A stretch of 64,000 bases of DNA. It comes from Thermoplasmata archaeon. Its GTDB lineage: Archaea > Thermoplasmatota > Thermoplasmata > Thermoplasmatales > Thermoplasmataceae. The stretch lies in contig JAKBQY010000059.1 in assembly GCA_021835025.1 (NCBI GenBank), positions 44,036 to 108,035 of the forward strand, given 5' to 3'. Shown one piece after another: positions 1 through 64,000 of this stretch. The translations under genes were made by a program, and so were the position numbers. Every line of letters starts with the position of its first letter. Position 1 is the stretch's first letter. Under the pieces are notes generated by a model, which made no database searches, was not told where the DNA came from, and was given only the letters and a program-made list of their open reading frames with translations.

Positions 1-161
1 AAAAAAAAATATTGAAGGAGGCACTGAACAACGGTTATTTTTCGTGGCCAAGGAATTATAGCCTAACAAATATTTCCAATGAATTCAATTTATCAAAGCC
101 AACAATATTATTTCATTTGCGTAATGCGGAAAAAAAGATATTATCGGCATTGATTAAATAA
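1..161 (+). CDS. C-terminal fragment of an HTH_10 (Bat-type) transcriptional regulator, truncated by window start
   Basis: Frame 3 reads KKILKEALNNGYFSWPRNYSLTNISNEFNLSKPTILFHLRNAEKKILSALIK*, the typical HTH_10 tail; stop at 159-161. Confidence 0.75.
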   Translation, partial: KKILKEALNNGYFSWPRNYSLTNISNEFNLSKPTILFHLRNAEKKILSALIK

Positions 162-330
162 CATAATGGGCATTCAAAAATATTTTGCTTTTTAGAAAAA
201 TATATGATATCCCGAATTGAGTTCCTATATAAACATTATAATATAAACAAAAGAATCAAAGAAAAGATGAAATTAAACAATAAGAAAATAAAATACATTA
301 TAAATTAGAAAAATAAGATTAATTTAATAT

Positions 331-2451
331 ATGAAAAAAATATATTTAATTATAATGCATGATACTGAAACGAATCAAGTTATAAATTTTAATGGGCAAC
401 ATCCGGAAAATATACTTGGTCTGCATTTTGAAAACAATAAATATATAATAAGGGCTTATTTACCGATTGCACAGGAAGCATGGATAGAAATTGAAGGTCA
501 AAGTTTCAGCATGCATGAATTAACAAATAAATTATTTGTTTATTCAGGCGAAAATAAAATAGGGAGTTATAAAATTAGTTATAGGGACGAATCAGGTTAT
601 ATAAATACATTTTACGATCCATATAATTTTGTGGATTTGTTATCAGATTATGATTTATATCTATTTAGAAGAGGAGAACTATATCAAAGCTATAAAACCT
701 TTGGAGCACATTTAACATCATACAATAAAGTTAATGGTGTAAGATTTGTGGTATGGGCTCCAAATGCAAAGGCGGTATCAGTTGTTGGTAATTTTAACCA
801 CTGGATATCAGGAATGAATCCAATGATGAATATTAATGATTCTGGCATATTTGCATTGTTTATACCCGGGTTAATAGAAAACGAAGTTTACAAATATTCT
901 ATAAAATCTAAAAATGATATTATAAAAATGAAAACAGACCCTTTTGCATTTTACAATGAGAAAAGGCCAAGGACATCATCAATTGTTGTTAATAATGAAT
1001 ATAAATGGTCTGATACTTCGTGGATAAATAACAATAAAAGAAATAAAGGTGCCATATCAATATATGAAATGCATCTGGGATCATGGATTAAAAAAAATAA
1101 TGAATTTTATACCTATAGGGAGATAGCAGAACCATTGATAAATTACATAAAAAAACTTAAGTTTACACATGTTGAATTTTTGCCCTTAACTGAATATCCC
1201 TTAGATATATCATGGGGATACCAAGCTATAAATTATTTTTCTCCCACATCAAGGTATGGCAATCCTGAAGATTTTAAATATTTGATAAACGAACTTCATA
1301 AAAACAATATTGGAGTAATAATGGATTTTGTTGAGGCACATTTCCCTGATGATGATTATGGATTATCAATGTTTGATGGCACACATTTATTTGATTATTC
1401 CGATCCGAGAAAGGGTAAAACGCCTGACTGGGGAACAAATATATTTGATTTCGGTAAAAACGAGGTGAGATCATTTTTAATATCAGCTGTGATATTCTGG
1501 ATTGATGTATATCATATTGATGGCATAAGAATGGATGCCGTTACCTCAATGATATATCTTGATTTTTCCAGAAAGCCCGGGGAATGGATACCAAATATTT
1601 ACGGAAAAAATGAAAATCTGGAAGCAATATCATTTTTAACAGAATTAAACCATACAGTTCATAACCATTATAAAAATGTGGTCACAATAGCTGAGGAATC
1701 AAGCTCATATAATGGGATAACCTCAAAAAATGGCATGGATTTCAATTATAAATGGAACATGGGATGGATGCACGATACACTTGATTTTTTCTCAACAGAC
1801 CCATTATACAGAAAATTCAGGATTTCTAATTTAACATTTACAATTGTGTATGCTTACAGTGAGAAATATATATTGCCAATATCGCATGATGAGGTAGTTT
1901 ATGGAAAGAAATCGTTGTTCAGCAAGATGCCTGGAAATGATGAATTGAAGTTCAAAAATATAAAATTGTTCCTTTCTTATATGTTTGCATATCCCGGAAA
2001 AAAGTTATTATTCATGGGTTCGGAATTTGGCCAGAAAGAAGAATGGGATGTTTTAAATGAACTTCATTGGGAAGAATTTAAAAATAATGAAAAAATATTT
2101 AAATTATTATCTGATTTAAATGAACTGTATAGAAACAATGGCGATTTTATAAATGATGATGATTTTTCATGGGTTGATTTCAACGATAAAATAAATACGG
2201 TCATAAGTTTTATGAGAGGCAATATTCTCTGCGTTTTTAATTTCACTCCGGTTATAAGGGAAAATTATTGTATTGGTGTTGATTTATCAGGCAAATATAA
2301 AGAAATATTAAATACAGATGATATACAATATAATGGTTCTGGTATATTGAATAAAGATATAATATCCAAAAACCATTCAATGCATAATAAAAATAATTCA
2401 ATAGAGATAACATTGCCATCACTTGGTGCAATATTTATAAAAAGGTGTTAA
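331..2451 (+). CDS. glgB: 1,4-alpha-glucan branching enzyme (GH13); start may be the Met at 355
   Basis: Motifs IYEMHLGSW, EFLPLTEYPLDISWGYQ, GIRMDAV, IAEESS, LPISHDEVVYGKKSL. Confidence 0.95.
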   Translation: MKKIYLIIMHDTETNQVINFNGQHPENILGLHFENNKYIIRAYLPIAQEAWIEIEGQSFSMHELTNKLFVYSGENKIGSYKISYRDESGYINTFYDPYNFVDLLSDYDLYLFRRGELYQSYKTFGAHLTSYNKVNGVRFVVWAPNAKAVSVVGNFNHWISGMNPMMNINDSGIFALFIPGLIENEVYKYSIKSKNDIIKMKTDPFAFYNEKRPRTSSIVVNNEYKWSDTSWINNNKRNKGAISIYEMHLGSWIKKNNEFYTYREIAEPLINYIKKLKFTHVEFLPLTEYPLDISWGYQAINYFSPTSRYGNPEDFKYLINELHKNNIGVIMDFVEAHFPDDDYGLSMFDGTHLFDYSDPRKGKTPDWGTNIFDFGKNEVRSFLISAVIFWIDVYHIDGIRMDAVTSMIYLDFSRKPGEWIPNIYGKNENLEAISFLTELNHTVHNHYKNVVTIAEESSSYNGITSKNGMDFNYKWNMGWMHDTLDFFSTDPLYRKFRISNLTFTIVYAYSEKYILPISHDEVVYGKKSLFSKMPGNDELKFKNIKLFLSYMFAYPGKKLLFMGSEFGQKEEWDVLNELHWEEFKNNEKIFKLLSDLNELYRNNGDFINDDDFSWVDFNDKINTVISFMRGNILCVFNFTPVIRENYCIGVDLSGKYKEILNTDDIQYNGSGILNKDIISKNHSMHNKNNSIEITLPSLGAIFIKRC

Positions 2452-2452
2452 A

Positions 2453-4354
2453 ATGAAGGATCCGATAGCCATTGAAAATGTGAAACCAGAGATAGACTGC
2501 GGGCGTTTCAACGCAAAAAGCATCAAAAATTCAGAATTTAATGTTGAGGCAAAGATATTCAAGGCCGGGCATGATGTAATAAGAGCAAGGTTAAAATATA
2601 GAAAAATCAAGGGTAAATGGAATTATATAAACATGGAAAACAATAACAATGATACATTTACTGCTTCCTTTATTCCTTCAGATACAGGAGTTTATGAGTA
2701 TACTGTTGATGCGTGGAAGGATATGTACAATACAACATTAAAAAATATAGAATCATGGTTATCTGCTGGAGAAGATGTAAGTGAAGATATAAACACCGCA
2801 TTGAAAATTATAAATAATATATATGGAAAATCAAATGAGTCGGAAAAAAGGTTTATTTCTGATTTTTTAGAAAAGATTAATAATTTAAATGTTTCATCAA
2901 AAATAGATTTATTGAGAGATAACTACATTGAAAAAATTATATATAAATATCAGGAAAAAAATGAATATACAGAATATTACAAAGTTTTGAAGGTAATTTC
3001 TGATCCAGATTATGCACAGTTTGCATCATGGTATGAATTATTCCCAAGGTCTTATGGAAATTTCAATAACCTTGTAAATCATTTGGATTACATAAAATCA
3101 TTGAATTTTGATATTGTTTATTTAACGCCCATACATCCAATAGGAACAACAAACAGGAGAGGTAAAAATGGGAATAAGGTATCATCAAAAAATGATCCTG
3201 GAAGCCCATGGGCAATGGGAAATTCTTCAGGAGGGCATTATTCAATAAATCCCGATCTTGGAAATATAGATGATTTTAAAAATTTAATAAGGGAAATAAG
3301 AAATAGGAATATGGACATAGCAATTGATATGGCTTTTCAATGCTCTCCAGACCATCCATATGTAACGGAACATCCTGAATGGTTTTATCATCGCACCGAC
3401 GGCTCTATAAGATATGCAGAAAACCCTCCGAAAAAGTATTATGATATTTATCCACTGAATTTTGATATTGATGATAAAAATGATCTGTGGAATGAAATGA
3501 AAAACATAATAGAATACTGGATAAATAATGGAATTAAAATATTCAGAATAGATAATCCTCACACAAAGCCATTTGACTTCTGGGAATGGTTAATAAATTC
3601 TATTAAGGTGAAATATCCAGATGTAATATTCCTTGCAGAAGCATTCACAAGGGAAAATGTTATGTATGAACTATCAAAAAGAGGTTTTTCAATGTCATAT
3701 ACATATTTTACATGGAAAAATAATTACGATGATATTATAAATTATTTTAAGGAATTATATTCTTATCCCTTATTAAGATTCTTCAGGCCAATGCTATTCA
3801 CAAACACACCTGATATTTTAACAAGGGATTTATGGAATGGAAGGCCCGCATTTATAATAAAAAGTATTTTGGCCTCCACATTATCTCCATTATGGGGCAT
3901 ATATTCAGGTTTTGAATTATGTGAAAATAACTCATTAAATGGAACTGAAGAATATTCAAATTCAGAAAAATACGAAATAAAACATCGTGATTTCAATGCC
4001 CCTGGAAATATTGAAGGTATAATTGCAAATTTGAACAGGATAAGAAGGGATAATGAATCACTTCAAACTTTGGGGAATCTTTGTTTCTGTGAATCAAACA
4101 ATAAAAATATAATAGCATATGTGAGATATTCAAATGATAAGAAAAATAAACTAATAATAGTTATTAATCTAGACTCATTGAATGTCCAGGTTGCCACAAT
4201 AAAGGTACCGTTGTATATTCTGGGTATGCCATCCGATTCCACCTATAAAGTCAACGATATTTTAAATGGCAATGATTACGTATGGAATGGTGAGTATAAT
4301 TATGTCCGGCTGATACCCGACAAAAGACAGGCACATATAATGGTGATAGAATGA
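2453..4354 (+). CDS. glgE: alpha-1,4-glucan:maltose-1-phosphate maltosyltransferase
   Basis: N-terminal PIAIENVKPEIDCGRFNAKS..GHDVIRARLKYR and FASWYELFPRSYGNFNNL...PIHPIGTTNRRGKNG...SPWAMGNSSGGH match the GlgE family. Confidence 0.95.
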   Translation: MKDPIAIENVKPEIDCGRFNAKSIKNSEFNVEAKIFKAGHDVIRARLKYRKIKGKWNYINMENNNNDTFTASFIPSDTGVYEYTVDAWKDMYNTTLKNIESWLSAGEDVSEDINTALKIINNIYGKSNESEKRFISDFLEKINNLNVSSKIDLLRDNYIEKIIYKYQEKNEYTEYYKVLKVISDPDYAQFASWYELFPRSYGNFNNLVNHLDYIKSLNFDIVYLTPIHPIGTTNRRGKNGNKVSSKNDPGSPWAMGNSSGGHYSINPDLGNIDDFKNLIREIRNRNMDIAIDMAFQCSPDHPYVTEHPEWFYHRTDGSIRYAENPPKKYYDIYPLNFDIDDKNDLWNEMKNIIEYWINNGIKIFRIDNPHTKPFDFWEWLINSIKVKYPDVIFLAEAFTRENVMYELSKRGFSMSYTYFTWKNNYDDIINYFKELYSYPLLRFFRPMLFTNTPDILTRDLWNGRPAFIIKSILASTLSPLWGIYSGFELCENNSLNGTEEYSNSEKYEIKHRDFNAPGNIEGIIANLNRIRRDNESLQTLGNLCFCESNNKNIIAYVRYSNDKKNKLIIVINLDSLNVQVATIKVPLYILGMPSDSTYKVNDILNGNDYVWNGEYNYVRLIPDKRQAHIMVIE

Positions 4355-6024
4355 TGAACGATAATAAATTATGGTACAGAGATGCAGTATTTTATGAAAT
4401 TCCAGTAAAATCCTTTTACGATTCCAATAACGATGGTATTGGTGATTTCAGGGGTTTGGCCATGAAACTTGGTTATCTTAAAAATCTTGGGATAGATGCA
4501 ATATGGATCCTTCCATTTTATAAATCCCCTTTAAAGGACGATGGCTATGACATATCTGATTATTATTCAATTTTACCTGAATATGGGACAATAGATGATT
4601 TTAAGGAATTCATAGACACAGCGCATTCTTTAAATATAAGGGTAATAGCGGACCTGGTTGTGAATCATATTTCAGACCAGTATTCCTGGTTTATGGAGGC
4701 AAGAAAGAGTAAAGACAATCCGAAGAGGAACTGGTTTATATGGAGTGATACGCCGGACAAATTCAAGGATGCGAGGGTAATATTTGTTGACACGGAAAGT
4801 TCAAACTGGGCATATGACCAGAGTTCAAAACAATATTATTTCCATAGATTTTATTCATCCCAACCTGATTTAAATTACGACAATCCCGAGGTAAGAGATG
4901 AGATAAAAAATGTAATAAGATACTGGCTGAATCTGGGACTTGATGGCTTCAGGGCTGATGCAGTACCATACCTATTTAAAAGGGAGGGAACTAATTGTGA
5001 AAATTTACCGGAAACACATAATTTCTTTAAAGAGATAAGAAAAATGATGGATGACGAATTTCCCGGAACAATACTTCTGGCTGAGGCAAACCAGTGGCCA
5101 ACAGAATCAAGGAAATATTTTGGAAATGGCGATGAATTTCAATTGGCATTCAATTTCCCTTTGATGCCAAGGATGTTTATTGCACTGGCACAGAGCGATT
5201 ATTTTCCCGTGGAAGATATAATAAAACAGACATTGCCAATACCAGGTAACTGCGACTGGTGCATATTTTTGAGAAATCACGATGAATTGACTCTTGAAAT
5301 GGTTACGGATAAAGAAAGAGATATAATGTACAGGGAATATGCAAAAATTTCCAAAATGAGGATCAATCTTGGGATAAGAAGGCGTCTTGCACCACTGTCT
5401 GATAACGATATTGCAACAATTGAACTGCTTAATGCCATAATGTTTTCCCTTCCTGGAACTCCAATTATTTATTATGGGGATGAACTTGGAATGGGCGACA
5501 ATATATATCTTGGCGATAGGAATGGTGTTAGAACTCCAATGCAATGGTCATATGACAGAAACGCGGGATTTTCCAGTGCCGATTCTGAAGCCCTTTATTC
5601 ACCCGTAATAACGAACCCAAACTACAATTATGAAAGCGTCAACGTTGAAGCGGAATCAAGGTTGAGCTCATCTCTATTATCTTGGATGAAAAAAATGATC
5701 AGTGTCAGAAAAACCTATAAGGAATTGCTTGGAAGGGGAGATATTAAGTTTATTGAACAAAAAAATAAAAGGGTTTTTACATACATAAGGGAATATGAAA
5801 ACCAGAGAATGTTATGTTTATTCAATTTATCAAGAAGCTATACCTATGTTGAACTGGATTTAAGGGAATATGCGGGATTAAAACCGGTTGAAGCTATTTC
5901 TGGTTCTTATTTTCCAAGAATTGGGGAACTCAAATATTTTATAACAATATCTCCAAGATCATTTTACTGGTTCAATTTAACCGTCCCTGAAAGAGACGAT
6001 TCCATGGATTTTGATGAGCTATGA
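4351..6024 (+). CDS. treS: trehalose synthase (maltose alpha-D-glucosyltransferase)
   Basis: WYRDAVFYEIPVKSFYDSNNDGIGDFRG..., GLDGFRADAVPYLF, LLAEANQWP, FLRNHDELTLEMV; overlaps glgE by 4 nt. Confidence 0.95.
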   Translation: MMNDNKLWYRDAVFYEIPVKSFYDSNNDGIGDFRGLAMKLGYLKNLGIDAIWILPFYKSPLKDDGYDISDYYSILPEYGTIDDFKEFIDTAHSLNIRVIADLVVNHISDQYSWFMEARKSKDNPKRNWFIWSDTPDKFKDARVIFVDTESSNWAYDQSSKQYYFHRFYSSQPDLNYDNPEVRDEIKNVIRYWLNLGLDGFRADAVPYLFKREGTNCENLPETHNFFKEIRKMMDDEFPGTILLAEANQWPTESRKYFGNGDEFQLAFNFPLMPRMFIALAQSDYFPVEDIIKQTLPIPGNCDWCIFLRNHDELTLEMVTDKERDIMYREYAKISKMRINLGIRRRLAPLSDNDIATIELLNAIMFSLPGTPIIYYGDELGMGDNIYLGDRNGVRTPMQWSYDRNAGFSSADSEALYSPVITNPNYNYESVNVEAESRLSSSLLSWMKKMISVRKTYKELLGRGDIKFIEQKNKRVFTYIREYENQRMLCLFNLSRSYTYVELDLREYAGLKPVEAISGSYFPRIGELKYFITISPRSFYWFNLTVPERDDSMDFDEL

Positions 6025-7400
6025 TGGATATAAATAAAATTTCAAATAACCATGATGTTTACGAATATATAAAAAATAAAAGATGGTTTCAAAATAAAAA
6101 CGACACCTTCCTTGATTTTACTGTCTATGATTATTTCATACAAGACGATATTATTTATCTTTTATTGTTATTTAATTTTATAGGGAAGAAAGCCCTTTAT
6201 TATTTTCCAGCAATGTTGAACGTTTCCGATAGTGATGCAATAGCAAGAATAGGATATCAAAATATAGGTGATGCATTTTATTCAAATATATATGCTGAAC
6301 TTATAATAAACAATGTTAAAAATAACAGGGTCCTAGAAAATAAACGTAAATCAAAATTGTGTTTTTCCACGGTAAAGGATTTCAACATTTCAGGGATTTC
6401 CGATTTCCAGTTAATAGAAAATGAGCAGAGCAATAGTTCGTTTATTGAAAAAAATATAATGATTAAAAACTACAGATATTTGCAGAATGGTGAAAATCCG
6501 GATATAAATATGCCGGTGGTGCTACAGAATAATGGCTTTAATAATGTTCCGGAATTGTATGGCTATATAAAATACAGTAGCAATTTTTCAATATACATTG
6601 CACAATTTTCAGAATTTATAGAAAATTCAAAGGATTTATGGTCATATTACACAAAATTTATTACGGGTATTTTATCACAGGATATACCATATGATAATAG
6701 GGTACAATACATTGTAAATCTTATGAAGGATTTATCTGAAAAGCTTGGTAAAATAACGGGTGAAATGCACAGAACCCTAAGCAATATAGACGATAATGCA
6801 TTCAAGCCGGAACGGTTGAATTATGATGATATAGATAATGTAATTGATGATATCATGAAAAATCTTGGTAATGCCAAAAGAAAAATATACGATATAATAA
6901 AAAATAATGTGGATTTTGATAAAATAAAAAACACCACGAAATATATTGTATCAAGAAATAATGTATTTAAAATTCGGGTTCATGGAGATTATCATCTGGG
7001 ACAGGTTCTTCTTGGTGATAAACTGTATATAATAGATTTTGAGGGTGAACCAATGCGTGTTATGAATGAAAGAATTAAAAAACACTGTGCACTGAAGGAT
7101 GTTGCGGGAATGATTAGATCCCTGGGTTATCTTATATCGTTTATTAATAAAGATAATTACATAAATAGTGGGGATATGGATAAAATAAGAAATACCATTA
7201 AAAGCAATTTTGTAAGCTCCTACAGGAATGAGACGAAAAATCTGAATTTATACCCTGAAAATGTTGATGAATTCAATGAATTATTAAATATTTACATTTT
7301 CCAAAAAGCATCATATGAATTGTTATACGAAATGAATAACCGACCGTCATGGATATACATTCCATTGAATGAAATAAATTCCATTTTAAATAATTTTTAA
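6021..7400 (+). CDS. maltokinase (Pep2/Mak-type)
   Basis: KNKRWFQNK N-terminus and kinase motif RVHGDYHLGQVLLGDKLYIIDFEGEP; overlaps treS by 4 nt. Confidence 0.9.
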   Translation: MMDINKISNNHDVYEYIKNKRWFQNKNDTFLDFTVYDYFIQDDIIYLLLLFNFIGKKALYYFPAMLNVSDSDAIARIGYQNIGDAFYSNIYAELIINNVKNNRVLENKRKSKLCFSTVKDFNISGISDFQLIENEQSNSSFIEKNIMIKNYRYLQNGENPDINMPVVLQNNGFNNVPELYGYIKYSSNFSIYIAQFSEFIENSKDLWSYYTKFITGILSQDIPYDNRVQYIVNLMKDLSEKLGKITGEMHRTLSNIDDNAFKPERLNYDDIDNVIDDIMKNLGNAKRKIYDIIKNNVDFDKIKNTTKYIVSRNNVFKIRVHGDYHLGQVLLGDKLYIIDFEGEPMRVMNERIKKHCALKDVAGMIRSLGYLISFINKDNYINSGDMDKIRNTIKSNFVSSYRNETKNLNLYPENVDEFNELLNIYIFQKASYELLYEMNNRPSWIYIPLNEINSILNNF

Positions 7401-7549
7401 AATAAATCCTCTATTTTTATTATTACATTCAAAGATTACTGAAGTACTGTAGGGTATTACAGTGAAATTTCAGTTATCAAATCCTTGTAAATTGTGCTAT
7501 CGCTTAGAATTTAATAAATACTTTACCATTATAAAAAATATAAATAGTT

Positions 7550-7738
7550 TTATTTTTTCCTCATTAAAAATGGGGACATTTCGGCATATCCCTTATCCGT
7601 GTAATACACTCTTCCACATGAAGGGCAAACATATGCCTCAAAATCTCCAATGTATTCCCCATTTTGTTTATACGGCGCATTTTTTAAATCCATTTTTTTA
7701 TCACAATGAGGGCATACCTCTATGTTATTCACCGACAT
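7550..7738 (-). CDS. small zinc-ribbon protein
   Basis: Two CxxC pairs: CPHC...CPSCGRVYY. Confidence 0.65.
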   Translation of the reverse strand: MSVNNIEVCPHCDKKMDLKNAPYKQNGEYIGDFEAYVCPSCGRVYYTDKGYAEMSPFLMRKK

Positions 7739-7786
7739 ATTTTATTCATTAAAATAGAATATTTAATGTATTTGTCATAAAATTAT

Positions 7787-7966
7787 TTACTTTCTGAATT
7801 TAATCATTTTCAGATCCTTTGTAATATATTTTTTTATTATATCCGGCAATGGAATCATTTCCTCATTAGATTTTTCACATAATTCCAAAGTTTTTTCATG
7901 GTTCAACGTTATATAATGTCCAGTTCTGTCATATATTTCAAGATAGCCAAGTTCTTCGCAGTCCAT
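7787..7966 (-). CDS. small hypothetical protein (59 aa, just below the supplied ORF cutoff)
   Basis: Reverse strand reads MDCEELGYLEIYDRTGHYITLNHEKTLELCEKSNEEMIPLPDIIKKYITKDLKMIKFRK*. Confidence 0.55.
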   Translation of the reverse strand: MDCEELGYLEIYDRTGHYITLNHEKTLELCEKSNEEMIPLPDIIKKYITKDLKMIKFRK

Positions 7967-8057
7967 TATTCCAAATTGAATTATGTATTTAATACATTTT
8001 TAAATCGAATATATATTGGAGAATTAATATTATCATATAACTATAATAAAAATAAAA

Positions 8058-8840
8058 CTACAGAATTAAATCATCTATTTCCGGGTCATATAATGGCAAA
8101 ATAGTGCCGTACTTCTTTAATTTAGAATAGGCAGAATGGCATTCAAATATATTCTCAGCAATACCTATTGGAAGATCCTCTTCAATATTTCTTTTTTTAA
8201 ATGCTGAATCCGTGAATATTATACTACCTTTTTCTGTGTTCACTATGAATGCGGTGGAAGATCGGTGATGGCAACCTGTCCATAAGGAATACATTCCCGG
8301 TATTAGCTCTGTTATATCATTTGAATCGAATAAAATTACATTTTTCCACGAACTGAATAATATATATTTCAATATTTTATCAGGAATAAAAAGATTTCTT
8401 GATGAATGTTTTGGCATTTCAGGTGCAATTATATCTTGAATCCACCCCTTTCGATTTATAAACAATCTTGCATTTTTGAATATATCCAGTTGCCCAGTTG
8501 TATAATCCTGGATTGGTGTAAAAGATACATTACGAATATCCTCTGGTTTGAAACCATATTCAGATAATAAAGTATCTGTGCTTTTTTCTTTTTTGAATTC
8601 TGCCCTTTTGCCGTAAAATTTTCTCATTTGTTCATTTCTTTCTTCCAAATCTTCTGGAAGACCTGTGTTAATCAAAAAATTTGTTTTATCGTTGTAGGCT
8701 AAAATGGCATGAAACGATATTTTCAGAGACTCATGAAAATTGCTCATCCAGTAAGCTTCAGGAGCAGGTATTAAAGCCTCTCCCGTCTTAAATATTTTGA
8801 TTTTATATATCTCTGATTTTTCCATTGTATTCAACACCAA
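8058..8840 (-). CDS. metallo-beta-lactamase-fold protein with degenerate metal-binding motif
   Basis: FTPIQDYTTGQLDIFKNARLFINRKGW aligns with lactonase-type LTHLHxDHxGNLDLF; GCHHRSSTAFIVNTEKGSIIFTDSAF resembles the later MBL motifs. Confidence 0.7.
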   Translation of the reverse strand: MVLNTMEKSEIYKIKIFKTGEALIPAPEAYWMSNFHESLKISFHAILAYNDKTNFLINTGLPEDLEERNEQMRKFYGKRAEFKKEKSTDTLLSEYGFKPEDIRNVSFTPIQDYTTGQLDIFKNARLFINRKGWIQDIIAPEMPKHSSRNLFIPDKILKYILFSSWKNVILFDSNDITELIPGMYSLWTGCHHRSSTAFIVNTEKGSIIFTDSAFKKRNIEEDLPIGIAENIFECHSAYSKLKKYGTILPLYDPEIDDLIL

Positions 8841-9948
8841 ATCCTGGTTTATTATTTAAATTAAAGTAGCCATGCTCAGGATATATTATGCCAACCATAT
8901 TCTGTTCCATCCATTCTCTATATTTTGTTAGAAATTCTCCCATTGGTGTAATAGATTCAGGTTCTGATGCAATAAAGTGAATATTGTATATATTCCCTGT
9001 ATGTGGTATAACAACAGCACCATATGTTTCTGATAGTGCGGCTATTTTTTTCATTGCCGTAATTCCGCCAGCCCATACTGTATCACACTGTATAATTCTT
9101 ATACCCGAATCAAGAAGTCTTTTAACATCATATAAATAATAATGATGCTCACCTTCAGATATTGGAATATCGGTTTTTTTGCTGAGTAATTTCATTGATT
9201 CAAAATCATCTGGCAACAATGGTTCCTCCATCCATGCAATATCGTATTTTTCCATTTTTTTGAGCATTTTTAAGGCGAAGTTGTAATTCCATGACATCCA
9301 TGAATCACACGCAAGTTCTACATTATATCCAACCGCGTCCCTTATTTCTTTGATAAATTCAATATTTTTTTCAACACCACCAATTTCAGAAGGCCCATAT
9401 AAAAATCTCATTTTCATCGTTTTGTATCCTTCCTTTACATATCCAAGAGCTTCATCCTGTAAGGGTTTTTTATCGTTAGGGTGTAAATGGCTTGCATATG
9501 CTCTTATTTTTCTTCTTGTTTTTCCACCTATAAGGTTATATACCGGAATATTTAATAGTCTGGCATATGCCTCGTACATCATAATATTTATTGCACTGAG
9601 TGCATGCATTGCAATACCACCCCGCCCCATGGGTAATGTGTAACGATAAATCATATCCCATATCAGTGATATATCCTCAAGTTCCATTCCCTGAATTTTT
9701 TTTGATATCAAAATTACGAAGTTTGCAACCTCTTCCGTTGCATTATAATATACACAGATATTTTCTGTTTTTAATTCAAGCGTATGAACCTGATTTATCA
9801 TCGCAGCTTCAGTAGGTGATGTTTCACCAAGATGGTTTTTATAGTAATCGGTTGGCTTTACATATGGAAAAGCTGGTTGTTTTACATCAACTTTGTTAAC
9901 AATTTTTATACTTTCAATTTTCATAGAACTCCCATAATTATGAATCAT
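8803..9948 (-). CDS. mandelate racemase/enolase superfamily sugar-acid dehydratase, L-rhamnonate-dehydratase-like; likely start MKIESIK at 9924
   Basis: ACDSWMSWNYNFAL...WMEEPLLPDDF...ISEGEHHY...IIQCDTVWAGGITAMKKIAAL...VIPHTGN; overlaps the downstream gene by 38 nt. Confidence 0.85.
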   Translation of the reverse strand: MIHNYGSSMKIESIKIVNKVDVKQPAFPYVKPTDYYKNHLGETSPTEAAMINQVHTLELKTENICVYYNATEEVANFVILISKKIQGMELEDISLIWDMIYRYTLPMGRGGIAMHALSAINIMMYEAYARLLNIPVYNLIGGKTRRKIRAYASHLHPNDKKPLQDEALGYVKEGYKTMKMRFLYGPSEIGGVEKNIEFIKEIRDAVGYNVELACDSWMSWNYNFALKMLKKMEKYDIAWMEEPLLPDDFESMKLLSKKTDIPISEGEHHYYLYDVKRLLDSGIRIIQCDTVWAGGITAMKKIAALSETYGAVVIPHTGNIYNIHFIASEPESITPMGEFLTKYREWMEQNMVGIIYPEHGYFNLNNKPGFGVEYNGKIRDI

Positions 9949-9994
9949 GCATTTATAAAAATGTTTCCGGAAATGTCCAAAATAGTTTTTTTAT

Positions 9995-10264
9995 CACAGT
10001 GAGCGGGAAAACCCACCCCATTTATGGGTGGGATGAAAGCGAACCTTTTTATATCACAGAAAAATAGAGTTCCTGTCAACTGGTAGACATAATGAAAGAA
10101 GGTCGGATCACATATATCTCCATGTATGCCTGTGTCCATAAAGTCGAATGGCTGAGCATGGAGGGCAAAGTACCTTCGGGCCGAGGGGAATGCAAGCCTG
10201 TGGAGACTCCGCCAGTAGCCTTTGAAGCAGGAAGCCCATGAATTCATTCGTGGGAGGAGGTCAC
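9995..10264 (+). mobile_element. TnpB-less IS200/IS605-type derivative (solo element A) with terminal hairpins and TnpB C-terminal tail remnant
   Basis: Left end CACAGTGAGCGGGAAAACCCACCCCATTTATGGGTGGGATGAAAGCGAACC; right end GAAGCAGGAAGCCCATGAATTCATTCGTGGGAGGAGGTCAC; one frame reads MYACVHKVEWLSMEGKVPSGRGECKPVETPPVAFEAGSP*. Confidence 0.8.
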
Positions 10265-10558
10265 GAGATCTATCTTTGATATATAGTACGTAAATAAGTT
10301 GAAAAGTCTTCCTTCATAAACGGTATACATTTCGTGCGTGTATTAACATATTTATAGTTGTTTAATTTATAATGGACCTTTTCTAAAAACCTCACAAATT
10401 TATCTAATTCTTAAACGGTGTGTATATACAAAATCCGTTAAAATATACGTTTCAAAATTGTTTATTTTAAATAAAAAATCATCTTTTAGGTTAATAAAAA
10501 ATGACAATGAAGAATGGTAATATGGATTATTAAGTGAGTAACATACTACCATGACTAA

Positions 10559-10574
10559 ACAGTAGATCAAAAAT
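10559..10574. repeat. Left copy of 16-nt inverted repeat ACAGTAGATCAAAAAT
   Basis: Exact inverted copy at 10937-10952. Confidence 0.8.
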
Positions 10575-10599
10575 CACCTTCAAACAGGCTATTTGACGG

Positions 10600-10855
10600 A
10601 ATTAAACTTGTAACAAATGGATTAATCTTACCAGTGATGCTGATACTAAAGTTTTCATCACATTAGATATTATCCCAAATGCTGGTGATGATATTTATCA
10701 GAACCCAGAGATTGTAATGCAGGATTGCAAGATAAAAGTAGAGGAACTTAATGCATGGCTTCTTAGATGTGATTTTAGCAAAGAATTTCCTGGTAATCTT
10801 GTATCCGGTTTCGATCCTTCACCTCTTCGTAAAGAATTTCAATATATCCTTTGAT
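10600..10855 (+). pseudogene. transposase-like relic (frameshifted)
   Basis: LFDGIKLVTNGL then, in another frame, SDADTKVFITLDIIPNAGDDIYQNPEIVMQDCKIKVEELNAWLLRCDFSKEFPGNLVSGFDPSPLRKEFQYIL*; family not certain. Confidence 0.45.
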
Positions 10856-10936
10856 TACAGGATTGTGTTTGTTGCAAATATGTACAAAATTCCGCTCTTT
10901 TTGTTTCTATCACACAGAGAAATGTTGCCTGACTAA

Positions 10937-10952
10937 ATTTTTGATCTACTGT
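10937..10952. repeat. Right copy of 16-nt inverted repeat (ATTTTTGATCTACTGT)
   Basis: Reverse complement of 10559-10574. Confidence 0.8.
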
Positions 10953-11055
10953 AAAACCGTGGACTTCCTGCTTCTTCAACTGGCCGAGCCTTTCCGAAAG
11001 ATGACTGAAGTGCCCCCTACTTTTTTCAAACTTTCTAATCCATGTGCTCAAATTT
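10945..11055 (-). mobile_element. Right-end-only relic (D) of the same TnpB-associated element family
   Basis: Reverse strand: GGCTCGGCCAGTTGAAGAAGCAGGAAGTCCACGGTTTTAC, close to element C right end; one frame reads ARPVEEAGSPRF (TnpB tail). Confidence 0.65.
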
Positions 11056-11375
11056 GATCTTTGTAAAGAATATCAAAAAAATGTTCGGAAACTTATATTC
11101 ACTGCCCCCTCATTTATTGATTTTCTGAATAAGTTTATTCCTTGCTTGAATAATGATGTGGAAAGAAGATCAAAACGATAGTCATCGATAGAGTTGTTAT
11201 ATTTATCCATTTCCTTCTATAAGAGTCAATAAAATACCTTTTTATATCTATATTATTTTACAATGGGTCAAGGTCGCCATTCAATGGAATACGCTTGCTT
11301 AAAATAATAAAAATAAACTATAATAGCCATTTTAAATATAAAAGACAAATTAAAATATTAATTAAAAAGAATGTT

Positions 11376-12017
11376 TTACTCAAGAATTTTAAGTAATTCG
11401 TTTATATTTTTAAATTTATTTTCTAATATTTTCATAAACGTTTCTCTGTTTTTATTCCTATAAATTATTTTTAAATTAGCAAAATGATCATCTAATATGT
11501 CCGGGTCTATTTTAATTTCCATAAAATTTTCAGAATCTGGATTATTACCACTCCAAAATGTTATTCCTGAAACGCTTAAATTATTATCAAATTCTTTTCC
11601 TAATTCTGACATCTTGGAAATTAAATCACCATCTATGTTAATTTTATGCATTGTTTTATTTTTAAATTTTATATTTGCATGAAACTCATAAAACCATATT
11701 TTAGTTTTACTTAACACCATATCAAGTATTATTTTAAAAAATGTGTTTAAATCATTTATTAGGTAATCAATAGAACCATTTTGGATTCCAATAGAATTCA
11801 TATCAGTATTAACATCAATTATTGACATTTCCTTTCTTAATATAGGTGAAGTAATCCTAAAGTTAGTTGGTTCCATTAAAGTTTGAACCATGGGGAGAGG
11901 TATAAGAGGTTTGTAACCTACTTCCTGGAATTTATTAAATAAAAGAGGTATATTTATTACATGAAATATACTTTTTAGACGTATAGCAACCCTATATGAT
12001 TGTGATTCAACATCCAT
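11376..12017 (-). CDS. hypothetical protein, partner of upstream wHTH gene
   Basis: 213-aa intact ORF, 2 nt downstream of 12020-12463. Confidence 0.65.
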   Translation of the reverse strand: MDVESQSYRVAIRLKSIFHVINIPLLFNKFQEVGYKPLIPLPMVQTLMEPTNFRITSPILRKEMSIIDVNTDMNSIGIQNGSIDYLINDLNTFFKIILDMVLSKTKIWFYEFHANIKFKNKTMHKINIDGDLISKMSELGKEFDNNLSVSGITFWSGNNPDSENFMEIKIDPDILDDHFANLKIIYRNKNRETFMKILENKFKNINELLKILE

Positions 12018-12019
12018 AA

Positions 12020-12463
12020 TTATGCACCCGCTGGATACGAAAACGCTTCATTTTTTCCCATTGTATAACTTTTCATTGCTTCATTTTGTATATGCTCATC
12101 ATCATATAACTTTATTGAATTATTATCTATGTAGGGATCTTTATAAAGTTCGGTTAAAGGAATATTATCATCAACCTTTAGTTCATATTCAAGTTTCCCT
12201 TGAATTAACAATGGCTCAGCGCCAATGAGCGTCAGTGCTCTTAAATCATTTTTATTTAATGTATATTTTTTTGGTCTAGTTCCATTTTCAATAACCAAAC
12301 CTTCCTTTACAAGTTTTTCTATTATTAAATACGTTCCACGTTTAGAAACATTAGTTTCATCTATTATTTCTCTAATGGTTAATTCATCATCCGAATTTTC
12401 GGTCAACGTTTCCAAAATTAAAACCTTAGGAACTTTACCAAATATTTCACTAAATGCCCCCAT
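12020..12463 (-). CDS. winged-helix transcriptional regulator
   Basis: KVLILETLTENSDDELTIREIIDETNVSKRGTYLIIEKLVKEGLVIENGTRPKKYTLN wHTH pattern. Confidence 0.75.
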   Translation of the reverse strand: MGAFSEIFGKVPKVLILETLTENSDDELTIREIIDETNVSKRGTYLIIEKLVKEGLVIENGTRPKKYTLNKNDLRALTLIGAEPLLIQGKLEYELKVDDNIPLTELYKDPYIDNNSIKLYDDEHIQNEAMKSYTMGKNEAFSYPAGA

Positions 12464-12589
12464 AATATTTGTATGTAAATAAAGTATAAAAAGTATACTA
12501 TTAAATTTAAAAATTGGGATAATAAACGTATTGTTCTTATTTACAAATGGTTTAAAGCATAAAAGTTACTGGGTTTGAGAAGTGGATGA

Positions 12590-12905
12590 AGTTCGATGTT
12601 TATCTTGTTACATTGGGTATTTTCGGTGATGAAGATAACACAGTCAATAAAGTTATGCAATTCGCAAATCCATCCGAGAAATAAGAGAACACAGGAGGTT
12701 ACAGGCATACTCGATATGTGGTCATAGGCTAAAAATAGATCACAATGAAGGAATATTTAATTGTGAATGGATAATCTCTCGATTGATAGGGATCTTAATG
12801 CATATATAAATATTTTAGAAATTAATGTACCTGTGGAATGCAGGGAATATATGCCTATGGGCACCAAAACCTCTACTTTTATACGGGGACCTTCACGGTC
12901 TTAGC
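12590..12905 (+). pseudogene. tnpB relic (C-terminal zinc ribbon, frameshifted)
   Basis: YSICGHRLKIDHNEGIFNCEW, then in another frame IDRDLNAYINILEINVPVECREYMPMGTKTSTFIRGPSRS*. Confidence 0.6.
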
Positions 12906-13079
12906 GTGAGGTAGTTCACTATTGTACTGGCATTAAAATTAAGAACATTGTAAACAAAATAGGGGATAGATGTACAACTGATCACTAATATTATACATTT
13001 AACTGACCAGTTACATTCAATTATTTAGATAATTTAAATTAGATAAATTTTTAAATGTATATAATATTTCAGCAATATA

Positions 13080-13394
13080 TTGGATAAAAAAAACATTATT
13101 TCAAAATTGAATTATAACGAAAAAATAGTTTTGCGGGAAATTTCAAGAATAGAAAAATCTCCTAAAGGATGCTTTGATACTCATGAATTAGCAAAAAAAC
13201 ACAAAATTAAAAAAAATAATATCAATATTAAAAATATTTTATCCATTCTAATTAAAAAAGGTTTAATAATTAAAGGAAATAAAAAGGATATATACTGCAC
13301 AACCCATGATGGTAAATTAATAGAACACAAATTAGAAGAATGTTTTAATAAAAATAATCCTTATCGTACTATTAGAAATAAATATTCACAATAA
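13080..13394 (+). CDS. small winged-helix protein (TTG start)
   Basis: NYNEKIVLREISRIEK...THELAKKHKIKKNNINIKNILSILIKKGLIIKGNKKDIYCTTHDG. Confidence 0.55.
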   Translation: MDKKNIISKLNYNEKIVLREISRIEKSPKGCFDTHELAKKHKIKKNNINIKNILSILIKKGLIIKGNKKDIYCTTHDGKLIEHKLEECFNKNNPYRTIRNKYSQ

Positions 13395-13429
13395 AAAATT
13401 AAAAATTTAAATAACTCTATTTTAAAATA

Positions 13430-14800
13430 TTATATTTCAATAGGATTATCCATTGAGGTTTCATCAAGCGATTTCCTTTCAGTTTTTACATATAGAGGTC
13501 TATATTTTGATAATGCCATAACAACTATAAAAGCTAGTGCAAAAAATATTCCACCAATCCATCCGATATATCCAACATGTATTCCTTTATCAACAATCAG
13601 TGGTGTAAATAATCCAAAAATACCCGCTTCAAATCTCATTGTAAACCATACAAACCCCTGTCCTGAATCTCTTAAACTTGTTGGAAAATGTTCAAGTGAT
13701 AATAGTCTAGTTATAGGCCATATACCAAGACCTTGACCAATTCCAAATAGAAGAAACGATACTAATAGTATTGGAACACTCTTTAAAAATGGAGGGTATA
13801 CTAGTAAAAAGAAAGATAGAGCTGACATTAACGCACTTGTTAGATATAATGGTACTCTGCCTATTTTATCGGAAAGATAATAAAATATTAACAGTCCAGG
13901 CACTATAGCACTTGCAAAGTATATAGCCTCAAAGGCATATGTAACTTTGGTACTTACTATATGCAAAGAACTGAATATATACGGAAAAAATTCACCATAA
14001 GTTGAGGCAGGAATGCCCCACATTAGATATAAAAACCATGCAAAAAGCATATAGTAACCGTATTTTCTAAATAATTCTACATATTTTCTAATTGAATATT
14101 TCTCTTTTTTACTATCAGAATGTTTGATATTTAATTTCCTTTCAGATTTATCAATATCCGAATTTTTTCCAGTCATCATATCAAATCTTGGTGATTCAGC
14201 TAAGTCTCTTCTTAAAATCCATGTAGCAAATGCAACTATTCCTAGCATAATCCATATGGTTCTGAATAAAACCATTCCATAGTTAACCAGCACAATTGCA
14301 AATGCAAGTTCTATAAGTACACCAACATACCACATTGTGGTTGTTATACTCATTAATCTTCCACGATAATTTTTTGGTGATATTTCCGAAATAAGGCTCC
14401 ATGAAGTGGGAACATATGCTCCAACTGCTATTCCTATCAGACCATAAAATACCATTGCCCACACTATATTAAATGTTTTTCCAAATGGAAATATTCCAGT
14501 TAGAGCCAGTAATATTGACGCAATTCCATATATTATCATATCAATTTGATAAATATATTTTCTCCCAAATTTGTCTCCAAGTCTTCCAAATATTAGGGCG
14601 CCAAACGCTGTACCTATTAATGTTATAAATGCAGGTAAACCATATTCAAGGGTCGTAAATTTTAAAAATGTGCCAATGGCCGCCAGTGTAATTCCAGTTC
14701 CAGCAAACATTCCGGCATCGAGAAAATCCCCCAGAGAAGCTATTAATGTCCATTGTTTATGTGTTTTAGTCATAGCCGGAGGCATTCTTTCATTTTTCAT
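13430..14800 (-). CDS. MFS transporter (sugar/organic acid type)
   Basis: GRLGDKFGRKYIYQ, 12-TM-like hydrophobic profile, LSDKIGRVPLYLTS. Confidence 0.85.
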   Translation of the reverse strand: MKNERMPPAMTKTHKQWTLIASLGDFLDAGMFAGTGITLAAIGTFLKFTTLEYGLPAFITLIGTAFGALIFGRLGDKFGRKYIYQIDMIIYGIASILLALTGIFPFGKTFNIVWAMVFYGLIGIAVGAYVPTSWSLISEISPKNYRGRLMSITTTMWYVGVLIELAFAIVLVNYGMVLFRTIWIMLGIVAFATWILRRDLAESPRFDMMTGKNSDIDKSERKLNIKHSDSKKEKYSIRKYVELFRKYGYYMLFAWFLYLMWGIPASTYGEFFPYIFSSLHIVSTKVTYAFEAIYFASAIVPGLLIFYYLSDKIGRVPLYLTSALMSALSFFLLVYPPFLKSVPILLVSFLLFGIGQGLGIWPITRLLSLEHFPTSLRDSGQGFVWFTMRFEAGIFGLFTPLIVDKGIHVGYIGWIGGIFFALAFIVVMALSKYRPLYVKTERKSLDETSMDNPIEI

Positions 14801-14907
14801 GAAATTTTCTCATGATATAGGGTAGTACTAGACTCCAGTACACAAAATTCGACACAATATACGGACATTTCCGGATAAACATATTTATTTATTTGTAATT
14901 TAAGATA

Positions 14908-16233
14908 TTGAGAAAAATGAAACTTTACAAAAAAATTGCCACATTGGCAGGAATGGGTGCTTATCTTGATGGATTTGACTTGATTGTCATTTCAGGAGCT
15001 ATTTCTCTGATAAATATCACATTTGCGATTTCATCCCCGCAAGTAAGTGGTTTGCTTATTGGAACTGCTTTCCTAGGGGGATTTTTTGGAGCAATATTCT
15101 TAGGGCGGCTTGTTGATAAATTTGGAAGGCGAATTATGTTCCTTTCAGATCTTTTCTTGTTCGTGGGAGGGACCCTGATTACTGCCCTCTCTATAAACTT
15201 GCCTGAAATATTTCTAGGGAGAGTATTGGTCGGTTTAGCGATCGGGGCAGATATTTCAGTCAGCTGGACCATGGTTGCTGAATATTCGCCGAAGAATAGA
15301 CGCGGGGCGCTTTTATCCTATCAATTCATTTTGTGGGGACTAGGTGCTATATCATCATATCTGGTCATCGATGTTTTATTGTCAACTGGAAATATAGCCT
15401 GGCGGATTGCTTTCTTAATAGGATTGATTCCGGCTATAGCTGTTTTAATTTTCAGACGATCAATACCAGAATCGCCAAGATGGCTAATTTCAAAAGGTGA
15501 GGAAAACAAAGCTAAAGAAATTTTGAAAAGCAATGCAATCTATATCAGCGAGGATTCGATTCTCTCACTAAGGGGGAAATCAAGTAAATATACACCAATG
15601 ACACTATTCAGCAGAAAATTCAGAAGGTTATCTACTGGGATATTCCTGGCCCAATTCTTGGCGTTCTTTATTGTGATTCCTGCCAATTTATATACACCCA
15701 AGATACTCGTAATGGTTGGTTTTAGTCATCAATTGAGCGTATCTCTACTTGGTTCAGCGTTTGTATGGATTTTCAATGTCGTTGGATTTTTGGTTGGAGC
15801 ATTGCTACTAGATAAAATCGGAAGACGAAATGTGGCAGGTTTTGCCTTTATACCTTTGGCAGCAATTTTATTGGTACTTTGGTTAACGAATCTACCAGTA
15901 AACGTATTCTTTGTATTTTGGATACTTGTAGAATTTCTTTCAGCTTTTGGTGCATCTGTTACATGGGCTTGGTCTTCAGAACTTTTCCCAACAGCCATTA
16001 GGGGATTTGCAATGGGTTTCAATGGGTCAGCTAACAGATTGATCGGTTTTTTCGGGTCTTATGTACTTGCGGTACTTCTAGCTATATCTCTAAAATCAGT
16101 ATACGAAACTGCTTTCATTGTCGGTGTAGCACTTGTATTCATTGTCATGTTTTGGATAAATGTAGAAGCAAAGGGAAAGGAACTTGAGGATATTTCTGAA
16201 AAGAGAGTGGAGGGAGTGCATAATGAAACCTAA
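14908..16233 (+). CDS. MFS transporter
   Basis: GRLVDKFGRRIMFLSDL, RRSIPESPRWLISKGEENKAKEIL, LLDKIGRRNVAGFA. Confidence 0.85.
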   Translation: MRKMKLYKKIATLAGMGAYLDGFDLIVISGAISLINITFAISSPQVSGLLIGTAFLGGFFGAIFLGRLVDKFGRRIMFLSDLFLFVGGTLITALSINLPEIFLGRVLVGLAIGADISVSWTMVAEYSPKNRRGALLSYQFILWGLGAISSYLVIDVLLSTGNIAWRIAFLIGLIPAIAVLIFRRSIPESPRWLISKGEENKAKEILKSNAIYISEDSILSLRGKSSKYTPMTLFSRKFRRLSTGIFLAQFLAFFIVIPANLYTPKILVMVGFSHQLSVSLLGSAFVWIFNVVGFLVGALLLDKIGRRNVAGFAFIPLAAILLVLWLTNLPVNVFFVFWILVEFLSAFGASVTWAWSSELFPTAIRGFAMGFNGSANRLIGFFGSYVLAVLLAISLKSVYETAFIVGVALVFIVMFWINVEAKGKELEDISEKRVEGVHNET

Positions 16234-17599
16234 TTTTGTATTAATCGCAATTGATACATTGAGGGCTTCCAGTCTAAGCTGTTATGGTTATCCGAGGAAA
16301 ACTAGTCCATTTATAGACAGTCTGGCTGAAAGTGGTACAATCTTTTCAAATTTCTTTGCACCAGCGGTACCAACACACCCTGGTTTCACGTCCATTTTGT
16401 CTGGGGTACATCCAGTACGAAGTGGAGTTGTATGCCATATGGGACGTCAGACATATCCCGATGAATTACCTTGGCTGCCATCGATCTTGAGTGAAAATGG
16501 TTATTATACAATGGCGATAGATAATTTGAACAAATGGTTTTCAAGAGGTTTTAATGAATACATAGACAGTGGGAAGTCTGCAACTGGGATTGCGGACATA
16601 GTTGGAGAAGACGTAAACAATTTAGTAGATGAACACTCTAATAAATTATCTGAAGCCAGGAATGCAGGAAAACCATTTTTTCTCTTTCTTCATTATTGGG
16701 ACCCACACGCGCCTTATGCCCCTCCGGAACCATTCAAGAGTATGTTCTATGATGGAACCAATAATAATCCTTTAAACCGAACTATAAGAAAAATTGAGGT
16801 AATGTCTCCAATATGGTTCATCCATAAGGGTTGGATGTCAGGGATTACTGATGAAGAGTATATTACAGCCATGTATGATTCAGAAATATCGTATGTTGAC
16901 ACAGCTATTGGCAATGCAGTAAAGAAACTCAAATTGTCTGGCTTAATGGAGAACACAATATTACTTATAACGTCAGATCACGGGGAGTCAATGACCGAAC
17001 ATGACGTCTACTTTGATCATCACTCCTTATATGAACAAGTAATACACGTGCCTCTTATTATCTCTGGATCAGGATTTAAGAAGAAATTCGATAAAATTGA
17101 ATCCTTATCACAGCATATCGACATCGCTCCTACTGTGTTAGATTTAGCTGGGATACAAGTTCCTGAATCTATTGACGGAATATCTCTTGCTAGGGGGAAA
17201 CCTCCCCAAAGGCAAATTATATCAGTTGAAAATACATGGCAGTCTAAAATAGCTATAAGAACAGAAAGATATAAGTTAATTAGGACTGTAAAAGATTTTG
17301 ATTTATACGGAAAGCCAGATGGGTTTGAAGAGCTATATGACTTGCTAAAAGATCCTGATGAGAAGGTTAATATTTCACACGAAAATAATTTACTTCATCA
17401 ATATTCATCTGAGTTAGATAGGGAATTGGCAAAGTTGTTAGGAAGTAGAAAAAATCCAGTATTAGAACAAGAATATAGTCTTAGAGGACATTTTGATCCA
17501 AATAAAGATTTCGTTAATATAGGAGGAAATAAACTAAAAAAGAATGTTTGTGAATGGAAAGTACCCTCTCCTCAAGAATTGAAGAAGTTCAAAATTTAA
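16223..17599 (+). CDS. sulfatase/alkaline-phosphatase-fold hydrolase
   Basis: MKPNFVLIAIDTLRASSLSCYGYPRKTSPFIDSLAESG, LITSDHGESMTEH; ATG at 16223 preceded by GGAGGGA and overlapping the MFS gene, preferred over ORF start 16184. Confidence 0.8.
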   Translation: MKPNFVLIAIDTLRASSLSCYGYPRKTSPFIDSLAESGTIFSNFFAPAVPTHPGFTSILSGVHPVRSGVVCHMGRQTYPDELPWLPSILSENGYYTMAIDNLNKWFSRGFNEYIDSGKSATGIADIVGEDVNNLVDEHSNKLSEARNAGKPFFLFLHYWDPHAPYAPPEPFKSMFYDGTNNNPLNRTIRKIEVMSPIWFIHKGWMSGITDEEYITAMYDSEISYVDTAIGNAVKKLKLSGLMENTILLITSDHGESMTEHDVYFDHHSLYEQVIHVPLIISGSGFKKKFDKIESLSQHIDIAPTVLDLAGIQVPESIDGISLARGKPPQRQIISVENTWQSKIAIRTERYKLIRTVKDFDLYGKPDGFEELYDLLKDPDEKVNISHENNLLHQYSSELDRELAKLLGSRKNPVLEQEYSLRGHFDPNKDFVNIGGNKLKKNVCEWKVPSPQELKKFKI

Positions 17600-18304
17600 C
17601 AAATGAGTTTCTAAGTCAATAGTGTAAATGACCTGCTATAATTTCGAAAAGTTCCTGTACAATCCTAATTACTATTAATGTTCAAATATCTTCTACACAC
17701 GATCCATTCCTCGATTTTGTCTATCATTATAGAGACAACTAACCTTATTAGTAGATTCCTAATAAGTGGAAAAGTGATACCATTTATTTATTGTAGCTTA
17801 AAAAACGTATTTTTCTATGTTCACAGAAGTTTGCTAAGTTAGAGATCTTAAAAGACTCAGGTTACAAGAAAACAATACATACCCAGGTTATCCAGAAGAT
17901 CATCCCAACGTAACCCATTCATACCGAAAAAGTTGCCTGAAATACCGAATTTTTCCGAAAACGTTTCCTTTAAAAAGTCGCATATATATTGCGCGCAATA
18001 GGGACATGTTGAAAAACCTGAATTCTGGATATCCAGATTATCCAGGATCCAGGTTTATGATGTGGTAAAGTCAGATATAAGGTCTGAACTATCGGTAGGG
18101 AATGGTCCTGTAAGTCTGAGTGATTGGTAAACTCTGTCCCTGACCGAAAATTGGCCATTATTTTCAACTTTCTTTTTATTTTACTTGTTTCTTTTATTTT
18201 TATTTTTTGTGCTGGAATGAAAAATATGACGAATATGTGTGAAAATGCGTAAAATAAAGAATTTACATTATACGCTCTTTCAAAAAATACGGTAGATCAG
18301 CATT

Positions 18305-19826
18305 TCAGAAGCTACATGAAAATATGACGAATATAATCCCATCATAAGCTTCAGGTCTGTTTCCTGACATTCTTTTACTCTGGATCCCAACATTCTTAAG
18401 ATAAGGATTAACCATCCTGAAGAATGACTGAGTGGTCCATGGCATTATGCCTATTTTTTGGTAGAATTCAACAGAATCCTCATACAGGTCCATCTTTTTG
18501 ATAAATACATCTTCATGTTCAGTTGGTACAAGTGTGTCAAAGACACCGCCAATCCTTTTCTTCATGTAGAATTGGAAAGAATTACTAATAAGCATGTATT
18601 TCTCTTTCTTCTCTTCTACTGTTCTGGATGCTGTGAACTTTCCCCTTTGAGTAGTTCTCTCAATGCTTCTACTGGCTTATTGAAAAGTTGATGGTATCTG
18701 GTTTGCAAGGAATAACTACTTTGTGAAACTAACGAACTTAAAGTCCTTCTGGCTATGCATCAGCCTGACCGACATAAGCTTCCACCTGTTAGTAATTTTA
18801 TCATACTTGTGTCCCTGATGAATTGAGGACTCAATTCTTCTGATAAATTTAGAAGTTTACTATACAGCTTAATTCTGTCAAATTTGTCATTCTGGATAAC
18901 CTGAAGAGAAAGTCCTGAGATATTTTTCTCACCCAAGAACTTAATTAAAACAGCCTCAGTTGTGGTTTTTCCTGCGTCATGAGTACCGACAAATATGCCA
19001 AATATCTTTATTTCATATTTCTTCTAGAGATAGAAGTCAAACCATTAATACAATCGTTTAACGTTGTCATCCACATTCTGTACCTGATGGAAGTACTTGT
19101 CAATATCCGGACAGGAAGCTTCTGGAATAAAATAAAAGGGAAGTGTGGTGACAAGATTAAATTTCGTAAATTTGCTGATCTGGGATTGCTTCCACTTATA
19201 GATTTCCTCCTCATATTCCTCCTTTCTCTCTGAGATCAGCGTATTAAATTTTTTCGTTCCCTTGCAATTTTCCTATCAAAATGAATTAAGTCCTTAGCTG
19301 TCTTTGTCTCTTCGCTTTTCTTTGCTTCCAGTTAGTCAACTTCCTTTTTCTCATTCTCTTTCAGTATGCGGATCATTTTCTGATACGGTGAAGGTTCAGG
19401 CTTTCCATCCCTCTGAATAAATCCCTATGTCCGAAGGTTAAACGCACCATTTCTAAGGTTTATCCATTCAACGGAACACTTGAATTCATTGCTGTTCATG
19501 TATGTGTCCACCTTTATCATGGCGGTTATTTCTTTCAATGCCGCAGTGCTGTAGTATCTACCCAATTCTTTTCTGACAATCTCATTAAGGAAACTATCGT
19601 CATCATGGTATTGTCTTGAAATGAAATCAAAATAAAGTAAGCTATCTGTTTCCCTTAGCGTTATGAACTTGTTATTTTTCTCTATATCCTTTGCTGTCCT
19701 GTTGCTTATGACTGAAGCGGGGTCCTTCTCTTCCTCTTCGTCAATTGGAACCAATACCTTTCCAAAATACTTATTTAAATGATGATATTTATACATTAAA
19801 AATATAGATAACATTTGGATAAACAT
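18305..19826 (-). pseudogene. P4/D5-family primase-helicase relic (decayed plasmid/virus replication gene)
   Basis: N to C across frames: LKEITAMIKVDTYMNSNEFKCSVEWINLRNGAFNLRT; LPFYFIPEASCPDIDKYFHQVQNVDDNVKRLY*; GIFVGTHDAGKTTTEAVLIKFLGEKNISGLSLQVIQNDKFDRIKLYSKLLNLSEELS (Walker A); C-terminal 96-aa ORF. Confidence 0.7.
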
Positions 19827-19991
19827 ATGTTAATAAATGTGTGGGCAACATTAATAAATAAGACCATCGAACCGCAACATTATGTACACATTCCCAAGGA
19901 TGCAGAGATGTATGTCCCATGAAAATAGACATTCCAAAGATACCGGGACACATAAAATATCTCAATTAAAAAACTTAGTAATTTTTTAATA

Positions 19992-20753
19992 TTATTGTAG
20001 ATTTACCAGCATACCTCCATCTGCCAGTAATTCCGAACCGTTAACATATGTATTTTCATCTGAAACCAGAAATAAAGCTGGTCCTGCCATGTCCGAAGGG
20101 ATACCCAGTCTCGCAAGAGGAATTCGTGATTCCATATATTTCTTTTTTCCCTCATTTGCAAGGTCATCTTTATTTATATCTGTAAGTATTGTTCCAGGTT
20201 CAAGCGAATTCACCATAATTCCATGTTTTCCAAGAATTATGGCAAGAGAATGCATCATTCCATTTATACCAGATTTTGTTGTTGTATAATGGGCCTGATA
20301 TTCTCCTCCAACAATGGCACTTATTGAACTGATAAAAAGTATTTTCCCCTTTGTATTGTTTTCAATCATTATTTTTGATATTTCCTGGGTTATAAAGAAA
20401 TGGCTTTCAACGTTGGTCATCCATACCTTTTCAAACAAATTCCTATCAATATCAAAAAAATCTTTAAATGGACATATACCGGCATTGTTTACAAGGATAT
20501 CCACAGTTTTAAACTTTTCCTTTACAAAATCTATGAATCCCGCAATCTCATCAAAATTTGACTGGTCAATCCTGTATGAATAGGCATTCACCTCGAAATT
20601 TTTAATTTCATTTAATGTGTTTTCTGCACTTTTATCATCATGGCCATACGAAAATATAATGTTGCATCCTTTTGCTGCCAGAGATAAAGCTATTGCCCCT
20701 CCTATGCCTTTTGATCCTCCTGTAATAATTGCATTTTTATTTTTAAAATTCAT
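19992..20753 (-). CDS. SDR-family oxidoreductase (FabG-like)
   Basis: NAIITGGSKGIGGAIA, LVNNAGICPF, YTTTKSGINGM. Confidence 0.9.
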   Translation of the reverse strand: MNFKNKNAIITGGSKGIGGAIALSLAAKGCNIIFSYGHDDKSAENTLNEIKNFEVNAYSYRIDQSNFDEIAGFIDFVKEKFKTVDILVNNAGICPFKDFFDIDRNLFEKVWMTNVESHFFITQEISKIMIENNTKGKILFISSISAIVGGEYQAHYTTTKSGINGMMHSLAIILGKHGIMVNSLEPGTILTDINKDDLANEGKKKYMESRIPLARLGIPSDMAGPALFLVSDENTYVNGSELLADGGMLVNLQ

Positions 20754-20757
20754 CCAC

Positions 20758-21471
20758 TCACCTATTTTTTAGCTTTTTTTCAATAAAAAACATGTTTCTT
20801 TCTCCCCAGTTAAAAACAATTTTATTCATCCCATTTCTTAAATATTCAGCCAGTGATGATTTTGATAATCCCGTAATATTTGCAAGGTCCTTCAAATAAA
20901 TTTCTCGTGGTACATTGTAATATCCATTTTTCAAAGCAGTATAAATAGCATATGCTTCCCTATCTGTTAAATCAAACAACTCACTTATATTTCCATTTTT
21001 TTTAAGTTCCATTGACCTGAAGTTTTTCAGACTTCCAAGTTCATCCAGTTCAGATTTAAGGCTATTTATTTCATCTTCTGGCACTATAGCACTTACCGAT
21101 TCGAGATTATGCTGTATTGAATCCTTCTGGTCCATTGACTTATGTTCATACAGGGATGAGCTTATCATTCTTTCGTACTTTTCTTTGAATATTACCTTGA
21201 AGAGTTTTTTTTGTTTATCTATTATTTCAATGCTTTCTATATTGAGCACTGAACTGGATTTTTTTAATTTTCTTATAAATGCCTTAAATATTTCCGTTTT
21301 ATGAGATTTAGTTTCTATTGATGCGAGAATATAATGCCTTTCAGGATAAACGTTATGCGTTAAAGTATGTATTGAAATATCTATATCCTCTGTGATATTG
21401 GTCCAACAATTTTCATGGTTCATTTCAAAATAAACATTAACAGGTGAATTTAAACTATCACACATTCTCAT
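20758..21471 (-). CDS. HTH_10 (Bat-type) transcriptional regulator
   Basis: LTDREAYAIYTALKNGYYNVPREIYLKDLANITGLSKSSLAEYLRNGMNKIV. Confidence 0.85.
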   Translation of the reverse strand: MRMCDSLNSPVNVYFEMNHENCWTNITEDIDISIHTLTHNVYPERHYILASIETKSHKTEIFKAFIRKLKKSSSVLNIESIEIIDKQKKLFKVIFKEKYERMISSSLYEHKSMDQKDSIQHNLESVSAIVPEDEINSLKSELDELGSLKNFRSMELKKNGNISELFDLTDREAYAIYTALKNGYYNVPREIYLKDLANITGLSKSSLAEYLRNGMNKIVFNWGERNMFFIEKKLKNR

Positions 21472-22003
21472 AATTATTTTAATTGTATATTTTATTTAAA
21501 TATTGTTAAAGAAACATATCATTCCTTATGAATATATGTAAATATTTTATTATATAATTTAAATATTAAGGTTTATGGAATATTCTGGGATAATGTTTAA
21601 ATTATATTAAACTTTGACCAATAACTTTATGAAATTCCAAATTAAATTTTATTTATATAAATAGAGTCAATGCAGGGATGGTGTGATGTATGATTATTTT
21701 ATTATAATATATCTAGATCTATCGTGAGGATTTCAAGTTTAAATTTACTTTTTATGTATAATAAAATATATTATTAGTCCATGAGAAAAATTTTTATTGT
21801 AATAAGTGTAAATTTAATGTTTATTTCCCGACAGAATTACATATGAATATTTGAAATTATTTATCTTCTTTTTTGGATTTTCTGGTAAAATAAGCACAAA
21901 ATTTATAATAATATTGATAAGTTTTCCCTAAAACATACTAATAAAAAATATATTTTATTTTTTTATAAAAAGATTAATATATAAGCATATCTTATATTTA
22001 ACT

Positions 22004-23389
22004 ATGAAGAATGGGTCTTATACGGAAACGGATTTATTACCCAGACTTGATAGATTACCATGGAGTAGATGGCACTGGAAAGTATGGATAATATTAGCGG
22101 GAGGAATGTTTTTGGAAGGTCTTGTATTATCCCTTGGAGGAAGTACACTTGGAACAGTGGAAAAATTATTCAATTTAACCAAAACAGAAGCCGTTGCCCT
22201 AACCCCTGCGTTCCTTGTTGGTGAGATGGTGGGTGGAGTTGTTCTGGGGTCACTTGCCGATATTCACGGTAGAAAACTTTTGTTTATAGTTACGATGGCA
22301 ATTATTGCATTTGGATCACTTTTATCTGCTGCTTCAGTTGATTATGGCATGCTTCTGGCATCAAGAATAATAGCAGGATTTGGTATAGGGGGCGAACTTG
22401 GGTCAGCAATAGCGGCCATGGAAGAATTTTCACCCGTTAGGGTAAGAGGAACCTCGGTTGGTACAGGAAACGGAGTTATGTTTGATTTTGGTACATTTGT
22501 AGCCGGTTTCATAGGGTATTTTGCTATAAGTTATCTTCCAACAAGTTATGGATGGAGAATTGCTTTTGTTTCAGCAGTAATTCTTGCAGTTTTAATATTC
22601 ATAGCAAGACTTGATTTACCAGAATCAATAAGATATCTTTTAAGAAGAGGAAAAACAAAAGAAGCTGAAAAAGTGATAGATCATATAGAAAATGAGATAA
22701 GGAAATCGGGCAAAACAATAAAACCAGAAACAAAAAAAATCCGAATTGAGACTGATACAGGTAAAATAAAAGCTGGTCAGGGATTTTCAATAATGTTTAA
22801 AAAATATAAAAAAAGAATAGTGCTTTCATGGATTTTAAACATTACAGAGACATGGCCATATTATGCGGCTTTTTCAGTATTTCCATTGATATTTGTCGAT
22901 ATTTACCATATTAAATCTGCAGATGTTGGATTGATATTGGCATATGTGCTTGGTGCCGGTGTCCTTGGGGTTCTTTTCTGGTCATACATGCTTGATAAGA
23001 TCGGGAGAAAACCAGTTATAACTTTAACATATATAATTGCAGGTATAGTTTCCTTGATACTTGGAGTGTATGTACATATTTTTACCTTTGCCATTTTTAT
23101 TGGGGTTCTTGCAATAATGTATTTTTTCACATATGCTGCAGCGGCATTGCTATATCCTCAAATAGGTGAGATGTTCCCAACAGAAGCCAGGGGTTCCGGT
23201 CTTGGTGCTGCAATAGGATTTGGTAGAATAGGAGGAATTATAGGCCCTTTCATTTTATTAGCACTATTACCCTCTTTATACCTTGTCTTTGCTGTGACCG
23301 GAATAGTTCTAATGATTGGAGGTATTTCAGAAATTGTATTAGGACCTGAACTTAAAGGAAAAAGTTTGGAAATTGCATCAGAGAGATAA
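22004..23389 (+). CDS. MFS transporter (sugar-porter type)
   Basis: GSLADIHGRKLLF, ESIRYLLRRGKTKEAEKV, MLDKIGRKPVITL. Confidence 0.88.
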   Translation: MKNGSYTETDLLPRLDRLPWSRWHWKVWIILAGGMFLEGLVLSLGGSTLGTVEKLFNLTKTEAVALTPAFLVGEMVGGVVLGSLADIHGRKLLFIVTMAIIAFGSLLSAASVDYGMLLASRIIAGFGIGGELGSAIAAMEEFSPVRVRGTSVGTGNGVMFDFGTFVAGFIGYFAISYLPTSYGWRIAFVSAVILAVLIFIARLDLPESIRYLLRRGKTKEAEKVIDHIENEIRKSGKTIKPETKKIRIETDTGKIKAGQGFSIMFKKYKKRIVLSWILNITETWPYYAAFSVFPLIFVDIYHIKSADVGLILAYVLGAGVLGVLFWSYMLDKIGRKPVITLTYIIAGIVSLILGVYVHIFTFAIFIGVLAIMYFFTYAAAALLYPQIGEMFPTEARGSGLGAAIGFGRIGGIIGPFILLALLPSLYLVFAVTGIVLMIGGISEIVLGPELKGKSLEIASER

Positions 23390-23391
23390 AT

Positions 23392-24066
23392 TTATTTTTT
23401 TATAAATTCAATTAATTTTTTATATTGTTTTAAATTTTTTATTGAAAAATCTGCATCCTGTAGTTGTTTAATTCCATAAACTCCAGTTGCGACTCCAACA
23501 GTTTTGGTTCCCACATCCTTGCCTGATTTTATATCCTTTGGGGTATCCCCAATAACAAAAACGTTGTTAAGGTTAGGATTTAGTTTACTTCTCTCTATTG
23601 CTTTCTGTACTAGCTCACTTCTTATAGCGCTATCCTCACCATATCCACCAAAGGAAAAATAATTTCCAATGCCGGCTTTAGATACCCTTTCAAGAGCTAT
23701 TTTACTGAAATTTCCAGTAATAAGTCCAAGTATAAAATTATTTTTTTCCATTTCTTCAAGGGTTTCTTCTACATATGGTAAAAGCACGTAATCGTCTTCT
23801 ATCATATTCTTTATTGTATAATCTCCAAGTTCAATCAAAAGTTCGTTTATTCTGGATTTTATGGTATCATAATCTATTCCAGAATTTTGCAGAATGCCAA
23901 AAAGTATTCCCTGATCGGTCATGCCCTGTCTTGGAAATGATTTGATGTCAGTTTTTACATGAAAAAATTCATCGCATACATAGTCAAAAGCCATGGTATG
24001 GGTTGGAGATTCTTCCATCAATGTTCCATCAACATCAAATAAAACCACATATTTCATTTTGTTCAC
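23392..24066 (-). CDS. HAD-superfamily hydrolase
   Basis: VVLFDVDGTLMEE, GLITGN, VFVIGDTPKDIKSGKDVGTKTVGVATG. Confidence 0.9.
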   Translation of the reverse strand: MNKMKYVVLFDVDGTLMEESPTHTMAFDYVCDEFFHVKTDIKSFPRQGMTDQGILFGILQNSGIDYDTIKSRINELLIELGDYTIKNMIEDDYVLLPYVEETLEEMEKNNFILGLITGNFSKIALERVSKAGIGNYFSFGGYGEDSAIRSELVQKAIERSKLNPNLNNVFVIGDTPKDIKSGKDVGTKTVGVATGVYGIKQLQDADFSIKNLKQYKKLIEFIKK

Positions 24067-24112
24067 TTAATTATAATATTTAAATATATAAATTTATAAA
24101 AATTATCTATAT

Positions 24113-25060
24113 TTAAATATAGTTATAAAACCCCTTTCCAGATTTTTTTCCATTATATCCCGCAATAACAAGATTTCTCAGCGTTTCCGATACGTTGAAT
24201 CTATCACCATATACATTATTGAATGTTTTCAATACATCATATACTATATCAACGCCAACATAATCAGTCAATTCAAAAGGTCCCATTGGAAAACCCGCAC
24301 CCTTTTTCATTGCAATATCTATATCCTCCTTACTTGCTATGTTCTCATCATATACCTTTACCGCTTCATTTATAACCTGTAAAAGTATTCTATTTACTAT
24401 AAACCCAGCCCTATCTTTTGTCATGACTGGATACATTTTATCTCTATGATTTTTCATTCCTGAAAGTAAATTGTTTGCCTCTTTGGCAGCATTATCTGAT
24501 CCCTGTGTAGATGGTGCAATTTCAACAAGGGGGAGGGTATATGGTGGGTTGAAGAAGTGCATAACTATTGCCTGATTTGGATATTTATAGTGCGATGCCA
24601 TTTCCGTAATGCTTAATGATGAGGTGTTTGTTGCAACTATTGTATTTTCGCTGGTATATTTTGATAGTTCCTCGAATATTTTATTCTTTACATCCTGATT
24701 TTCAAAGGCAGCTTCAATTATTATATCACAATCTTTCAAATCATCATAGTTATCAGATGGAGTGATTTTTTTTAAGATCCCCTCAATATCAACAGGTTTA
24801 TCAAAATTTTTTATAATTTTCTCTTTCTGTTGTTCCGTTAATTCTATGCCATTTTTTTCTATTTTTGCTATTTCTTTTTCCGGTAATTTTTTGTTGTATA
24901 ATTTAAAATCATTTAGAATCCTTTCAATGTTATTGAGACCTTTTTTTGCGTATCCCAAATTGATATCCTTTAAAATCACATTGTATCCATTGTAAGCAAA
25001 AACTTCAGCTATTGAAGAGCCCATGGCTCCCGCACCTATAACCCCTATTTTATTAATCAT
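24113..25060 (-). CDS. 3-hydroxyacyl-CoA dehydrogenase
   Basis: NKIGVIGAGAMGSSIAEVFAYNGYNVILKD, ATNTSSLSITEMA, MHFFNPPYTLPLVEI, GFIVNRILLQVINEAVK. Confidence 0.93.
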   Translation of the reverse strand: MINKIGVIGAGAMGSSIAEVFAYNGYNVILKDINLGYAKKGLNNIERILNDFKLYNKKLPEKEIAKIEKNGIELTEQQKEKIIKNFDKPVDIEGILKKITPSDNYDDLKDCDIIIEAAFENQDVKNKIFEELSKYTSENTIVATNTSSLSITEMASHYKYPNQAIVMHFFNPPYTLPLVEIAPSTQGSDNAAKEANNLLSGMKNHRDKMYPVMTKDRAGFIVNRILLQVINEAVKVYDENIASKEDIDIAMKKGAGFPMGPFELTDYVGVDIVYDVLKTFNNVYGDRFNVSETLRNLVIAGYNGKKSGKGFYNYI

Positions 25061-25176
25061 TTCAATATCAAACGATTATAAAAAATATATCCTTAAACTT
25101 TTTCATTGGAAATTAATATATTCTAATAAATATTATATATAGATATATTTTTAATATAATAAATAAATGATGTAAT

Positions 25177-26262
25177 ATGGAATTTAAATATCCCGAATAC
25201 AATGGTAACAGCATATATAATCTTGCATGCAAAATTTCAGAATCCCTTGGAGTTGAACAGGAAGGAAAATCAATTGATTTGAATTTTGAAAAGAAAAAAA
25301 CGATATTGATTTTAATGGATGGTTTTGGTATTAATTATGTTAAAAAATTGAATATAAAAAATGATTATAAAAAAATTACAACAGTATTTCCATCAACTAC
25401 TTCAACTGTGTTAACAACATTATTCACTGCAAAAACACCAGGAGAGCACGGAATTATTGGATATACAAATTATACAAATGAAATTGGAATAGTAAATACT
25501 ATGAGATACACATTCAGTGGCTATGATGTGAATGATGCTTTGTCATCACTGAAAAATTTTAATGATATATACAGTGTGAAATCATATTTAAAGGAGTCAA
25601 AGAAAAAAAGTATAAGCATACTTTTTGGAAGATTGAATAAATCTGTGTTTACAAACTCAACAATGGGTGGTGAGTATATGACATATAAATACATATGGGA
25701 TTCATTATACCAACTTGATAAATGTGTTTCAATGGATTATGACTTCATATATTTGTATATACCAACAGTTGATTCACTGGCACATGCGTATGGAACATAT
25801 GAAAATAGTGTCATGGAGGCTGCGGAATACATTTTCAATTACGTTATAAACAAGGTGGAAAAATATAAGGATAAGTATAATATCTTATTGACCGCGGATC
25901 ATGGCCATTTTCCAGTTTCCGAAAATATAATAATGAATGAAAGGAAGGATATTTTGAAAAGTCTGGATATAATGCCTTATGGCGATTCAAGGGCATTATT
26001 TTTAAGAACAAGGAATGATATAGATGATTTATTGCATTTCAATGATACAGATGTATTTAAAAAAGATGAAATATTAAAATCTGGAATGCTGGGAAATGTA
26101 AACGAAAAATATATTGGCAGAATAGGAGATTATTTGCTTGTTCCGCATGATGGCAAATGCTATATATATCAATCTAAAATTAATGATGATTATCATCTAT
26201 TGAAAAGCCATCATGGTGGTTTAACGGAAGATGAACAATATATACCATTATTTTACATGTGA
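25177..26262 (+). CDS. alkaline phosphatase-superfamily phosphodiesterase/nucleotide pyrophosphatase
   Basis: ILILMDGFGINYV, TTVFPSTTSTVLTTLFTAKTPGEHGIIGYT, LTADHGHFPV, SHHGGLTEDE. Confidence 0.85.
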   Translation: MEFKYPEYNGNSIYNLACKISESLGVEQEGKSIDLNFEKKKTILILMDGFGINYVKKLNIKNDYKKITTVFPSTTSTVLTTLFTAKTPGEHGIIGYTNYTNEIGIVNTMRYTFSGYDVNDALSSLKNFNDIYSVKSYLKESKKKSISILFGRLNKSVFTNSTMGGEYMTYKYIWDSLYQLDKCVSMDYDFIYLYIPTVDSLAHAYGTYENSVMEAAEYIFNYVINKVEKYKDKYNILLTADHGHFPVSENIIMNERKDILKSLDIMPYGDSRALFLRTRNDIDDLLHFNDTDVFKKDEILKSGMLGNVNEKYIGRIGDYLLVPHDGKCYIYQSKINDDYHLLKSHHGGLTEDEQYIPLFYM

Positions 26263-26528
26263 CCTCCTCCCCTATCTTTCGAAAGAGGCTTCCTGCTTCG
26301 GCGGTTACCAGCGGAACCTCCACAGGCCTGAATTCCCCTCGGTCCGTGGGCACTCTGTTCTTCATGCTAAGCCATTCGACTTTACGGGCACGAGCATACA
26401 TGGAGCTATATGTGATCCGACCTTTTTACATTATGTCTGCTGGTTGCCATTGTACTTTTGCAAAAAAGTAAATAAAGATTTCGCTATCATTCCCTCCCTT
26501 TCAGAAGGGGATTTCTCGCTCAATTTTG
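26259..26528 (-). mobile_element. TnpB-less IS200/IS605-type derivative (solo element B)
   Basis: Reverse strand: GAGCGAGAAATCCCCTTCTGAAAGGGAGGGAATGATAGCGAA ... AGACATAATGTAAAAAGGTCGGATCACATATAGCTCCATGTATGC ... GAAGCAGGAAGCCTCTTTCGAAAGATAGGGGAGGAGGTCAC; frame reads MYARARKVEWLSMKNRVPTDRGEFRPVEVPLVTAEAGSL. Confidence 0.8.
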
Positions 26529-26753
26529 TTAAAATTATGAATTTTTTATAAAATTTATTAATTAATGCTTATCGGGCATTTGTGTGGGTTCATTTAAATG
26601 ATATTTGGAAAAAACACCTTAAGTGACTGATTTGTATCTATGTATGAAATATAAAAATTCAAAGATGGAACAATCGCAATTGGCAATATCCTCTCCAATG
26701 TTCCAAGAATATTTGAAAGTGGGCTACCCACATGAAAGTTTGAAAACCCTTAA

Positions 26754-27950
26754 TTATTTTACCGGAATCCCTTTATTCTTGGCATTCACTCTTTTATGGA
26801 AGAATATTTCATCCTTTCCATATTTTTTGAACAGCAATATTGTTGTTATTACAACGGGAATTACCAGTATCACAAATGAGATTGAATACCCTATGAATTT
26901 AACAACATATCCAAATACAAGTGGGATGATCATAAATAGAAGATTATTGTATGCCATAAAGTATGAATTCACATCAGCTCTTTCCTCCAATGTAGTGCCT
27001 CTTGAAATCATAATTGTTGAAACAGGAAATATGGAACCATGGGGTATACCAAGCAGCATCATTACAAAGATAAATGATGTGAAATTGGGAAGAAATGGGA
27101 ATGAAATTAACACAAGCGATGTTATAATTATAGAAACAATCAATGGTCTTTTTATATATCTGAACGGCCTCCATGTCATGAACAATCTTGTGGCAAATGA
27201 AATTGAGAAGAAATATATATATGGTGAATAGGCTACTGAACCAGAAACATGGAATCTTGAAATTGCAAACAACGTTAAAAATATGCTAAGGGCAGCGAAG
27301 GGTACATTGTATGTGGTTATTGTCAAAATTGAAACCTTCAAAGCTTTATTTTTTATTGCATATTTTCTATTTTCCTTTCTGTTTTCTGGAAAGTTTATCC
27401 ATATAGAAGCCACCAATCCTACTATTGCAATGGGAATAAAGTAAAGGAACACTTCGCGATAATTATCTCCTGTGGCCGCAAGTATATAGTCCTCAAACGC
27501 AGGTCCGATAATAAGGCTTAGACTTAAACCAACGGAATAAAGTGAAATCAACCTTTCTCTGGCCTTTTGGTCATTTACAAGGGATGCGGATGTAATCAGA
27601 TTTGGTATAAGCATTCCATACGCAAGCCCTGAAAGAGCTGAAACTGGCCAGAGTATAATTGCATCGGAAAAATAATACAGTAATAGCAAAATAGTTATTA
27701 CTACATTTGAACTCACAAAAATCTTGCGTCTTATGGTTGAATTCAATCTTGGATTCAAATAAAATGTAGCAATAAATGTGGATGAATAAAATAGCGCAGA
27801 TATAATTCCAACAAGAAACTTCGAAAAACCAAGATTTATTTCAGATAACAAAGGAACTGTTGTTATGACCATATTGTCGGATGATCTCATTGATATGGTC
27901 ATAACCAGTATTACAATAACAAGATATAGGTAATTGCGTTTATCGGTCAA
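26754..27950 (-). CDS. MFS transporter
   Basis: 398-aa multi-TM ORF with MFS-like layout. Confidence 0.75.
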   Translation of the reverse strand: MTDKRNYLYLVIVILVMTISMRSSDNMVITTVPLLSEINLGFSKFLVGIISALFYSSTFIATFYLNPRLNSTIRRKIFVSSNVVITILLLLYYFSDAIILWPVSALSGLAYGMLIPNLITSASLVNDQKARERLISLYSVGLSLSLIIGPAFEDYILAATGDNYREVFLYFIPIAIVGLVASIWINFPENRKENRKYAIKNKALKVSILTITTYNVPFAALSIFLTLFAISRFHVSGSVAYSPYIYFFSISFATRLFMTWRPFRYIKRPLIVSIIITSLVLISFPFLPNFTSFIFVMMLLGIPHGSIFPVSTIMISRGTTLEERADVNSYFMAYNNLLFMIIPLVFGYVVKFIGYSISFVILVIPVVITTILLFKKYGKDEIFFHKRVNAKNKGIPVK

Positions 27951-28284
27951 TGCTAATACACCAGATGATATATAAGTACTGCATGTTACTTATAGTTTAA
28001 TATCTATAATATCTATTTATAAAATGTATATAACAATACTATCCTATCACTACTAATCGATATAGTCATAAGATGAAAGAGATAATTGTTATATGATTTA
28101 AGCTGAATGGTAAATTATGTGCACTTGTTAACACGATTCCTTAAAAATTCTTTTTTTGATAAAAATTTTGGAAAAAAGTGGTAATGGACAATTCCTAAAT
28201 TACTGCTTTTAAAATCAAAAATCTGATAAAAATGGATACCGTTACATCAGAGTGGAATTTGCATTCCTTATAGTGGGGGTGATA

Positions 28285-29523
28285 TCATAGTACCATGTCC
28301 TCAATCTTTGTTGTTCTATATTTACCATTGTATGTATTTGTCATCCTCTCACCATTGTAAAGTTTCGTTGTTTTCTCATGATTGTATCTTGCAGCAACAA
28401 CTCTTCCTATGGAATCTCCCTTCATGATCCCTCCACCAGTTGTGCCTGAAACTATAACCATATTCAACGCATTGAAAATATACGGCATAAAGTCTATGGT
28501 ATTGTACGAGTAATAACCCGCCCATGATGAGGTTATTTTTGAGTTTTGAAATGCAGGAAAATAAGTATCAAAAATGGGTTTTATATTATATGTATAGAAT
28601 TCCGGTTCCGGTTCAGGTTTCTCGGTAAACGAATAATCTCTGTTAATATCATCGGCAAGACTAGTCCAGAAGGCAGATGCCTGCGGGTACGGTCTGGCAT
28701 ATACACCTGAAGGAAAAATAGTGAATGGAAACACTCCAGAATCATTGAATTCATTTTTATTTATTATTTCTTTTATGCCCGGACTTGTGAGCTGAAATAT
28801 CTGCCTTTTCTTCGGTCTTAAATGAGAGTCTATACCTATGGGGTCTAGCAGATCAGTTGTCCACACATCTGTGCATAGTACAAAAAAGTCCGAATATATC
28901 TTTTCCTTTGGTGTTTCAATGTACTTTATTGATGATTTCTGCCAGTTAAATGGTTCACCTGGATAGTTAAGTGAATTTTCAGGTTCAATGCCAAGTTTTT
29001 TAACCTCTGTGTTGAATTTAACTTCAACTCCCATCTGTATTAATTCGTTGTAGTAATACTGAGACATTAAATCCGGTTCTATTATGCCTGCATTTGAATC
29101 AATAATTGCAGTTTTTATTGAATCAATATCCATGATTTTTTTTGTTTCCCCACTTATTTCCATATTGAATATTTTTGATAAATCCTCATAAATAATCTTT
29201 GAATGCGGGTATTTTGAAACAAAATCCTCATCTTTTTCACTGTCGAATAAGAAAAGATATCCGCAGAATTTCATCCCAAGATCAATGTTCAAATCATTCT
29301 GAAGATGTTTGTAGAAATCTATTGAAGCCTGTGCCATGATCTGATTTTCCCGAAGTGAGAAAAAATCCCTGAAAGCGGCCGCACTTTTTGCAGTGTTTCC
29401 CTGGGAAAATGTACTTGCTTTTTCAACAACGAGCATTTTTAGGTCAGGGTATCTTTTTTTCATATGGTATGCCGAGGTTAAACCGGTAATACCAGCTCCA
29501 ATAACAATCACATCATATTTCAT
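28285..29523 (-). CDS. FAD-dependent oxidoreductase (DAO family); start MKYDVIVIGAG at 29523
   Basis: YDVIVIGAGITGLTSAYHMKKRYPDLKMLVVEKA Rossmann motif; C-terminal VSGTTGGGIMKGDSIGRVVAARY. Confidence 0.87.
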   Translation of the reverse strand: MKYDVIVIGAGITGLTSAYHMKKRYPDLKMLVVEKASTFSQGNTAKSAAAFRDFFSLRENQIMAQASIDFYKHLQNDLNIDLGMKFCGYLFLFDSEKDEDFVSKYPHSKIIYEDLSKIFNMEISGETKKIMDIDSIKTAIIDSNAGIIEPDLMSQYYYNELIQMGVEVKFNTEVKKLGIEPENSLNYPGEPFNWQKSSIKYIETPKEKIYSDFFVLCTDVWTTDLLDPIGIDSHLRPKKRQIFQLTSPGIKEIINKNEFNDSGVFPFTIFPSGVYARPYPQASAFWTSLADDINRDYSFTEKPEPEPEFYTYNIKPIFDTYFPAFQNSKITSSWAGYYSYNTIDFMPYIFNALNMVIVSGTTGGGIMKGDSIGRVVAARYNHEKTTKLYNGERMTNTYNGKYRTTKIEDMVL

Positions 29524-29657
29524 AATAGTGGAAATTAAAACGTTATTTAAATCTATCTTAAAGGAATTTGAATACATGAACCTTCCTGAAAATATTGACA
29601 CTTCCCAAGTTATCTTTATAAATAATTTTATATTTTGGCAGGTATATTCATTTTATT

Positions 29658-29981
29658 TTATTCAATTAAAAAATCCGATAATGAGCTTATTATTTTATAG
29701 AATTCTCTGCCCTTGTGAGTAAATGAATATCTAACCGTTATTGGTTTTGTATTGAGTATCTCCCTTTTGATTATGTTATGCTTTTCAAATAATGAGAGCA
29801 TTTTTGAAAGTGTATTTGAATTAATTCCGTTTATTTCATTTTTAATTTGATTAAAGCCAGAATATTCCCTATTACCAAGAGAAATAATTATTGGTATAGT
29901 CCATTGCCTCATCATTTCACCATAATTTTTTCTCAATTTTTCATTATTTATTAAATCGTAAATGCTTATTAGATCGGTCAT
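29658..29981 (-). CDS. HxlR-family wHTH regulator
   Basis: WTIPIIISLGNREYSGFNQIKNEINGINSNTLSKMLSLFEKHNIIKREI...VRYSFTHKGREF. Confidence 0.8.
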   Translation of the reverse strand: MTDLISIYDLINNEKLRKNYGEMMRQWTIPIIISLGNREYSGFNQIKNEINGINSNTLSKMLSLFEKHNIIKREILNTKPITVRYSFTHKGREFYKIISSLSDFLIE

Positions 29982-30044
29982 TTTAAATTCACCTGATATA
30001 ATACATAGAACTTTCTAATATTTAAACCTGTTTAATATTATCTA

Positions 30045-30992
30045 TTGATAATTATGGAAGGTTTTGAAGATATACAGAAAAGAATTACAGAAACAGCAGA
30101 AAATGCAAGAGAATCCGTGGTAAGCATAAACAGCACTCAATTGATAAGAAATGGATATTCACTAGCGCCTGTCAAGGGTGCGGGATCGGGATTTATCATT
30201 GATTCCTCAGGATATATAATAACAAATAACCATGTGGTAGAAAATTCAGATGATATAGAAATAACTCTTTTCAATGGAGAAACATTTTATGGAAAGGTTA
30301 TAGGTACTGATAAACAAACAGATCTAGCAGTATTGAAAATAGAAAAAAATAATCTGCACCCATTACAATTAGGAAATTCAGAGGATGTAAAGGTAGGCCA
30401 AATGGTTATTGCAATAGGCAATGCAATGGGACTTCCAGGAGGGCATACAATTTCATTTGGTGTGATAGGTGCAAAAAATCGTCCAATGCCATGGGCAAAC
30501 TTCGTTTTGGAGGGATTGATACAGACAGATGCTGCCATAAACCCTGGAAACAGCGGTGGCCCCCTCATGGATTTGTATGGAAACGTTCTTGGCGTTAATA
30601 CCGCAATTATACCATATGCTCAGGGAATTGGATTTTCAATACCGTCCAATACTGTAAAACAGGTTTTCAATGATATTAGTAGTTATGGCAAGGTTAGAAG
30701 GAAATACCTTGGGATTTCTGGAATAAATGCAGATGAATATTTCATAAGAGGAAATAAACACGGTGTACTGGTTGCAGACATTGATGCATATGGACCTGCC
30801 CACGAGGCGGGAATTAGACTCGGAGATATAATTATATCACTTGACAGCAACAAAATAGAAAACATGAAAGACCTCATTTACAGTTTATCAAAGGCAAAAG
30901 ATACCGCAGAATTGATAATATTGAGAAATGGAAGTAAGTACAAGTCGATTGTAAATATGAAGGATGAACCACGCATTATTAAAATAGAATAA
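30045..30992 (+). CDS. HtrA/DegP-like trypsin-fold serine protease with C-terminal PDZ domain
   Basis: GSGFIIDSSGYIITNNHVV, TDLAVLKI, DAAINPGNSGGPL, PDZ-like GPAHEAGIRLGDIIISLDSNKI. Confidence 0.92.
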   Translation: MIIMEGFEDIQKRITETAENARESVVSINSTQLIRNGYSLAPVKGAGSGFIIDSSGYIITNNHVVENSDDIEITLFNGETFYGKVIGTDKQTDLAVLKIEKNNLHPLQLGNSEDVKVGQMVIAIGNAMGLPGGHTISFGVIGAKNRPMPWANFVLEGLIQTDAAINPGNSGGPLMDLYGNVLGVNTAIIPYAQGIGFSIPSNTVKQVFNDISSYGKVRRKYLGISGINADEYFIRGNKHGVLVADIDAYGPAHEAGIRLGDIIISLDSNKIENMKDLIYSLSKAKDTAELIILRNGSKYKSIVNMKDEPRIIKIE

Positions 30993-31217
30993 TTTTCATT
31001 ATTTTTATTTATACTCCACTTTCAAATATTTAATTTTACTGTTTTATTTTACATGATTTCATATAATTATTCGGACTTTGGAATATAACATAGTCACATA
31101 CAAATGTGAATAGTTTCAGAATTTGTATACAAAAATATGTTGCCTATTATGGTTGTTCCAGAATTCTCTCAAAAACTGTGTCAGGGCATTTTTCTCCTTG
31201 AAATATTTTTTGAAATT

Positions 31218-32534
31218 TTATAATTCCAAAGACCATTCCCAGAATGATTTGTAAATGATTTTGATGCCATTTATTATTTCTTCATTGGTATAATTATATG
31301 TTATTATAGTTCCATAATTTAAATTTAAACTCTTTGATGCTTCTATTATTGCGGATACTTCTCTATTTTTTGTTTCAGGATTTGAAACATCATATGATAC
31401 CTGCAATATTTCTTTATTTTTTCCAAGAATTAAAAAATCTATTTCTTTTCCCGACTTCAGTTTCATGAAATATATTTTTTCATATGGTTTTTTATTTCTT
31501 ATAAGATGCATAAACACAGCATTTTCCAGTGATCTACCTCTATCAATATCGGAAAATAATATTGAAATTCCGGTATCAATAATATAGGTTTTAATATTTC
31601 CTGAAATTCTTTTTGTTGTGATATTTTTATACTGTTCCAATTTATATACCATAAATACGGAGATTGAATAATAAAGAAAATTAATAATAGTTGTTCTGCT
31701 AATTTTAGAATTCATATTTAGAAAATATCTATATAATTTTACTGAGCTGAAATACAATCCATAGTTAGATGCCATTATTTTTAAAAATATATTTAAATCA
31801 TTTATTTCCCTAACATTATACCTTCTTATAATATCTTTGTAAAAAATTGCATCAAAATATGATGATAATATCTCAATTTTTGTATTTTCATTATTTATAA
31901 AGGCCATTTCTGGAAAGGAACCGTAATTGAGAAACTCATTTAATTCCTTTAATATTATGCCCTTTTCAATTGAATATTTTTTTGTTGTATCAATACTTAT
32001 ATGTTTTGCATTTATAAATTCATTAAATGAAAATGGATAAACCATGTATGTTATATTTCTTCCAGCAAGGGAAGTAGCAATTTCTGAACTTAATAATTTT
32101 GATGATGAACCTGTTATTATAATATAGTATTTTTCCATATTGTAAATTTTTCTTACCCATTTATCCCAGTAGTTTATATTTTGTATTTCATCCAAAAATA
32201 AATATATGTCGCCTTCAGACCTGAACAATTCTATGTTTGCTATCAATAAGTTATCAAGATCCTCTGCATGGGTGTTTATTAATCTTTCATTTTCAAAATC
32301 AATGTATATTATATTTTCTTTCTTTATCCCTTTATTTAAAAGGTCTTTAATGCATTGAAACATCAAACTAGTTTTTCCAGATCTCCTAACTCCCGCAATG
32401 GTAACTATTTTTTTCTTTGATAGATTTATTTTTATATCTCTATTTATTATTTCAGGCATTTGTCGTTCTTTCCAGAGGGTTAATAAATATTTGAAATCAC
32501 TAATGGTTGCCATAATATGATATATATTGAACAA
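31218..32534 (-). CDS. AAA_14/DUF4143-type ATPase
   Basis: IVTIAGVRRSGKTSLMFQCI Walker A, IYLFLDEIQNINYWDKWVRKIYN, ITGSSSKLLSSEIATSLAGR. Confidence 0.9.
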   Translation of the reverse strand: MFNIYHIMATISDFKYLLTLWKERQMPEIINRDIKINLSKKKIVTIAGVRRSGKTSLMFQCIKDLLNKGIKKENIIYIDFENERLINTHAEDLDNLLIANIELFRSEGDIYLFLDEIQNINYWDKWVRKIYNMEKYYIIITGSSSKLLSSEIATSLAGRNITYMVYPFSFNEFINAKHISIDTTKKYSIEKGIILKELNEFLNYGSFPEMAFINNENTKIEILSSYFDAIFYKDIIRRYNVREINDLNIFLKIMASNYGLYFSSVKLYRYFLNMNSKISRTTIINFLYYSISVFMVYKLEQYKNITTKRISGNIKTYIIDTGISILFSDIDRGRSLENAVFMHLIRNKKPYEKIYFMKLKSGKEIDFLILGKNKEILQVSYDVSNPETKNREVSAIIEASKSLNLNYGTIITYNYTNEEIINGIKIIYKSFWEWSLEL

Positions 32535-32580
32535 ATATATATTAAAATTGTACAGTATACTAAACGTTTTAAAAATTTAA

Positions 32581-32804
32581 CACAGTGAGCGGGAAAACCC
32601 ACACCATTTATGGGTTGGATGAAAGCGAACCTTTTTTATATCACAGGAGAACATAATTCCTGTCCACTGGCAGGCATAATGACAGAAGGTCGGATCACTC
32701 CCAGATCTATGAGAATCTGGCTTGTGAAGACTGGGACACTACCCGCAAGGGCGACTCCGGCCAGTGAAGTAGGAAGTCCACGGTTTTAATCGTGGGAGAA
32801 AGCC
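32581..32804 (+). mobile_element. TnpB-less IS200/IS605-type derivative (solo element C, degenerate right end)
   Basis: CACAGTGAGCGGGAAAACCCACACCATTTATGGGTTGGATGAAAGCGAACC near-identical to element A; shared CATAATGACAGAAGGTCGGATCAC; right end GGAAGTCCACGGTTTTAATCGTGGGAGAAAGCC. Confidence 0.78.
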
Positions 32805-33096
32805 AAATTAAAGATATTTTTCCTTTTGGAAGTATACAATATTGTTGATAAACATATTGGGAACTAACTGTTTGAGAGGATATAATTCAACATTTTCTTT
32901 GTTTACTTACACAATTTATCAAAATAAATTTTATCAACGGTGTCCCGAGCATTATATTTAGAAGTATATATAAAACCCAAATTAGATTTAAAACAAAGTA
33001 TCCACTTAATCCAGGAATAATTATGAACATGTTATGTGATATTTCTAATAACGTTTTCTGAATAACAATTAAATATTACCTGCTTGTATAGTAATA

Positions 33097-34518
33097 ATGA
33101 ATAGTGACCAAAAATTAGATAAAAATTCTATAGGTTTCTGGGGTGTGGTTTTTTATGCTGTTTCTGTTATATTTCCTGCAGGTGCATTTGCTGTTACAGG
33201 TGTCACAGCGATGACCTATGGCGGAGAAACGGCCCCTCTTGCTTTTCTTATTGGGGGGATTGTCCTATTTCTTGCTATAATATCTATCTATGTGTTTAGC
33301 CAGCACATAAGCAATGCAGGTGGTTATTATAAATACGTCGAAAGTGGTATCCCAAACAAGGAAATATCAAAAAGCGTTGGATTATGGAACGCCTTTTGGG
33401 TTGTTGGAGATATGATTGCTGCAAGTCTTGTAGTTGCCTTTTTCACTTATGTTGGGTTGGCTGCTTTGATTAATATAAAGCTCCCATTTTTTTCATTGAT
33501 TTTGCTTTCCTTAATTGTTCCTGTAATATTTTTAATTGTTGGATACTTTGGTATAAAAGTAACATCATTAGCAGCAATAATTATTGGTACATTGCAATTG
33601 GCCATATTTGGTGGCCTTGCTATTGCCATTGTTGCAAAAGCCCAATATAATAGTGCAGTTTATTTCAATGTATCAAATTCCCTCAACGGTTTTCATGGAT
33701 TTTTTCTTGCAATGGTTGTAGGGGCTTTTCTTGCATATGGAGGTTATGGGTCTGTTGTCTCTCTCGGAGAAGAAGCAAAATTGCCTACAAAAACCTTGAA
33801 AAAGTCCGTAGTTACAGCCTTATTAATTATGATAGTCTTTGATACCTTTGTAGTTTATAGCATAGTTGCAGCTGCCGGTCCCAATTTAAGCACGGTTGAT
33901 TCTGTATATGCTCCGGGTGTTTATATAGCAGATAAGTTTTATGGTTTGGATTTAGCATTTTTTGCATTTATATTTGTAATTGTTGCACAGATATTTTCAC
34001 CAATAATATTTGGGAACAGTGGTGCAAGAACTATATTCGCTCTGGCTAGAGACGGTGTTCTTCCAAAGAGTTTATCAAAGGTTCATAAAAAATACAAGAG
34101 TCCATATATAGCTACGATAATGGTTTTTATTATAGTTGTTATTGGTGTGCTTGCCACAATGATACCCATGGTACATTTTTATGGTGAGATAAATGGCCTT
34201 TTCTATAGCTTTGCGTTATGGGGAACCGCTATTACAATTTTCACGTTAATGTACCATGTTGTAACCAATACCGCACTTCCATTTTTCATAAATAGATCGG
34301 GCATAAAAATGAAATATCTTGCGTATATTGTGGCTCCCACGGCGGGCTCCATAATAGTGGTTATTGCAATATATTATTCATTAATAGGGTTGGTACTTCC
34401 ATTATCAATGGTATATATTATGGTGCCTGTATGGATAATAATTTCCATTATTATTATTTATATCAGGAGGAAGTACATCAAGGTGCAAACTCTTGATGAA
34501 TTAACAGGGGCCAAATAA
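33097..34518 (+). CDS. APC-family amino acid permease
   Basis: FWGVVFYAVSVIFPAGAFAVTG, GGYGSVVSLGEEAKLPTKTLKKSV, multi-TM. Confidence 0.85.
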   Translation: MNSDQKLDKNSIGFWGVVFYAVSVIFPAGAFAVTGVTAMTYGGETAPLAFLIGGIVLFLAIISIYVFSQHISNAGGYYKYVESGIPNKEISKSVGLWNAFWVVGDMIAASLVVAFFTYVGLAALINIKLPFFSLILLSLIVPVIFLIVGYFGIKVTSLAAIIIGTLQLAIFGGLAIAIVAKAQYNSAVYFNVSNSLNGFHGFFLAMVVGAFLAYGGYGSVVSLGEEAKLPTKTLKKSVVTALLIMIVFDTFVVYSIVAAAGPNLSTVDSVYAPGVYIADKFYGLDLAFFAFIFVIVAQIFSPIIFGNSGARTIFALARDGVLPKSLSKVHKKYKSPYIATIMVFIIVVIGVLATMIPMVHFYGEINGLFYSFALWGTAITIFTLMYHVVTNTALPFFINRSGIKMKYLAYIVAPTAGSIIVVIAIYYSLIGLVLPLSMVYIMVPVWIIISIIIIYIRRKYIKVQTLDELTGAK

Positions 34519-35678
34519 TGGTAAAGCCTGAATTTAAACCCTTTAATTTTAATGTTGATTCTGCAAATAAATTCAGTGTAATATCTAAAAATAAAGAAAT
34601 TATTGATTTTACCGGATCAGCAATGTCTGTTGGATACAATTTTTTTGAACCAGAGTCAATAAAACCTGCAGTAAGCAAGCTTGTTTTCAATAATATTTAT
34701 ACTGAAAAATTAACGGAAAAACTATTGAATCTTTCAGGTTTTGAAAATGTCGCATATACAACAAGTGGAACAGAAGCCTGTGATACAGCATTATCAAGAT
34801 TTGGAAAGCCCATCTATGCTCTTGAGGGTTCATATCATGGTTTAACATATATAACAAGGCTTGTTTCAAACGGTTCCGGTTATGATGACGAAAACAAAAT
34901 AATACATTTGAAAGTTCCATCTCTTAATTTTTCTGTTTCCAGAGCCATTGAATATAATGATAAACTCATATCCGATAGCAAAATTCCAAAAGGGGGGACA
35001 CTGATTTTTGAACTGATACAATCTGACGGTGGTGTCAATATATTAACTAAGAGTTTTATAAATTATGTTATGGGTATTGCAGAAAACAAAGATTTAAAGG
35101 TAATAGTAGATGAGGTCTATACGGGGTATGGTAGATCTGGGGAAATGTTGTTATTTAAAAAATATGGAATCAATCCTGATATGGTGTGCCTTGGGAAAGG
35201 TATGGCAGCTGGCTTGCCCCTGGGGGCAGTTTTATATAATGGTAAATGGGAATTGCCATACAATAATGTTTTGAATATGCAGGCTGCAAACATGTTTGTT
35301 TCATCAATTGCAAATATGGTTATTGAAGCTATTACGGAGAACATTCTTGAAAAAGTAAGAAAAAATGGCGAGAATATATTATCAAAATTTCAATCTATAA
35401 AAAGTGGTTCTATTTATAGTTCAAGGGGAATGGGATATATGATCGGTATTGAACTTACAAACAAAAAGGGAGAACCTGATGGAAACACTGCGTTGAAAAT
35501 AAGAGACAAACTGTTTGAAAATGGAGTGGCCTTGTCGTTAACAGGTGAATTCAATAATGTATTGAAAATAACACCTCCGATTTTAATCGATGACTCTACA
35601 CTAAATGATGGTATAAATATTATTACAGAGGTATTATTAAATAAAGGAATAGGAGGAGAAAATGTTGTTAAAAAATAA
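34518..35678 (+). CDS. class III PLP aminotransferase (GSA aminomutase-like)
   Basis: TTSGTEACDTALS, VDEVYTGYGRSGEML, CLGKGMAAGLPLGAV. Confidence 0.88.
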   Translation: MVKPEFKPFNFNVDSANKFSVISKNKEIIDFTGSAMSVGYNFFEPESIKPAVSKLVFNNIYTEKLTEKLLNLSGFENVAYTTSGTEACDTALSRFGKPIYALEGSYHGLTYITRLVSNGSGYDDENKIIHLKVPSLNFSVSRAIEYNDKLISDSKIPKGGTLIFELIQSDGGVNILTKSFINYVMGIAENKDLKVIVDEVYTGYGRSGEMLLFKKYGINPDMVCLGKGMAAGLPLGAVLYNGKWELPYNNVLNMQAANMFVSSIANMVIEAITENILEKVRKNGENILSKFQSIKSGSIYSSRGMGYMIGIELTNKKGEPDGNTALKIRDKLFENGVALSLTGEFNNVLKITPPILIDDSTLNDGINIITEVLLNKGIGGENVVKK

Positions 35679-36786
35679 ATTTGGAATAGTTTATAAAAAG
35701 GAAACTGAAATATCCGGTATAAAAATAGAGGAGATAAACATATATCAGCTGGAGATCCCTCTCAACATAGAATTCGCAATATCCCTTGGAAGTCAGAATT
35801 TTTATGAAGGCATAATAATTGAAATGAAAACCTTAAAGAATACAGGATATGGTGAAGCTGAAACTATCCAGCAGATAACTGGGGAAACTCCAAATGTCCT
35901 ATTTAATATAGCCGAAGATCTAATAAGATCCATGGAGGGTAAAAAATTTGATAGTATTGAAGATGCTTCATTATTTATATATTCCTTTAGTTATGGAAAT
36001 TCGGCTGCAAAAAGTTCTGTTGAAATGGCAATTTATGAGTTATTAACAAAGGAATATAATATAAGTTTATACAGATTTTTGGGAGGTTCTTTGAATCCAA
36101 GATCAACAAGTCTTACAATACCAATCGGTTCTGTTAAACAAAGTCTAGAACTTCTTGAAAATTATCAAAAATTTGGAATTAAGATTATAAAAATAAAGAT
36201 AGGGAAAAACCTTGATGATGATATGGAAAAAATAAATAAAATATCGGAAAATCTAAAATCTGGGGTCAAATTTTTCGCAGACGCAAATCAGGGTTATAAT
36301 TTAAATCAGGCCCTAAAAATGTCAAATTTGTTATATCGAAAGGAAGCTTTGTTTATAGAACAACCCCTGCCAAGAAATTTTATTTATGAAACATCTGAAT
36401 TGAGAAAAAAAACGGAATTACCAATAATGCTTGATGAAAGTATTTCTACACCATATGACATCATAAATGCCATAAGATATGGTGCTGCAGATTTAATCAA
36501 CGTTAAATTATCAAAAAGTGGCGGAATAAGAAATGCAATTAAAATTTTAAGTATAGCAGCGGCAGGTGGTGTTGATGCAATGGTAGGTTGTATGCTTGAA
36601 TCAAAACTTGGAATTGCGGCTTCTCTAGCAGTTGCTAATTCTACATCAAATGTAAAATATACCGATCTGGATGGTTATACCTATTTATCTGAACAACCAT
36701 TTGAAGGTTTGGATTTTAAAAATGGAATGAATTACCCTAATAATAAACCCGGTCTTGGTGTTACAAAAAATAACTGGAATATATAA
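35662..36786 (+). CDS. enolase-superfamily muconate cycloisomerase/dipeptide epimerase-like enzyme
   Basis: IKIIKIKIGKNLDDD, FFADANQGYNLNQAL, FIEQPLPR, MLDESISTPYD, NVKLSKSGGIRNAIKI. Confidence 0.85.
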   Translation: MLLKNKFGIVYKKETEISGIKIEEINIYQLEIPLNIEFAISLGSQNFYEGIIIEMKTLKNTGYGEAETIQQITGETPNVLFNIAEDLIRSMEGKKFDSIEDASLFIYSFSYGNSAAKSSVEMAIYELLTKEYNISLYRFLGGSLNPRSTSLTIPIGSVKQSLELLENYQKFGIKIIKIKIGKNLDDDMEKINKISENLKSGVKFFADANQGYNLNQALKMSNLLYRKEALFIEQPLPRNFIYETSELRKKTELPIMLDESISTPYDIINAIRYGAADLINVKLSKSGGIRNAIKILSIAAAGGVDAMVGCMLESKLGIAASLAVANSTSNVKYTDLDGYTYLSEQPFEGLDFKNGMNYPNNKPGLGVTKNNWNI

Positions 36787-36904
36787 CTGTTTAATTGAAA
36801 ATTCTCTTATTGGGTTCAATAAATTCATGGAAAACAATTTAAAAATACGAAAATTAAAAAAATTCCATTAAAAGTTAAATACTTTTGAAAATTTATCCAC
36901 TATA

Positions 36905-38695
36905 ATGGAACAGCAATTATCTTTAAATGGAACAAAGTTAAGAAAATCCTTAAGTAGTTGGGATCTTTTCTTGATAAGTTTTAGTGGAATGGTTGGATCA
37001 GGATGGCTCTTTGGAGTTCTAGCAGGGCCCTCATTTGCGGGTCCGGCCGCAATAATAACGTGGGTAGTAGCAGGATTGTTTTTTATTGTTTTGGCCCTTC
37101 TCTTCAGTGAACTGGGAGCTATGCTTCCAAAAAGTGGTTCATTGGTGAGATTTAATGAATATTCCCACGGTCCGGCAAGTAATTTTAAACTTGGATGGGC
37201 ATATCTTATAGGGGCAGTGGCAACTCCCCCTATTGAGGCTGCAGCCCTTACAAGTCTTATCAGCAGCTATATAAGCGGACTTTATAATTCATCTTCTGCA
37301 TTGCTGACCGTTAAAGGAGTAATTGTTTCTATGGCTCTTCTTGCCATTTTTATAGCAATACAATATGTTGGCGTGAATATTTTTGGGAAAACAAATGCAG
37401 TGATGACCTGGTTTAAAATTGCAGCTATAATACTGACAATAATTTTTGGCATTGCCTTCATATTTAATGCTAAAAATTTCTTTTCTCTTCCAGGTGGTTT
37501 TCTTCCATATCATACATCATCCATTTTTGTTGCAATGGTACCGGCTGGTGTTGTTTTTTCCTATGAAGGATTCCGACAGGGCATAGATTATGCCGGTGAG
37601 GTGAAAAATCCACAGAAATCCATACCCATTGCCATGATATCCGGCGTTATTGCGGCAATGACCGTTTATATTGTCCTTCAGGTAATATTTATTGGTGGAA
37701 TAAACTGGGCAAGAGCCGGCATAGGAACCGCATCATGGAGTTCACTGGAGAATTCAAAATGGTCGGCAAATCCCTTCTTTTATGCATTCAGCTCTACCGG
37801 CAATCCTGTTCTTATCGGGTTTGCAATTTTCCTTGTAATAGCTGCTGTTATTTCATCTGCCGCAACTCTTGGGGTTTTCTCGGGAACATCAGGAAGAAGC
37901 TTTTATGGTATGTCAAGGATGAATTATATCCCCGGATTATTTGGGCAGATTCATCCTAAATTTCAAACACCTACCATCTCAATGATATTCACCTTTATAA
38001 TAGGGGCACTTTTTCTGCTTCCATTTCCCAGCTGGTATGCCCTTGTTGGTATTAACGCCTCATTCACTGTATACGCCTATCTTGGAGCTGGCATCACAAA
38101 CATAGTTATGAGAAAAACAATTCCTGACACTGCCAGGCCTTTCAGAACTCCCCTTGCTTCAATATTAGCTCCAGCGGGTTTTATCATCGCATCCTTGCTT
38201 GTTTATTTCTCTGGATGGAGTACCGTGAGCGTTCTCCTTCTCATTGTTAATGGGGGATTGCCATTATTTATTTTAAGTCCTTCAGGAAAGAAAACATTCA
38301 ATTTACCGCTTAAATCATCCCTGTCATTTTCAATTATATACTGGATAATTTTTATTGTCCTTGGAATAATTTTCGCACTATCTCTCCTTCCATTTCCATA
38401 TTACTGGCTAATTTTTTCACTTACTATTTTCATATCTCCATTCTGGTTACTATTTAAATCAAGCGGTGTTACAAAGAAGGTGATAAATGCATTTTTCTGG
38501 ATAGTTGCCTATGACATAATTCTCGGTGTGGTATCTTATTATGGCTCATTGGGCGTAAACACCATAATATTTCCATATGATTACATATTATTTGCTGTGT
38601 TAAGCGGATTAATATATTTATTTGCTATAAAAACTGGATATCACACTGAACGGGTGAAAGATATGCTAACAGATAAAAATATCCTTGAGGAATAA
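36905..38695 (+). CDS. APC-family amino acid permease
   Basis: SWDLFLISFSGMVGSGWLFGVLAGPSFAGPAAIITW, FSYEGFRQGIDYAGEVKNPQKSIP. Confidence 0.88.
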   Translation: MEQQLSLNGTKLRKSLSSWDLFLISFSGMVGSGWLFGVLAGPSFAGPAAIITWVVAGLFFIVLALLFSELGAMLPKSGSLVRFNEYSHGPASNFKLGWAYLIGAVATPPIEAAALTSLISSYISGLYNSSSALLTVKGVIVSMALLAIFIAIQYVGVNIFGKTNAVMTWFKIAAIILTIIFGIAFIFNAKNFFSLPGGFLPYHTSSIFVAMVPAGVVFSYEGFRQGIDYAGEVKNPQKSIPIAMISGVIAAMTVYIVLQVIFIGGINWARAGIGTASWSSLENSKWSANPFFYAFSSTGNPVLIGFAIFLVIAAVISSAATLGVFSGTSGRSFYGMSRMNYIPGLFGQIHPKFQTPTISMIFTFIIGALFLLPFPSWYALVGINASFTVYAYLGAGITNIVMRKTIPDTARPFRTPLASILAPAGFIIASLLVYFSGWSTVSVLLLIVNGGLPLFILSPSGKKTFNLPLKSSLSFSIIYWIIFIVLGIIFALSLLPFPYYWLIFSLTIFISPFWLLFKSSGVTKKVINAFFWIVAYDIILGVVSYYGSLGVNTIIFPYDYILFAVLSGLIYLFAIKTGYHTERVKDMLTDKNILEE

Positions 38696-38783
38696 AATCA
38701 ATAATAATTAAAAAAATTATTCTAACACATATGGATATTAAAGATTACAACCATTTCCATATGAAGAATATACATGTTTAACG

Positions 38784-40040
38784 TTAAAACTCCAGTGGTT
38801 TTTCTCTTTCCCTTATCACTTCCATTCTACCCGAATCAATCAAAATTTCCGGCGGTATTTCCCTGCCGTTGTAATGGCTTGCCATTGATTCCACATAAGC
38901 TCCTGCATTGAAAATGACTACAGTATCACCAATTTCGGGTTCTGGAATATATATCCCTGAGGCTATTCTATCCGTATTTTCACATATTTGTCCTGTCACA
39001 TCAGCCATGAAGTTTGCCTCCTGATCGGCTTTATTCGCAATTATTAAATGATGATATGCACCGTACAATGCAGGTCTCAAAAGAATATTCATTCCTGCAT
39101 CGGTACCAACATAATTCATTTCCTGTTTTTTAATGTCCATGACGGTTCCAAGAAGAACGCCAGAATTGGCAACTATGTATCTGCCCGGTTCTATAACAAG
39201 TTCTGGTATTTTATATCCGGCTCCGTTAAAATTTAATTTAAACGCTTTGTATACATTTTCAGCAACTTTTTTTATATCAATTTTCTCCTCATTAATCCTG
39301 TAGGGAACACCAAATCCTCCCCCGATATCCACATATTCAAATACTATTCCAAGCGTTCTTTGGAATTTTACAGCTAATTCTGAGATATCTGAACCTACCT
39401 TGAAAAAATGATCAGGATCAGTGACATTAGACCCGGCCATAATTTGTATTCCAAATCTTCTGCATCCATTTTTCATTGCAATTTTATATCCCTCAAGTGC
39501 CTTATCCGGCAGTTCACCAAATTTTGCGCCAGTTCCAGACGTTGTTAATCCCTTGAACTGGCCTCTACCATAGCCAGTTTTTATTCTAAAGCCTACAATT
39601 TTTGGAACTTTTTCGTTGAGGACTTTCAACTGACCAAGAGAATCAAAATTTATTCTAGCTCCTGTTTGGATAGCAATATCCAGTTCATCCTTTGAAATAT
39701 TATTGCCTGAAAATGAAATTTTATCTCCGGCAATGCCTGCTTTCAATGACATTGCAATTTCATTTCTTGACGATGTATCCGTACCATGCCCCAATTTATT
39801 AATAATTTGAAGAATATATGGATTGTTATTTGATTTAACTGCATATTTTATACTAAATTTCTCAAAAAATTTTGAAAAGGCTGATTCAAGCTCCCTTAGA
39901 TTGTTTTCTATTTTTTTTCTGGAATAAATAATTAGAGGCGTTCCATATTTTTTTGCAAGGTTGGTGAGATCGTAATCTTCCATAAAAACATGGCATTCTT
40001 TTTTCGTGAAACCTTCAGGAATATACTGTTTCATAAACAT
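38784..40040 (-). CDS. PLP group IV decarboxylase, diaminopimelate decarboxylase-like
   Basis: KYGTPLIIYSRKKIENN, KYAVKSNNNP, DIGGGFGVPY, VIEPGRYIVANSG, GQICENTD. Confidence 0.85.
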   Translation of the reverse strand: MFMKQYIPEGFTKKECHVFMEDYDLTNLAKKYGTPLIIYSRKKIENNLRELESAFSKFFEKFSIKYAVKSNNNPYILQIINKLGHGTDTSSRNEIAMSLKAGIAGDKISFSGNNISKDELDIAIQTGARINFDSLGQLKVLNEKVPKIVGFRIKTGYGRGQFKGLTTSGTGAKFGELPDKALEGYKIAMKNGCRRFGIQIMAGSNVTDPDHFFKVGSDISELAVKFQRTLGIVFEYVDIGGGFGVPYRINEEKIDIKKVAENVYKAFKLNFNGAGYKIPELVIEPGRYIVANSGVLLGTVMDIKKQEMNYVGTDAGMNILLRPALYGAYHHLIIANKADQEANFMADVTGQICENTDRIASGIYIPEPEIGDTVVIFNAGAYVESMASHYNGREIPPEILIDSGRMEVIREREKPLEF

Positions 40041-40447
40041 GGAAGCAGAGCGGCATTATTAATTTTTCTTCATAAATTGATTAAATATGCATATTGAACT
40101 ATATGGGAAAATTCTATATTTTCAAAGTTTTAAAGGTAAGTTTTTAAAAGATAAAGCAATCATGTATTTGTCTTATAAAAAGTATAGCTGATTGGTGATT
40201 CTATATGACGACGTAAGACATTTAGGTGGTATGGCTTTAAATGGGCTTCGAATTCAGCTAATGGCGTGTCACCTTGCAATTAAGATTCGATCAGAAGTCA
40301 GACCAAGAATTCCCTGTGGGTCAGGAAATTATGAAATGTGATTAATTTCCGTTAAACCAGGGAAAAGGAATTTTTATAAATACCGGCAATTTTCCACCGT
40401 TTTTTTCCATAGGGAACTTTAATATATGGTGTGATTTTACATTAAAT

Positions 40448-41206
40448 ATGGAATACAATAATATATTAACCAGAATCGAAGGGCAGATTGCCAGAATTAT
40501 TTTAAACAGGGAAGAGAAACTCAATACAATAAATGTTCAAATGGTAAGGGAAATTATGGATTTTATCAGTTCAATTGAGGAAAACAATGATATTAGAGTA
40601 TTGATAATATCTGGTGGTAAAAATTTTTCTGCAGGCGCTGATGTAACAACTTTTGGGAACATCAATTCCATGGATGCCCTTGAATTTCACAAAGCATTAA
40701 ATTCATTGGCATTAAAATTTAGGGAAAGCAAAAAAATTATAATTGCAATGATAAATGGATATTGCCTTGGGGGTGGTTTTGAACTTTCTTTATCGACGGA
40801 CATAAGAATAGCATCAAGAAAAAGTATTCTTGGTCAGCCCGAGATTAATCTTGGAATAAATGCAGGAGCTGGTGGCAATGTTATACTTCCAAGAATTGTT
40901 GGAAGGGGAAGGGCACTCTTGATGATTCTAACGGGAGAAAAAATTGATGCAGAGAAAGCGTATAATTATGGTATTGTTGATATTCTTGCAGATCATGAGA
41001 ATCTTGTTACAGACACTGATAAACTCGCCATGAAAATAGCCCAGAAGCCTTTCAATGCATCATATCTAGCAAAAATGGCAGTGAATTATGGTTCAGAATT
41101 GAACATAAAATCTGCACTTGAATATGAAGCAAGCATATTCGGGCTTTTATTTTCTACCGGAGAAACAAAGGAAAAGGTAAATAATTTTATAAATAAAAAA
41201 CGTTAA
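40448..41206 (+). CDS. enoyl-CoA hydratase/isomerase
   Basis: RVLIISGGKNFSAGADV, AMINGYCLGGGFELSLSTDIRIASRKSILGQPEINLGINAGAGG. Confidence 0.93.
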   Translation: MEYNNILTRIEGQIARIILNREEKLNTINVQMVREIMDFISSIEENNDIRVLIISGGKNFSAGADVTTFGNINSMDALEFHKALNSLALKFRESKKIIIAMINGYCLGGGFELSLSTDIRIASRKSILGQPEINLGINAGAGGNVILPRIVGRGRALLMILTGEKIDAEKAYNYGIVDILADHENLVTDTDKLAMKIAQKPFNASYLAKMAVNYGSELNIKSALEYEASIFGLLFSTGETKEKVNNFINKKR

Positions 41207-41279
41207 ACTTCTATTTTTATTCAAAATATAATTAACATTACATTTTTATAAACCATTTAAATAGGAAAAAGGTGGTAAA

Positions 41280-41750
41280 ATGGTAAAAGAAGGAGATAAG
41301 GCTCCAGAATTTGAAGCGCCTGATACGTCATTGAAGATGAGAACACTTTCGGAATTTAAAGGTTCTCCAGTTGTACTTGCCTTTTTCCCCGGTGCATTTA
41401 CATCGGTATGTACAAAGGAAATGTGTACATTCAGAGATTCTATGGCAAACTTCAATAAATTCAGTGCAAAGGTCATAGGCATAAGTGTAGACGCCCCCTT
41501 TTCCCTTAAGGAATTTGCAAGCCAGAATAATCTAAAGTTTGATTTGCTTAGTGATTCCACACGGGAAATATCCAAAAAATATGGTGCTCTGCATGAAAAT
41601 TTTGTAAATGTTAAAAATTTGTCCGCATCCAAGAGGTCTGTATTCGTGGTGGACAAAAATGGTATAATAAAGTATGCATGGGTTAGTGATGATCCCGGAA
41701 AGGAACCAGATTATAAAAAAATTGAAGAGATTGTATCACAATTGAACTGA
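41280..41750 (+). CDS. peroxiredoxin (AhpC/TSA family)
   Basis: KAPEFEAPDT, LAFFPGAFTSVCTKEMCTFRDS. Confidence 0.95.
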   Translation: MVKEGDKAPEFEAPDTSLKMRTLSEFKGSPVVLAFFPGAFTSVCTKEMCTFRDSMANFNKFSAKVIGISVDAPFSLKEFASQNNLKFDLLSDSTREISKKYGALHENFVNVKNLSASKRSVFVVDKNGIIKYAWVSDDPGKEPDYKKIEEIVSQLN

Positions 41751-41791
41751 TACAATAATAAAATTTATATCTTTTTTTATGTTTAATATAT

Positions 41792-43468
41792 ATGGAAATA
41801 CTTGAATTTTACCAGAATTTTTTGAAAACAGATATTAACAGCAGAAATGATTTGCTGTTTGAATTGAAGGATATTGTATTAAAAGATGAATTCAACTGGG
41901 TTTCAGAGATTTTTGAGAAAATTATAAAAGATACGGAAAAGGATGCACTGATTTACTACAATATGGGCACGGAAAATGAAATTAGGATATCCTATGGAGA
42001 TTTCATGAATAGATATAATCAGTTTATCAATTTTTTAAAAAAACACAATATAAAAAAGGGGGCTAGTATATATATCATGGCTGGAGCTGTACCGGAACAA
42101 TGGTATTCTATTATGGGTTCATTGAAGGGAGGGTTCACCGTAATCCCCAGTGCACCAAACTTAACTGAATATGAATTGAAGTATAGATTCGCACAGGATC
42201 CTCCGGATGTTATAATTTCAGATATAAACAATGCGGATAAAATTGATAGGTCACTGAAAAATTCCCCGTTGAAGATCTGTCTTTCGGATAAAATAGGCTG
42301 GATAAATTATAGCCAGATAAATGGCGAAGATAATAATGCTCCAGCTGAAAAAATAAAAATCAATGATATTTTTATTAAATATTTCACTTCGGGGACCACG
42401 GGAATGCCTAAGGCAGTAAAACAGAGTGCAATTCTTTACCCAATAGGGCAGTTAAGCACCCTTGCCGCTATAGGAATAAAGGAAAATTACATTCACAACA
42501 ATTTGAGTTCACCGGGATGGGCCAAATTTGCATGGAGTTCCTTTTTTGCCCCATTGAGTGCAGGATCAACTATACTTATAATTGATTATTCAGGAAAATT
42601 AAATACGGGAAAATATCTTGAAATTCTTGATAATTACCATGTAAATTCCTTCTGTGCCCCACCAACAGCATGGAGGCAGTTTTTATCGATAAAAACAGAT
42701 GTAAAGTTAAAGCAGCTTCATGAAACCGTGAGTGCGGGGGAACCGTTGAATGGCGAGATAATCAATAAATGGAAGGAGAAATTTGGTACAACCATCAGGG
42801 ATTTTTATGGGCAAAGTGAAGCAACAGCCATGGTTGCCAACTCGCCTGGAATAAAGGTAATCCCAGGATCAATGGGAAAACCCCTCAAAATGTATGGAAT
42901 AAAATTGCTTGATGATGATTTTAATGAAATCGCTGATCCGTATAAAATTGGGATCATATCAGTGAAAAACTATCAAAATAATTACGGGCTATTTATTGGG
43001 TATTCAGATGAAAATAAAAACAGGGAGGTATTTGTGAATAACTATTATCTTACAGGCGACAAGGCGTATATGGATGACTCTGGATATCTTTATTTTGTAA
43101 GCAGGTCTGATGATGTTATAAAAACATCAGATTACAGAGTTGGCCCATTTGAAGTTGAAAGTGCAATTATATCAAATGAGGCAGTACTTGAATCCGCAGT
43201 TATCGGAAGTCCAGATCCCCTAAAATACCAGGCAATCAAGGCATTTGTTATCCTTAAGGAGAATTTTGAAAAAAACCAGCAAACGGCAGAATCCATATAT
43301 AAAACAGTAAAAAATTTATTGCCATATTACAAACTGCCGAGAATTATTGAGTTCACGAATGAACTTCCAAAAACCATCAGCGGAAAAATCAAAAGAAATG
43401 AATTGAGAAGCATTGAAATTGAAAAAAAATCCAATAATGCAAGGGGAGAATACGAATATTATTTATAA
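41792..43468 (+). CDS. AMP-forming acyl-CoA synthetase
   Basis: KYFTSGTTGMPKAVKQS, DFYGQSEATAMVANSPGIK, YLTGDKAYMDDSGYLYFVSRSDDVIKTSDYRVGPFEVES, LPKTISGKIKRNELR. Confidence 0.93.
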   Translation: MEILEFYQNFLKTDINSRNDLLFELKDIVLKDEFNWVSEIFEKIIKDTEKDALIYYNMGTENEIRISYGDFMNRYNQFINFLKKHNIKKGASIYIMAGAVPEQWYSIMGSLKGGFTVIPSAPNLTEYELKYRFAQDPPDVIISDINNADKIDRSLKNSPLKICLSDKIGWINYSQINGEDNNAPAEKIKINDIFIKYFTSGTTGMPKAVKQSAILYPIGQLSTLAAIGIKENYIHNNLSSPGWAKFAWSSFFAPLSAGSTILIIDYSGKLNTGKYLEILDNYHVNSFCAPPTAWRQFLSIKTDVKLKQLHETVSAGEPLNGEIINKWKEKFGTTIRDFYGQSEATAMVANSPGIKVIPGSMGKPLKMYGIKLLDDDFNEIADPYKIGIISVKNYQNNYGLFIGYSDENKNREVFVNNYYLTGDKAYMDDSGYLYFVSRSDDVIKTSDYRVGPFEVESAIISNEAVLESAVIGSPDPLKYQAIKAFVILKENFEKNQQTAESIYKTVKNLLPYYKLPRIIEFTNELPKTISGKIKRNELRSIEIEKKSNNARGEYEYYL

Positions 43469-43504
43469 AAAAATATTTTGAAAATATAACCTGCTTCCCC
43501 TATC

Positions 43505-43864
43505 CTATTTCTTTCTGAGATATGCATCATCACCATTTATCCAGTCCGTTCTTATGGGGCTGAAGATATCCACATCTATTGTATCCTCCATTGCCACAGC
43601 TTCATGCTTAACATTGGATGGAATTCTTAGCACCTCTCCTTCTCCCACATAAATTTCCTGGTTGTTAATTTTGAATTTTAAACTTCCCTTTATTATCCAT
43701 GTTATTTGCTCGTTTTCATGGCTGTGTTCAGGGACCACTGCATCCTTCTTGATTTCAAGTCTTGCAACCATGGCCTTATCCCCATATATCATTTGCCGGG
43801 AAATTTCATTCGATAATTTTTCTTGTTGAACGTTTTTCCACTCAAATTTTTTAAGTTCCGTCAT
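43505..43864 (-). CDS. cupin-domain protein
   Basis: VPEHSHENEQITWIIKGSLKFKINNQEIYVGEGEVLRIPSNVKHEAVA. Confidence 0.88.
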   Translation of the reverse strand: MTELKKFEWKNVQQEKLSNEISRQMIYGDKAMVARLEIKKDAVVPEHSHENEQITWIIKGSLKFKINNQEIYVGEGEVLRIPSNVKHEAVAMEDTIDVDIFSPIRTDWINGDDAYLRKK

Positions 43865-43924
43865 AAAAATAATAATTTATGGTAATATATAAATTTATTC
43901 AGGTCCACGGTGAAAGACAAAATG

Positions 43925-44705
43925 ATGAAGTAGGCTGTCAAGTCCGATATAGAACCAATATTCGAAGCAGATTTCAAGGTCACCAGTTATGGTTACCGGC
44001 CAATAGGTCAGCAAATGATGCATGTGAAGAAATCTGGAAGTACTTTAACTACGGCTTCACTGAGATAGTGGATATTGATATAAGTGAATTCTTAAATCGC
44101 ATTGACCACGAGAATATGGTAGATCCACACATAATAAAGTTCATAAGGGGAAGGTCACAGATAGGGAGGTCTATAATGGTATAAAGACCAATCAGGGAAA
44201 AACTCTTCATGGCGGTGTAATACGCTATTGCTTTCAAACGTCTACCTGAAGAAGTTTGACACACTCTGGATAAAGAATAAATAAAAAATAAATACGGGCA
44301 GTACACCCATCTTATACGCTATTCTGATGACATGGTTACCCCATCACAAAAAATCCAGAGATAGCAATGGATACATTGAAGAGAATAATTACTATCCTTA
44401 GGCTCGAACTCAACACAGAGAAATCAAGGATAACAACAGCACAGGATGGTTTTATCTTCTCGTTTTCCATTTCACCATGAAGAAGAACCATCTCGAGAAA
44501 GAAACCACACACATAACACCAATAAAGAAATCTATTGAGAAATTCAAGGAAAGAGTTGCATAGGCACTTCCAAAACGCATGACATTCATCAAGCCAATAG
44601 AATCAGCAATTAAACATATCAATGCTTTGATAAAGGGATAGTACAACTACCATAAGCACACAAATCGTCCACTGGAAATATGCAAAATATTACCACTTTA
44701 TCCAT
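43925..44705 (+). pseudogene. group II intron-type reverse transcriptase/maturase relic
   Basis: Across frames: AVKSDIEPIFEADFKVTSYGYRP; ANRSANDACEEIWKYFNYGFTEIVDIDISEFLNRIDHENM; HLIRYSDDMVTPSQKIQRAMDTLKRIITILRLELNTEKSRITTAQDGFIF (YxDD motif). Confidence 0.8.
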
Positions 44706-45045
44706 AAGATACCCCGAGCCTCCTTAATAAATGATACCTATCTAAAAATTCAGAAGATAAGGGATCATACCTCCAAATAGAAGAATATACTATTGCCGTA
44801 TTGCATGAGGCGAAGCATGCAAGATAGCTGTACTCGAGAGAATCAAACGTACAATTAGATATAGAAGAAGGAACTAATAAAATTTAGTTATTTACACTAC
44901 TATAAATATGTAGGTAGATTAAGGAATATGAAGACCTTACAAATTTACAGCAATTATGTTACATAATCAAATAGTTACACAATCGTTAAACATAAAGTAT
45001 TCAAAGATTTATATTCATCCCTGAACATGGAAAGGTCATATTAAC

Positions 45046-45369
45046 TTATAATGTGGATAAATAAAAAATTATTATCATCAACAAAATTGCTATAATTATT
45101 ATTATATATTTTGTTCTTAAATTGAATTTGTAATTATCTATTTTATAAAATAATTTATGTTTATTTTTATCTATTCCCGTAAATGAAAAATAAATCATTA
45201 TTATATCAAAAATTAATAAAACGAATAATATAAACATAAAAATGGTAAAAAAATATACATTATTATCTATACTTATACTATGAATTGAAACAACCATTTC
45301 TCCTAAAATTATAATTAAAATATCAATAAAGACGAAAAGTTCCTTTTTATTTACATTATTTTTGTTCAT
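45046..45369 (-). CDS. small multi-TM hypothetical protein
   Basis: 107 aa, about three or more hydrophobic helices; same strand as 45432 and 45687. Confidence 0.55.
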   Translation of the reverse strand: MNKNNVNKKELFVFIDILIIILGEMVVSIHSISIDNNVYFFTIFMFILFVLLIFDIIMIYFSFTGIDKNKHKLFYKIDNYKFNLRTKYIIIIIAILLMIIIFYLSTL

Positions 45370-45431
45370 AGTAATTACCTTTTATAGATTTTTAACATAT
45401 ACTTAATGGATTGGTCAAATAGTGTGTCTAT

Positions 45432-45683
45432 TCATTTTTTAAAGTTCTTATTTTTATGCATATTAACAATTTTTTTATTCAGTTGTTTGGATTTATACCT
45501 GTAATATAAAATAATCAACAACATCCATAAAACCCCAAATAAAATAAAAAAAATATTTTTTTTAATTGTTCCAGTAATTAAAAATAACATAGCTCCAATT
45601 ATTGATAAAATTGTACCAAATAAAACTAAATTACGCACAATTTTATATTTTTTCTGATAATTTTTTGTCGTATTCATCACCAT
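45432..45683 (-). CDS. small two-TM hypothetical protein
   Basis: 83 aa; LVLFGTILSIIGAMLFLITG and IFFILFGVLWMLLIILYY; 3 nt after the upstream gene. Confidence 0.55.
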   Translation of the reverse strand: MVMNTTKNYQKKYKIVRNLVLFGTILSIIGAMLFLITGTIKKNIFFILFGVLWMLLIILYYRYKSKQLNKKIVNMHKNKNFKK

Positions 45684-45686
45684 AAA

Positions 45687-46460
45687 TCACCAATTACAAT
45701 GATCCACTGTATAATAAATAGAAAATCCTAAACTTGCTATAAGTGTGCTATAACCTAAATATTGCAAAGCAATTAATAATGTAATACCCACACCGCCTGT
45801 TTCAATAATAAATGTAGCAAAAAATGATAATACAGAAATTAATGCAAGAATTTCACCAATTAGGGCTATAGCACACCACCAATAAGAATCTATTATTACA
45901 GCATTTGTTTCACTTACATTCATAGATTTTACAGTATTATTTGTTTTACCCAACATTGTATTCATTGCCATTGAGATGTAATTATTCTCTATACCGAATT
46001 TATGCATTGTAATATTGTTTGAATTCATATAATACATTGATAATAAATACAGGGAATTTATTAAAGTTTTCATCTGATTATTGTATGATGATGTATGGTT
46101 TATTGTGAATTCATTTCCATATAATATCTTTGATGAATTCTTTGGTACTATGTTTGCATAGATTTCTGATATATTCTTATTATCCTTATTTATTATTATA
46201 TCTCCTATTTCCACTCTATATTTGGTAAAGTTATCTGTGAATGCTATTGTATATGTTATATTGTTTTGAGATGTTTTATTATATCTCTGGATTAAGTAAT
46301 TTGTATTATTTGTCTTTTTATAATTATATGATATTGGTGTTAAATTATTACTTGTTGTGTTTATATCCTTATTGTAATTATTATTGATATTGTTTACAAT
46401 TGATCTGTTTATATTGCCGGATAATATTTCTCCATTATTTTTTATAATGAAATTATGCAT
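45687..46460 (-). CDS. Asn-rich secreted precursor-like protein with hydrophobic, Cys-containing C-terminal segment; likely continuous with the 46453-46614 ORF after a frameshift
   Basis: 257 aa; C-terminus WWCAIALIGEILALISVLSFFATFIIETGGVGITLLIALQYLGYSTLIASLGFSIYYTVDHCNW. Confidence 0.6.
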   Translation of the reverse strand: MHNFIIKNNGEILSGNINRSIVNNINNNYNKDINTTSNNLTPISYNYKKTNNTNYLIQRYNKTSQNNITYTIAFTDNFTKYRVEIGDIIINKDNKNISEIYANIVPKNSSKILYGNEFTINHTSSYNNQMKTLINSLYLLSMYYMNSNNITMHKFGIENNYISMAMNTMLGKTNNTVKSMNVSETNAVIIDSYWWCAIALIGEILALISVLSFFATFIIETGGVGITLLIALQYLGYSTLIASLGFSIYYTVDHCNW

Positions 46461-46614
46461 GAATGTTATATTTCCTATTTTTTACATAATTATTTGTTGC
46501 AGGCCTTTCATTAACATTCCTTAAATCATTTTTATAAATATCTCCTGAAAATGAAACCGTTATGAACATTGCTATAACTATTATTGTTATTATGGCAAGA
46601 TATTTATATTTCAT
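46453..46614 (-). CDS. signal-peptide-like N-terminal fragment (53 aa), out of frame with 45687-46460
   Basis: MKYKYLAIITIIVIAMFITVSFSGDIYKNDLRNVNERPATNNYVKNRKYNIHA*; A6 tract at 46478-46483; losing one A yields ...NNYVKIGNITFMHNFIIKN. Confidence 0.5.
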   Translation of the reverse strand: MKYKYLAIITIIVIAMFITVSFSGDIYKNDLRNVNERPATNNYVKNRKYNIHA

Positions 46615-46737
46615 AATATAATAATATCAGATATTATATAAGATTTCATATATAAGTTTACAATAAATTATATAGAACATTGAAATTTTTAATAATTTAT
46701 AATTTTATATGAGTGTAAAAGTTAATTTTTTCAATAA

Positions 46738-46965
46738 CCTCCACCACAGAGGGTTTCTATAATTGTCCAGATCCTCCTGTATCCATAAGTTGACTTTTCC
46801 ATTGCCATTTCCTTTATCTTATTGATTGTATCTTCAGGTATCCTGTGTTTCCTGGTACTGTATTGTTTTTTACTGTAGTACATTGATGACCTTGGTATAT
46901 TCTATACTTTTGAAATCCTTGATATCGTAAGATTGCTTTTTAATTTATCCGCTGTATCCATCATT
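46738..46965 (-). pseudogene. IS3-family-like transposase relic
   Basis: Reverse strand: KSNLTISRISKV*NIPRSSMYYSKKQYSTRKHRIPEDTINKIKEMAMEKSTYGYRRIWTIIETLCGG, the YGYRRI-type OrfB N-terminus. Confidence 0.6.
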
Positions 46966-47214
46966 TACTCCCCTGTAATTTTTTCTTAAACAGGTCTCCT
47001 GCCAGTTTCTCCATCTTCTTCTCATTCCCATCAGCCTACATATTCTCTGACAATATTCTCCTTCCTGACTATAAAAACTTGTCCCTCGCTTCGTAGTTTC
47101 CGATTATTTCAACGTTTAGACTTTCACTTAGAGTGTTATCTAACATTAACGGCACGCATTGCTGACATAGCAGGTTAACATTTACAACATATGCATATAA
47201 GAAATTCAACGGAA

Positions 47215-47835
47215 TTATTTTTTGTGTCTTTTAGAGAGTTCGTTCATTATATCTTGTATTTTTATGTTCTCATATGAAAGATAAACAAGCAAATGATAGA
47301 AAAGATCGGATGTTTCGTAAATTATCCTTTCCTTGCCATGTGCCAGTATTGCTTCCACTGCCTCTTCGCCGACCTTCTTTTTAATATTCTCTTCTCCTGA
47401 ATTAAACAGATCCGTTGTATATGACCCCTCACGTGGATTTTTCCTTGTTTCATATATGAGTTTTTCTAACTCAAGCAGGATTTCCATTGAATAATCAATG
47501 TTCTTTACATTTTTTGCCGGTTCTCCAAGTTTCCGGTAATAACATGATTTATTTCCAGTATGGCATGCATCTCCCTTTTGTTCTACCTTTATCAAGAGGG
47601 AGTTATTTTCACAGTCAGGATAAATATCAACAATTTTCTGTGTGTTACCACTGACCTCGCCCTTCATTCTTATCCTTTTTTTGGATAGTGAATAATAATG
47701 TGCATATCCTGTTTCAATGGATTTTTTTAAAGCTTCTTCATTCATATATGCTAGGGTGAGTACCTGTTTGTTTTCATTTTCCTGGACCACTACAGGTATC
47801 ACACCATTACGAAAATTCAAATTATATTCTGACAT
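47215..47835 (-). CDS. hisIE: phosphoribosyl-AMP cyclohydrolase / phosphoribosyl-ATP pyrophosphatase fusion
   Basis: LTLAYMNEEAL...ETGYAHYYSLSKKRIRMKGEVSGNTQ...GDACHTGNKSCYYR + KVGEEAVEAILA...DLFYHLLV. Confidence 0.95.
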   Translation of the reverse strand: MSEYNLNFRNGVIPVVVQENENKQVLTLAYMNEEALKKSIETGYAHYYSLSKKRIRMKGEVSGNTQKIVDIYPDCENNSLLIKVEQKGDACHTGNKSCYYRKLGEPAKNVKNIDYSMEILLELEKLIYETRKNPREGSYTTDLFNSGEENIKKKVGEEAVEAILAHGKERIIYETSDLFYHLLVYLSYENIKIQDIMNELSKRHKK

Positions 47836-48574
47836 TTAAACCACATTCCTTTAAATAATTCTTTATCTCATTGGCTGTATATATATTATAATGAAAAACT
47901 GACCCTGCCAGACAGGCGTCCGCACCCGACTTAAAGGCACTGCAAAAATCCTCGGGAGATCCAGCGCCACCAGAAGCAATTACTGGAATATTGACATTTT
48001 CTGATACAATTTTGATAAGTTCATTGTCGTATCCAGATTTTGTTCCATCATTATCTATGGAGGTTAATAATATTTCACCTGCCCCATAATTTTCAACCGT
48101 TTTTGCCCATTCAACTGCATTGATATTCTTTGGTATGCTCCCACTGTTGGAATATACCTCATAGTATTTTCCATTGAACTTTGCATCAATTGCTATAACC
48201 AGATTTGAGGAACCTATTTCGTATGAAACTTTTTTAATAATTTCTGGATTGGCCAATGCAAAGGTATTGATAAAAACCTTGTCAGCCCCCAATCTGATGA
48301 TTTTGTGCACTTTTTCAATGGAATCAACGCCACCACCCACTGTAAAAGGTATGTTTATATTTTCCGCTACTCTTGATATAAGGTTATACGTTATATCCCT
48401 GTTTTCATTGGTAGCAAAAATATCAAGAAATACCAATTCATCCATTCCATCATTCTCGTATTTTTTTGATAAAACAACCGGGTCATCTATCGTTTTCACA
48501 TCCTGAAATTTAATTCCTTTAACAACTTTTCCATTTTTTATGTCAAGTGCACCTATAATTCTCTTAGCCAACAT
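47822..48574 (-). CDS. hisF: imidazole glycerol phosphate synthase cyclase subunit
   Basis: [60 protein letters not shown]. Confidence 0.95.
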
Positions 48575-49220
48575 TCAATTCACCTTCATATAATGCCTTT
48601 CCTATTATTGCACCATTAAACCCTTTCCTGCCCAAATAATCCAGGTCATTTCCATTTGAAACACCACCAGCGTAAATGAAATATTCATTTTCCCAGAATT
48701 TTTTTCCAAAATTTATTTTGAACGTGCCATCACTCTTTATTGATGTGTAAATAAATCTATTTATTTTGGATTTTAGCCTTTCATAAAGTTCCAGATAGTT
48801 CATCGATGTATCATTCCATCCATTGATAGCAGTTTTACCATTTACAACATCAATGCTCGCTGTAATGTGGTTTTTATCTATATTTTCAAGGATTTTATCA
48901 TCTATGGTGGCAGTTCCTATAATAATGCTGTCTATTCCATAGGATATTCCATTTTCAATATCAGTAAGTGTCCTGAATCCACCTCCTACCTGGGTATAAA
49001 TACCTGTTTCATTTATAATTTTCTTGATTATATCCATATTTTTCTGTTTTCCCGTAAATGCACCATTTAAATCGACTATATGCAATCTTTTATATTTTTC
49101 AGAAAATTGAATGGCGTATTTCAGTGGGTCTCCATAAATCTTTATGGAATCAAGTTTTCCGTGCGTTAAAAAAACAGCCTTGCCATTATAAATATCAATC
49201 GCTGGGAAAATATCCATCAT
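48564..49220 (-). CDS. hisA: HisA-type phosphoribosylformimino-5-aminoimidazole carboxamide ribotide isomerase
   Basis: DIFPAIDIYNGKAVFL, VDLNGAFTGKQKN, TQVGGGFRTLTDIE. Confidence 0.92.
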   Translation of the reverse strand: MMDIFPAIDIYNGKAVFLTHGKLDSIKIYGDPLKYAIQFSEKYKRLHIVDLNGAFTGKQKNMDIIKKIINETGIYTQVGGGFRTLTDIENGISYGIDSIIIGTATIDDKILENIDKNHITASIDVVNGKTAINGWNDTSMNYLELYERLKSKINRFIYTSIKSDGTFKINFGKKFWENEYFIYAGGVSNGNDLDYLGRKGFNGAIIGKALYEGELNVG

Positions 49221-49786
49221 ATACCATCCCTGAAATTTTTAAGTATTTTTATTCCATCCTTCCCTGATTTTTCTGGGTGGAATTGAACACCGAAAACGTT
49301 TTTGTACTCAATAGATGATGAAATTACATTGCCATATTCGGTCGTCGATACTGTATAAGGGTTTACAGGCGAATAATAGGAATGCAGAAAATAGAAATAG
49401 GTATTGTTTTTTATTCCTGAAAATAATTTCGAATTCTTTAGGATGTTTACTGTATCCCAGCCTATGTGCGGAATTCTGCCTTCCGTGAGCTTTTTTATGC
49501 TGCCATTAAAGATTGAAAGTCCTGAACCTTTCCCCTCCTCGCTTGATTCAAACAGAACTTCAAGTCCAAGGCATATTCCCAGGTAGGGTGTACCATCCCT
49601 TATTTTTTTTACCAGTGTATTCCTGAATGGTTTAATTTTGTCTATCACAAAGGGAAAGGAGCCTACACCAGGAAATATAATTTTATCTGCATTTTCAATT
49701 GTTGCAATGTCATCAGTTATCTCTCCACCTGAAACCTTCTGTATGTTGAATAAATTTCCTGTACCCGTATCTATTATTGCTATCAT
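49217..49786 (-). CDS. hisH: imidazole glycerol phosphate synthase glutaminase subunit
   Basis: MIAIIDTGTGNLFNIQK, IFPGVGSF, YLGICLGLEVLFESSEEG, GVQFHPEKSG. Confidence 0.95.
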   Translation of the reverse strand: MIAIIDTGTGNLFNIQKVSGGEITDDIATIENADKIIFPGVGSFPFVIDKIKPFRNTLVKKIRDGTPYLGICLGLEVLFESSEEGKGSGLSIFNGSIKKLTEGRIPHIGWDTVNILKNSKLFSGIKNNTYFYFLHSYYSPVNPYTVSTTEYGNVISSSIEYKNVFGVQFHPEKSGKDGIKILKNFRDGI

Positions 49787-50304
49787 AGTGATCCCTTAGT
49801 GCTGTTCATCCTATCATCCTTTTGAAGTGCATCCTTGAGGGCAAACCCAAGACATTTGAAGATATTTTCCGTTATATGGTGGGGATTTTCTCCATTCAAC
49901 TTTATTATGTGCAGTGTCATATTCATTGTCCTTGCCAGTCCCCATATGAATTCCCTCAGGATATATAACTCAAATCCCTCTTCATTCGTGAAATTTACAG
50001 AAAAGTTCAGATATGACCTTGAGAGATCTAGAGATAATATGATCAATGAATCATCCATTGGTACCGTTGATGTGCCAAACCTACTTATATTCTGATCGTG
50101 GTCATTCAAAAACATTCCGATTGTTATTCCAATATCTTCCCATAAATGGTGCTTCAGGTCATATTCGGCCTTTATATATACCGGCTTTTCCATGTAAAAA
50201 AATAAGGTATTTAGCATGTGGTTAAGAATCAAATCGCCTGTATCTATTTGATTTTTATCATTATACCTTATTTCTATATTTGTTTCCTTTGTTTTTCTGA
50301 TCAT
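49783..50304 (-). CDS. hisB: imidazoleglycerol-phosphate dehydratase (single domain, divergent)
   Basis: DTGDLILNHML, EYDLKHHLWEDIGITIG, NPHHITENIFKCLGFALKDAL; position in his operon. Confidence 0.88.
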   Translation of the reverse strand: MIRKTKETNIEIRYNDKNQIDTGDLILNHMLNTLFFYMEKPVYIKAEYDLKHHLWEDIGITIGMFLNDHDQNISRFGTSTVPMDDSLIILSLDLSRSYLNFSVNFTNEEGFELYILREFIWGLARTMNMTLHIIKLNGENPHHITENIFKCLGFALKDALQKDDRMNSTKGSL

Positions 50305-51428
50305 TTCCTTACCTCCATGGATTGTTTGTGAAAATTCATATTTTCGATTTCAGCAAGCCTCATGCCAAGATACCTGTTTTCCATAAAATCCTCCCTGGAA
50401 TTATATGCAAATGATGTTTTTTTCATGAAATCTGTGACAGTTAAAGCAGAGGAAAATTTTGCCGTCCTTCCAGTTGGCAGTAGATGGTTAACTCCAGTGA
50501 AATAATCACATGAGGGTACGGGCGTGTAATCACCAATGTAGATAGCACCAGCATTTTCAATCTTTTCAACAACGCCCATTGGTTCTTTAACCATTATTTC
50601 AAGATGTTCTGGAGCGAGGTCATTGACGCAGTCTATACACTGTTCCATGCTTTCAAAAATTTTAACCTCTATTTTTCTATCGTTTACATATTCCCCAGTT
50701 TTTTTATTTGTAGTTACTATCCACGACTTTGAAGTTTCACCATGTTCAAGTTGGGATCGTAGGTCACTTAAAATATATTCGGGGTTCGCATCACTGTCAG
50801 CAAGAACACATATTTCAGAAGGCCCATATAAGCCATCTATTCCAACAATTCCATATACCTGCCTTTTTGCTTCATTAACATATATGTTCCCCGGGCCAAA
50901 TATTTTGTCAACATTCTTCATTCCAATTCCGTATGCCATTGCCGCTATTGCCTGTATCCCACCTATTTTATAAACCTCACTGATACCTAGGAACTTTGCA
51001 ATGTATAGAACGTATGGATTAAGCTTATTTTGCACTGGTGCGGATGTCAGGACAATCTCACCTACCCCTGCTATTTTGGCAGGTGCCGTTATCATCATGA
51101 CGGTGGATGGTAATGGCTTTGATCCTGGAATATATTCCCCTATTCTTTTAATTGGTTTATAAATTATTCCATACATTGAAGAGTTTTTGAAACTGAAAAT
51201 ATCGGGATATATCTGTTTTTTATGATTATCATATATCCTTTCATATGTTTTTTCTATAACCTTTATATCTTCATAGGGTATCAGCCTTTCAGCTTCATCG
51301 AACTCATCCTCGTTTACCTTAAAATCACCTGAATATTTATCAAATTTTTCAGAATAGAATTTTAAGGCGTCAATGCCACGTTTTCTAATATCCTCTATTA
51401 TATTATTTACATATTCACTGGTATTCAT
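50301..51428 (-). CDS. hisD: histidinol dehydrogenase
   Basis: YIPGSKPLPSTVMMITAPAKIAGV, GPGNIYVNEAKRQVYGIVGIDGLYGPSEI, APEHLEIM, VNHLLPTGRTAKFSSALTV. Confidence 0.95.
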   Translation of the reverse strand: MNTSEYVNNIIEDIRKRGIDALKFYSEKFDKYSGDFKVNEDEFDEAERLIPYEDIKVIEKTYERIYDNHKKQIYPDIFSFKNSSMYGIIYKPIKRIGEYIPGSKPLPSTVMMITAPAKIAGVGEIVLTSAPVQNKLNPYVLYIAKFLGISEVYKIGGIQAIAAMAYGIGMKNVDKIFGPGNIYVNEAKRQVYGIVGIDGLYGPSEICVLADSDANPEYILSDLRSQLEHGETSKSWIVTTNKKTGEYVNDRKIEVKIFESMEQCIDCVNDLAPEHLEIMVKEPMGVVEKIENAGAIYIGDYTPVPSCDYFTGVNHLLPTGRTAKFSSALTVTDFMKKTSFAYNSREDFMENRYLGMRLAEIENMNFHKQSMEVRK

Positions 51429-52026
51429 ATTCTTTCACACCCATTTTTTCAATTATATTCCTTATTTCATCATATTTTACCTTATATGAAAGTCTATTTA
51501 CAATAAGGGCTGCTGAAACGTCCATTATTTTTTTAATTTCCATCAATTTGTTTTCCCTTATTGTTTTTCCTGTTTGAACTATATCTACAATTGCATCCGA
51601 CATCCCCATCAATGGAGCCAGTTCAATTGATCCACTCAATTTAACAATTTCAATATCAATACCAAGTTTTTTAAAATAACGGTATGTTATTTCAGGATAT
51701 TTTGTTGCAATTTTTTTCCCCTTCAGATCCTTTATCCTGTAATTTTTAAGCGCACATATACTCATCCTGCATTTTCCAAAATTCAATTTCATTGGCACCA
51801 TAATATCACATTTTCTTTCCATAATGGTATCTGTACCAGCTATTCCAATGTCGGCATAATTTTCAACATACAATGGAACGTCCATTGCACGTGATAATAT
51901 CATATCATTTTTTCGATCTTTTATCAAGAGCTTTCTGTTATCCTCAATATTTAAGTCCAGTCCTGCTATGGAAAATGCGTTTATGCTATCCTCCATTAAT
52001 TTTCCCTTTGGTATTGCTATTATCAT
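51415..52026 (-). CDS. hisG: ATP phosphoribosyltransferase, short form
   Basis: MIIAIPKGKLMEDS, DIGIAGTDTI, KIATKYPEITYRYFKKLGIDIEIVKLSGSIELAPLMGMSDAIVDIVQTGKTIREN. Confidence 0.95.
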   Translation of the reverse strand: MIIAIPKGKLMEDSINAFSIAGLDLNIEDNRKLLIKDRKNDMILSRAMDVPLYVENYADIGIAGTDTIMERKCDIMVPMKLNFGKCRMSICALKNYRIKDLKGKKIATKYPEITYRYFKKLGIDIEIVKLSGSIELAPLMGMSDAIVDIVQTGKTIRENKLMEIKKIMDVSAALIVNRLSYKVKYDEIRNIIEKMGVKEYEYQ

Positions 52027-52793
52027 TTTTTATCATCCTTCAAAATTTTTGCAAGTGATTCTATATCCACTGAAAAACCACATGCATTTTTATTTTTTAT
52101 TCTATAATTTCCTCCTGCTCCGATAAAATAATTGCTTGAATATACCTCAAAAATCAAGCCGTCATAGTAATTCATATATCTGACGGTCCCTGTGTCTATT
52201 ATTATTCTCGGGTCATTCAAATTTTTTCTCAAATCGTTCAGGAATGTTATATCTGATTCCTTGCCACGCCCATTTATCAGGTCTATTACTTCCCTTTTGG
52301 ATAATTCATCAATATCCATATTCTGTATTTCCATTATATTTCCATCGATAATATATGGTTTAACCCTTTCATAATTTTTTTTGCCTATCCTGTCTATAAA
52401 AATATTTGAAAGGCTGATATCTATATTAAAATCATAAATACCCATGCCTTCCATTGTGTTTATCAAAATCCTCAATATTTCTTCATTTGAACGTAGTTCA
52501 TCATTGTTTACAAACTCAATTCCCGCCTTCAATGTACTCTGGTTATATTTATTTAGGGCCTCATAGACATAGAAGATTCTTGTATTGTTCTTTAGATTCT
52601 TTGTTCTCAATATTGATGTAATATCCGGGTTTATGAGGTATAATTCATTGTTATACACAAATGGAATGCCATCTGATAGTCTTTTATCAAATCTTTCAAT
52701 TGAATTCAGAAAAATTTCAACATAACCGAAAGTGTCGAATGAATATCTAAGTTTCTTAATAATATTGTAAATCTGTAAATCCGGAAATACCAT
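52023..52793 (-). CDS. hisZ: HisRS-like ATP phosphoribosyltransferase regulatory subunit; supplied ORF begins at 52847, start MVFPDLQIY at 52793 preferred
   Basis: Class II aaRS-like fold signals (FGYVEIFLNSIERF, PDITSILRT, YDGLIFEVYSSNYFIGAGGNY); overlaps short hisG by 4 nt. Confidence 0.83.
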   Translation of the reverse strand: MVFPDLQIYNIIKKLRYSFDTFGYVEIFLNSIERFDKRLSDGIPFVYNNELYLINPDITSILRTKNLKNNTRIFYVYEALNKYNQSTLKAGIEFVNNDELRSNEEILRILINTMEGMGIYDFNIDISLSNIFIDRIGKKNYERVKPYIIDGNIMEIQNMDIDELSKREVIDLINGRGKESDITFLNDLRKNLNDPRIIIDTGTVRYMNYYDGLIFEVYSSNYFIGAGGNYRIKNKNACGFSVDIESLAKILKDDKK

Positions 52794-53100
52794 TTTCTGA
52801 CCTGTTTGTTGTTGATAAAACTTCTGGCAAACTATACAAATTACCAAACAGGCTATGATGATGTATACTTACGGCTATCTTAAATGCTTCCTGGCATGCG
52901 TTTCCGTAACAATACATCGATGTTGTCATAAGAAGTATATAATACAATATTATTTAAACCTAATTATATTCGCATTTTATTCATCGAACTAAATCCAGAA
53001 ACTAGTAATTATTTTAATATAATTATATAAATTGAGAATCAACATATGAAAGCCTGAAAATATTATAAAGAATAAAAAATTTTATCTACATGATAGTATT

Positions 53101-53718
53101 ATGTACCTAATGGCATATTTGCTGTTCCCCAAAAATATAACACTTACGCACAATATTTCGCTTGATGTTACCAGAGAGAAGGTTAAGGATGAGGAGGCAT
53201 TTGTTTTGCTTATACCTGAAAATAAAGCAACAAAAATTGTTGACCACATGAAATCCAAGCACAAATTCACCAATGCAGTGCCAAGCTTTAACAGAGGAGA
53301 GGAATATGGAATATCAAGAATGTTAATTCCCCCTTGGGAACTTCACATAAGGATTTATAATGAATCATATTTCCCCGGTTTTGCAAAGATAAATGCCCAT
53401 ATAGAGATAGCCAGAAAGTATCTACAGCATCTTAATTTTAAATATGTCCAACCGGTAATATATGAACCCTTCAAGTACTATAAGGAAATATTTTCTGAAT
53501 TTTTACTTGTTTATGAATCAAGATACATGGTGGATAATGTAAATGAAAATTACTGGTTCAGGCTTCTAAACCCAGAATCAAACTTGATTCCCTGGCTCCC
53601 CTCATCACTCATTTCATACACCATAAATGGAATAGCCAAAAAAGTTAAAAATATTATAAGTAAGGACGATTCCAATGAAACTCCAGGCATTATTCAATAT
53701 CCGGTAAAAAAATATTGA
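53101..53718 (+). CDS. hypothetical protein
   Basis: 205-aa intact ORF with non-biased composition. Confidence 0.65.
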   Translation: MYLMAYLLFPKNITLTHNISLDVTREKVKDEEAFVLLIPENKATKIVDHMKSKHKFTNAVPSFNRGEEYGISRMLIPPWELHIRIYNESYFPGFAKINAHIEIARKYLQHLNFKYVQPVIYEPFKYYKEIFSEFLLVYESRYMVDNVNENYWFRLLNPESNLIPWLPSSLISYTINGIAKKVKNIISKDDSNETPGIIQYPVKKY

Positions 53719-53727
53719 CTTTATACT

Positions 53728-54336
53728 TTACCTGAATCCTGAAAATTTTCTATTTTTAAGTATTATTTCATATATGAATGAATGGATTTTTCCATCCTGT
53801 ACCATCAAATCATATCTATTGTCGTATGTCATAAGAGAAAAAAAATTGCAGGTGAAATCTATATTAGGATCTGATTCATATAAATGTATTTCCCTATTTT
53901 TCTGGATAAATGCGATTATGTCAGCTATTTTTATTGTTAAAAAGGGAGTTTTTGAAACTATTGCAAATTCCGCCATTTGAAAGAATAACAAATAATTATC
54001 ATTTAGTCCAACCATGCTTTCTATCCTGTTTTTAGTGAGGAATTGATTGTAAATATCAAAATTTTGGTTTTTAATAATTGCATGGTAATGTGTATTTATG
54101 TTATATTGGTTTATAATGTCATTTATATTTTTATTCCCTATTTTTTTAATACTATAATTGAAGCTAAGGTGGTTATAAATTGTAAATGGTATGATACTAA
54201 TGGATGTTACTATTAAAAAATAAAGAGCAAGATTTATTAAAAAAATATAAATTGATTGGCTTATTAAAAAACTATAAATGGAAATAATAAAGGAGATCAA
54301 AAACATTGAAAGAAAAAAATATCTGTTTTTTATCAT
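53728..54336 (-). CDS. hypothetical membrane protein
   Basis: 202 aa with N-terminal TM hairpin. Confidence 0.6.
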   Translation of the reverse strand: MIKNRYFFLSMFLISFIISIYSFLISQSIYIFLINLALYFLIVTSISIIPFTIYNHLSFNYSIKKIGNKNINDIINQYNINTHYHAIIKNQNFDIYNQFLTKNRIESMVGLNDNYLLFFQMAEFAIVSKTPFLTIKIADIIAFIQKNREIHLYESDPNIDFTCNFFSLMTYDNRYDLMVQDGKIHSFIYEIILKNRKFSGFR

Positions 54337-54832
54337 GTTTAAATAATAATGTTTTATAATATTTTAAATTATCATATTTATATAACCAGTCAGTTCAATG
54401 TGGACGAGAACTATCAACTGGAATTCGCTGTTTTGTTTTCATTCCTCTTCGGTACTTTCCCTGGGGATTCAGAGAAATTATCCTATAGAGATGACTTTTA
54501 CATAATATACCAAAAAATTAATCTAATTTGAATGGAAGGCCTTAACATAAAAGGAATGATCCATACTTAATGAATAGCTAATTATTTTAGGATTTTTTCT
54601 CAAGAGTGTTATAAAATAAATTCCACCGGTATCCATTATACTGAAATTATCACCATCTATGAATCCACTATCCATGTTTGAGGGGTTAATATTTTTTTTA
54701 GTCCATCCCAACCTTTAGCACACTGGAAAATGTATGAAAAGGACCTAACAGGCAATTGCCACCATAGGTAAATTAAAAACTCCAACTGGTAGTTAAAGAT
54801 AAAAATTGTAAATAAGGTGTAAAAATAATATT

Positions 54833-55705
54833 TTAATTAATTTTTATATTGTATTCATTCAGCAATTTTCTAGCTTCTTCTTCCAGTTTCTTTCTTTCTT
54901 CCGGACTGGTTTTCATTATTGGTTCTCTGGGGGAACCCACATCGTTTCCAGTCATGATTTCGACAAGGTCATAGGTTGCAGACCATGGGGCATATTTTTT
55001 AGCTATATTTGCAAGATTATTAAGTAAAAATTGATATTTTATCCCTTCTTGGTTATTATAATTTTCAGAAATCTTTTTTATAATATTATAACCATAATTT
55101 CCCGCACCCGAAACAAAACCATCAAGATTTTCCCTATATGCGGATAATATATACTCATCAGGCCCTGTATATACCTTTATATTATCAACATTGTTTTTTG
55201 TTTCAAGCATTTCTTCCATGTTATATGTTGTTTCCTTTATTCCTATTACGTTTCCACCATTTTTTTTAATTTCGTTTACCATATCATATGTAATATTGTA
55301 TCCTGTTGTTGCCGGGAAATTATATATTATAGTAGGGTATAACCTGGATATTTTAACATAGTAGTTTACAAGCCATTCCCTCTTTAAGCCTGTGAAATAG
55401 TAGGGTGGTAGGGCCGCAATTGCATATATTTTATTTTTTTTTGCATAATCCGCAAGTTCAATGGAATCACCCAGATTTAATGACCCGGATTGTAGAATAA
55501 TATGATCCGGTACGTGTGAAAATATGTCGACTAGGTATTTCTTTTCATTGGTATTCAATGAAGGGCCTAAGCCGGTGCTTCCTGCCAGAAATAAAAAGTC
55601 CATATCATTTTTTAATAAATTCTCCCCATGCTTCAGTATTTTATCCTTATGTATTTTATTCTCAACAAACGGTGTAACGATTGGAATTATACTTGTTTTA
55701 TCCAT
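54833..55705 (-). CDS. DapA-family aldolase, 2-keto-3-deoxygluconate-aldolase-like
   Basis: SIIPIVTPF, FLAGSTGLGPSLNTNEK, IIYNFPATTGYNITYDMV, VIGIKETTYN. Confidence 0.88.
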   Translation of the reverse strand: MDKTSIIPIVTPFVENKIHKDKILKHGENLLKNDMDFLFLAGSTGLGPSLNTNEKKYLVDIFSHVPDHIILQSGSLNLGDSIELADYAKKNKIYAIAALPPYYFTGLKREWLVNYYVKISRLYPTIIYNFPATTGYNITYDMVNEIKKNGGNVIGIKETTYNMEEMLETKNNVDNIKVYTGPDEYILSAYRENLDGFVSGAGNYGYNIIKKISENYNNQEGIKYQFLLNNLANIAKKYAPWSATYDLVEIMTGNDVGSPREPIMKTSPEERKKLEEEARKLLNEYNIKIN

Positions 55706-55922
55706 AACATAATAGTTATTCGTTGTATTTAATTTTTATTTAAATGCCCGATTTCGGTGGGATTTGATATATTGCCGAAATTGATTGGGATACCATTCTT
55801 TTGAATAATATATCGATGTATCTCAATAATCTCTGCAATTGAAATATTGCATTAATTACCTAATGTTATTTTTTCAAAAATTGTAAGGAATAAAAATATA
55901 TTCATTGAAATCATAATTATAT

Positions 55923-56522
55923 ATGAGAAGAGTTTCCGGCATAATTTTGGCAGCGGGATTATCAAAAAGATTTAACGGGAATAAATTATTTTTTGAAATA
56001 AATCATAAAAAATTAATAGAATATGTAATGGAAAATGCCAATAAATCAAGGTTATATGAAAAGATCATTGTAATTAATGATGTAAATAGCTTTAAAAAAA
56101 TTATATACAACAATTTTAAACTGATAATAAATAATAATTATTCCAGCGGAATGTCAACATCTATAAAAAGTGGTATTGAAAATGTTTCAAGCAATTCCGA
56201 GGGTGCAATGATCATTCTTGGAGATGCACCCCTTGTAAAGGAAGGTATTATTAATAAACTCATTGATGAATATTCAAGGCATGATAAGGGAATGGTTGGT
56301 GTGTACCATAATGATGATATACGCAACCCCGTTATATTTTCAAGAGGATATTTTGGTGATTTAAAAAGTATAACAGGAGACCGGGGAGCGAAATCAATAG
56401 TAAAGAAACATATGGATGATTTTTTCAAAGTAGATATTGATGATGAATGCCTCATGGACATTGATTCGGTTGAAGATGCTATCAAATTTGAAAACATTCT
56501 CAGGAAAAATAATAAAATATAA
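55923..56522 (+). CDS. MobA/MocA-like nucleotidyltransferase
   Basis: SGIILAAGLSKRFNGNKLFFEI, SSGMSTSIKSGIE, MIILGDAPLV, GDRGAKSIVKK. Confidence 0.9.
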   Translation: MRRVSGIILAAGLSKRFNGNKLFFEINHKKLIEYVMENANKSRLYEKIIVINDVNSFKKIIYNNFKLIINNNYSSGMSTSIKSGIENVSSNSEGAMIILGDAPLVKEGIINKLIDEYSRHDKGMVGVYHNDDIRNPVIFSRGYFGDLKSITGDRGAKSIVKKHMDDFFKVDIDDECLMDIDSVEDAIKFENILRKNNKI

Positions 56523-56539
56523 TATCCGCATTTAACAAC

Positions 56540-57268
56540 ATGAAAATAAAACTTATCGGCATTCAGTCAAGGCGAATGGAATATAATAAAGCACTTGATT
56601 TTATTTCAAGTTTGGAACCAGAAAAGGATGAGGTAATTATCCTACCGGAAAAATGGATCACCGAAAATATGGACTATGATAAATTAAATCACCTGATAGA
56701 TAGAATAAATTTTGAAAATACTATTATTCCTGGAAGTTTTTCCTTTTATGACGGGGAACTTTACAATAGGTCATTTCTAATAGACCACAAAAAGATAGTA
56801 GGATACCAGGATAAGATAAACCTTTATATGGACGAAAAAAAGAGATACCAACATGGAAACTCTATAAACATTTTTAAAATAAACAATATAAAAATTGGTA
56901 TATTGATATGCTATGATATTGATTTTCCTGCATATCCGAGGAAATTATTTTATAATAATTGTGATATTATAATAAATCCATCATTGGTTAATTCAAAATT
57001 CCACGATGAGTGGCATATGTATATAAAAGCAAGATCACTGGAAAATAGAATTGCAATAGCATCAATCAATTCAATATCTGACAATTTTCTAGGGGATTCT
57101 ATAATAGTCTCACCTTACGAGTTTGATATTGGTATCAAGTTAAGGTCAATATATGAAAAAAATAAAAATGTATCAATGGAAATAAATACCAATGATTATT
57201 ATGAATCCAGGCTTAAACGGATGAATGATGAAACAAATGCCGATTCAGTCGGCATCAATAATGTTTAA
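56540..57268 (+). CDS. carbon-nitrogen hydrolase (nitrilase superfamily)
   Basis: Glu-Lys-Cys pattern: VIILPEKW, GYQDKINLY, IGILICYDIDFPAYPR. Confidence 0.9.
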   Translation: MKIKLIGIQSRRMEYNKALDFISSLEPEKDEVIILPEKWITENMDYDKLNHLIDRINFENTIIPGSFSFYDGELYNRSFLIDHKKIVGYQDKINLYMDEKKRYQHGNSINIFKINNIKIGILICYDIDFPAYPRKLFYNNCDIIINPSLVNSKFHDEWHMYIKARSLENRIAIASINSISDNFLGDSIIVSPYEFDIGIKLRSIYEKNKNVSMEINTNDYYESRLKRMNDETNADSVGINNV

Positions 57269-57292
57269 TAATAAATTTGCATATTAAAGCCC

Positions 57293-57736
57293 ATGATTGA
57301 TATAAGTGAAAAGAAAATTATTTTGAGAGATGCCATGGCAACAGGAACGATACATCTTAAAATGGATACAGTGAAAAAAATAACTGGCAGGGAGGTGAAG
57401 AAGGGAGATGTAATAGAAACTGCCAAAATTGCCGGTACAATGGCTGTAAAAAATACCTCCGCCAATATTCCATATTGCCATCCGATTCCAGTTTCAGCCA
57501 TAGATTTTGAATTTAAAATCAATGAGGACAACATTGAATCATCCTGCCACGTTAGGGCTATCTACAGAACTGGTGTTGAAATGGAGGCAATAAATGGTGT
57601 TTTAACTTCATTGTTGACAATCTGGGATATGGTGAAATATCTCGAAAAGGATGATACTGGAAATTATCCAGAAACTTCAATATACAATGTTCATGTAATT
57701 TATAAAAAAAAGGAGGAGATAAATGCACCACAGTGA
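57293..57736 (+). CDS. moaC: molybdenum cofactor biosynthesis protein MoaC
   Basis: MIDISEKKIILRDAMATGTI, KKGDVIETAKIAGTMAVKNTSANIPYCHPIPVSAIDFEF, VEMEAINGVLTSLLTIWDMVK. Confidence 0.96.
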   Translation: MIDISEKKIILRDAMATGTIHLKMDTVKKITGREVKKGDVIETAKIAGTMAVKNTSANIPYCHPIPVSAIDFEFKINEDNIESSCHVRAIYRTGVEMEAINGVLTSLLTIWDMVKYLEKDDTGNYPETSIYNVHVIYKKKEEINAPQ

Positions 57737-58187
57737 TGTTAAATATGATCTGAGATATCTTATAATAACCGTTTCCTCCTCAAGGAATAAAGATAATGAC
57801 GTTTCAGGAAAAATTATGGCAGACTTAATTAAACAGAATTGTTCAAGGTCAATGGTAAGGGATGATGAGGTCCAGATTTTAAATGAACTGTTTTATAATT
57901 ATAATAAATACGATGTTTTTATATATATAGGTGGAACTGGGGCTTCAAAATTTGACCAGACTTCACTATCCATAAGAAAAATATGTGAAAAGGAAATTCC
58001 TGGATTTGGAGAAGTATTCAGAAGTAGATCTGGTGGAATTTTCCCCTATCTTTCAGATGCATCCCTGTTTATTTATAAAGGAAAGATAATTTTTACGCTT
58101 CCTGGTTCAGAGCAGGCCCAGAATATAGCATTTGGCATTATAAAGGAAATTGTGGGCCATCTTTATCATGAAGTAAATAAGGAATAA
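57723..58187 (+). CDS. moaB: molybdenum cofactor biosynthesis protein MoaB/MogA family
   Basis: YLIITVSSSRNKDNDVSG, YIGGTGASKFDQTSLSIRKICEKEIPGFGEVFRSRS, FTLPGSEQA. Confidence 0.92.
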   Translation: MHHSDVKYDLRYLIITVSSSRNKDNDVSGKIMADLIKQNCSRSMVRDDEVQILNELFYNYNKYDVFIYIGGTGASKFDQTSLSIRKICEKEIPGFGEVFRSRSGGIFPYLSDASLFIYKGKIIFTLPGSEQAQNIAFGIIKEIVGHLYHEVNKE

Positions 58188-58228
58188 ATATATGCAAATA
58201 TTTTTATAAAACTAAATTATTATATTGT

Positions 58229-59026
58229 GTGTATCTATCAAATAATTTAAAAAAATCCTATTATGTGTTCAGATCTGTGAAAAATAGCTTGCGTGTTATT
58301 AATACTCTGCGAAAATGGTCTAATGACGAGTATATGGTGGTTGATATAGAACTCAAAAATGGGATTAGATTTAAAAAAGTACCGGTTGGCGCAGCCTGGG
58401 CCATTATCAATTATTATTACTGGTCAAATAAATTTAATTCATATTCAAAGGTTGATATGGACGTTTTTTATAATATATGCAAGGACATATACAGCAAATT
58501 GAAAGGTGCATGCATGGAATGGCCTGCTAAATTATGGGGACTTCAGGGAACACATGGTATTCTCTTCATGATTGTCAGAAAATACAAACCAGAAATATTA
58601 ATTGAAACCGGCATATCCCGAGGGTATTCATCGTATTTTATTCTTTCCGCAATAAAATTGAATGGAAATGGTAAGCTTATAAGTATTGATGTGGCCGATG
58701 AAATTGAACTATGCAAAAATAAATACATAGTTGGATGGCTTGTCCCAGATGATTTAAGGAAAAACTGGGAGGTGGTCAGGGGACTAACAAGTGATGTTTT
58801 GCCAAAATTAACTGGAAATGTGGATATATTTATGCATGACTCCCTGCATACACAGGATAATATGACGTATGAATACGATTGGGCATATGGTAAGTTAAAA
58901 GAAGGAGGAATACTTATATCGGATGATATTGATTTAAACTATGCGTGGAAAAATTTTATCAAATCGCATAAAAATATGGAAGAAATAATAAAAAGTGTTA
59001 CAACTGGAGTTTCAATAAAAGTATAA
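58229..59026 (+). CDS. class I SAM methyltransferase-like (CmcI / cephalosporin hydroxylase-like); GTG start
   Basis: ILIETGISRGYSSYFILSAIK, KLISIDVADE, VDIFMHDSLHTQDNMTYEYDWAYGKLKEGGILISDDID. Confidence 0.75.
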   Translation: MYLSNNLKKSYYVFRSVKNSLRVINTLRKWSNDEYMVVDIELKNGIRFKKVPVGAAWAIINYYYWSNKFNSYSKVDMDVFYNICKDIYSKLKGACMEWPAKLWGLQGTHGILFMIVRKYKPEILIETGISRGYSSYFILSAIKLNGNGKLISIDVADEIELCKNKYIVGWLVPDDLRKNWEVVRGLTSDVLPKLTGNVDIFMHDSLHTQDNMTYEYDWAYGKLKEGGILISDDIDLNYAWKNFIKSHKNMEEIIKSVTTGVSIKV

Positions 59027-59200
59027 AAATAATTTATGCCCTTTTTATTGTATTTTTCGTATAATCCAGGACTTATTTGGTTTATTTCATATGCATTTAT
59101 TTCATGTCATATAATACGCGTAGAAGTTTACAATAGAATCTGTATTTAAGTCAAAACCACCTACCATACCTATTTTTTTATTTAAATTTACATTGAATTT

Positions 59201-61141
59201 TCACCTTAATTTTGAAATTACTTCAGGTATCAATAAATTTGCAGGGCCAGAAAGAGTGCCCTGATTAAAGGGCATTGTGGCAATCCAGTCATTGTCAATG
59301 TATACCGTATTATTTCCCATTTCACCATTTTCTGGTTTGCTTGATGTAATTTCCATGTTGTTTAATATTAAACTGTTTCCACTGGGAATATAATCAATTT
59401 TCATCTGATTTAAAAGCTGTTTTACCCATTGTAAAGGTTCATTAAAGTTTAGGCAGAAATCCAAAAACTCTTTTATCCCATCTAAAATGGAAAAATTAAT
59501 TATTATTTCTCCAACCTTTCTTTGAATCTTATTATTTAAAATAATATAACAGTCATTTCCCCATTCATTTTTACACATACCGACATTATTTACTATAATT
59601 CCATTTTTATCCCTTAAATGCTTTACCTGAGTTTTATTTAAAATATTCTCTGCGATTTTTAATACATCAATATTTTCATTTTTATCAAAATTAAGCATGC
59701 TTAAAGTGTAAATATCCAGCATAAACATGGATGAGATATTAGATTTTGATGTTAGGAATAAAACCTTAATTTTATAGGATTTGAAAACATCTACCAGCAT
59801 ATGTATAAATTTATTTACACTCATATTTCCCATATTATTCATTTTAATTCTTTTAATAATCTCGTAAAAATCGTAAATCACTGCAATGCATGTAAAATCC
59901 TTGGAAATATTTCCAATGAAACCAATAATTTCAAGGGCAATCAAGTGGGCAGTTCTTGTAATGCCATTTGAATTTGGGGGATTTACATTTGTTAATATGT
60001 CTTCCGATATAATGAATGCATTTAAATTTTTATTCTGTGTTGCCAGTGGGAATTTTTTGTAATTTTGAATGTTATTAAAAACAAAAATTTTCTGGTAAAA
60101 TAATTTTTCATTTGTCATATATTTTATTGCCTTATTTAAGTCCTCGTCATTTAAAATGATAAGTAAAGATTCATTAAGAAAAATATTCTTTGTAAATAAT
60201 TCACCAAATTTCCTGTCAAAATTTTTTGAAAGTTCTTCATCTAAATAATTAACAAATAATTTTTCTCCAATTTTTTGGGTACTCTCTGCAAATGTATTAT
60301 TATAGGAGAAATCGTGATCTGTTTGATTTTTTTCCAATATATTTTTTCTTTTAAGTTTAAGTTTTTCCTGCTGGTTAGAAACATCCATGCTGTTCAAGGA
60401 GTCATAATCATTATTGGTATGACCATTTTTTATCCCATTAAAATTATTGGAATACTTTTTATCCTCACCCAATATTATCTCTTTATTCATTAATTTGTAT
60501 AAATTTGCACGGTAAATATATATCATATTGTTTTTATTTACAAAGAACTCTCCCAAAGGAAATATGTTTTCAAGATAAAAAGACCTGTAGGTTGATTTTT
60601 TTTCATATTGCCAATCAAATTCAACATTGATATTATCCCTAAAATTTTCTATTATTTTTTTTCTTCGATCATTTGGATCTTCACGGATATCGCTTTCTAC
60701 TAAAATAATTCTAATCCGGAATTTATCCTCATTTATTGAATATTTTGAATGTGAAAAAATATTATGTAAGTTGGAAAACCAGAAAATAATGCCCTGTTTA
60801 TTTCCAATATTTGAAATAAATTTAGAAAAACCTTTTAAATCCAGGCCTGATTCTTCATGCTCATTGTAATAATATTGGTCAATTAGTTTTTTGGATATAT
60901 ATGAATTATTTGCTTTTGGCAATAGGTCAACGGACGATATTTTAATGTATTTTTTCAAAATGGATGGCCTCGTATTTGTGTTTAAATATACATGCATCCT
61001 ATCATTATTTTTATAATAAAAAATACCAAAAGTCCTTCCTAAAACAGCCAGCATTTTATTGCCATAATTATTTCCTTCCCTTTCCTGCACAATCTCAAAC
61101 CATTTTCCGGAAATCCACATTAAAACCTGCAATAATATCAC
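59201..61141 (-). CDS. large protein of unknown function, paralog of the product at 62746-64000; DUF835-like segment possible
   Basis: 646 aa; C-terminal ~300 aa shares layout and motifs with the 62746 product (YIDNDWIATM vs YVDNNFGATM; EWGNDCYIILNNKIQRKVGEIIINFSILDGIKEFLDFCL vs EYGNDCYVFNNYGIQRIINKLRINFSIVDGLKEFLVSSL). Confidence 0.65.
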   Translation of the reverse strand: MILLQVLMWISGKWFEIVQEREGNNYGNKMLAVLGRTFGIFYYKNNDRMHVYLNTNTRPSILKKYIKISSVDLLPKANNSYISKKLIDQYYYNEHEESGLDLKGFSKFISNIGNKQGIIFWFSNLHNIFSHSKYSINEDKFRIRIILVESDIREDPNDRRKKIIENFRDNINVEFDWQYEKKSTYRSFYLENIFPLGEFFVNKNNMIYIYRANLYKLMNKEIILGEDKKYSNNFNGIKNGHTNNDYDSLNSMDVSNQQEKLKLKRKNILEKNQTDHDFSYNNTFAESTQKIGEKLFVNYLDEELSKNFDRKFGELFTKNIFLNESLLIILNDEDLNKAIKYMTNEKLFYQKIFVFNNIQNYKKFPLATQNKNLNAFIISEDILTNVNPPNSNGITRTAHLIALEIIGFIGNISKDFTCIAVIYDFYEIIKRIKMNNMGNMSVNKFIHMLVDVFKSYKIKVLFLTSKSNISSMFMLDIYTLSMLNFDKNENIDVLKIAENILNKTQVKHLRDKNGIIVNNVGMCKNEWGNDCYIILNNKIQRKVGEIIINFSILDGIKEFLDFCLNFNEPLQWVKQLLNQMKIDYIPSGNSLILNNMEITSSKPENGEMGNNTVYIDNDWIATMPFNQGTLSGPANLLIPEVISKLR

Positions 61142-61213
61142 AATCTATCTACTTAAAATTTGTCATACAATATCAGCCATTATTTTTAAATTTATATTTA
61201 GCGATGGTAATAC

Positions 61214-62749
61214 TCACCGTTCAACTGGATTTATAATATGTTTATCAATATTCTTTTCCCTGCTGCCTATTGAAACAATAAATCCCATAAAAACGAGAGG
61301 GAGAAAATATATAGCCCATACAAGATTTACTATAAGGGGATATAACAATACATTATTATGGGAATACAATCTTGATATCCCATTATAAACGGCGAAAAAA
61401 AGTCCTGAAAAAACTACAACCTGTGTAAGCATTGAAAAATTTTCAATTTTTTTCCTTTTGATTTTTTTGTTCCCTTTAGGGGTCACCACAAATGAGAATT
61501 TACGCTTGAACATCCATTTAAAAAATGATTTTGTTACCTCAAAAAATTCTAGGAGCTCAACAGTTTGGTGGAGAATATACCCCTTTAATCTGTATTCTTT
61601 ATTTTTTCTTATCATAAATACAAAGCTTATGCTTCCTGCAAGAATATATGGAATAATTATAAGGAAATATAACAGGGGATTTATTTTAATAAAAGAAACA
61701 CCGAACACCAAAAATACAATTGGAGAAAGCAAATATGCCAATGTTACAGGACCCTTCACAATCCAGTAAGCAGTTCCAGATAAATAATCAATGAAGCTTG
61801 AGAAGCTAAGATTTTCCCTGATAAGATCAGGAAGCAATTGAAATCCCCCAAGGGACCATCTACCCTGCTGTTTTAAATATGAATTTAGGGTTCGGGGGGA
61901 TTCACCATACCATATTCCAGGAAAATCAACATATTCTGATATGTACCCCCTTGCATGAAGCATAACCGATGTTGAAATATCCTCGGTTACCGTATTCTCC
62001 TTCATAAAACCCACCTCTTTTATATGTGAAATTCTAAATGTTGTTCCTGAACCAAGGCTAAATGCGGAATTTAGATTTCTTCCCCTCATAATTATCCTTA
62101 AAAATGGGATTTGTTGGTAATAGGCACCCTTTGCAATCAACGTATTTGATTCGCTGTAAAATTGGGGAACCTGTACCATCGACACTCTTGTATTATTAAA
62201 ATGTATAATTACATAATCATAAAATATAGATGATGGTCTTTGATCGGCATCAAAAACCGTGAATAAATCATAATTTTTTGAAATCATTTTTAATGCGTTA
62301 TTTATTGCACCAGCTTTAAAACCAGTTCTATTATCTCTATGTATATACTCTATACCATTATTTTTACAAAAATTATACATTTCATCCGAAATTTCCCTGT
62401 TTGTTGAATCATCCAGAAGAAAGGTTTTCCCGAAACCGTATCTTAATATAGCTGATTTTACTGAAAGCAATGTTAATTTTAAAATTTCCGTATCCTCATT
62501 ATATGAGGTTACTAAGGCCGCTACCTTGTATATTTTTTCAACAGTTACTGGAAAAACAGCAATCATATTGTAATTTTTTGACCGTTTATAATGAATAATA
62601 TATACAAAAAGGGTGAAAAAACCCAGGGTAAATCCAAACCATATAAGGTATGTAAGCCAGATAAAATAGATATTTATGAATGTTAAAAATGTTATGTATC
62701 CCGGAATTATTATTAAAATTAAGACCATTAAGACATTCAATATTTTCAT
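61214..62749 (-). CDS. processive GT2 glycosyltransferase (cellulose-synthase-like)
   Basis: VAALVTSYNEDTEILKLTLLSV, DLFTVFDADQRPS, VTEDISTSVMLHARGYISEYVDFPGIWYGESPRTLNSYLKQQGRWSLGGFQL (QxxRW), flanking TM helices. Confidence 0.9.
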   Translation of the reverse strand: MKILNVLMVLILIIIPGYITFLTFINIYFIWLTYLIWFGFTLGFFTLFVYIIHYKRSKNYNMIAVFPVTVEKIYKVAALVTSYNEDTEILKLTLLSVKSAILRYGFGKTFLLDDSTNREISDEMYNFCKNNGIEYIHRDNRTGFKAGAINNALKMISKNYDLFTVFDADQRPSSIFYDYVIIHFNNTRVSMVQVPQFYSESNTLIAKGAYYQQIPFLRIIMRGRNLNSAFSLGSGTTFRISHIKEVGFMKENTVTEDISTSVMLHARGYISEYVDFPGIWYGESPRTLNSYLKQQGRWSLGGFQLLPDLIRENLSFSSFIDYLSGTAYWIVKGPVTLAYLLSPIVFLVFGVSFIKINPLLYFLIIIPYILAGSISFVFMIRKNKEYRLKGYILHQTVELLEFFEVTKSFFKWMFKRKFSFVVTPKGNKKIKRKKIENFSMLTQVVVFSGLFFAVYNGISRLYSHNNVLLYPLIVNLVWAIYFLPLVFMGFIVSIGSREKNIDKHIINPVER

Positions 62750-64000
62750 ATATCCTGCCCTATATTTATTTCAGAAACTTTATTTTTCAAAACGCTTGAA
62801 ATTATGGTTTTCAAATCTCCAGTTTCAATACCGAATTTTGAAACCATTGTTGCACCAAAATTATTGTCCACATATAATGTATTTATTTCATTTTCATTAA
62901 CAGGACCATCCATTGTTATTTTTATATTGTTTGTTATTATGGTATCATCAGTTATGCTGTGTATCATATCCAATTGTTTCAAAAGTTGTTGTACCCATAT
63001 AATTGGATCATGGGAAATAAGTGATGAAACAAGAAATTCCTTTAAGCCATCAACAATTGAAAAGTTTATTCTTAATTTGTTTATAATTCTCTGTATTCCA
63101 TAATTGTTAAAAACATAGCAATCATTACCGTATTCCCTATCGGATAAATTTATATTTTTAACTGACAGGTAATTTAACTGTGTCTCATAATCAATATTAT
63201 TTTTATCCAGAATATTTTTTGCTAAATTTAAGACATCTATATTGTCGTTATTATAATATGATGATAAATTAACTGTTTCCAATTTCGGGGAATATTTATT
63301 TATTATATTATTATGTTTAGTTAAAAATAATAGTTTGGTTTTCCATGGCTCAAAGGATTCAATCAGAGAATCTATAAAGAGATTTAATAATCTATTTCCA
63401 TTATTTGATTCCACCAATTTTCCTGCTATATCATAAAAATCATATATTAAAAGAATATTTGATGAATTATCGATAACATTACCCATAAAATTAACTATCT
63501 CTGATGTGATTAAATTTGCCATCCTGTTTACATCACGAAAATCAGATATTTTTATACTGTCAGCAATATTTTGTGAAAGTACAAAGGCAAATACATTTCT
63601 ATTATATGAATCAAAAGACAATGTTCTGTAGTTCTCATTATTGTTGAAAACTATTATTTTTTTATTGAAATCATTTTCACTGGAAATGTAGTCTATAACT
63701 TTATGCAAGTGAATATCTCTTATAATTAGAAGCATGGAATTGTGTGAAGTCATTAATTCCTTTATAGAATTCTCCAATTTGTTTTTAAAAAGAATTATGC
63801 CCTCATTTTCAAGATATTTATCGACGGATTTCTCTGTTTCTAACAATATTCGTTTTCCATTTTCATGGGAGAATCTTGATAACAGATCATTATACCCTAT
63901 TTTTTGGGCAAAAACATCATCAAAAGCCTTAAAATCACTGCGCACTAATGAAAAAACTATCTTTTTTGATATTTTTTCAGGGATATCACTATATGTTATC
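62746..64000 (-). CDS. protein of unknown function, paralog of 59201-61141; reading frame still open at window edge (partial)
   Basis: 399-aa ORF; upstream of its listed Met the frame continues ITYSDIPEKISKKIVFSLVRSDFK to the window end; overlaps GT2 by 4 nt. Confidence 0.65.
   Translation of the reverse strand, partial: ITYSDIPEKISKKIVFSLVRSDFKAFDDVFAQKIGYNDLLSRFSHENGKRILLETEKSVDKYLENEGIILFKNKLENSIKELMTSHNSMLLIIRDIHLHKVIDYISSENDFNKKIIVFNNNENYRTLSFDSYNRNVFAFVLSQNIADSIKISDFRDVNRMANLITSEIVNFMGNVIDNSSNILLIYDFYDIAGKLVESNNGNRLLNLFIDSLIESFEPWKTKLLFLTKHNNIINKYSPKLETVNLSSYYNNDNIDVLNLAKNILDKNNIDYETQLNYLSVKNINLSDREYGNDCYVFNNYGIQRIINKLRINFSIVDGLKEFLVSSLISHDPIIWVQQLLKQLDMIHSITDDTIITNNIKITMDGPVNENEINTLYVDNNFGATMVSKFGIETGDLKTIISSVLKNKVSEINIGQDI

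Follow-up and report, generated by a model that had tools for sequence, protein, structure and literature searches.

A gene-less IS605-type element of Thermoplasmata whose conserved RNA core probably serves a parasite of TnpA and TnpB

In a stretch of 64,000 nucleotides from a Thermoplasmata archaeon (contig JAKBQY010000059.1; referred to here as 'the window', meaning that stretch at its full length) there is a 270-bp unit, 9995-10264 on the forward strand, which carries no gene but nevertheless has the ends of an IS605-type element. The question raised by this locus is what such a unit is for, if for anything. That is, is it a passive leftover of a tnpB element, or might it instead encode a guide-type RNA, i.e., an omegaRNA, upon which a TnpB supplied in trans could act? 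The original prediction, made from the letters of the window, leaned toward the latter. The unit described there, with its left hairpin and with its right hairpin followed by AGGAGGTCAC, was recovered at exactly those coordinates. The arms of the left hairpin (10012-10032, +) are CCCACCC (10012-10018) and GGGTGGG (10026-10032), while the right hairpin (10235-10254, +) is CCCATGAA-TTCA-TTCGTGGG, with double changes in 5 of its 7 pairs, and AGGAGGTCAC then ends at 10264.

The limits of the element are based on 72 distinct near-full-length copies, gathered from its own genome and from relatives. Immediately to the left is the pentanucleotide TTTAT (9990-9994, +), which is TAM-like and which would serve as target site, being TTTA(A/T) in 60 of the 72 copies and a near-match in those remaining. 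Sequence to the left of this pentanucleotide is random. The right boundary is sharp, with GTCAC giving way at once to random sequence, and TTTA(A/T) is not repeated on that side, i.e., there is no target duplication. Palindromes are present near the termini, though by inspection the termini are not inverted copies of each other. A classical MITE is ruled out, as both terminal inverted repeats and target duplication are absent. The element is instead a complete non-autonomous IS200/IS605 element, or PATE (palindrome-associated transposable element). That is, it has no transposase gene and is too short to encode one, it inserts 3' of a short, fixed target that is not duplicated, and its ends are those as well of IS605-type elements carrying either tnpB or tnpA plus tnpB in the same genome (L042, L037, L035, L039). 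The ends are of the IS605 family, and the alternative raised along with the original prediction, that they might belong to some other family, is not borne out. PATEs are known from Haloquadratum walsbyi (PMC3119063) and a PATE-like element from Halanaerobium (PMC7290912). These too are gene-less, possess near-terminal palindromes as in IS605, lack terminal inverted repeats, and are moved in trans, with some having arisen from IS605 elements through loss of the core; the element of Halanaerobium also retains a tnpB 3' end together with the right end.

The element's own genome (1.68 Mb, 65 contigs) contains 49 matches, which range from 100% identical and full-length down to partial pieces (best 1e-158), which is well outside chance expectation, and which correspond to an estimated ~40 copies, full or partial, as some copies yield two pieces. 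A DNA match is present in 42 of 77 genomes of the same family, end-only matches counted in. In several genomes near-identical copies (96-99.6%) are found in different flanks, which implies recent mobility. A search for empty sites in two congeners revealed two left flanks that are well conserved in one of them (G002), neither with a collinear right flank, and there is in that same congener one unoccupied TTTAAC target, with a left flank that is 87% identical and only that left flank collinear.

What might be moving such an element? As originally predicted, no tnpA or tnpB body exists within or beside 9995-10264. There also is no tnpB body upstream of any of the 72 copies, nor any tnpB signature within the ~1.5 kb fetched from each side of 20 weaker or remote core loci. 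Looking for intact elements with the same ends, as had been proposed along with the original prediction, was fruitful, with intact tnpB genes found in the genome along with one tnpA-plus-tnpB copy with matching ends. A single full-length Y1 transposase (tnpA) is present, with tnpB adjoining, plus a dozen tnpB elements or fragments. The tnpB elements that are without tnpA have both ends in common with the gene-less element; with L042, the left end is 98% identical over 57 bp and the right end 85% over 41 bp. The tnpB gene is broken in L042 and full-length in L033, L035, and L037. Resident TnpB proteins possess all three expected Pfam domains, and the L033 protein, which is the one that was compared with solved structures, matches ISDra2 TnpB at about 1e-54. 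The sole full-length tnpA copy may itself be immobile, as another IS splits its left end. As almost every genome of the family has tnpB (72 of 77), co-occurrence of tnpB with the core is only weak evidence; a core match is absent from all five of the tnpB-less genomes, though these are small numbers.

The case for a guide-type RNA begins with its predicted fold. An alignment of 53 copies supports ten helices, these being the two end hairpins along with P1, P2, P3, P4, P5, P6, P7, and P8. Over 55 base pairs, 92.3% of cells are canonical, versus 37-47% if the structure is slid by 1-3 columns (36-48% for the whole structure when slid). Double-change cells number 269, as against 105 after shuffling and 15-64 after sliding, these being counts from related sequences with helices chosen on the same alignment that scores them. 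Such named-structure controls (shuffled or slid) were adopted because relatedness swamped a plain ranking of column pairs by covariation. The long-range helix P1, for example, the 5' strand of which (10079-10084, +) pairs with 10211-10216, is 95.6% paired, with double changes in 3 of 6 pairs and 57 double-change cells. Judged by these compensatory changes, the core is a conserved RNA which has been kept across many genera.

From a different perspective, however, a structure of this sort might be conserved as single-stranded DNA rather than as RNA, i.e., for the sake of recognition by TnpA. It is well established that IS200/IS605 TnpA recognizes single-stranded terminal hairpins. Nonetheless, it is just those terminal hairpins which vary in sequence from genus to genus, with good conservation instead over the internal ~165 nt. 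In addition, G-U pairs are frequent (e.g., columns 193-277 of alignment A1), which is typical of RNA, and ends and targets persist in deletion variants that have lost a large part of the core. Conservation as DNA consequently seems very improbable.

A covariance model of the core (R1), of the kind suggested with the original prediction, scores 187 bits at 9995-10264, this copy being part of the training set. R1 has matches in 58 of 400 genomes of the class, representing 21 genera and including other families of the order, with strong matches in another family of the same order (G285, G411). The weakest matches, those in other families of the class, are probably to ordinary tnpB omegaRNAs. A known Rfam RNA, including the self-splicing introns of IStrons, was considered and rejected, as no family matches at gathering scores and a relaxed threshold gives one match at chance level.

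What sort of RNA is it, then? A second covariance model (R2) was built from 23 tnpB 3' ends alone (alignment A3), the structure of which covaries by itself. R2 matches 10162-10264 (+) at 69 bits (E=1e-20), as well as two more places in the window and 22 of 22 further tnpB-less loci tested. By this tnpB-only model the last ~100 nt of the element are homologous to tnpB omegaRNA. The omegaRNA-like right end of the original prediction thus stands, with the refinement that the conserved RNA is larger than was supposed, having as well a pseudoknotted 5' domain of ~90 nt. The helices of the 3' domain consist of the P4 hairpin (10173-10187), P5 (10197-10201/10227-10231), P6 (10205-10208/10217-10220), and the right-end hairpin (10235-10254). 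In a profile search, tnpB elements align with the gene-less element in two places, its left end (about model positions 2-66) and its final ~75 nt (190-265), and a few of the matches, which are weak, extend further into its 3' half.

The loop of P4, GGCC (10179-10182, +), is predicted to form a pseudoknot with GGUC (10259-10262), directly before the guide, and this is 93% paired across 53 copies. The fourth of these pairs is C-G in 46 of 53 gene-less elements and A-U in 21 of 23 tnpB omegaRNAs, and it is because of this double change that the right end reads GGAGGAGGTCAC in gene-less elements versus GGAGGATGTCAC in tnpB elements. As the pseudoknot is nearly invariant within the gene-less elements alone, i.e., without covariation there, its support is this switch as seen against tnpB omegaRNAs. 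In our view the C-G/A-U switch is the best single evidence that the RNA would still fold as a guide scaffold. The layout is that of the ISDra2 omegaRNA pseudoknot, in which the stem 1 loop is paired with the nucleotides that immediately precede the guide (PMC10097598). By analogy with the ISDra2 reRNA (PMC8612924), the predicted guide would be the first ~16 nt of the right flank (10265-10280, +). Consistent with that position, the flank directly 3' of the right end is different for every insertion among the 72 copies. Resemblance to the ISDra2 omegaRNA/reRNA (PMC8612924, PMC10097598) includes a stem-1-like hairpin with a loop pairing with pre-guide nucleotides, a guide which would be the right flank, a target motif at the left end, and a 3' domain homologous to that of local tnpB omegaRNAs. 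The present RNA differs in being encoded without tnpB, apparently from its own promoter, and in having the additional pseudoknotted 5' domain, which pairs with a loop of the stem-2/3 region.

A conserved scaffold in combination with a guide that is different at every insertion also is what might be seen were the RNA to bind TnpB as a decoy or regulator, that is, either sequestering TnpB or directing it to flanking host sites. The extra 5' domain, as a matter of speculation, could in that case raise affinity or block cleavage. The guide position along with the TTTA(A/T) motif are kept exactly as self-targeting requires, however, and conserved guides are not seen. Decoy or regulatory action therefore is viewed here as quite unlikely.

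The 5' domain (10074-10167, +; ~90 nt) consists of covarying long-range and pseudoknotted helices. These are P2 (10074-10077/10164-10167), P3 (10118-10125/10156-10163), the P7 pseudoknot (10104-10112/10131-10138), which crosses P3, and the P8 hairpin. Through P1 this domain is tied to the P6 loop, and in most tnpB omegaRNAs that place is occupied instead by a hairpin with a GCAA-like loop. In ISDra2, cleavage does not depend on RNA lying upstream of the 116-nt scaffold (PMC10097598). By profile search, the tnpB elements examined showed no P2, P3, or P7, nor the P1 5' strand. An apparent 130-nt match to the tnpB element L209 is weak, the sequence of that element having just the 3' domain in common. 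Among the full-length cores sampled, none is next to a tnpB body, and descent of the element as a relic of some tnpB whose 3' end holds the whole core was rejected, there being no tnpB beside any core copy examined.

Upstream of the 5' domain, in the left end of the element, is a putative archaeal promoter (10039-10054, +), consisting of a BRE-like GCGAAC and a TATA-like TTTTTATAT. The TATA-like score peaks, over 53 copies, 22-25 nt upstream of the first conserved helix of the RNA core, and this is the spacing that is expected for an archaeal promoter.

Might a protein rather than an RNA be the conserved product? The original prediction noted a frame that still encodes a TnpB C-terminal tail, and such an open frame (...KVEWLSMEGKVPSGRGECKPVETPPVAFEAGSP*) indeed is present; it is not, however, maintained as a protein across the 72 copies. 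Most copies do have an open frame, roughly 40-160 codons long, and it is this which speaks for a stand-alone short protein. Against it, start and end points of the frame vary between copies, about ten of the 72 copies are without a frame bearing the tail motif, and amino-acid identity does not exceed DNA identity. A conserved protein product was rejected on these grounds, i.e., of a frame that varies in its limits, that is lost or broken in several copies, and that is never joined to a tnpB body, and as an explanation it has next to no probability. The frame resembles a TnpB tail because the omegaRNA overlaps the end of tnpB.

A less extravagant possibility is that of an ordinary PATE, that is, an internal-deletion relic of a tnpB element which is moved by TnpA in trans and in which the omegaRNA part is passive. 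PATEs of similar size with tnpB 3' remnants are in fact known (PMC3119063, PMC7290912), and core-deleted copies that possess ends and targets exist within the element's own genome. At least five such copies (L014, L018, L022, L026, L027) share a deletion between GCCTGTG direct repeats, which takes out P4 together with the greater part of the 5' domain's 3' side, with target and at least one end retained. This deletion may reflect either repeated origin or the spread of a single deletion. Mobility as a consequence may not need an intact RNA, though later decay of these copies is also possible. A mere remnant nevertheless would not be expected to display 55 base pairs, 92% canonical cells, and many compensatory changes across many genera. 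Nor would it be expected to carry a 5' domain that is absent from every tnpB element examined, nor a core that outlives several replacements of its ends. Passivity of the omegaRNA part is for these reasons considered unlikely.

Replacement of ends is seen as follows. Gene-less elements of this genome have two end types, 'CCCAC' and 'CCCCTTC'. For one end type the best match is resident L042 or L039 in 6 of 10 copies, the other four being near-ties with other genomes, while for the other the best match is resident L037 in 4 of 4 copies. In G033, similarly, a resident tnpA/tnpB element provides the best left-end match for 9 of 9 copies, with this comparison informative for the element's own genome and for G033. 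A tree of 61 cores has at least 3 changes of the 'CCCAC' end type on well-supported branches, and own-genome copies with 'CCCAC' ends are nested, with moderate support, in a group that otherwise is 'CCCCTTC'. Most simply read, the elements have acquired new ends several times by recombining with resident tnpB elements, a source which is suggested by the near-identical left ends, and these changes apparently follow the resident tnpB elements. Apparently it is the RNA core, then, which is the inherited unit, with ends that are replaceable and which perhaps track whichever transposase is locally active. The window holds a second full element of the family, L025 (26259-26524, -; R1 168.5 bits, R2 65.4 bits), which is of the other end type (CCCCTTC / CCTCTTTCGAAAGATAGGGG) and the left end of which is nearest to resident tnpB element L037.

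Taken with its conservation over many archaeal genera, the above suggests a gene-less parasite that borrows both the transposase and the RNA-guided nuclease of others. More specifically, the element is probably an IS605-type PATE with an omegaRNA-type payload, a parasite in trans of TnpA and TnpB that targets its own donor joint. TnpA from a tnpA-plus-tnpB element would both excise and insert the gene-less element in trans. A promoter in its left end would give rise to an RNA about 190 nt long, extended by a guide copied from the right flank, such that the RNA of each copy would be a guide for that copy's own donor site. A resident ISDra2-like TnpB would load this RNA in trans and then cut the empty donor joint left by the element itself (TTTAT plus right flank), with repair from a sister copy after that cut restoring the element. 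The ends, targets, omegaRNA homology, and fold are those parts of this scheme that rest on sequence, while transcription, loading, cleavage, and benefit to the element are parts that we infer. Donor-joint cleavage by TnpB has been put forward as a model for the retention of IS605 elements (PMC8612924), and the proposed function here is the same, except that the nuclease would come from another element.

A broader and more tentative version, which we hold as possible but somewhat doubtful, is that of a dedicated trans-acting guide RNA within a widespread archaeal family. The 5' domain would permit this RNA to be made and loaded without a tnpB message, the TnpB of several IS605 lineages would be hijacked, ends would be swapped so as to follow an active transposase, and the guide RNA itself would be the heritable unit.

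How much of this is new? That omegaRNA-only elements possibly are served in trans reportedly has been raised already in bacterial IS605 work. Archaeal IS200/IS605-associated omegaRNAs (sotRNAs) have been described in Halobacterium, though these non-coding RNAs overlap tnpB genes whereas the present RNA stands alone (PMC12558985). For PATEs, no conserved RNA fold is described in the available portions of the two reports (PMC3119063, PMC7290912), while here there is an RNA core with its own 5' domain over many genera; also in distinction to PATEs as so described, in the present family ends are replaced and the core stays. A search of openly licensed literature found no description of this gene-less family. 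PATEs as such are known, that is, and it is a conserved, extended omegaRNA which appears to be new in them. New relative to the literature searched, then, is the combination, within one gene-less family, of a guide-type RNA maintained through compensatory changes across many genera, a 5' domain peculiar to it, and ends that can be replaced.

TnpB omegaRNAs usually overlap tnpB coding sequence, making constraint on RNA versus protein, or guide action in trans, hard to separate. In a gene-less family the guide scaffold evolves free of any protein, and those constraints are separated. The family in this sense is a natural test of the exploitation of TnpB in trans and indicates which parts of the scaffold matter, and its structured 5' domain may be relevant to how guides are stabilized and loaded. 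The family also suggests a route by which a guide RNA may leave its nuclease gene, a step needed toward systems such as Cas12.

Other elements and remnants are found nearby or in relatives. A third tnpB-less element in the window, L024 (32576-32806, +; R2 58.4 bits), is by its sequence a chimera, with the left end and 5' part of the gene-less family joined to a tnpB-type omegaRNA having a GCAA-loop hairpin. A different tnpB-less element, of ~240 bp, is present in G025 (L066, at C23:103662-103895, and eight other places), with a left end as in the 270-bp family and another omegaRNA-like core (R2 = 60.6 bits). Weak covariance-model matches in the window at 28170-28288 (+; E 0.002) and 12770-12890 (+; E 0.02) may be either decayed omegaRNA remnants or due to chance. 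Lastly, the window at 10560-10940 has a stretch bounded by inverted CAGTAGATCAAAAAT ... ATTTTTGATCTACTG, a relative of which breaks up the left end of L035, a tnpB element, and a stretch with a similar terminus occurs inside the split left end of L031, the tnpA-plus-tnpB copy. This and the related stretches look like remnants of a separate IS family.

Follow-up and report, generated by a model that had tools for sequence, protein, structure and literature searches.

The 64,000-nt stretch of DNA from an acid-loving archaeon analysed here (the window) holds a short insertion, element B, which by sequence criteria is a non-autonomous IS200/IS605-type element. It consists of a left-end (LE) hairpin with a promoter, a stand-alone omega-RNA-like gene and a right-end (RE) hairpin, and it has no protein gene. 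The reading that we favour, with a probability of roughly two in three, is that B is a PATE-like parasite of both IS605 enzymes: TnpA would mobilise it in trans, and TnpB could likewise be guided in trans by the RNA of B.

Anatomy, target site and copies of element B

B and its sister element A are each exactly 270 nt long (Table 1). The preliminary description had placed B correctly, both in coordinates and in sequence, and its positions delimit the element exactly, on the minus strand. It had also reported that both terminal hairpins of B differ from those of A in sequence and are nevertheless paired, and this was borne out: the right hairpin has 7 pairs and a single T.T mismatch, which is retained in 48 of 73 copies, and the left stem is present as well. 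The scaffold segments listed there are indeed common to B and A, apart from minor differences such as AAAAAGG in B, which the earlier text gives as AAGAAGG. Inverted alignment of A with B gave 82% over 163 nt, and the two elements are 81% identical in the core and only 41% identical in the RE hairpin.

Table 1. Positions in the window of elements A and B, their parts and a hybrid relative
Feature	Position	Strand	Basis
Element B, complete gene-less IS200/IS605-type element (solo omega-RNA element)	26259..26528	-	copy comparison and empty site in G002
Element A, sister solo element with other LE/RE hairpin type	9995..10264	+	R1 212 bits
LE hairpin CCCTT-CTGA-AAGGG, putative TnpA site	26496..26509	-	same LE in tnpA+tnpB element L045 and tnpB element L046
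Target/TAM TTTAA left of LE, unduplicated	26529..26533	-	copy pattern and empty site L259
TATA-box-like TTTATTTA, 27 nt upstream of core start	26469..26476	-	highest TATA score over 72 copies, constant spacing
Conserved RNA core (model R1 1-162), about 162 nt	26288..26449	-	R1 spans 26449-26260, 204.7 bits, E 1.7e-47
P0 5' strand ACCAGC	26439..26444	-	pairs with 26307-26312; compensatory changes at 4/6 pairs
P1 stem-loop CTCCATG..CATGAAG, one C.A mismatch in B	26360..26405	-	relatives CTCCATG/CATGGAG to CTTCATG/CATGAAG
P2 stem-loop CCCAC-GGACC-GAGGG, one A.A mismatch in B	26335..26350	-	CCCAC/GTGGG paired in tnpB-linked L308
P3 CCTG..CAGG (relatives CCCA..TGGG), pseudoknot with P0	26292..26327	-	alignment
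P0 3' strand GCTGGT, within P5 loop (P5 GGTT..AACC, 26303-26318)	26307..26312	-	alignment
RE hairpin CCTCTTTC-GAAA-GATAGGGG, conserved T.T mismatch	26269..26288	-	copy comparison
RE end GGAGGAGGTCAC, cleavage point after it	26259..26270	-	end conserved, flank random beyond
Putative guide, host DNA adjoining RE (ATGTAAAATAATGGTATATA), 3' end of plus-strand phosphodiesterase-like gene	26239..26258	-	inferred from omega-RNA logic
Hybrid relative, 5' part A-like, 3' part like tnpB-linked omega-RNA	32581..32805	+	R1 50.4 bits, 1.6e-10

No ORF on B's own strand spans the core. A protein-coding B was considered and rejected, as the 106-aa ORF that runs across it lies on the opposite strand and has no Pfam match. 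In one frame, the core of A reads as a relic of a tnpB C terminus (GKVPSGRGECKPVETPPVAFEAGSP). As in IS200/IS605 elements, asymmetric subterminal hairpins stand near both ends of B, which has no terminal inverted repeats; as in PATEs, B is too short for a transposase gene, contains none and carries IS605-like palindromes.

The orthologous site in a congener (G002, locus L259) is empty, and reads ..TTTTATG-TTTAAAATT.. compared with ..TTTTACAT joined to TTAAAATT.. here when B is removed. The comparison places the insertion 3' of TTTAA, with no target duplication. In a simple pattern search, at least 49 of the 73 copies had TTTAA or TTTAT before the LE. At the other end, conservation among copies stops at GGTCAC and gives way to random flank. 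B was inserted at the stop codon (26255-26262, plus strand) of a phosphodiesterase-like gene (25177-26262) and brings a new in-frame TGA, so the length of the encoded protein is unchanged (YM-stop, against YV-stop in the congener).

The left end of B (CAAAATTGAGCGAGAAATCCCCTTCTGAAA..) is identical over 35 nt to the LE of an IS605-type element on contig 34 that carries both tnpA and tnpB (L045), and it equals the LE of a tnpB-only element on contig 59 (L046). B thus has IS200/IS605 ends without a gene, while its RE hairpin is of another type than that of the contig 34 element. In a relative (G033), gene-less (solo) copies and a complete IS605 have near-identical LEs, and such identity between solo and autonomous elements was found in two genera. 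The genome of B has a single intact tnpA (Y1 transposase; Pfam E 1.3e-35), located in the contig 34 element, and 12 TnpB zinc-ribbon matches. An intact tnpB, also on contig 34, encodes 415 aa, in which RuvC-like D/E/D motifs were recognised by eye. In L045 (1-1500), the genome's only intact tnpA-bearing IS605, the LE hairpin is split by another insertion sequence with a transposase-like ORF of about 315 aa; this element may therefore supply TnpA without moving itself.

The same genome (1.68 Mb, 65 contigs) has 52 loci with sequence like A or B, of which 27 are at least about 200 nt long. Within the family, 37 of the 77 genomes contain the core. Among 400 sampled genomes of the class, 46 had matches to our covariance model of the element (R1, described below): 39 belong to the same family, and the other 7 are divided between two further families of the order. 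The lowest-scoring of these matches are tnpB 3' ends. The exact core motif also occurs in named records (Thermoplasmata MAGs, E-plasma and clone ASS_A1); the exact core pattern was not found in viral contigs. With only a handful of exceptions, the aligned copies have their LE about 90 nt upstream of the core, too close for a tnpB gene to fit between.

The core as a relative of TnpB omega-RNA

R1 was built from 65 copies and trained on solo copies only. In the same genome its matches include the 3' ends of each of the nine tnpB loci tested (E 1e-4 to 8e-9), and it also found tnpB 3' ends in relatives. Since a model trained on solos finds tnpB 3' ends, the core is related to the TnpB omega-RNA and has a 5' half that is new. 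The block common to both can be written GTA-(P2)-GAATTCA.GCCTGTGGAG .. GAAGCAGGAAGCC-(RE hairpin)-GGAGGA.GTCAC. The closest tnpB-linked form is L308/L293 (G027), where TnpB ends VPTDCGEFMPVE.. compared with GTGCCCACGGACCGAGGGGAATTCAGGCCTGTGGAGG in B, and where GAGTACCCACGGACTGTGGGGAATTCATGCCCGTGGAGG corresponds to GAGTGCCCACGGACCGAGGGGAATTCAGGCCTGTGGAGG. For the first half of the core (the P0 5' strand, GGTCGGATCAC and P1) no counterpart was found in tnpB-linked omega-RNAs, and TnpB may for this reason not accept the solo RNA.

B shares with the TnpB omega-RNA (reRNA; 3' end of IS200/IS605 tnpB) the RE hairpin, the GGAGGA.GTCAC end, the P2-P3 block, a TAM-like TTTAA and the guide position, the scaffold stopping at the RE with flanking DNA next. 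It differs in lying outside tnpB and in its 5' half, where P1 and the long-range P0 replace a local stem and an extra hairpin. Omega-RNAs of Halobacterium and other archaeal IS200/IS605 elements, with their circular isoforms, are expressed but, unlike the solos, tnpB-associated as described there (PMC12558985). The window contains two further related sequences. The hybrid is A-like up to GGTCGGATCAC and then continues as a tnpB-type 3' omega-RNA including the extra hairpin, with P0 kept (CACTGGC/GCCAGTG). At 12720-12918 (plus strand) lies a decayed tnpB 3' end with an RE-like tail (GTGAGGTAGTTCAC; E 0.006 with the solo RNA model).

When 72 copies were aligned on the core start, the TATA score reached its maximum at -26, the distance expected between an archaeal TATA box and the start site. 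The sequence from box to core carries a mean of 0.38 bits, compared with 1.41 in the core; in distant copies the spacer is only 11-26% identical and constant in length, whereas the core is 74-81% identical. A TATA box at a constant 26-27 nt upstream implies, as far as sequence can tell, that the core has its own transcript, and a spacer of fixed length and randomised sequence is the expected trace of selection on a start site at the core.

At the gathering threshold, Rfam gave no match in the whole window. Membership in HgcC (RF00062), an orphan archaeal ncRNA, was rejected at 15-21 bits (B 15.4; best 20.9, L146) against a gathering score of 50. Below threshold, HgcC matched repeatedly at one and the same 3' end, in solos and in tnpB genes alike (L146, L150, L151, L293, L295, L308 and B), and the 3' end of HgcC is the same as that of the solos, GGAA.CC-(hairpin)-GGAGGAGGUCA, with the 5' part mismatched. 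A pattern search recognised a TnpB-like reading frame at only 2 of 20 weak-HgcC loci in the phylum; among the matches listed, at least six weak HgcC matches lie, by their coordinates, directly downstream of tnpB zinc-ribbon matches. In Thermococcus kodakarensis, transcripts of HgcC1-3 arise within transposase genes, in the sense orientation, whereas HgcC4-5 are located away from such genes (PMC4247193), and in 2017 the function of HgcC was still called unresolved (PMC5732400). In our literature search, no paper linked HgcC to TnpB. HgcC could be a family of archaeal omega-RNAs; with a score so far below threshold, we treat this as a lead and not as membership.

Compensatory pairing among the copies

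The alignment A1 comprises 65 distinct copies and a structure of 33 pairs. In it, 94.1% of cells are paired, two-sided changes occur at 15 of the 33 pairs, and the covariation score is 0.391, compared with 0.226±0.007 after shuffling and at most 0.149 in all slid controls. The long-range stem P0 reads GCTGGC/GCCAGC in most relatives, ACCAGC/GCTGGT in B and ACTGGT/GCCAGT in A. P3 (CCTG/CAGG or CCCA/TGGG) crosses P0 and forms a pseudoknot with it in the solos, where tnpB-linked forms seem, by eye, to have a local stem instead. P0 is the key helix, and the preliminary description had missed it.

Compensatory events were compared with a null in which parsimony substitutions were redistributed on the tree (300 replicates), the helices having been chosen partly from the same alignment. 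The RE hairpin (P4) had 15 compensatory branch events compared with 1.7 in the null (0/300). Double compensations also exceeded the null in P0 (5 vs 0.8; 1/300), P1 (3 vs 0.6; 8/300) and P5 (2 vs 0.1; 1/300). P3 covaries with weaker events (2 vs 0.4; 17/300), and P2 was indistinguishable from the null (138/300). In an unbiased list of all possible stems, P0 and the RE hairpin ranked first; P3 came next, together with some short stems attributable to chance, and P1 was the longest.

The covariation check proposed at the outset thus had a divided outcome. Tests restricted to the named helices were significant, whereas an R-scape-like scan of all against all in 73 copies, with a null of the same type, found no pair at E<0.05 (best E 0.37), since most of the signal comes from a few deep clades. 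Single-sequence folding was rejected as evidence for structure, with z near 0: the RNA core of B alone folded no better than shuffles (z 0.16), and neither did its hairpins as DNA (RE z 0.17, LE z -0.76). Any claim of selected structure must therefore rest on comparison. The C.A mismatch in P1 and the A.A mismatch in P2 of B indicate that some decay is under way.

The claim that RNA or single-stranded DNA structure has been under selection is supported across the copies; the stem change from A to B that had been offered for it is not quite the right basis. Because the LE of B is that of the resident IS605, this difference reflects in part two end types and not stepwise compensation, and changes within the B subfamily are one-sided. 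The terminal stems are the hairpins that TnpA would recognise as single-stranded DNA. Better evidence for selection at the RNA level comes from the internal helices P0, P1 and P5, for which the copy comparison offers support.

Proposed mobilisation in trans and competing readings

In the mechanism that we propose, the resident IS605 TnpA would excise and insert B in trans, excision producing a joint of TTTAA with ATGTAAAA. A transcript would start at the core, pass the RE and end in host DNA; the final ~16-20 nt would form a guide matching B's own empty site. TnpB would load the B RNA in trans and cut empty sites adjoining TTTAA, and repair of a cut site from an occupied copy would restore the element. 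Both expression of the B RNA and its binding by TnpB are what we infer from these sequence features.

A simpler account, which we hold to be unlikely although it is the strongest competitor, is a plain PATE or MITE: a deletion derivative of IS605 kept only because TnpA recognises its ends, in which the core is a leftover of an old tnpB 3' end, carried along passively. It explains the ends and the mobility, and it has precedents. The palindrome-associated transposable elements (PATEs) of Haloquadratum walsbyi are, like B, gene-less and multicopy, with IS605-type near-terminal palindromes and no target duplication, and in one of them, HqIRS71, a portion of the tnpB 3' region survives (PMC3119063). 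The B family differs from them in its structured, covarying core of about 162 nt, whose 5' half is not tnpB sequence, in its promoter at a fixed distance and in its family-wide spread. Passive cargo fits poorly with a core conserved across genera beside a randomised spacer of constant length, with compensatory changes in P0, P1 and P5 beyond the tree-based null, and with a TATA box at a fixed distance from the core. The spread of short forms without P1 and P2, described below, speaks for it.

It is considerably less probable that the solo RNA is expressed as a decoy or regulator, titrating TnpB or repressing tnpA/tnpB instead of guiding cleavage. For the circular omega-RNAs of archaea, a decoy role has been suggested (PMC12558985), and a 5' half unlike that of tnpB-linked omega-RNAs would suit it; however, the RE end and TTTAA context are intact, so that a matched guide is always present, and we saw no sign of lost guide function. 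A domesticated host small RNA unrelated to TnpB would account for a conserved structured RNA with its own promoter, but dispersed and variable sites, transposon ends, an empty site and homology of the core to tnpB 3' ends make this very improbable.

Beyond the parasitic reading of B, we put forward only tentatively, with the odds somewhat against it, a free-living lineage of guide-RNA transposons across the archaeal order. Its members would be omega-RNA genes that have become independent of tnpB and carry a promoter of their own and an altered 5' domain; they would exploit TnpA for movement and TnpB for RNA-guided retention. The transcribed Thermococcales HgcC RNAs, some of them located at a distance from transposase genes, would be the same kind of thing. 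Elements made of omega-RNA only may have been described earlier. Should TnpB accept solo RNAs, a transposon could survive without any gene, carrying only a guide RNA, which would bring it a step closer to CRISPR-type systems that act in trans with many guides; one nuclease would have dozens of natural guides per genome; and a testable identity would be suggested for HgcC.

Short solo forms that lack the stretch from the P1 loop to P2, joined at an internal repeat GCCTGTG, were observed in the same genome (L056, L059, L085, L089 and L090) and in another (G038; L176 and L179). As they occur in two genera, the deletion either arose more than once or is old. These forms multiply too, and P1 and P2 are thus not needed for transposition.
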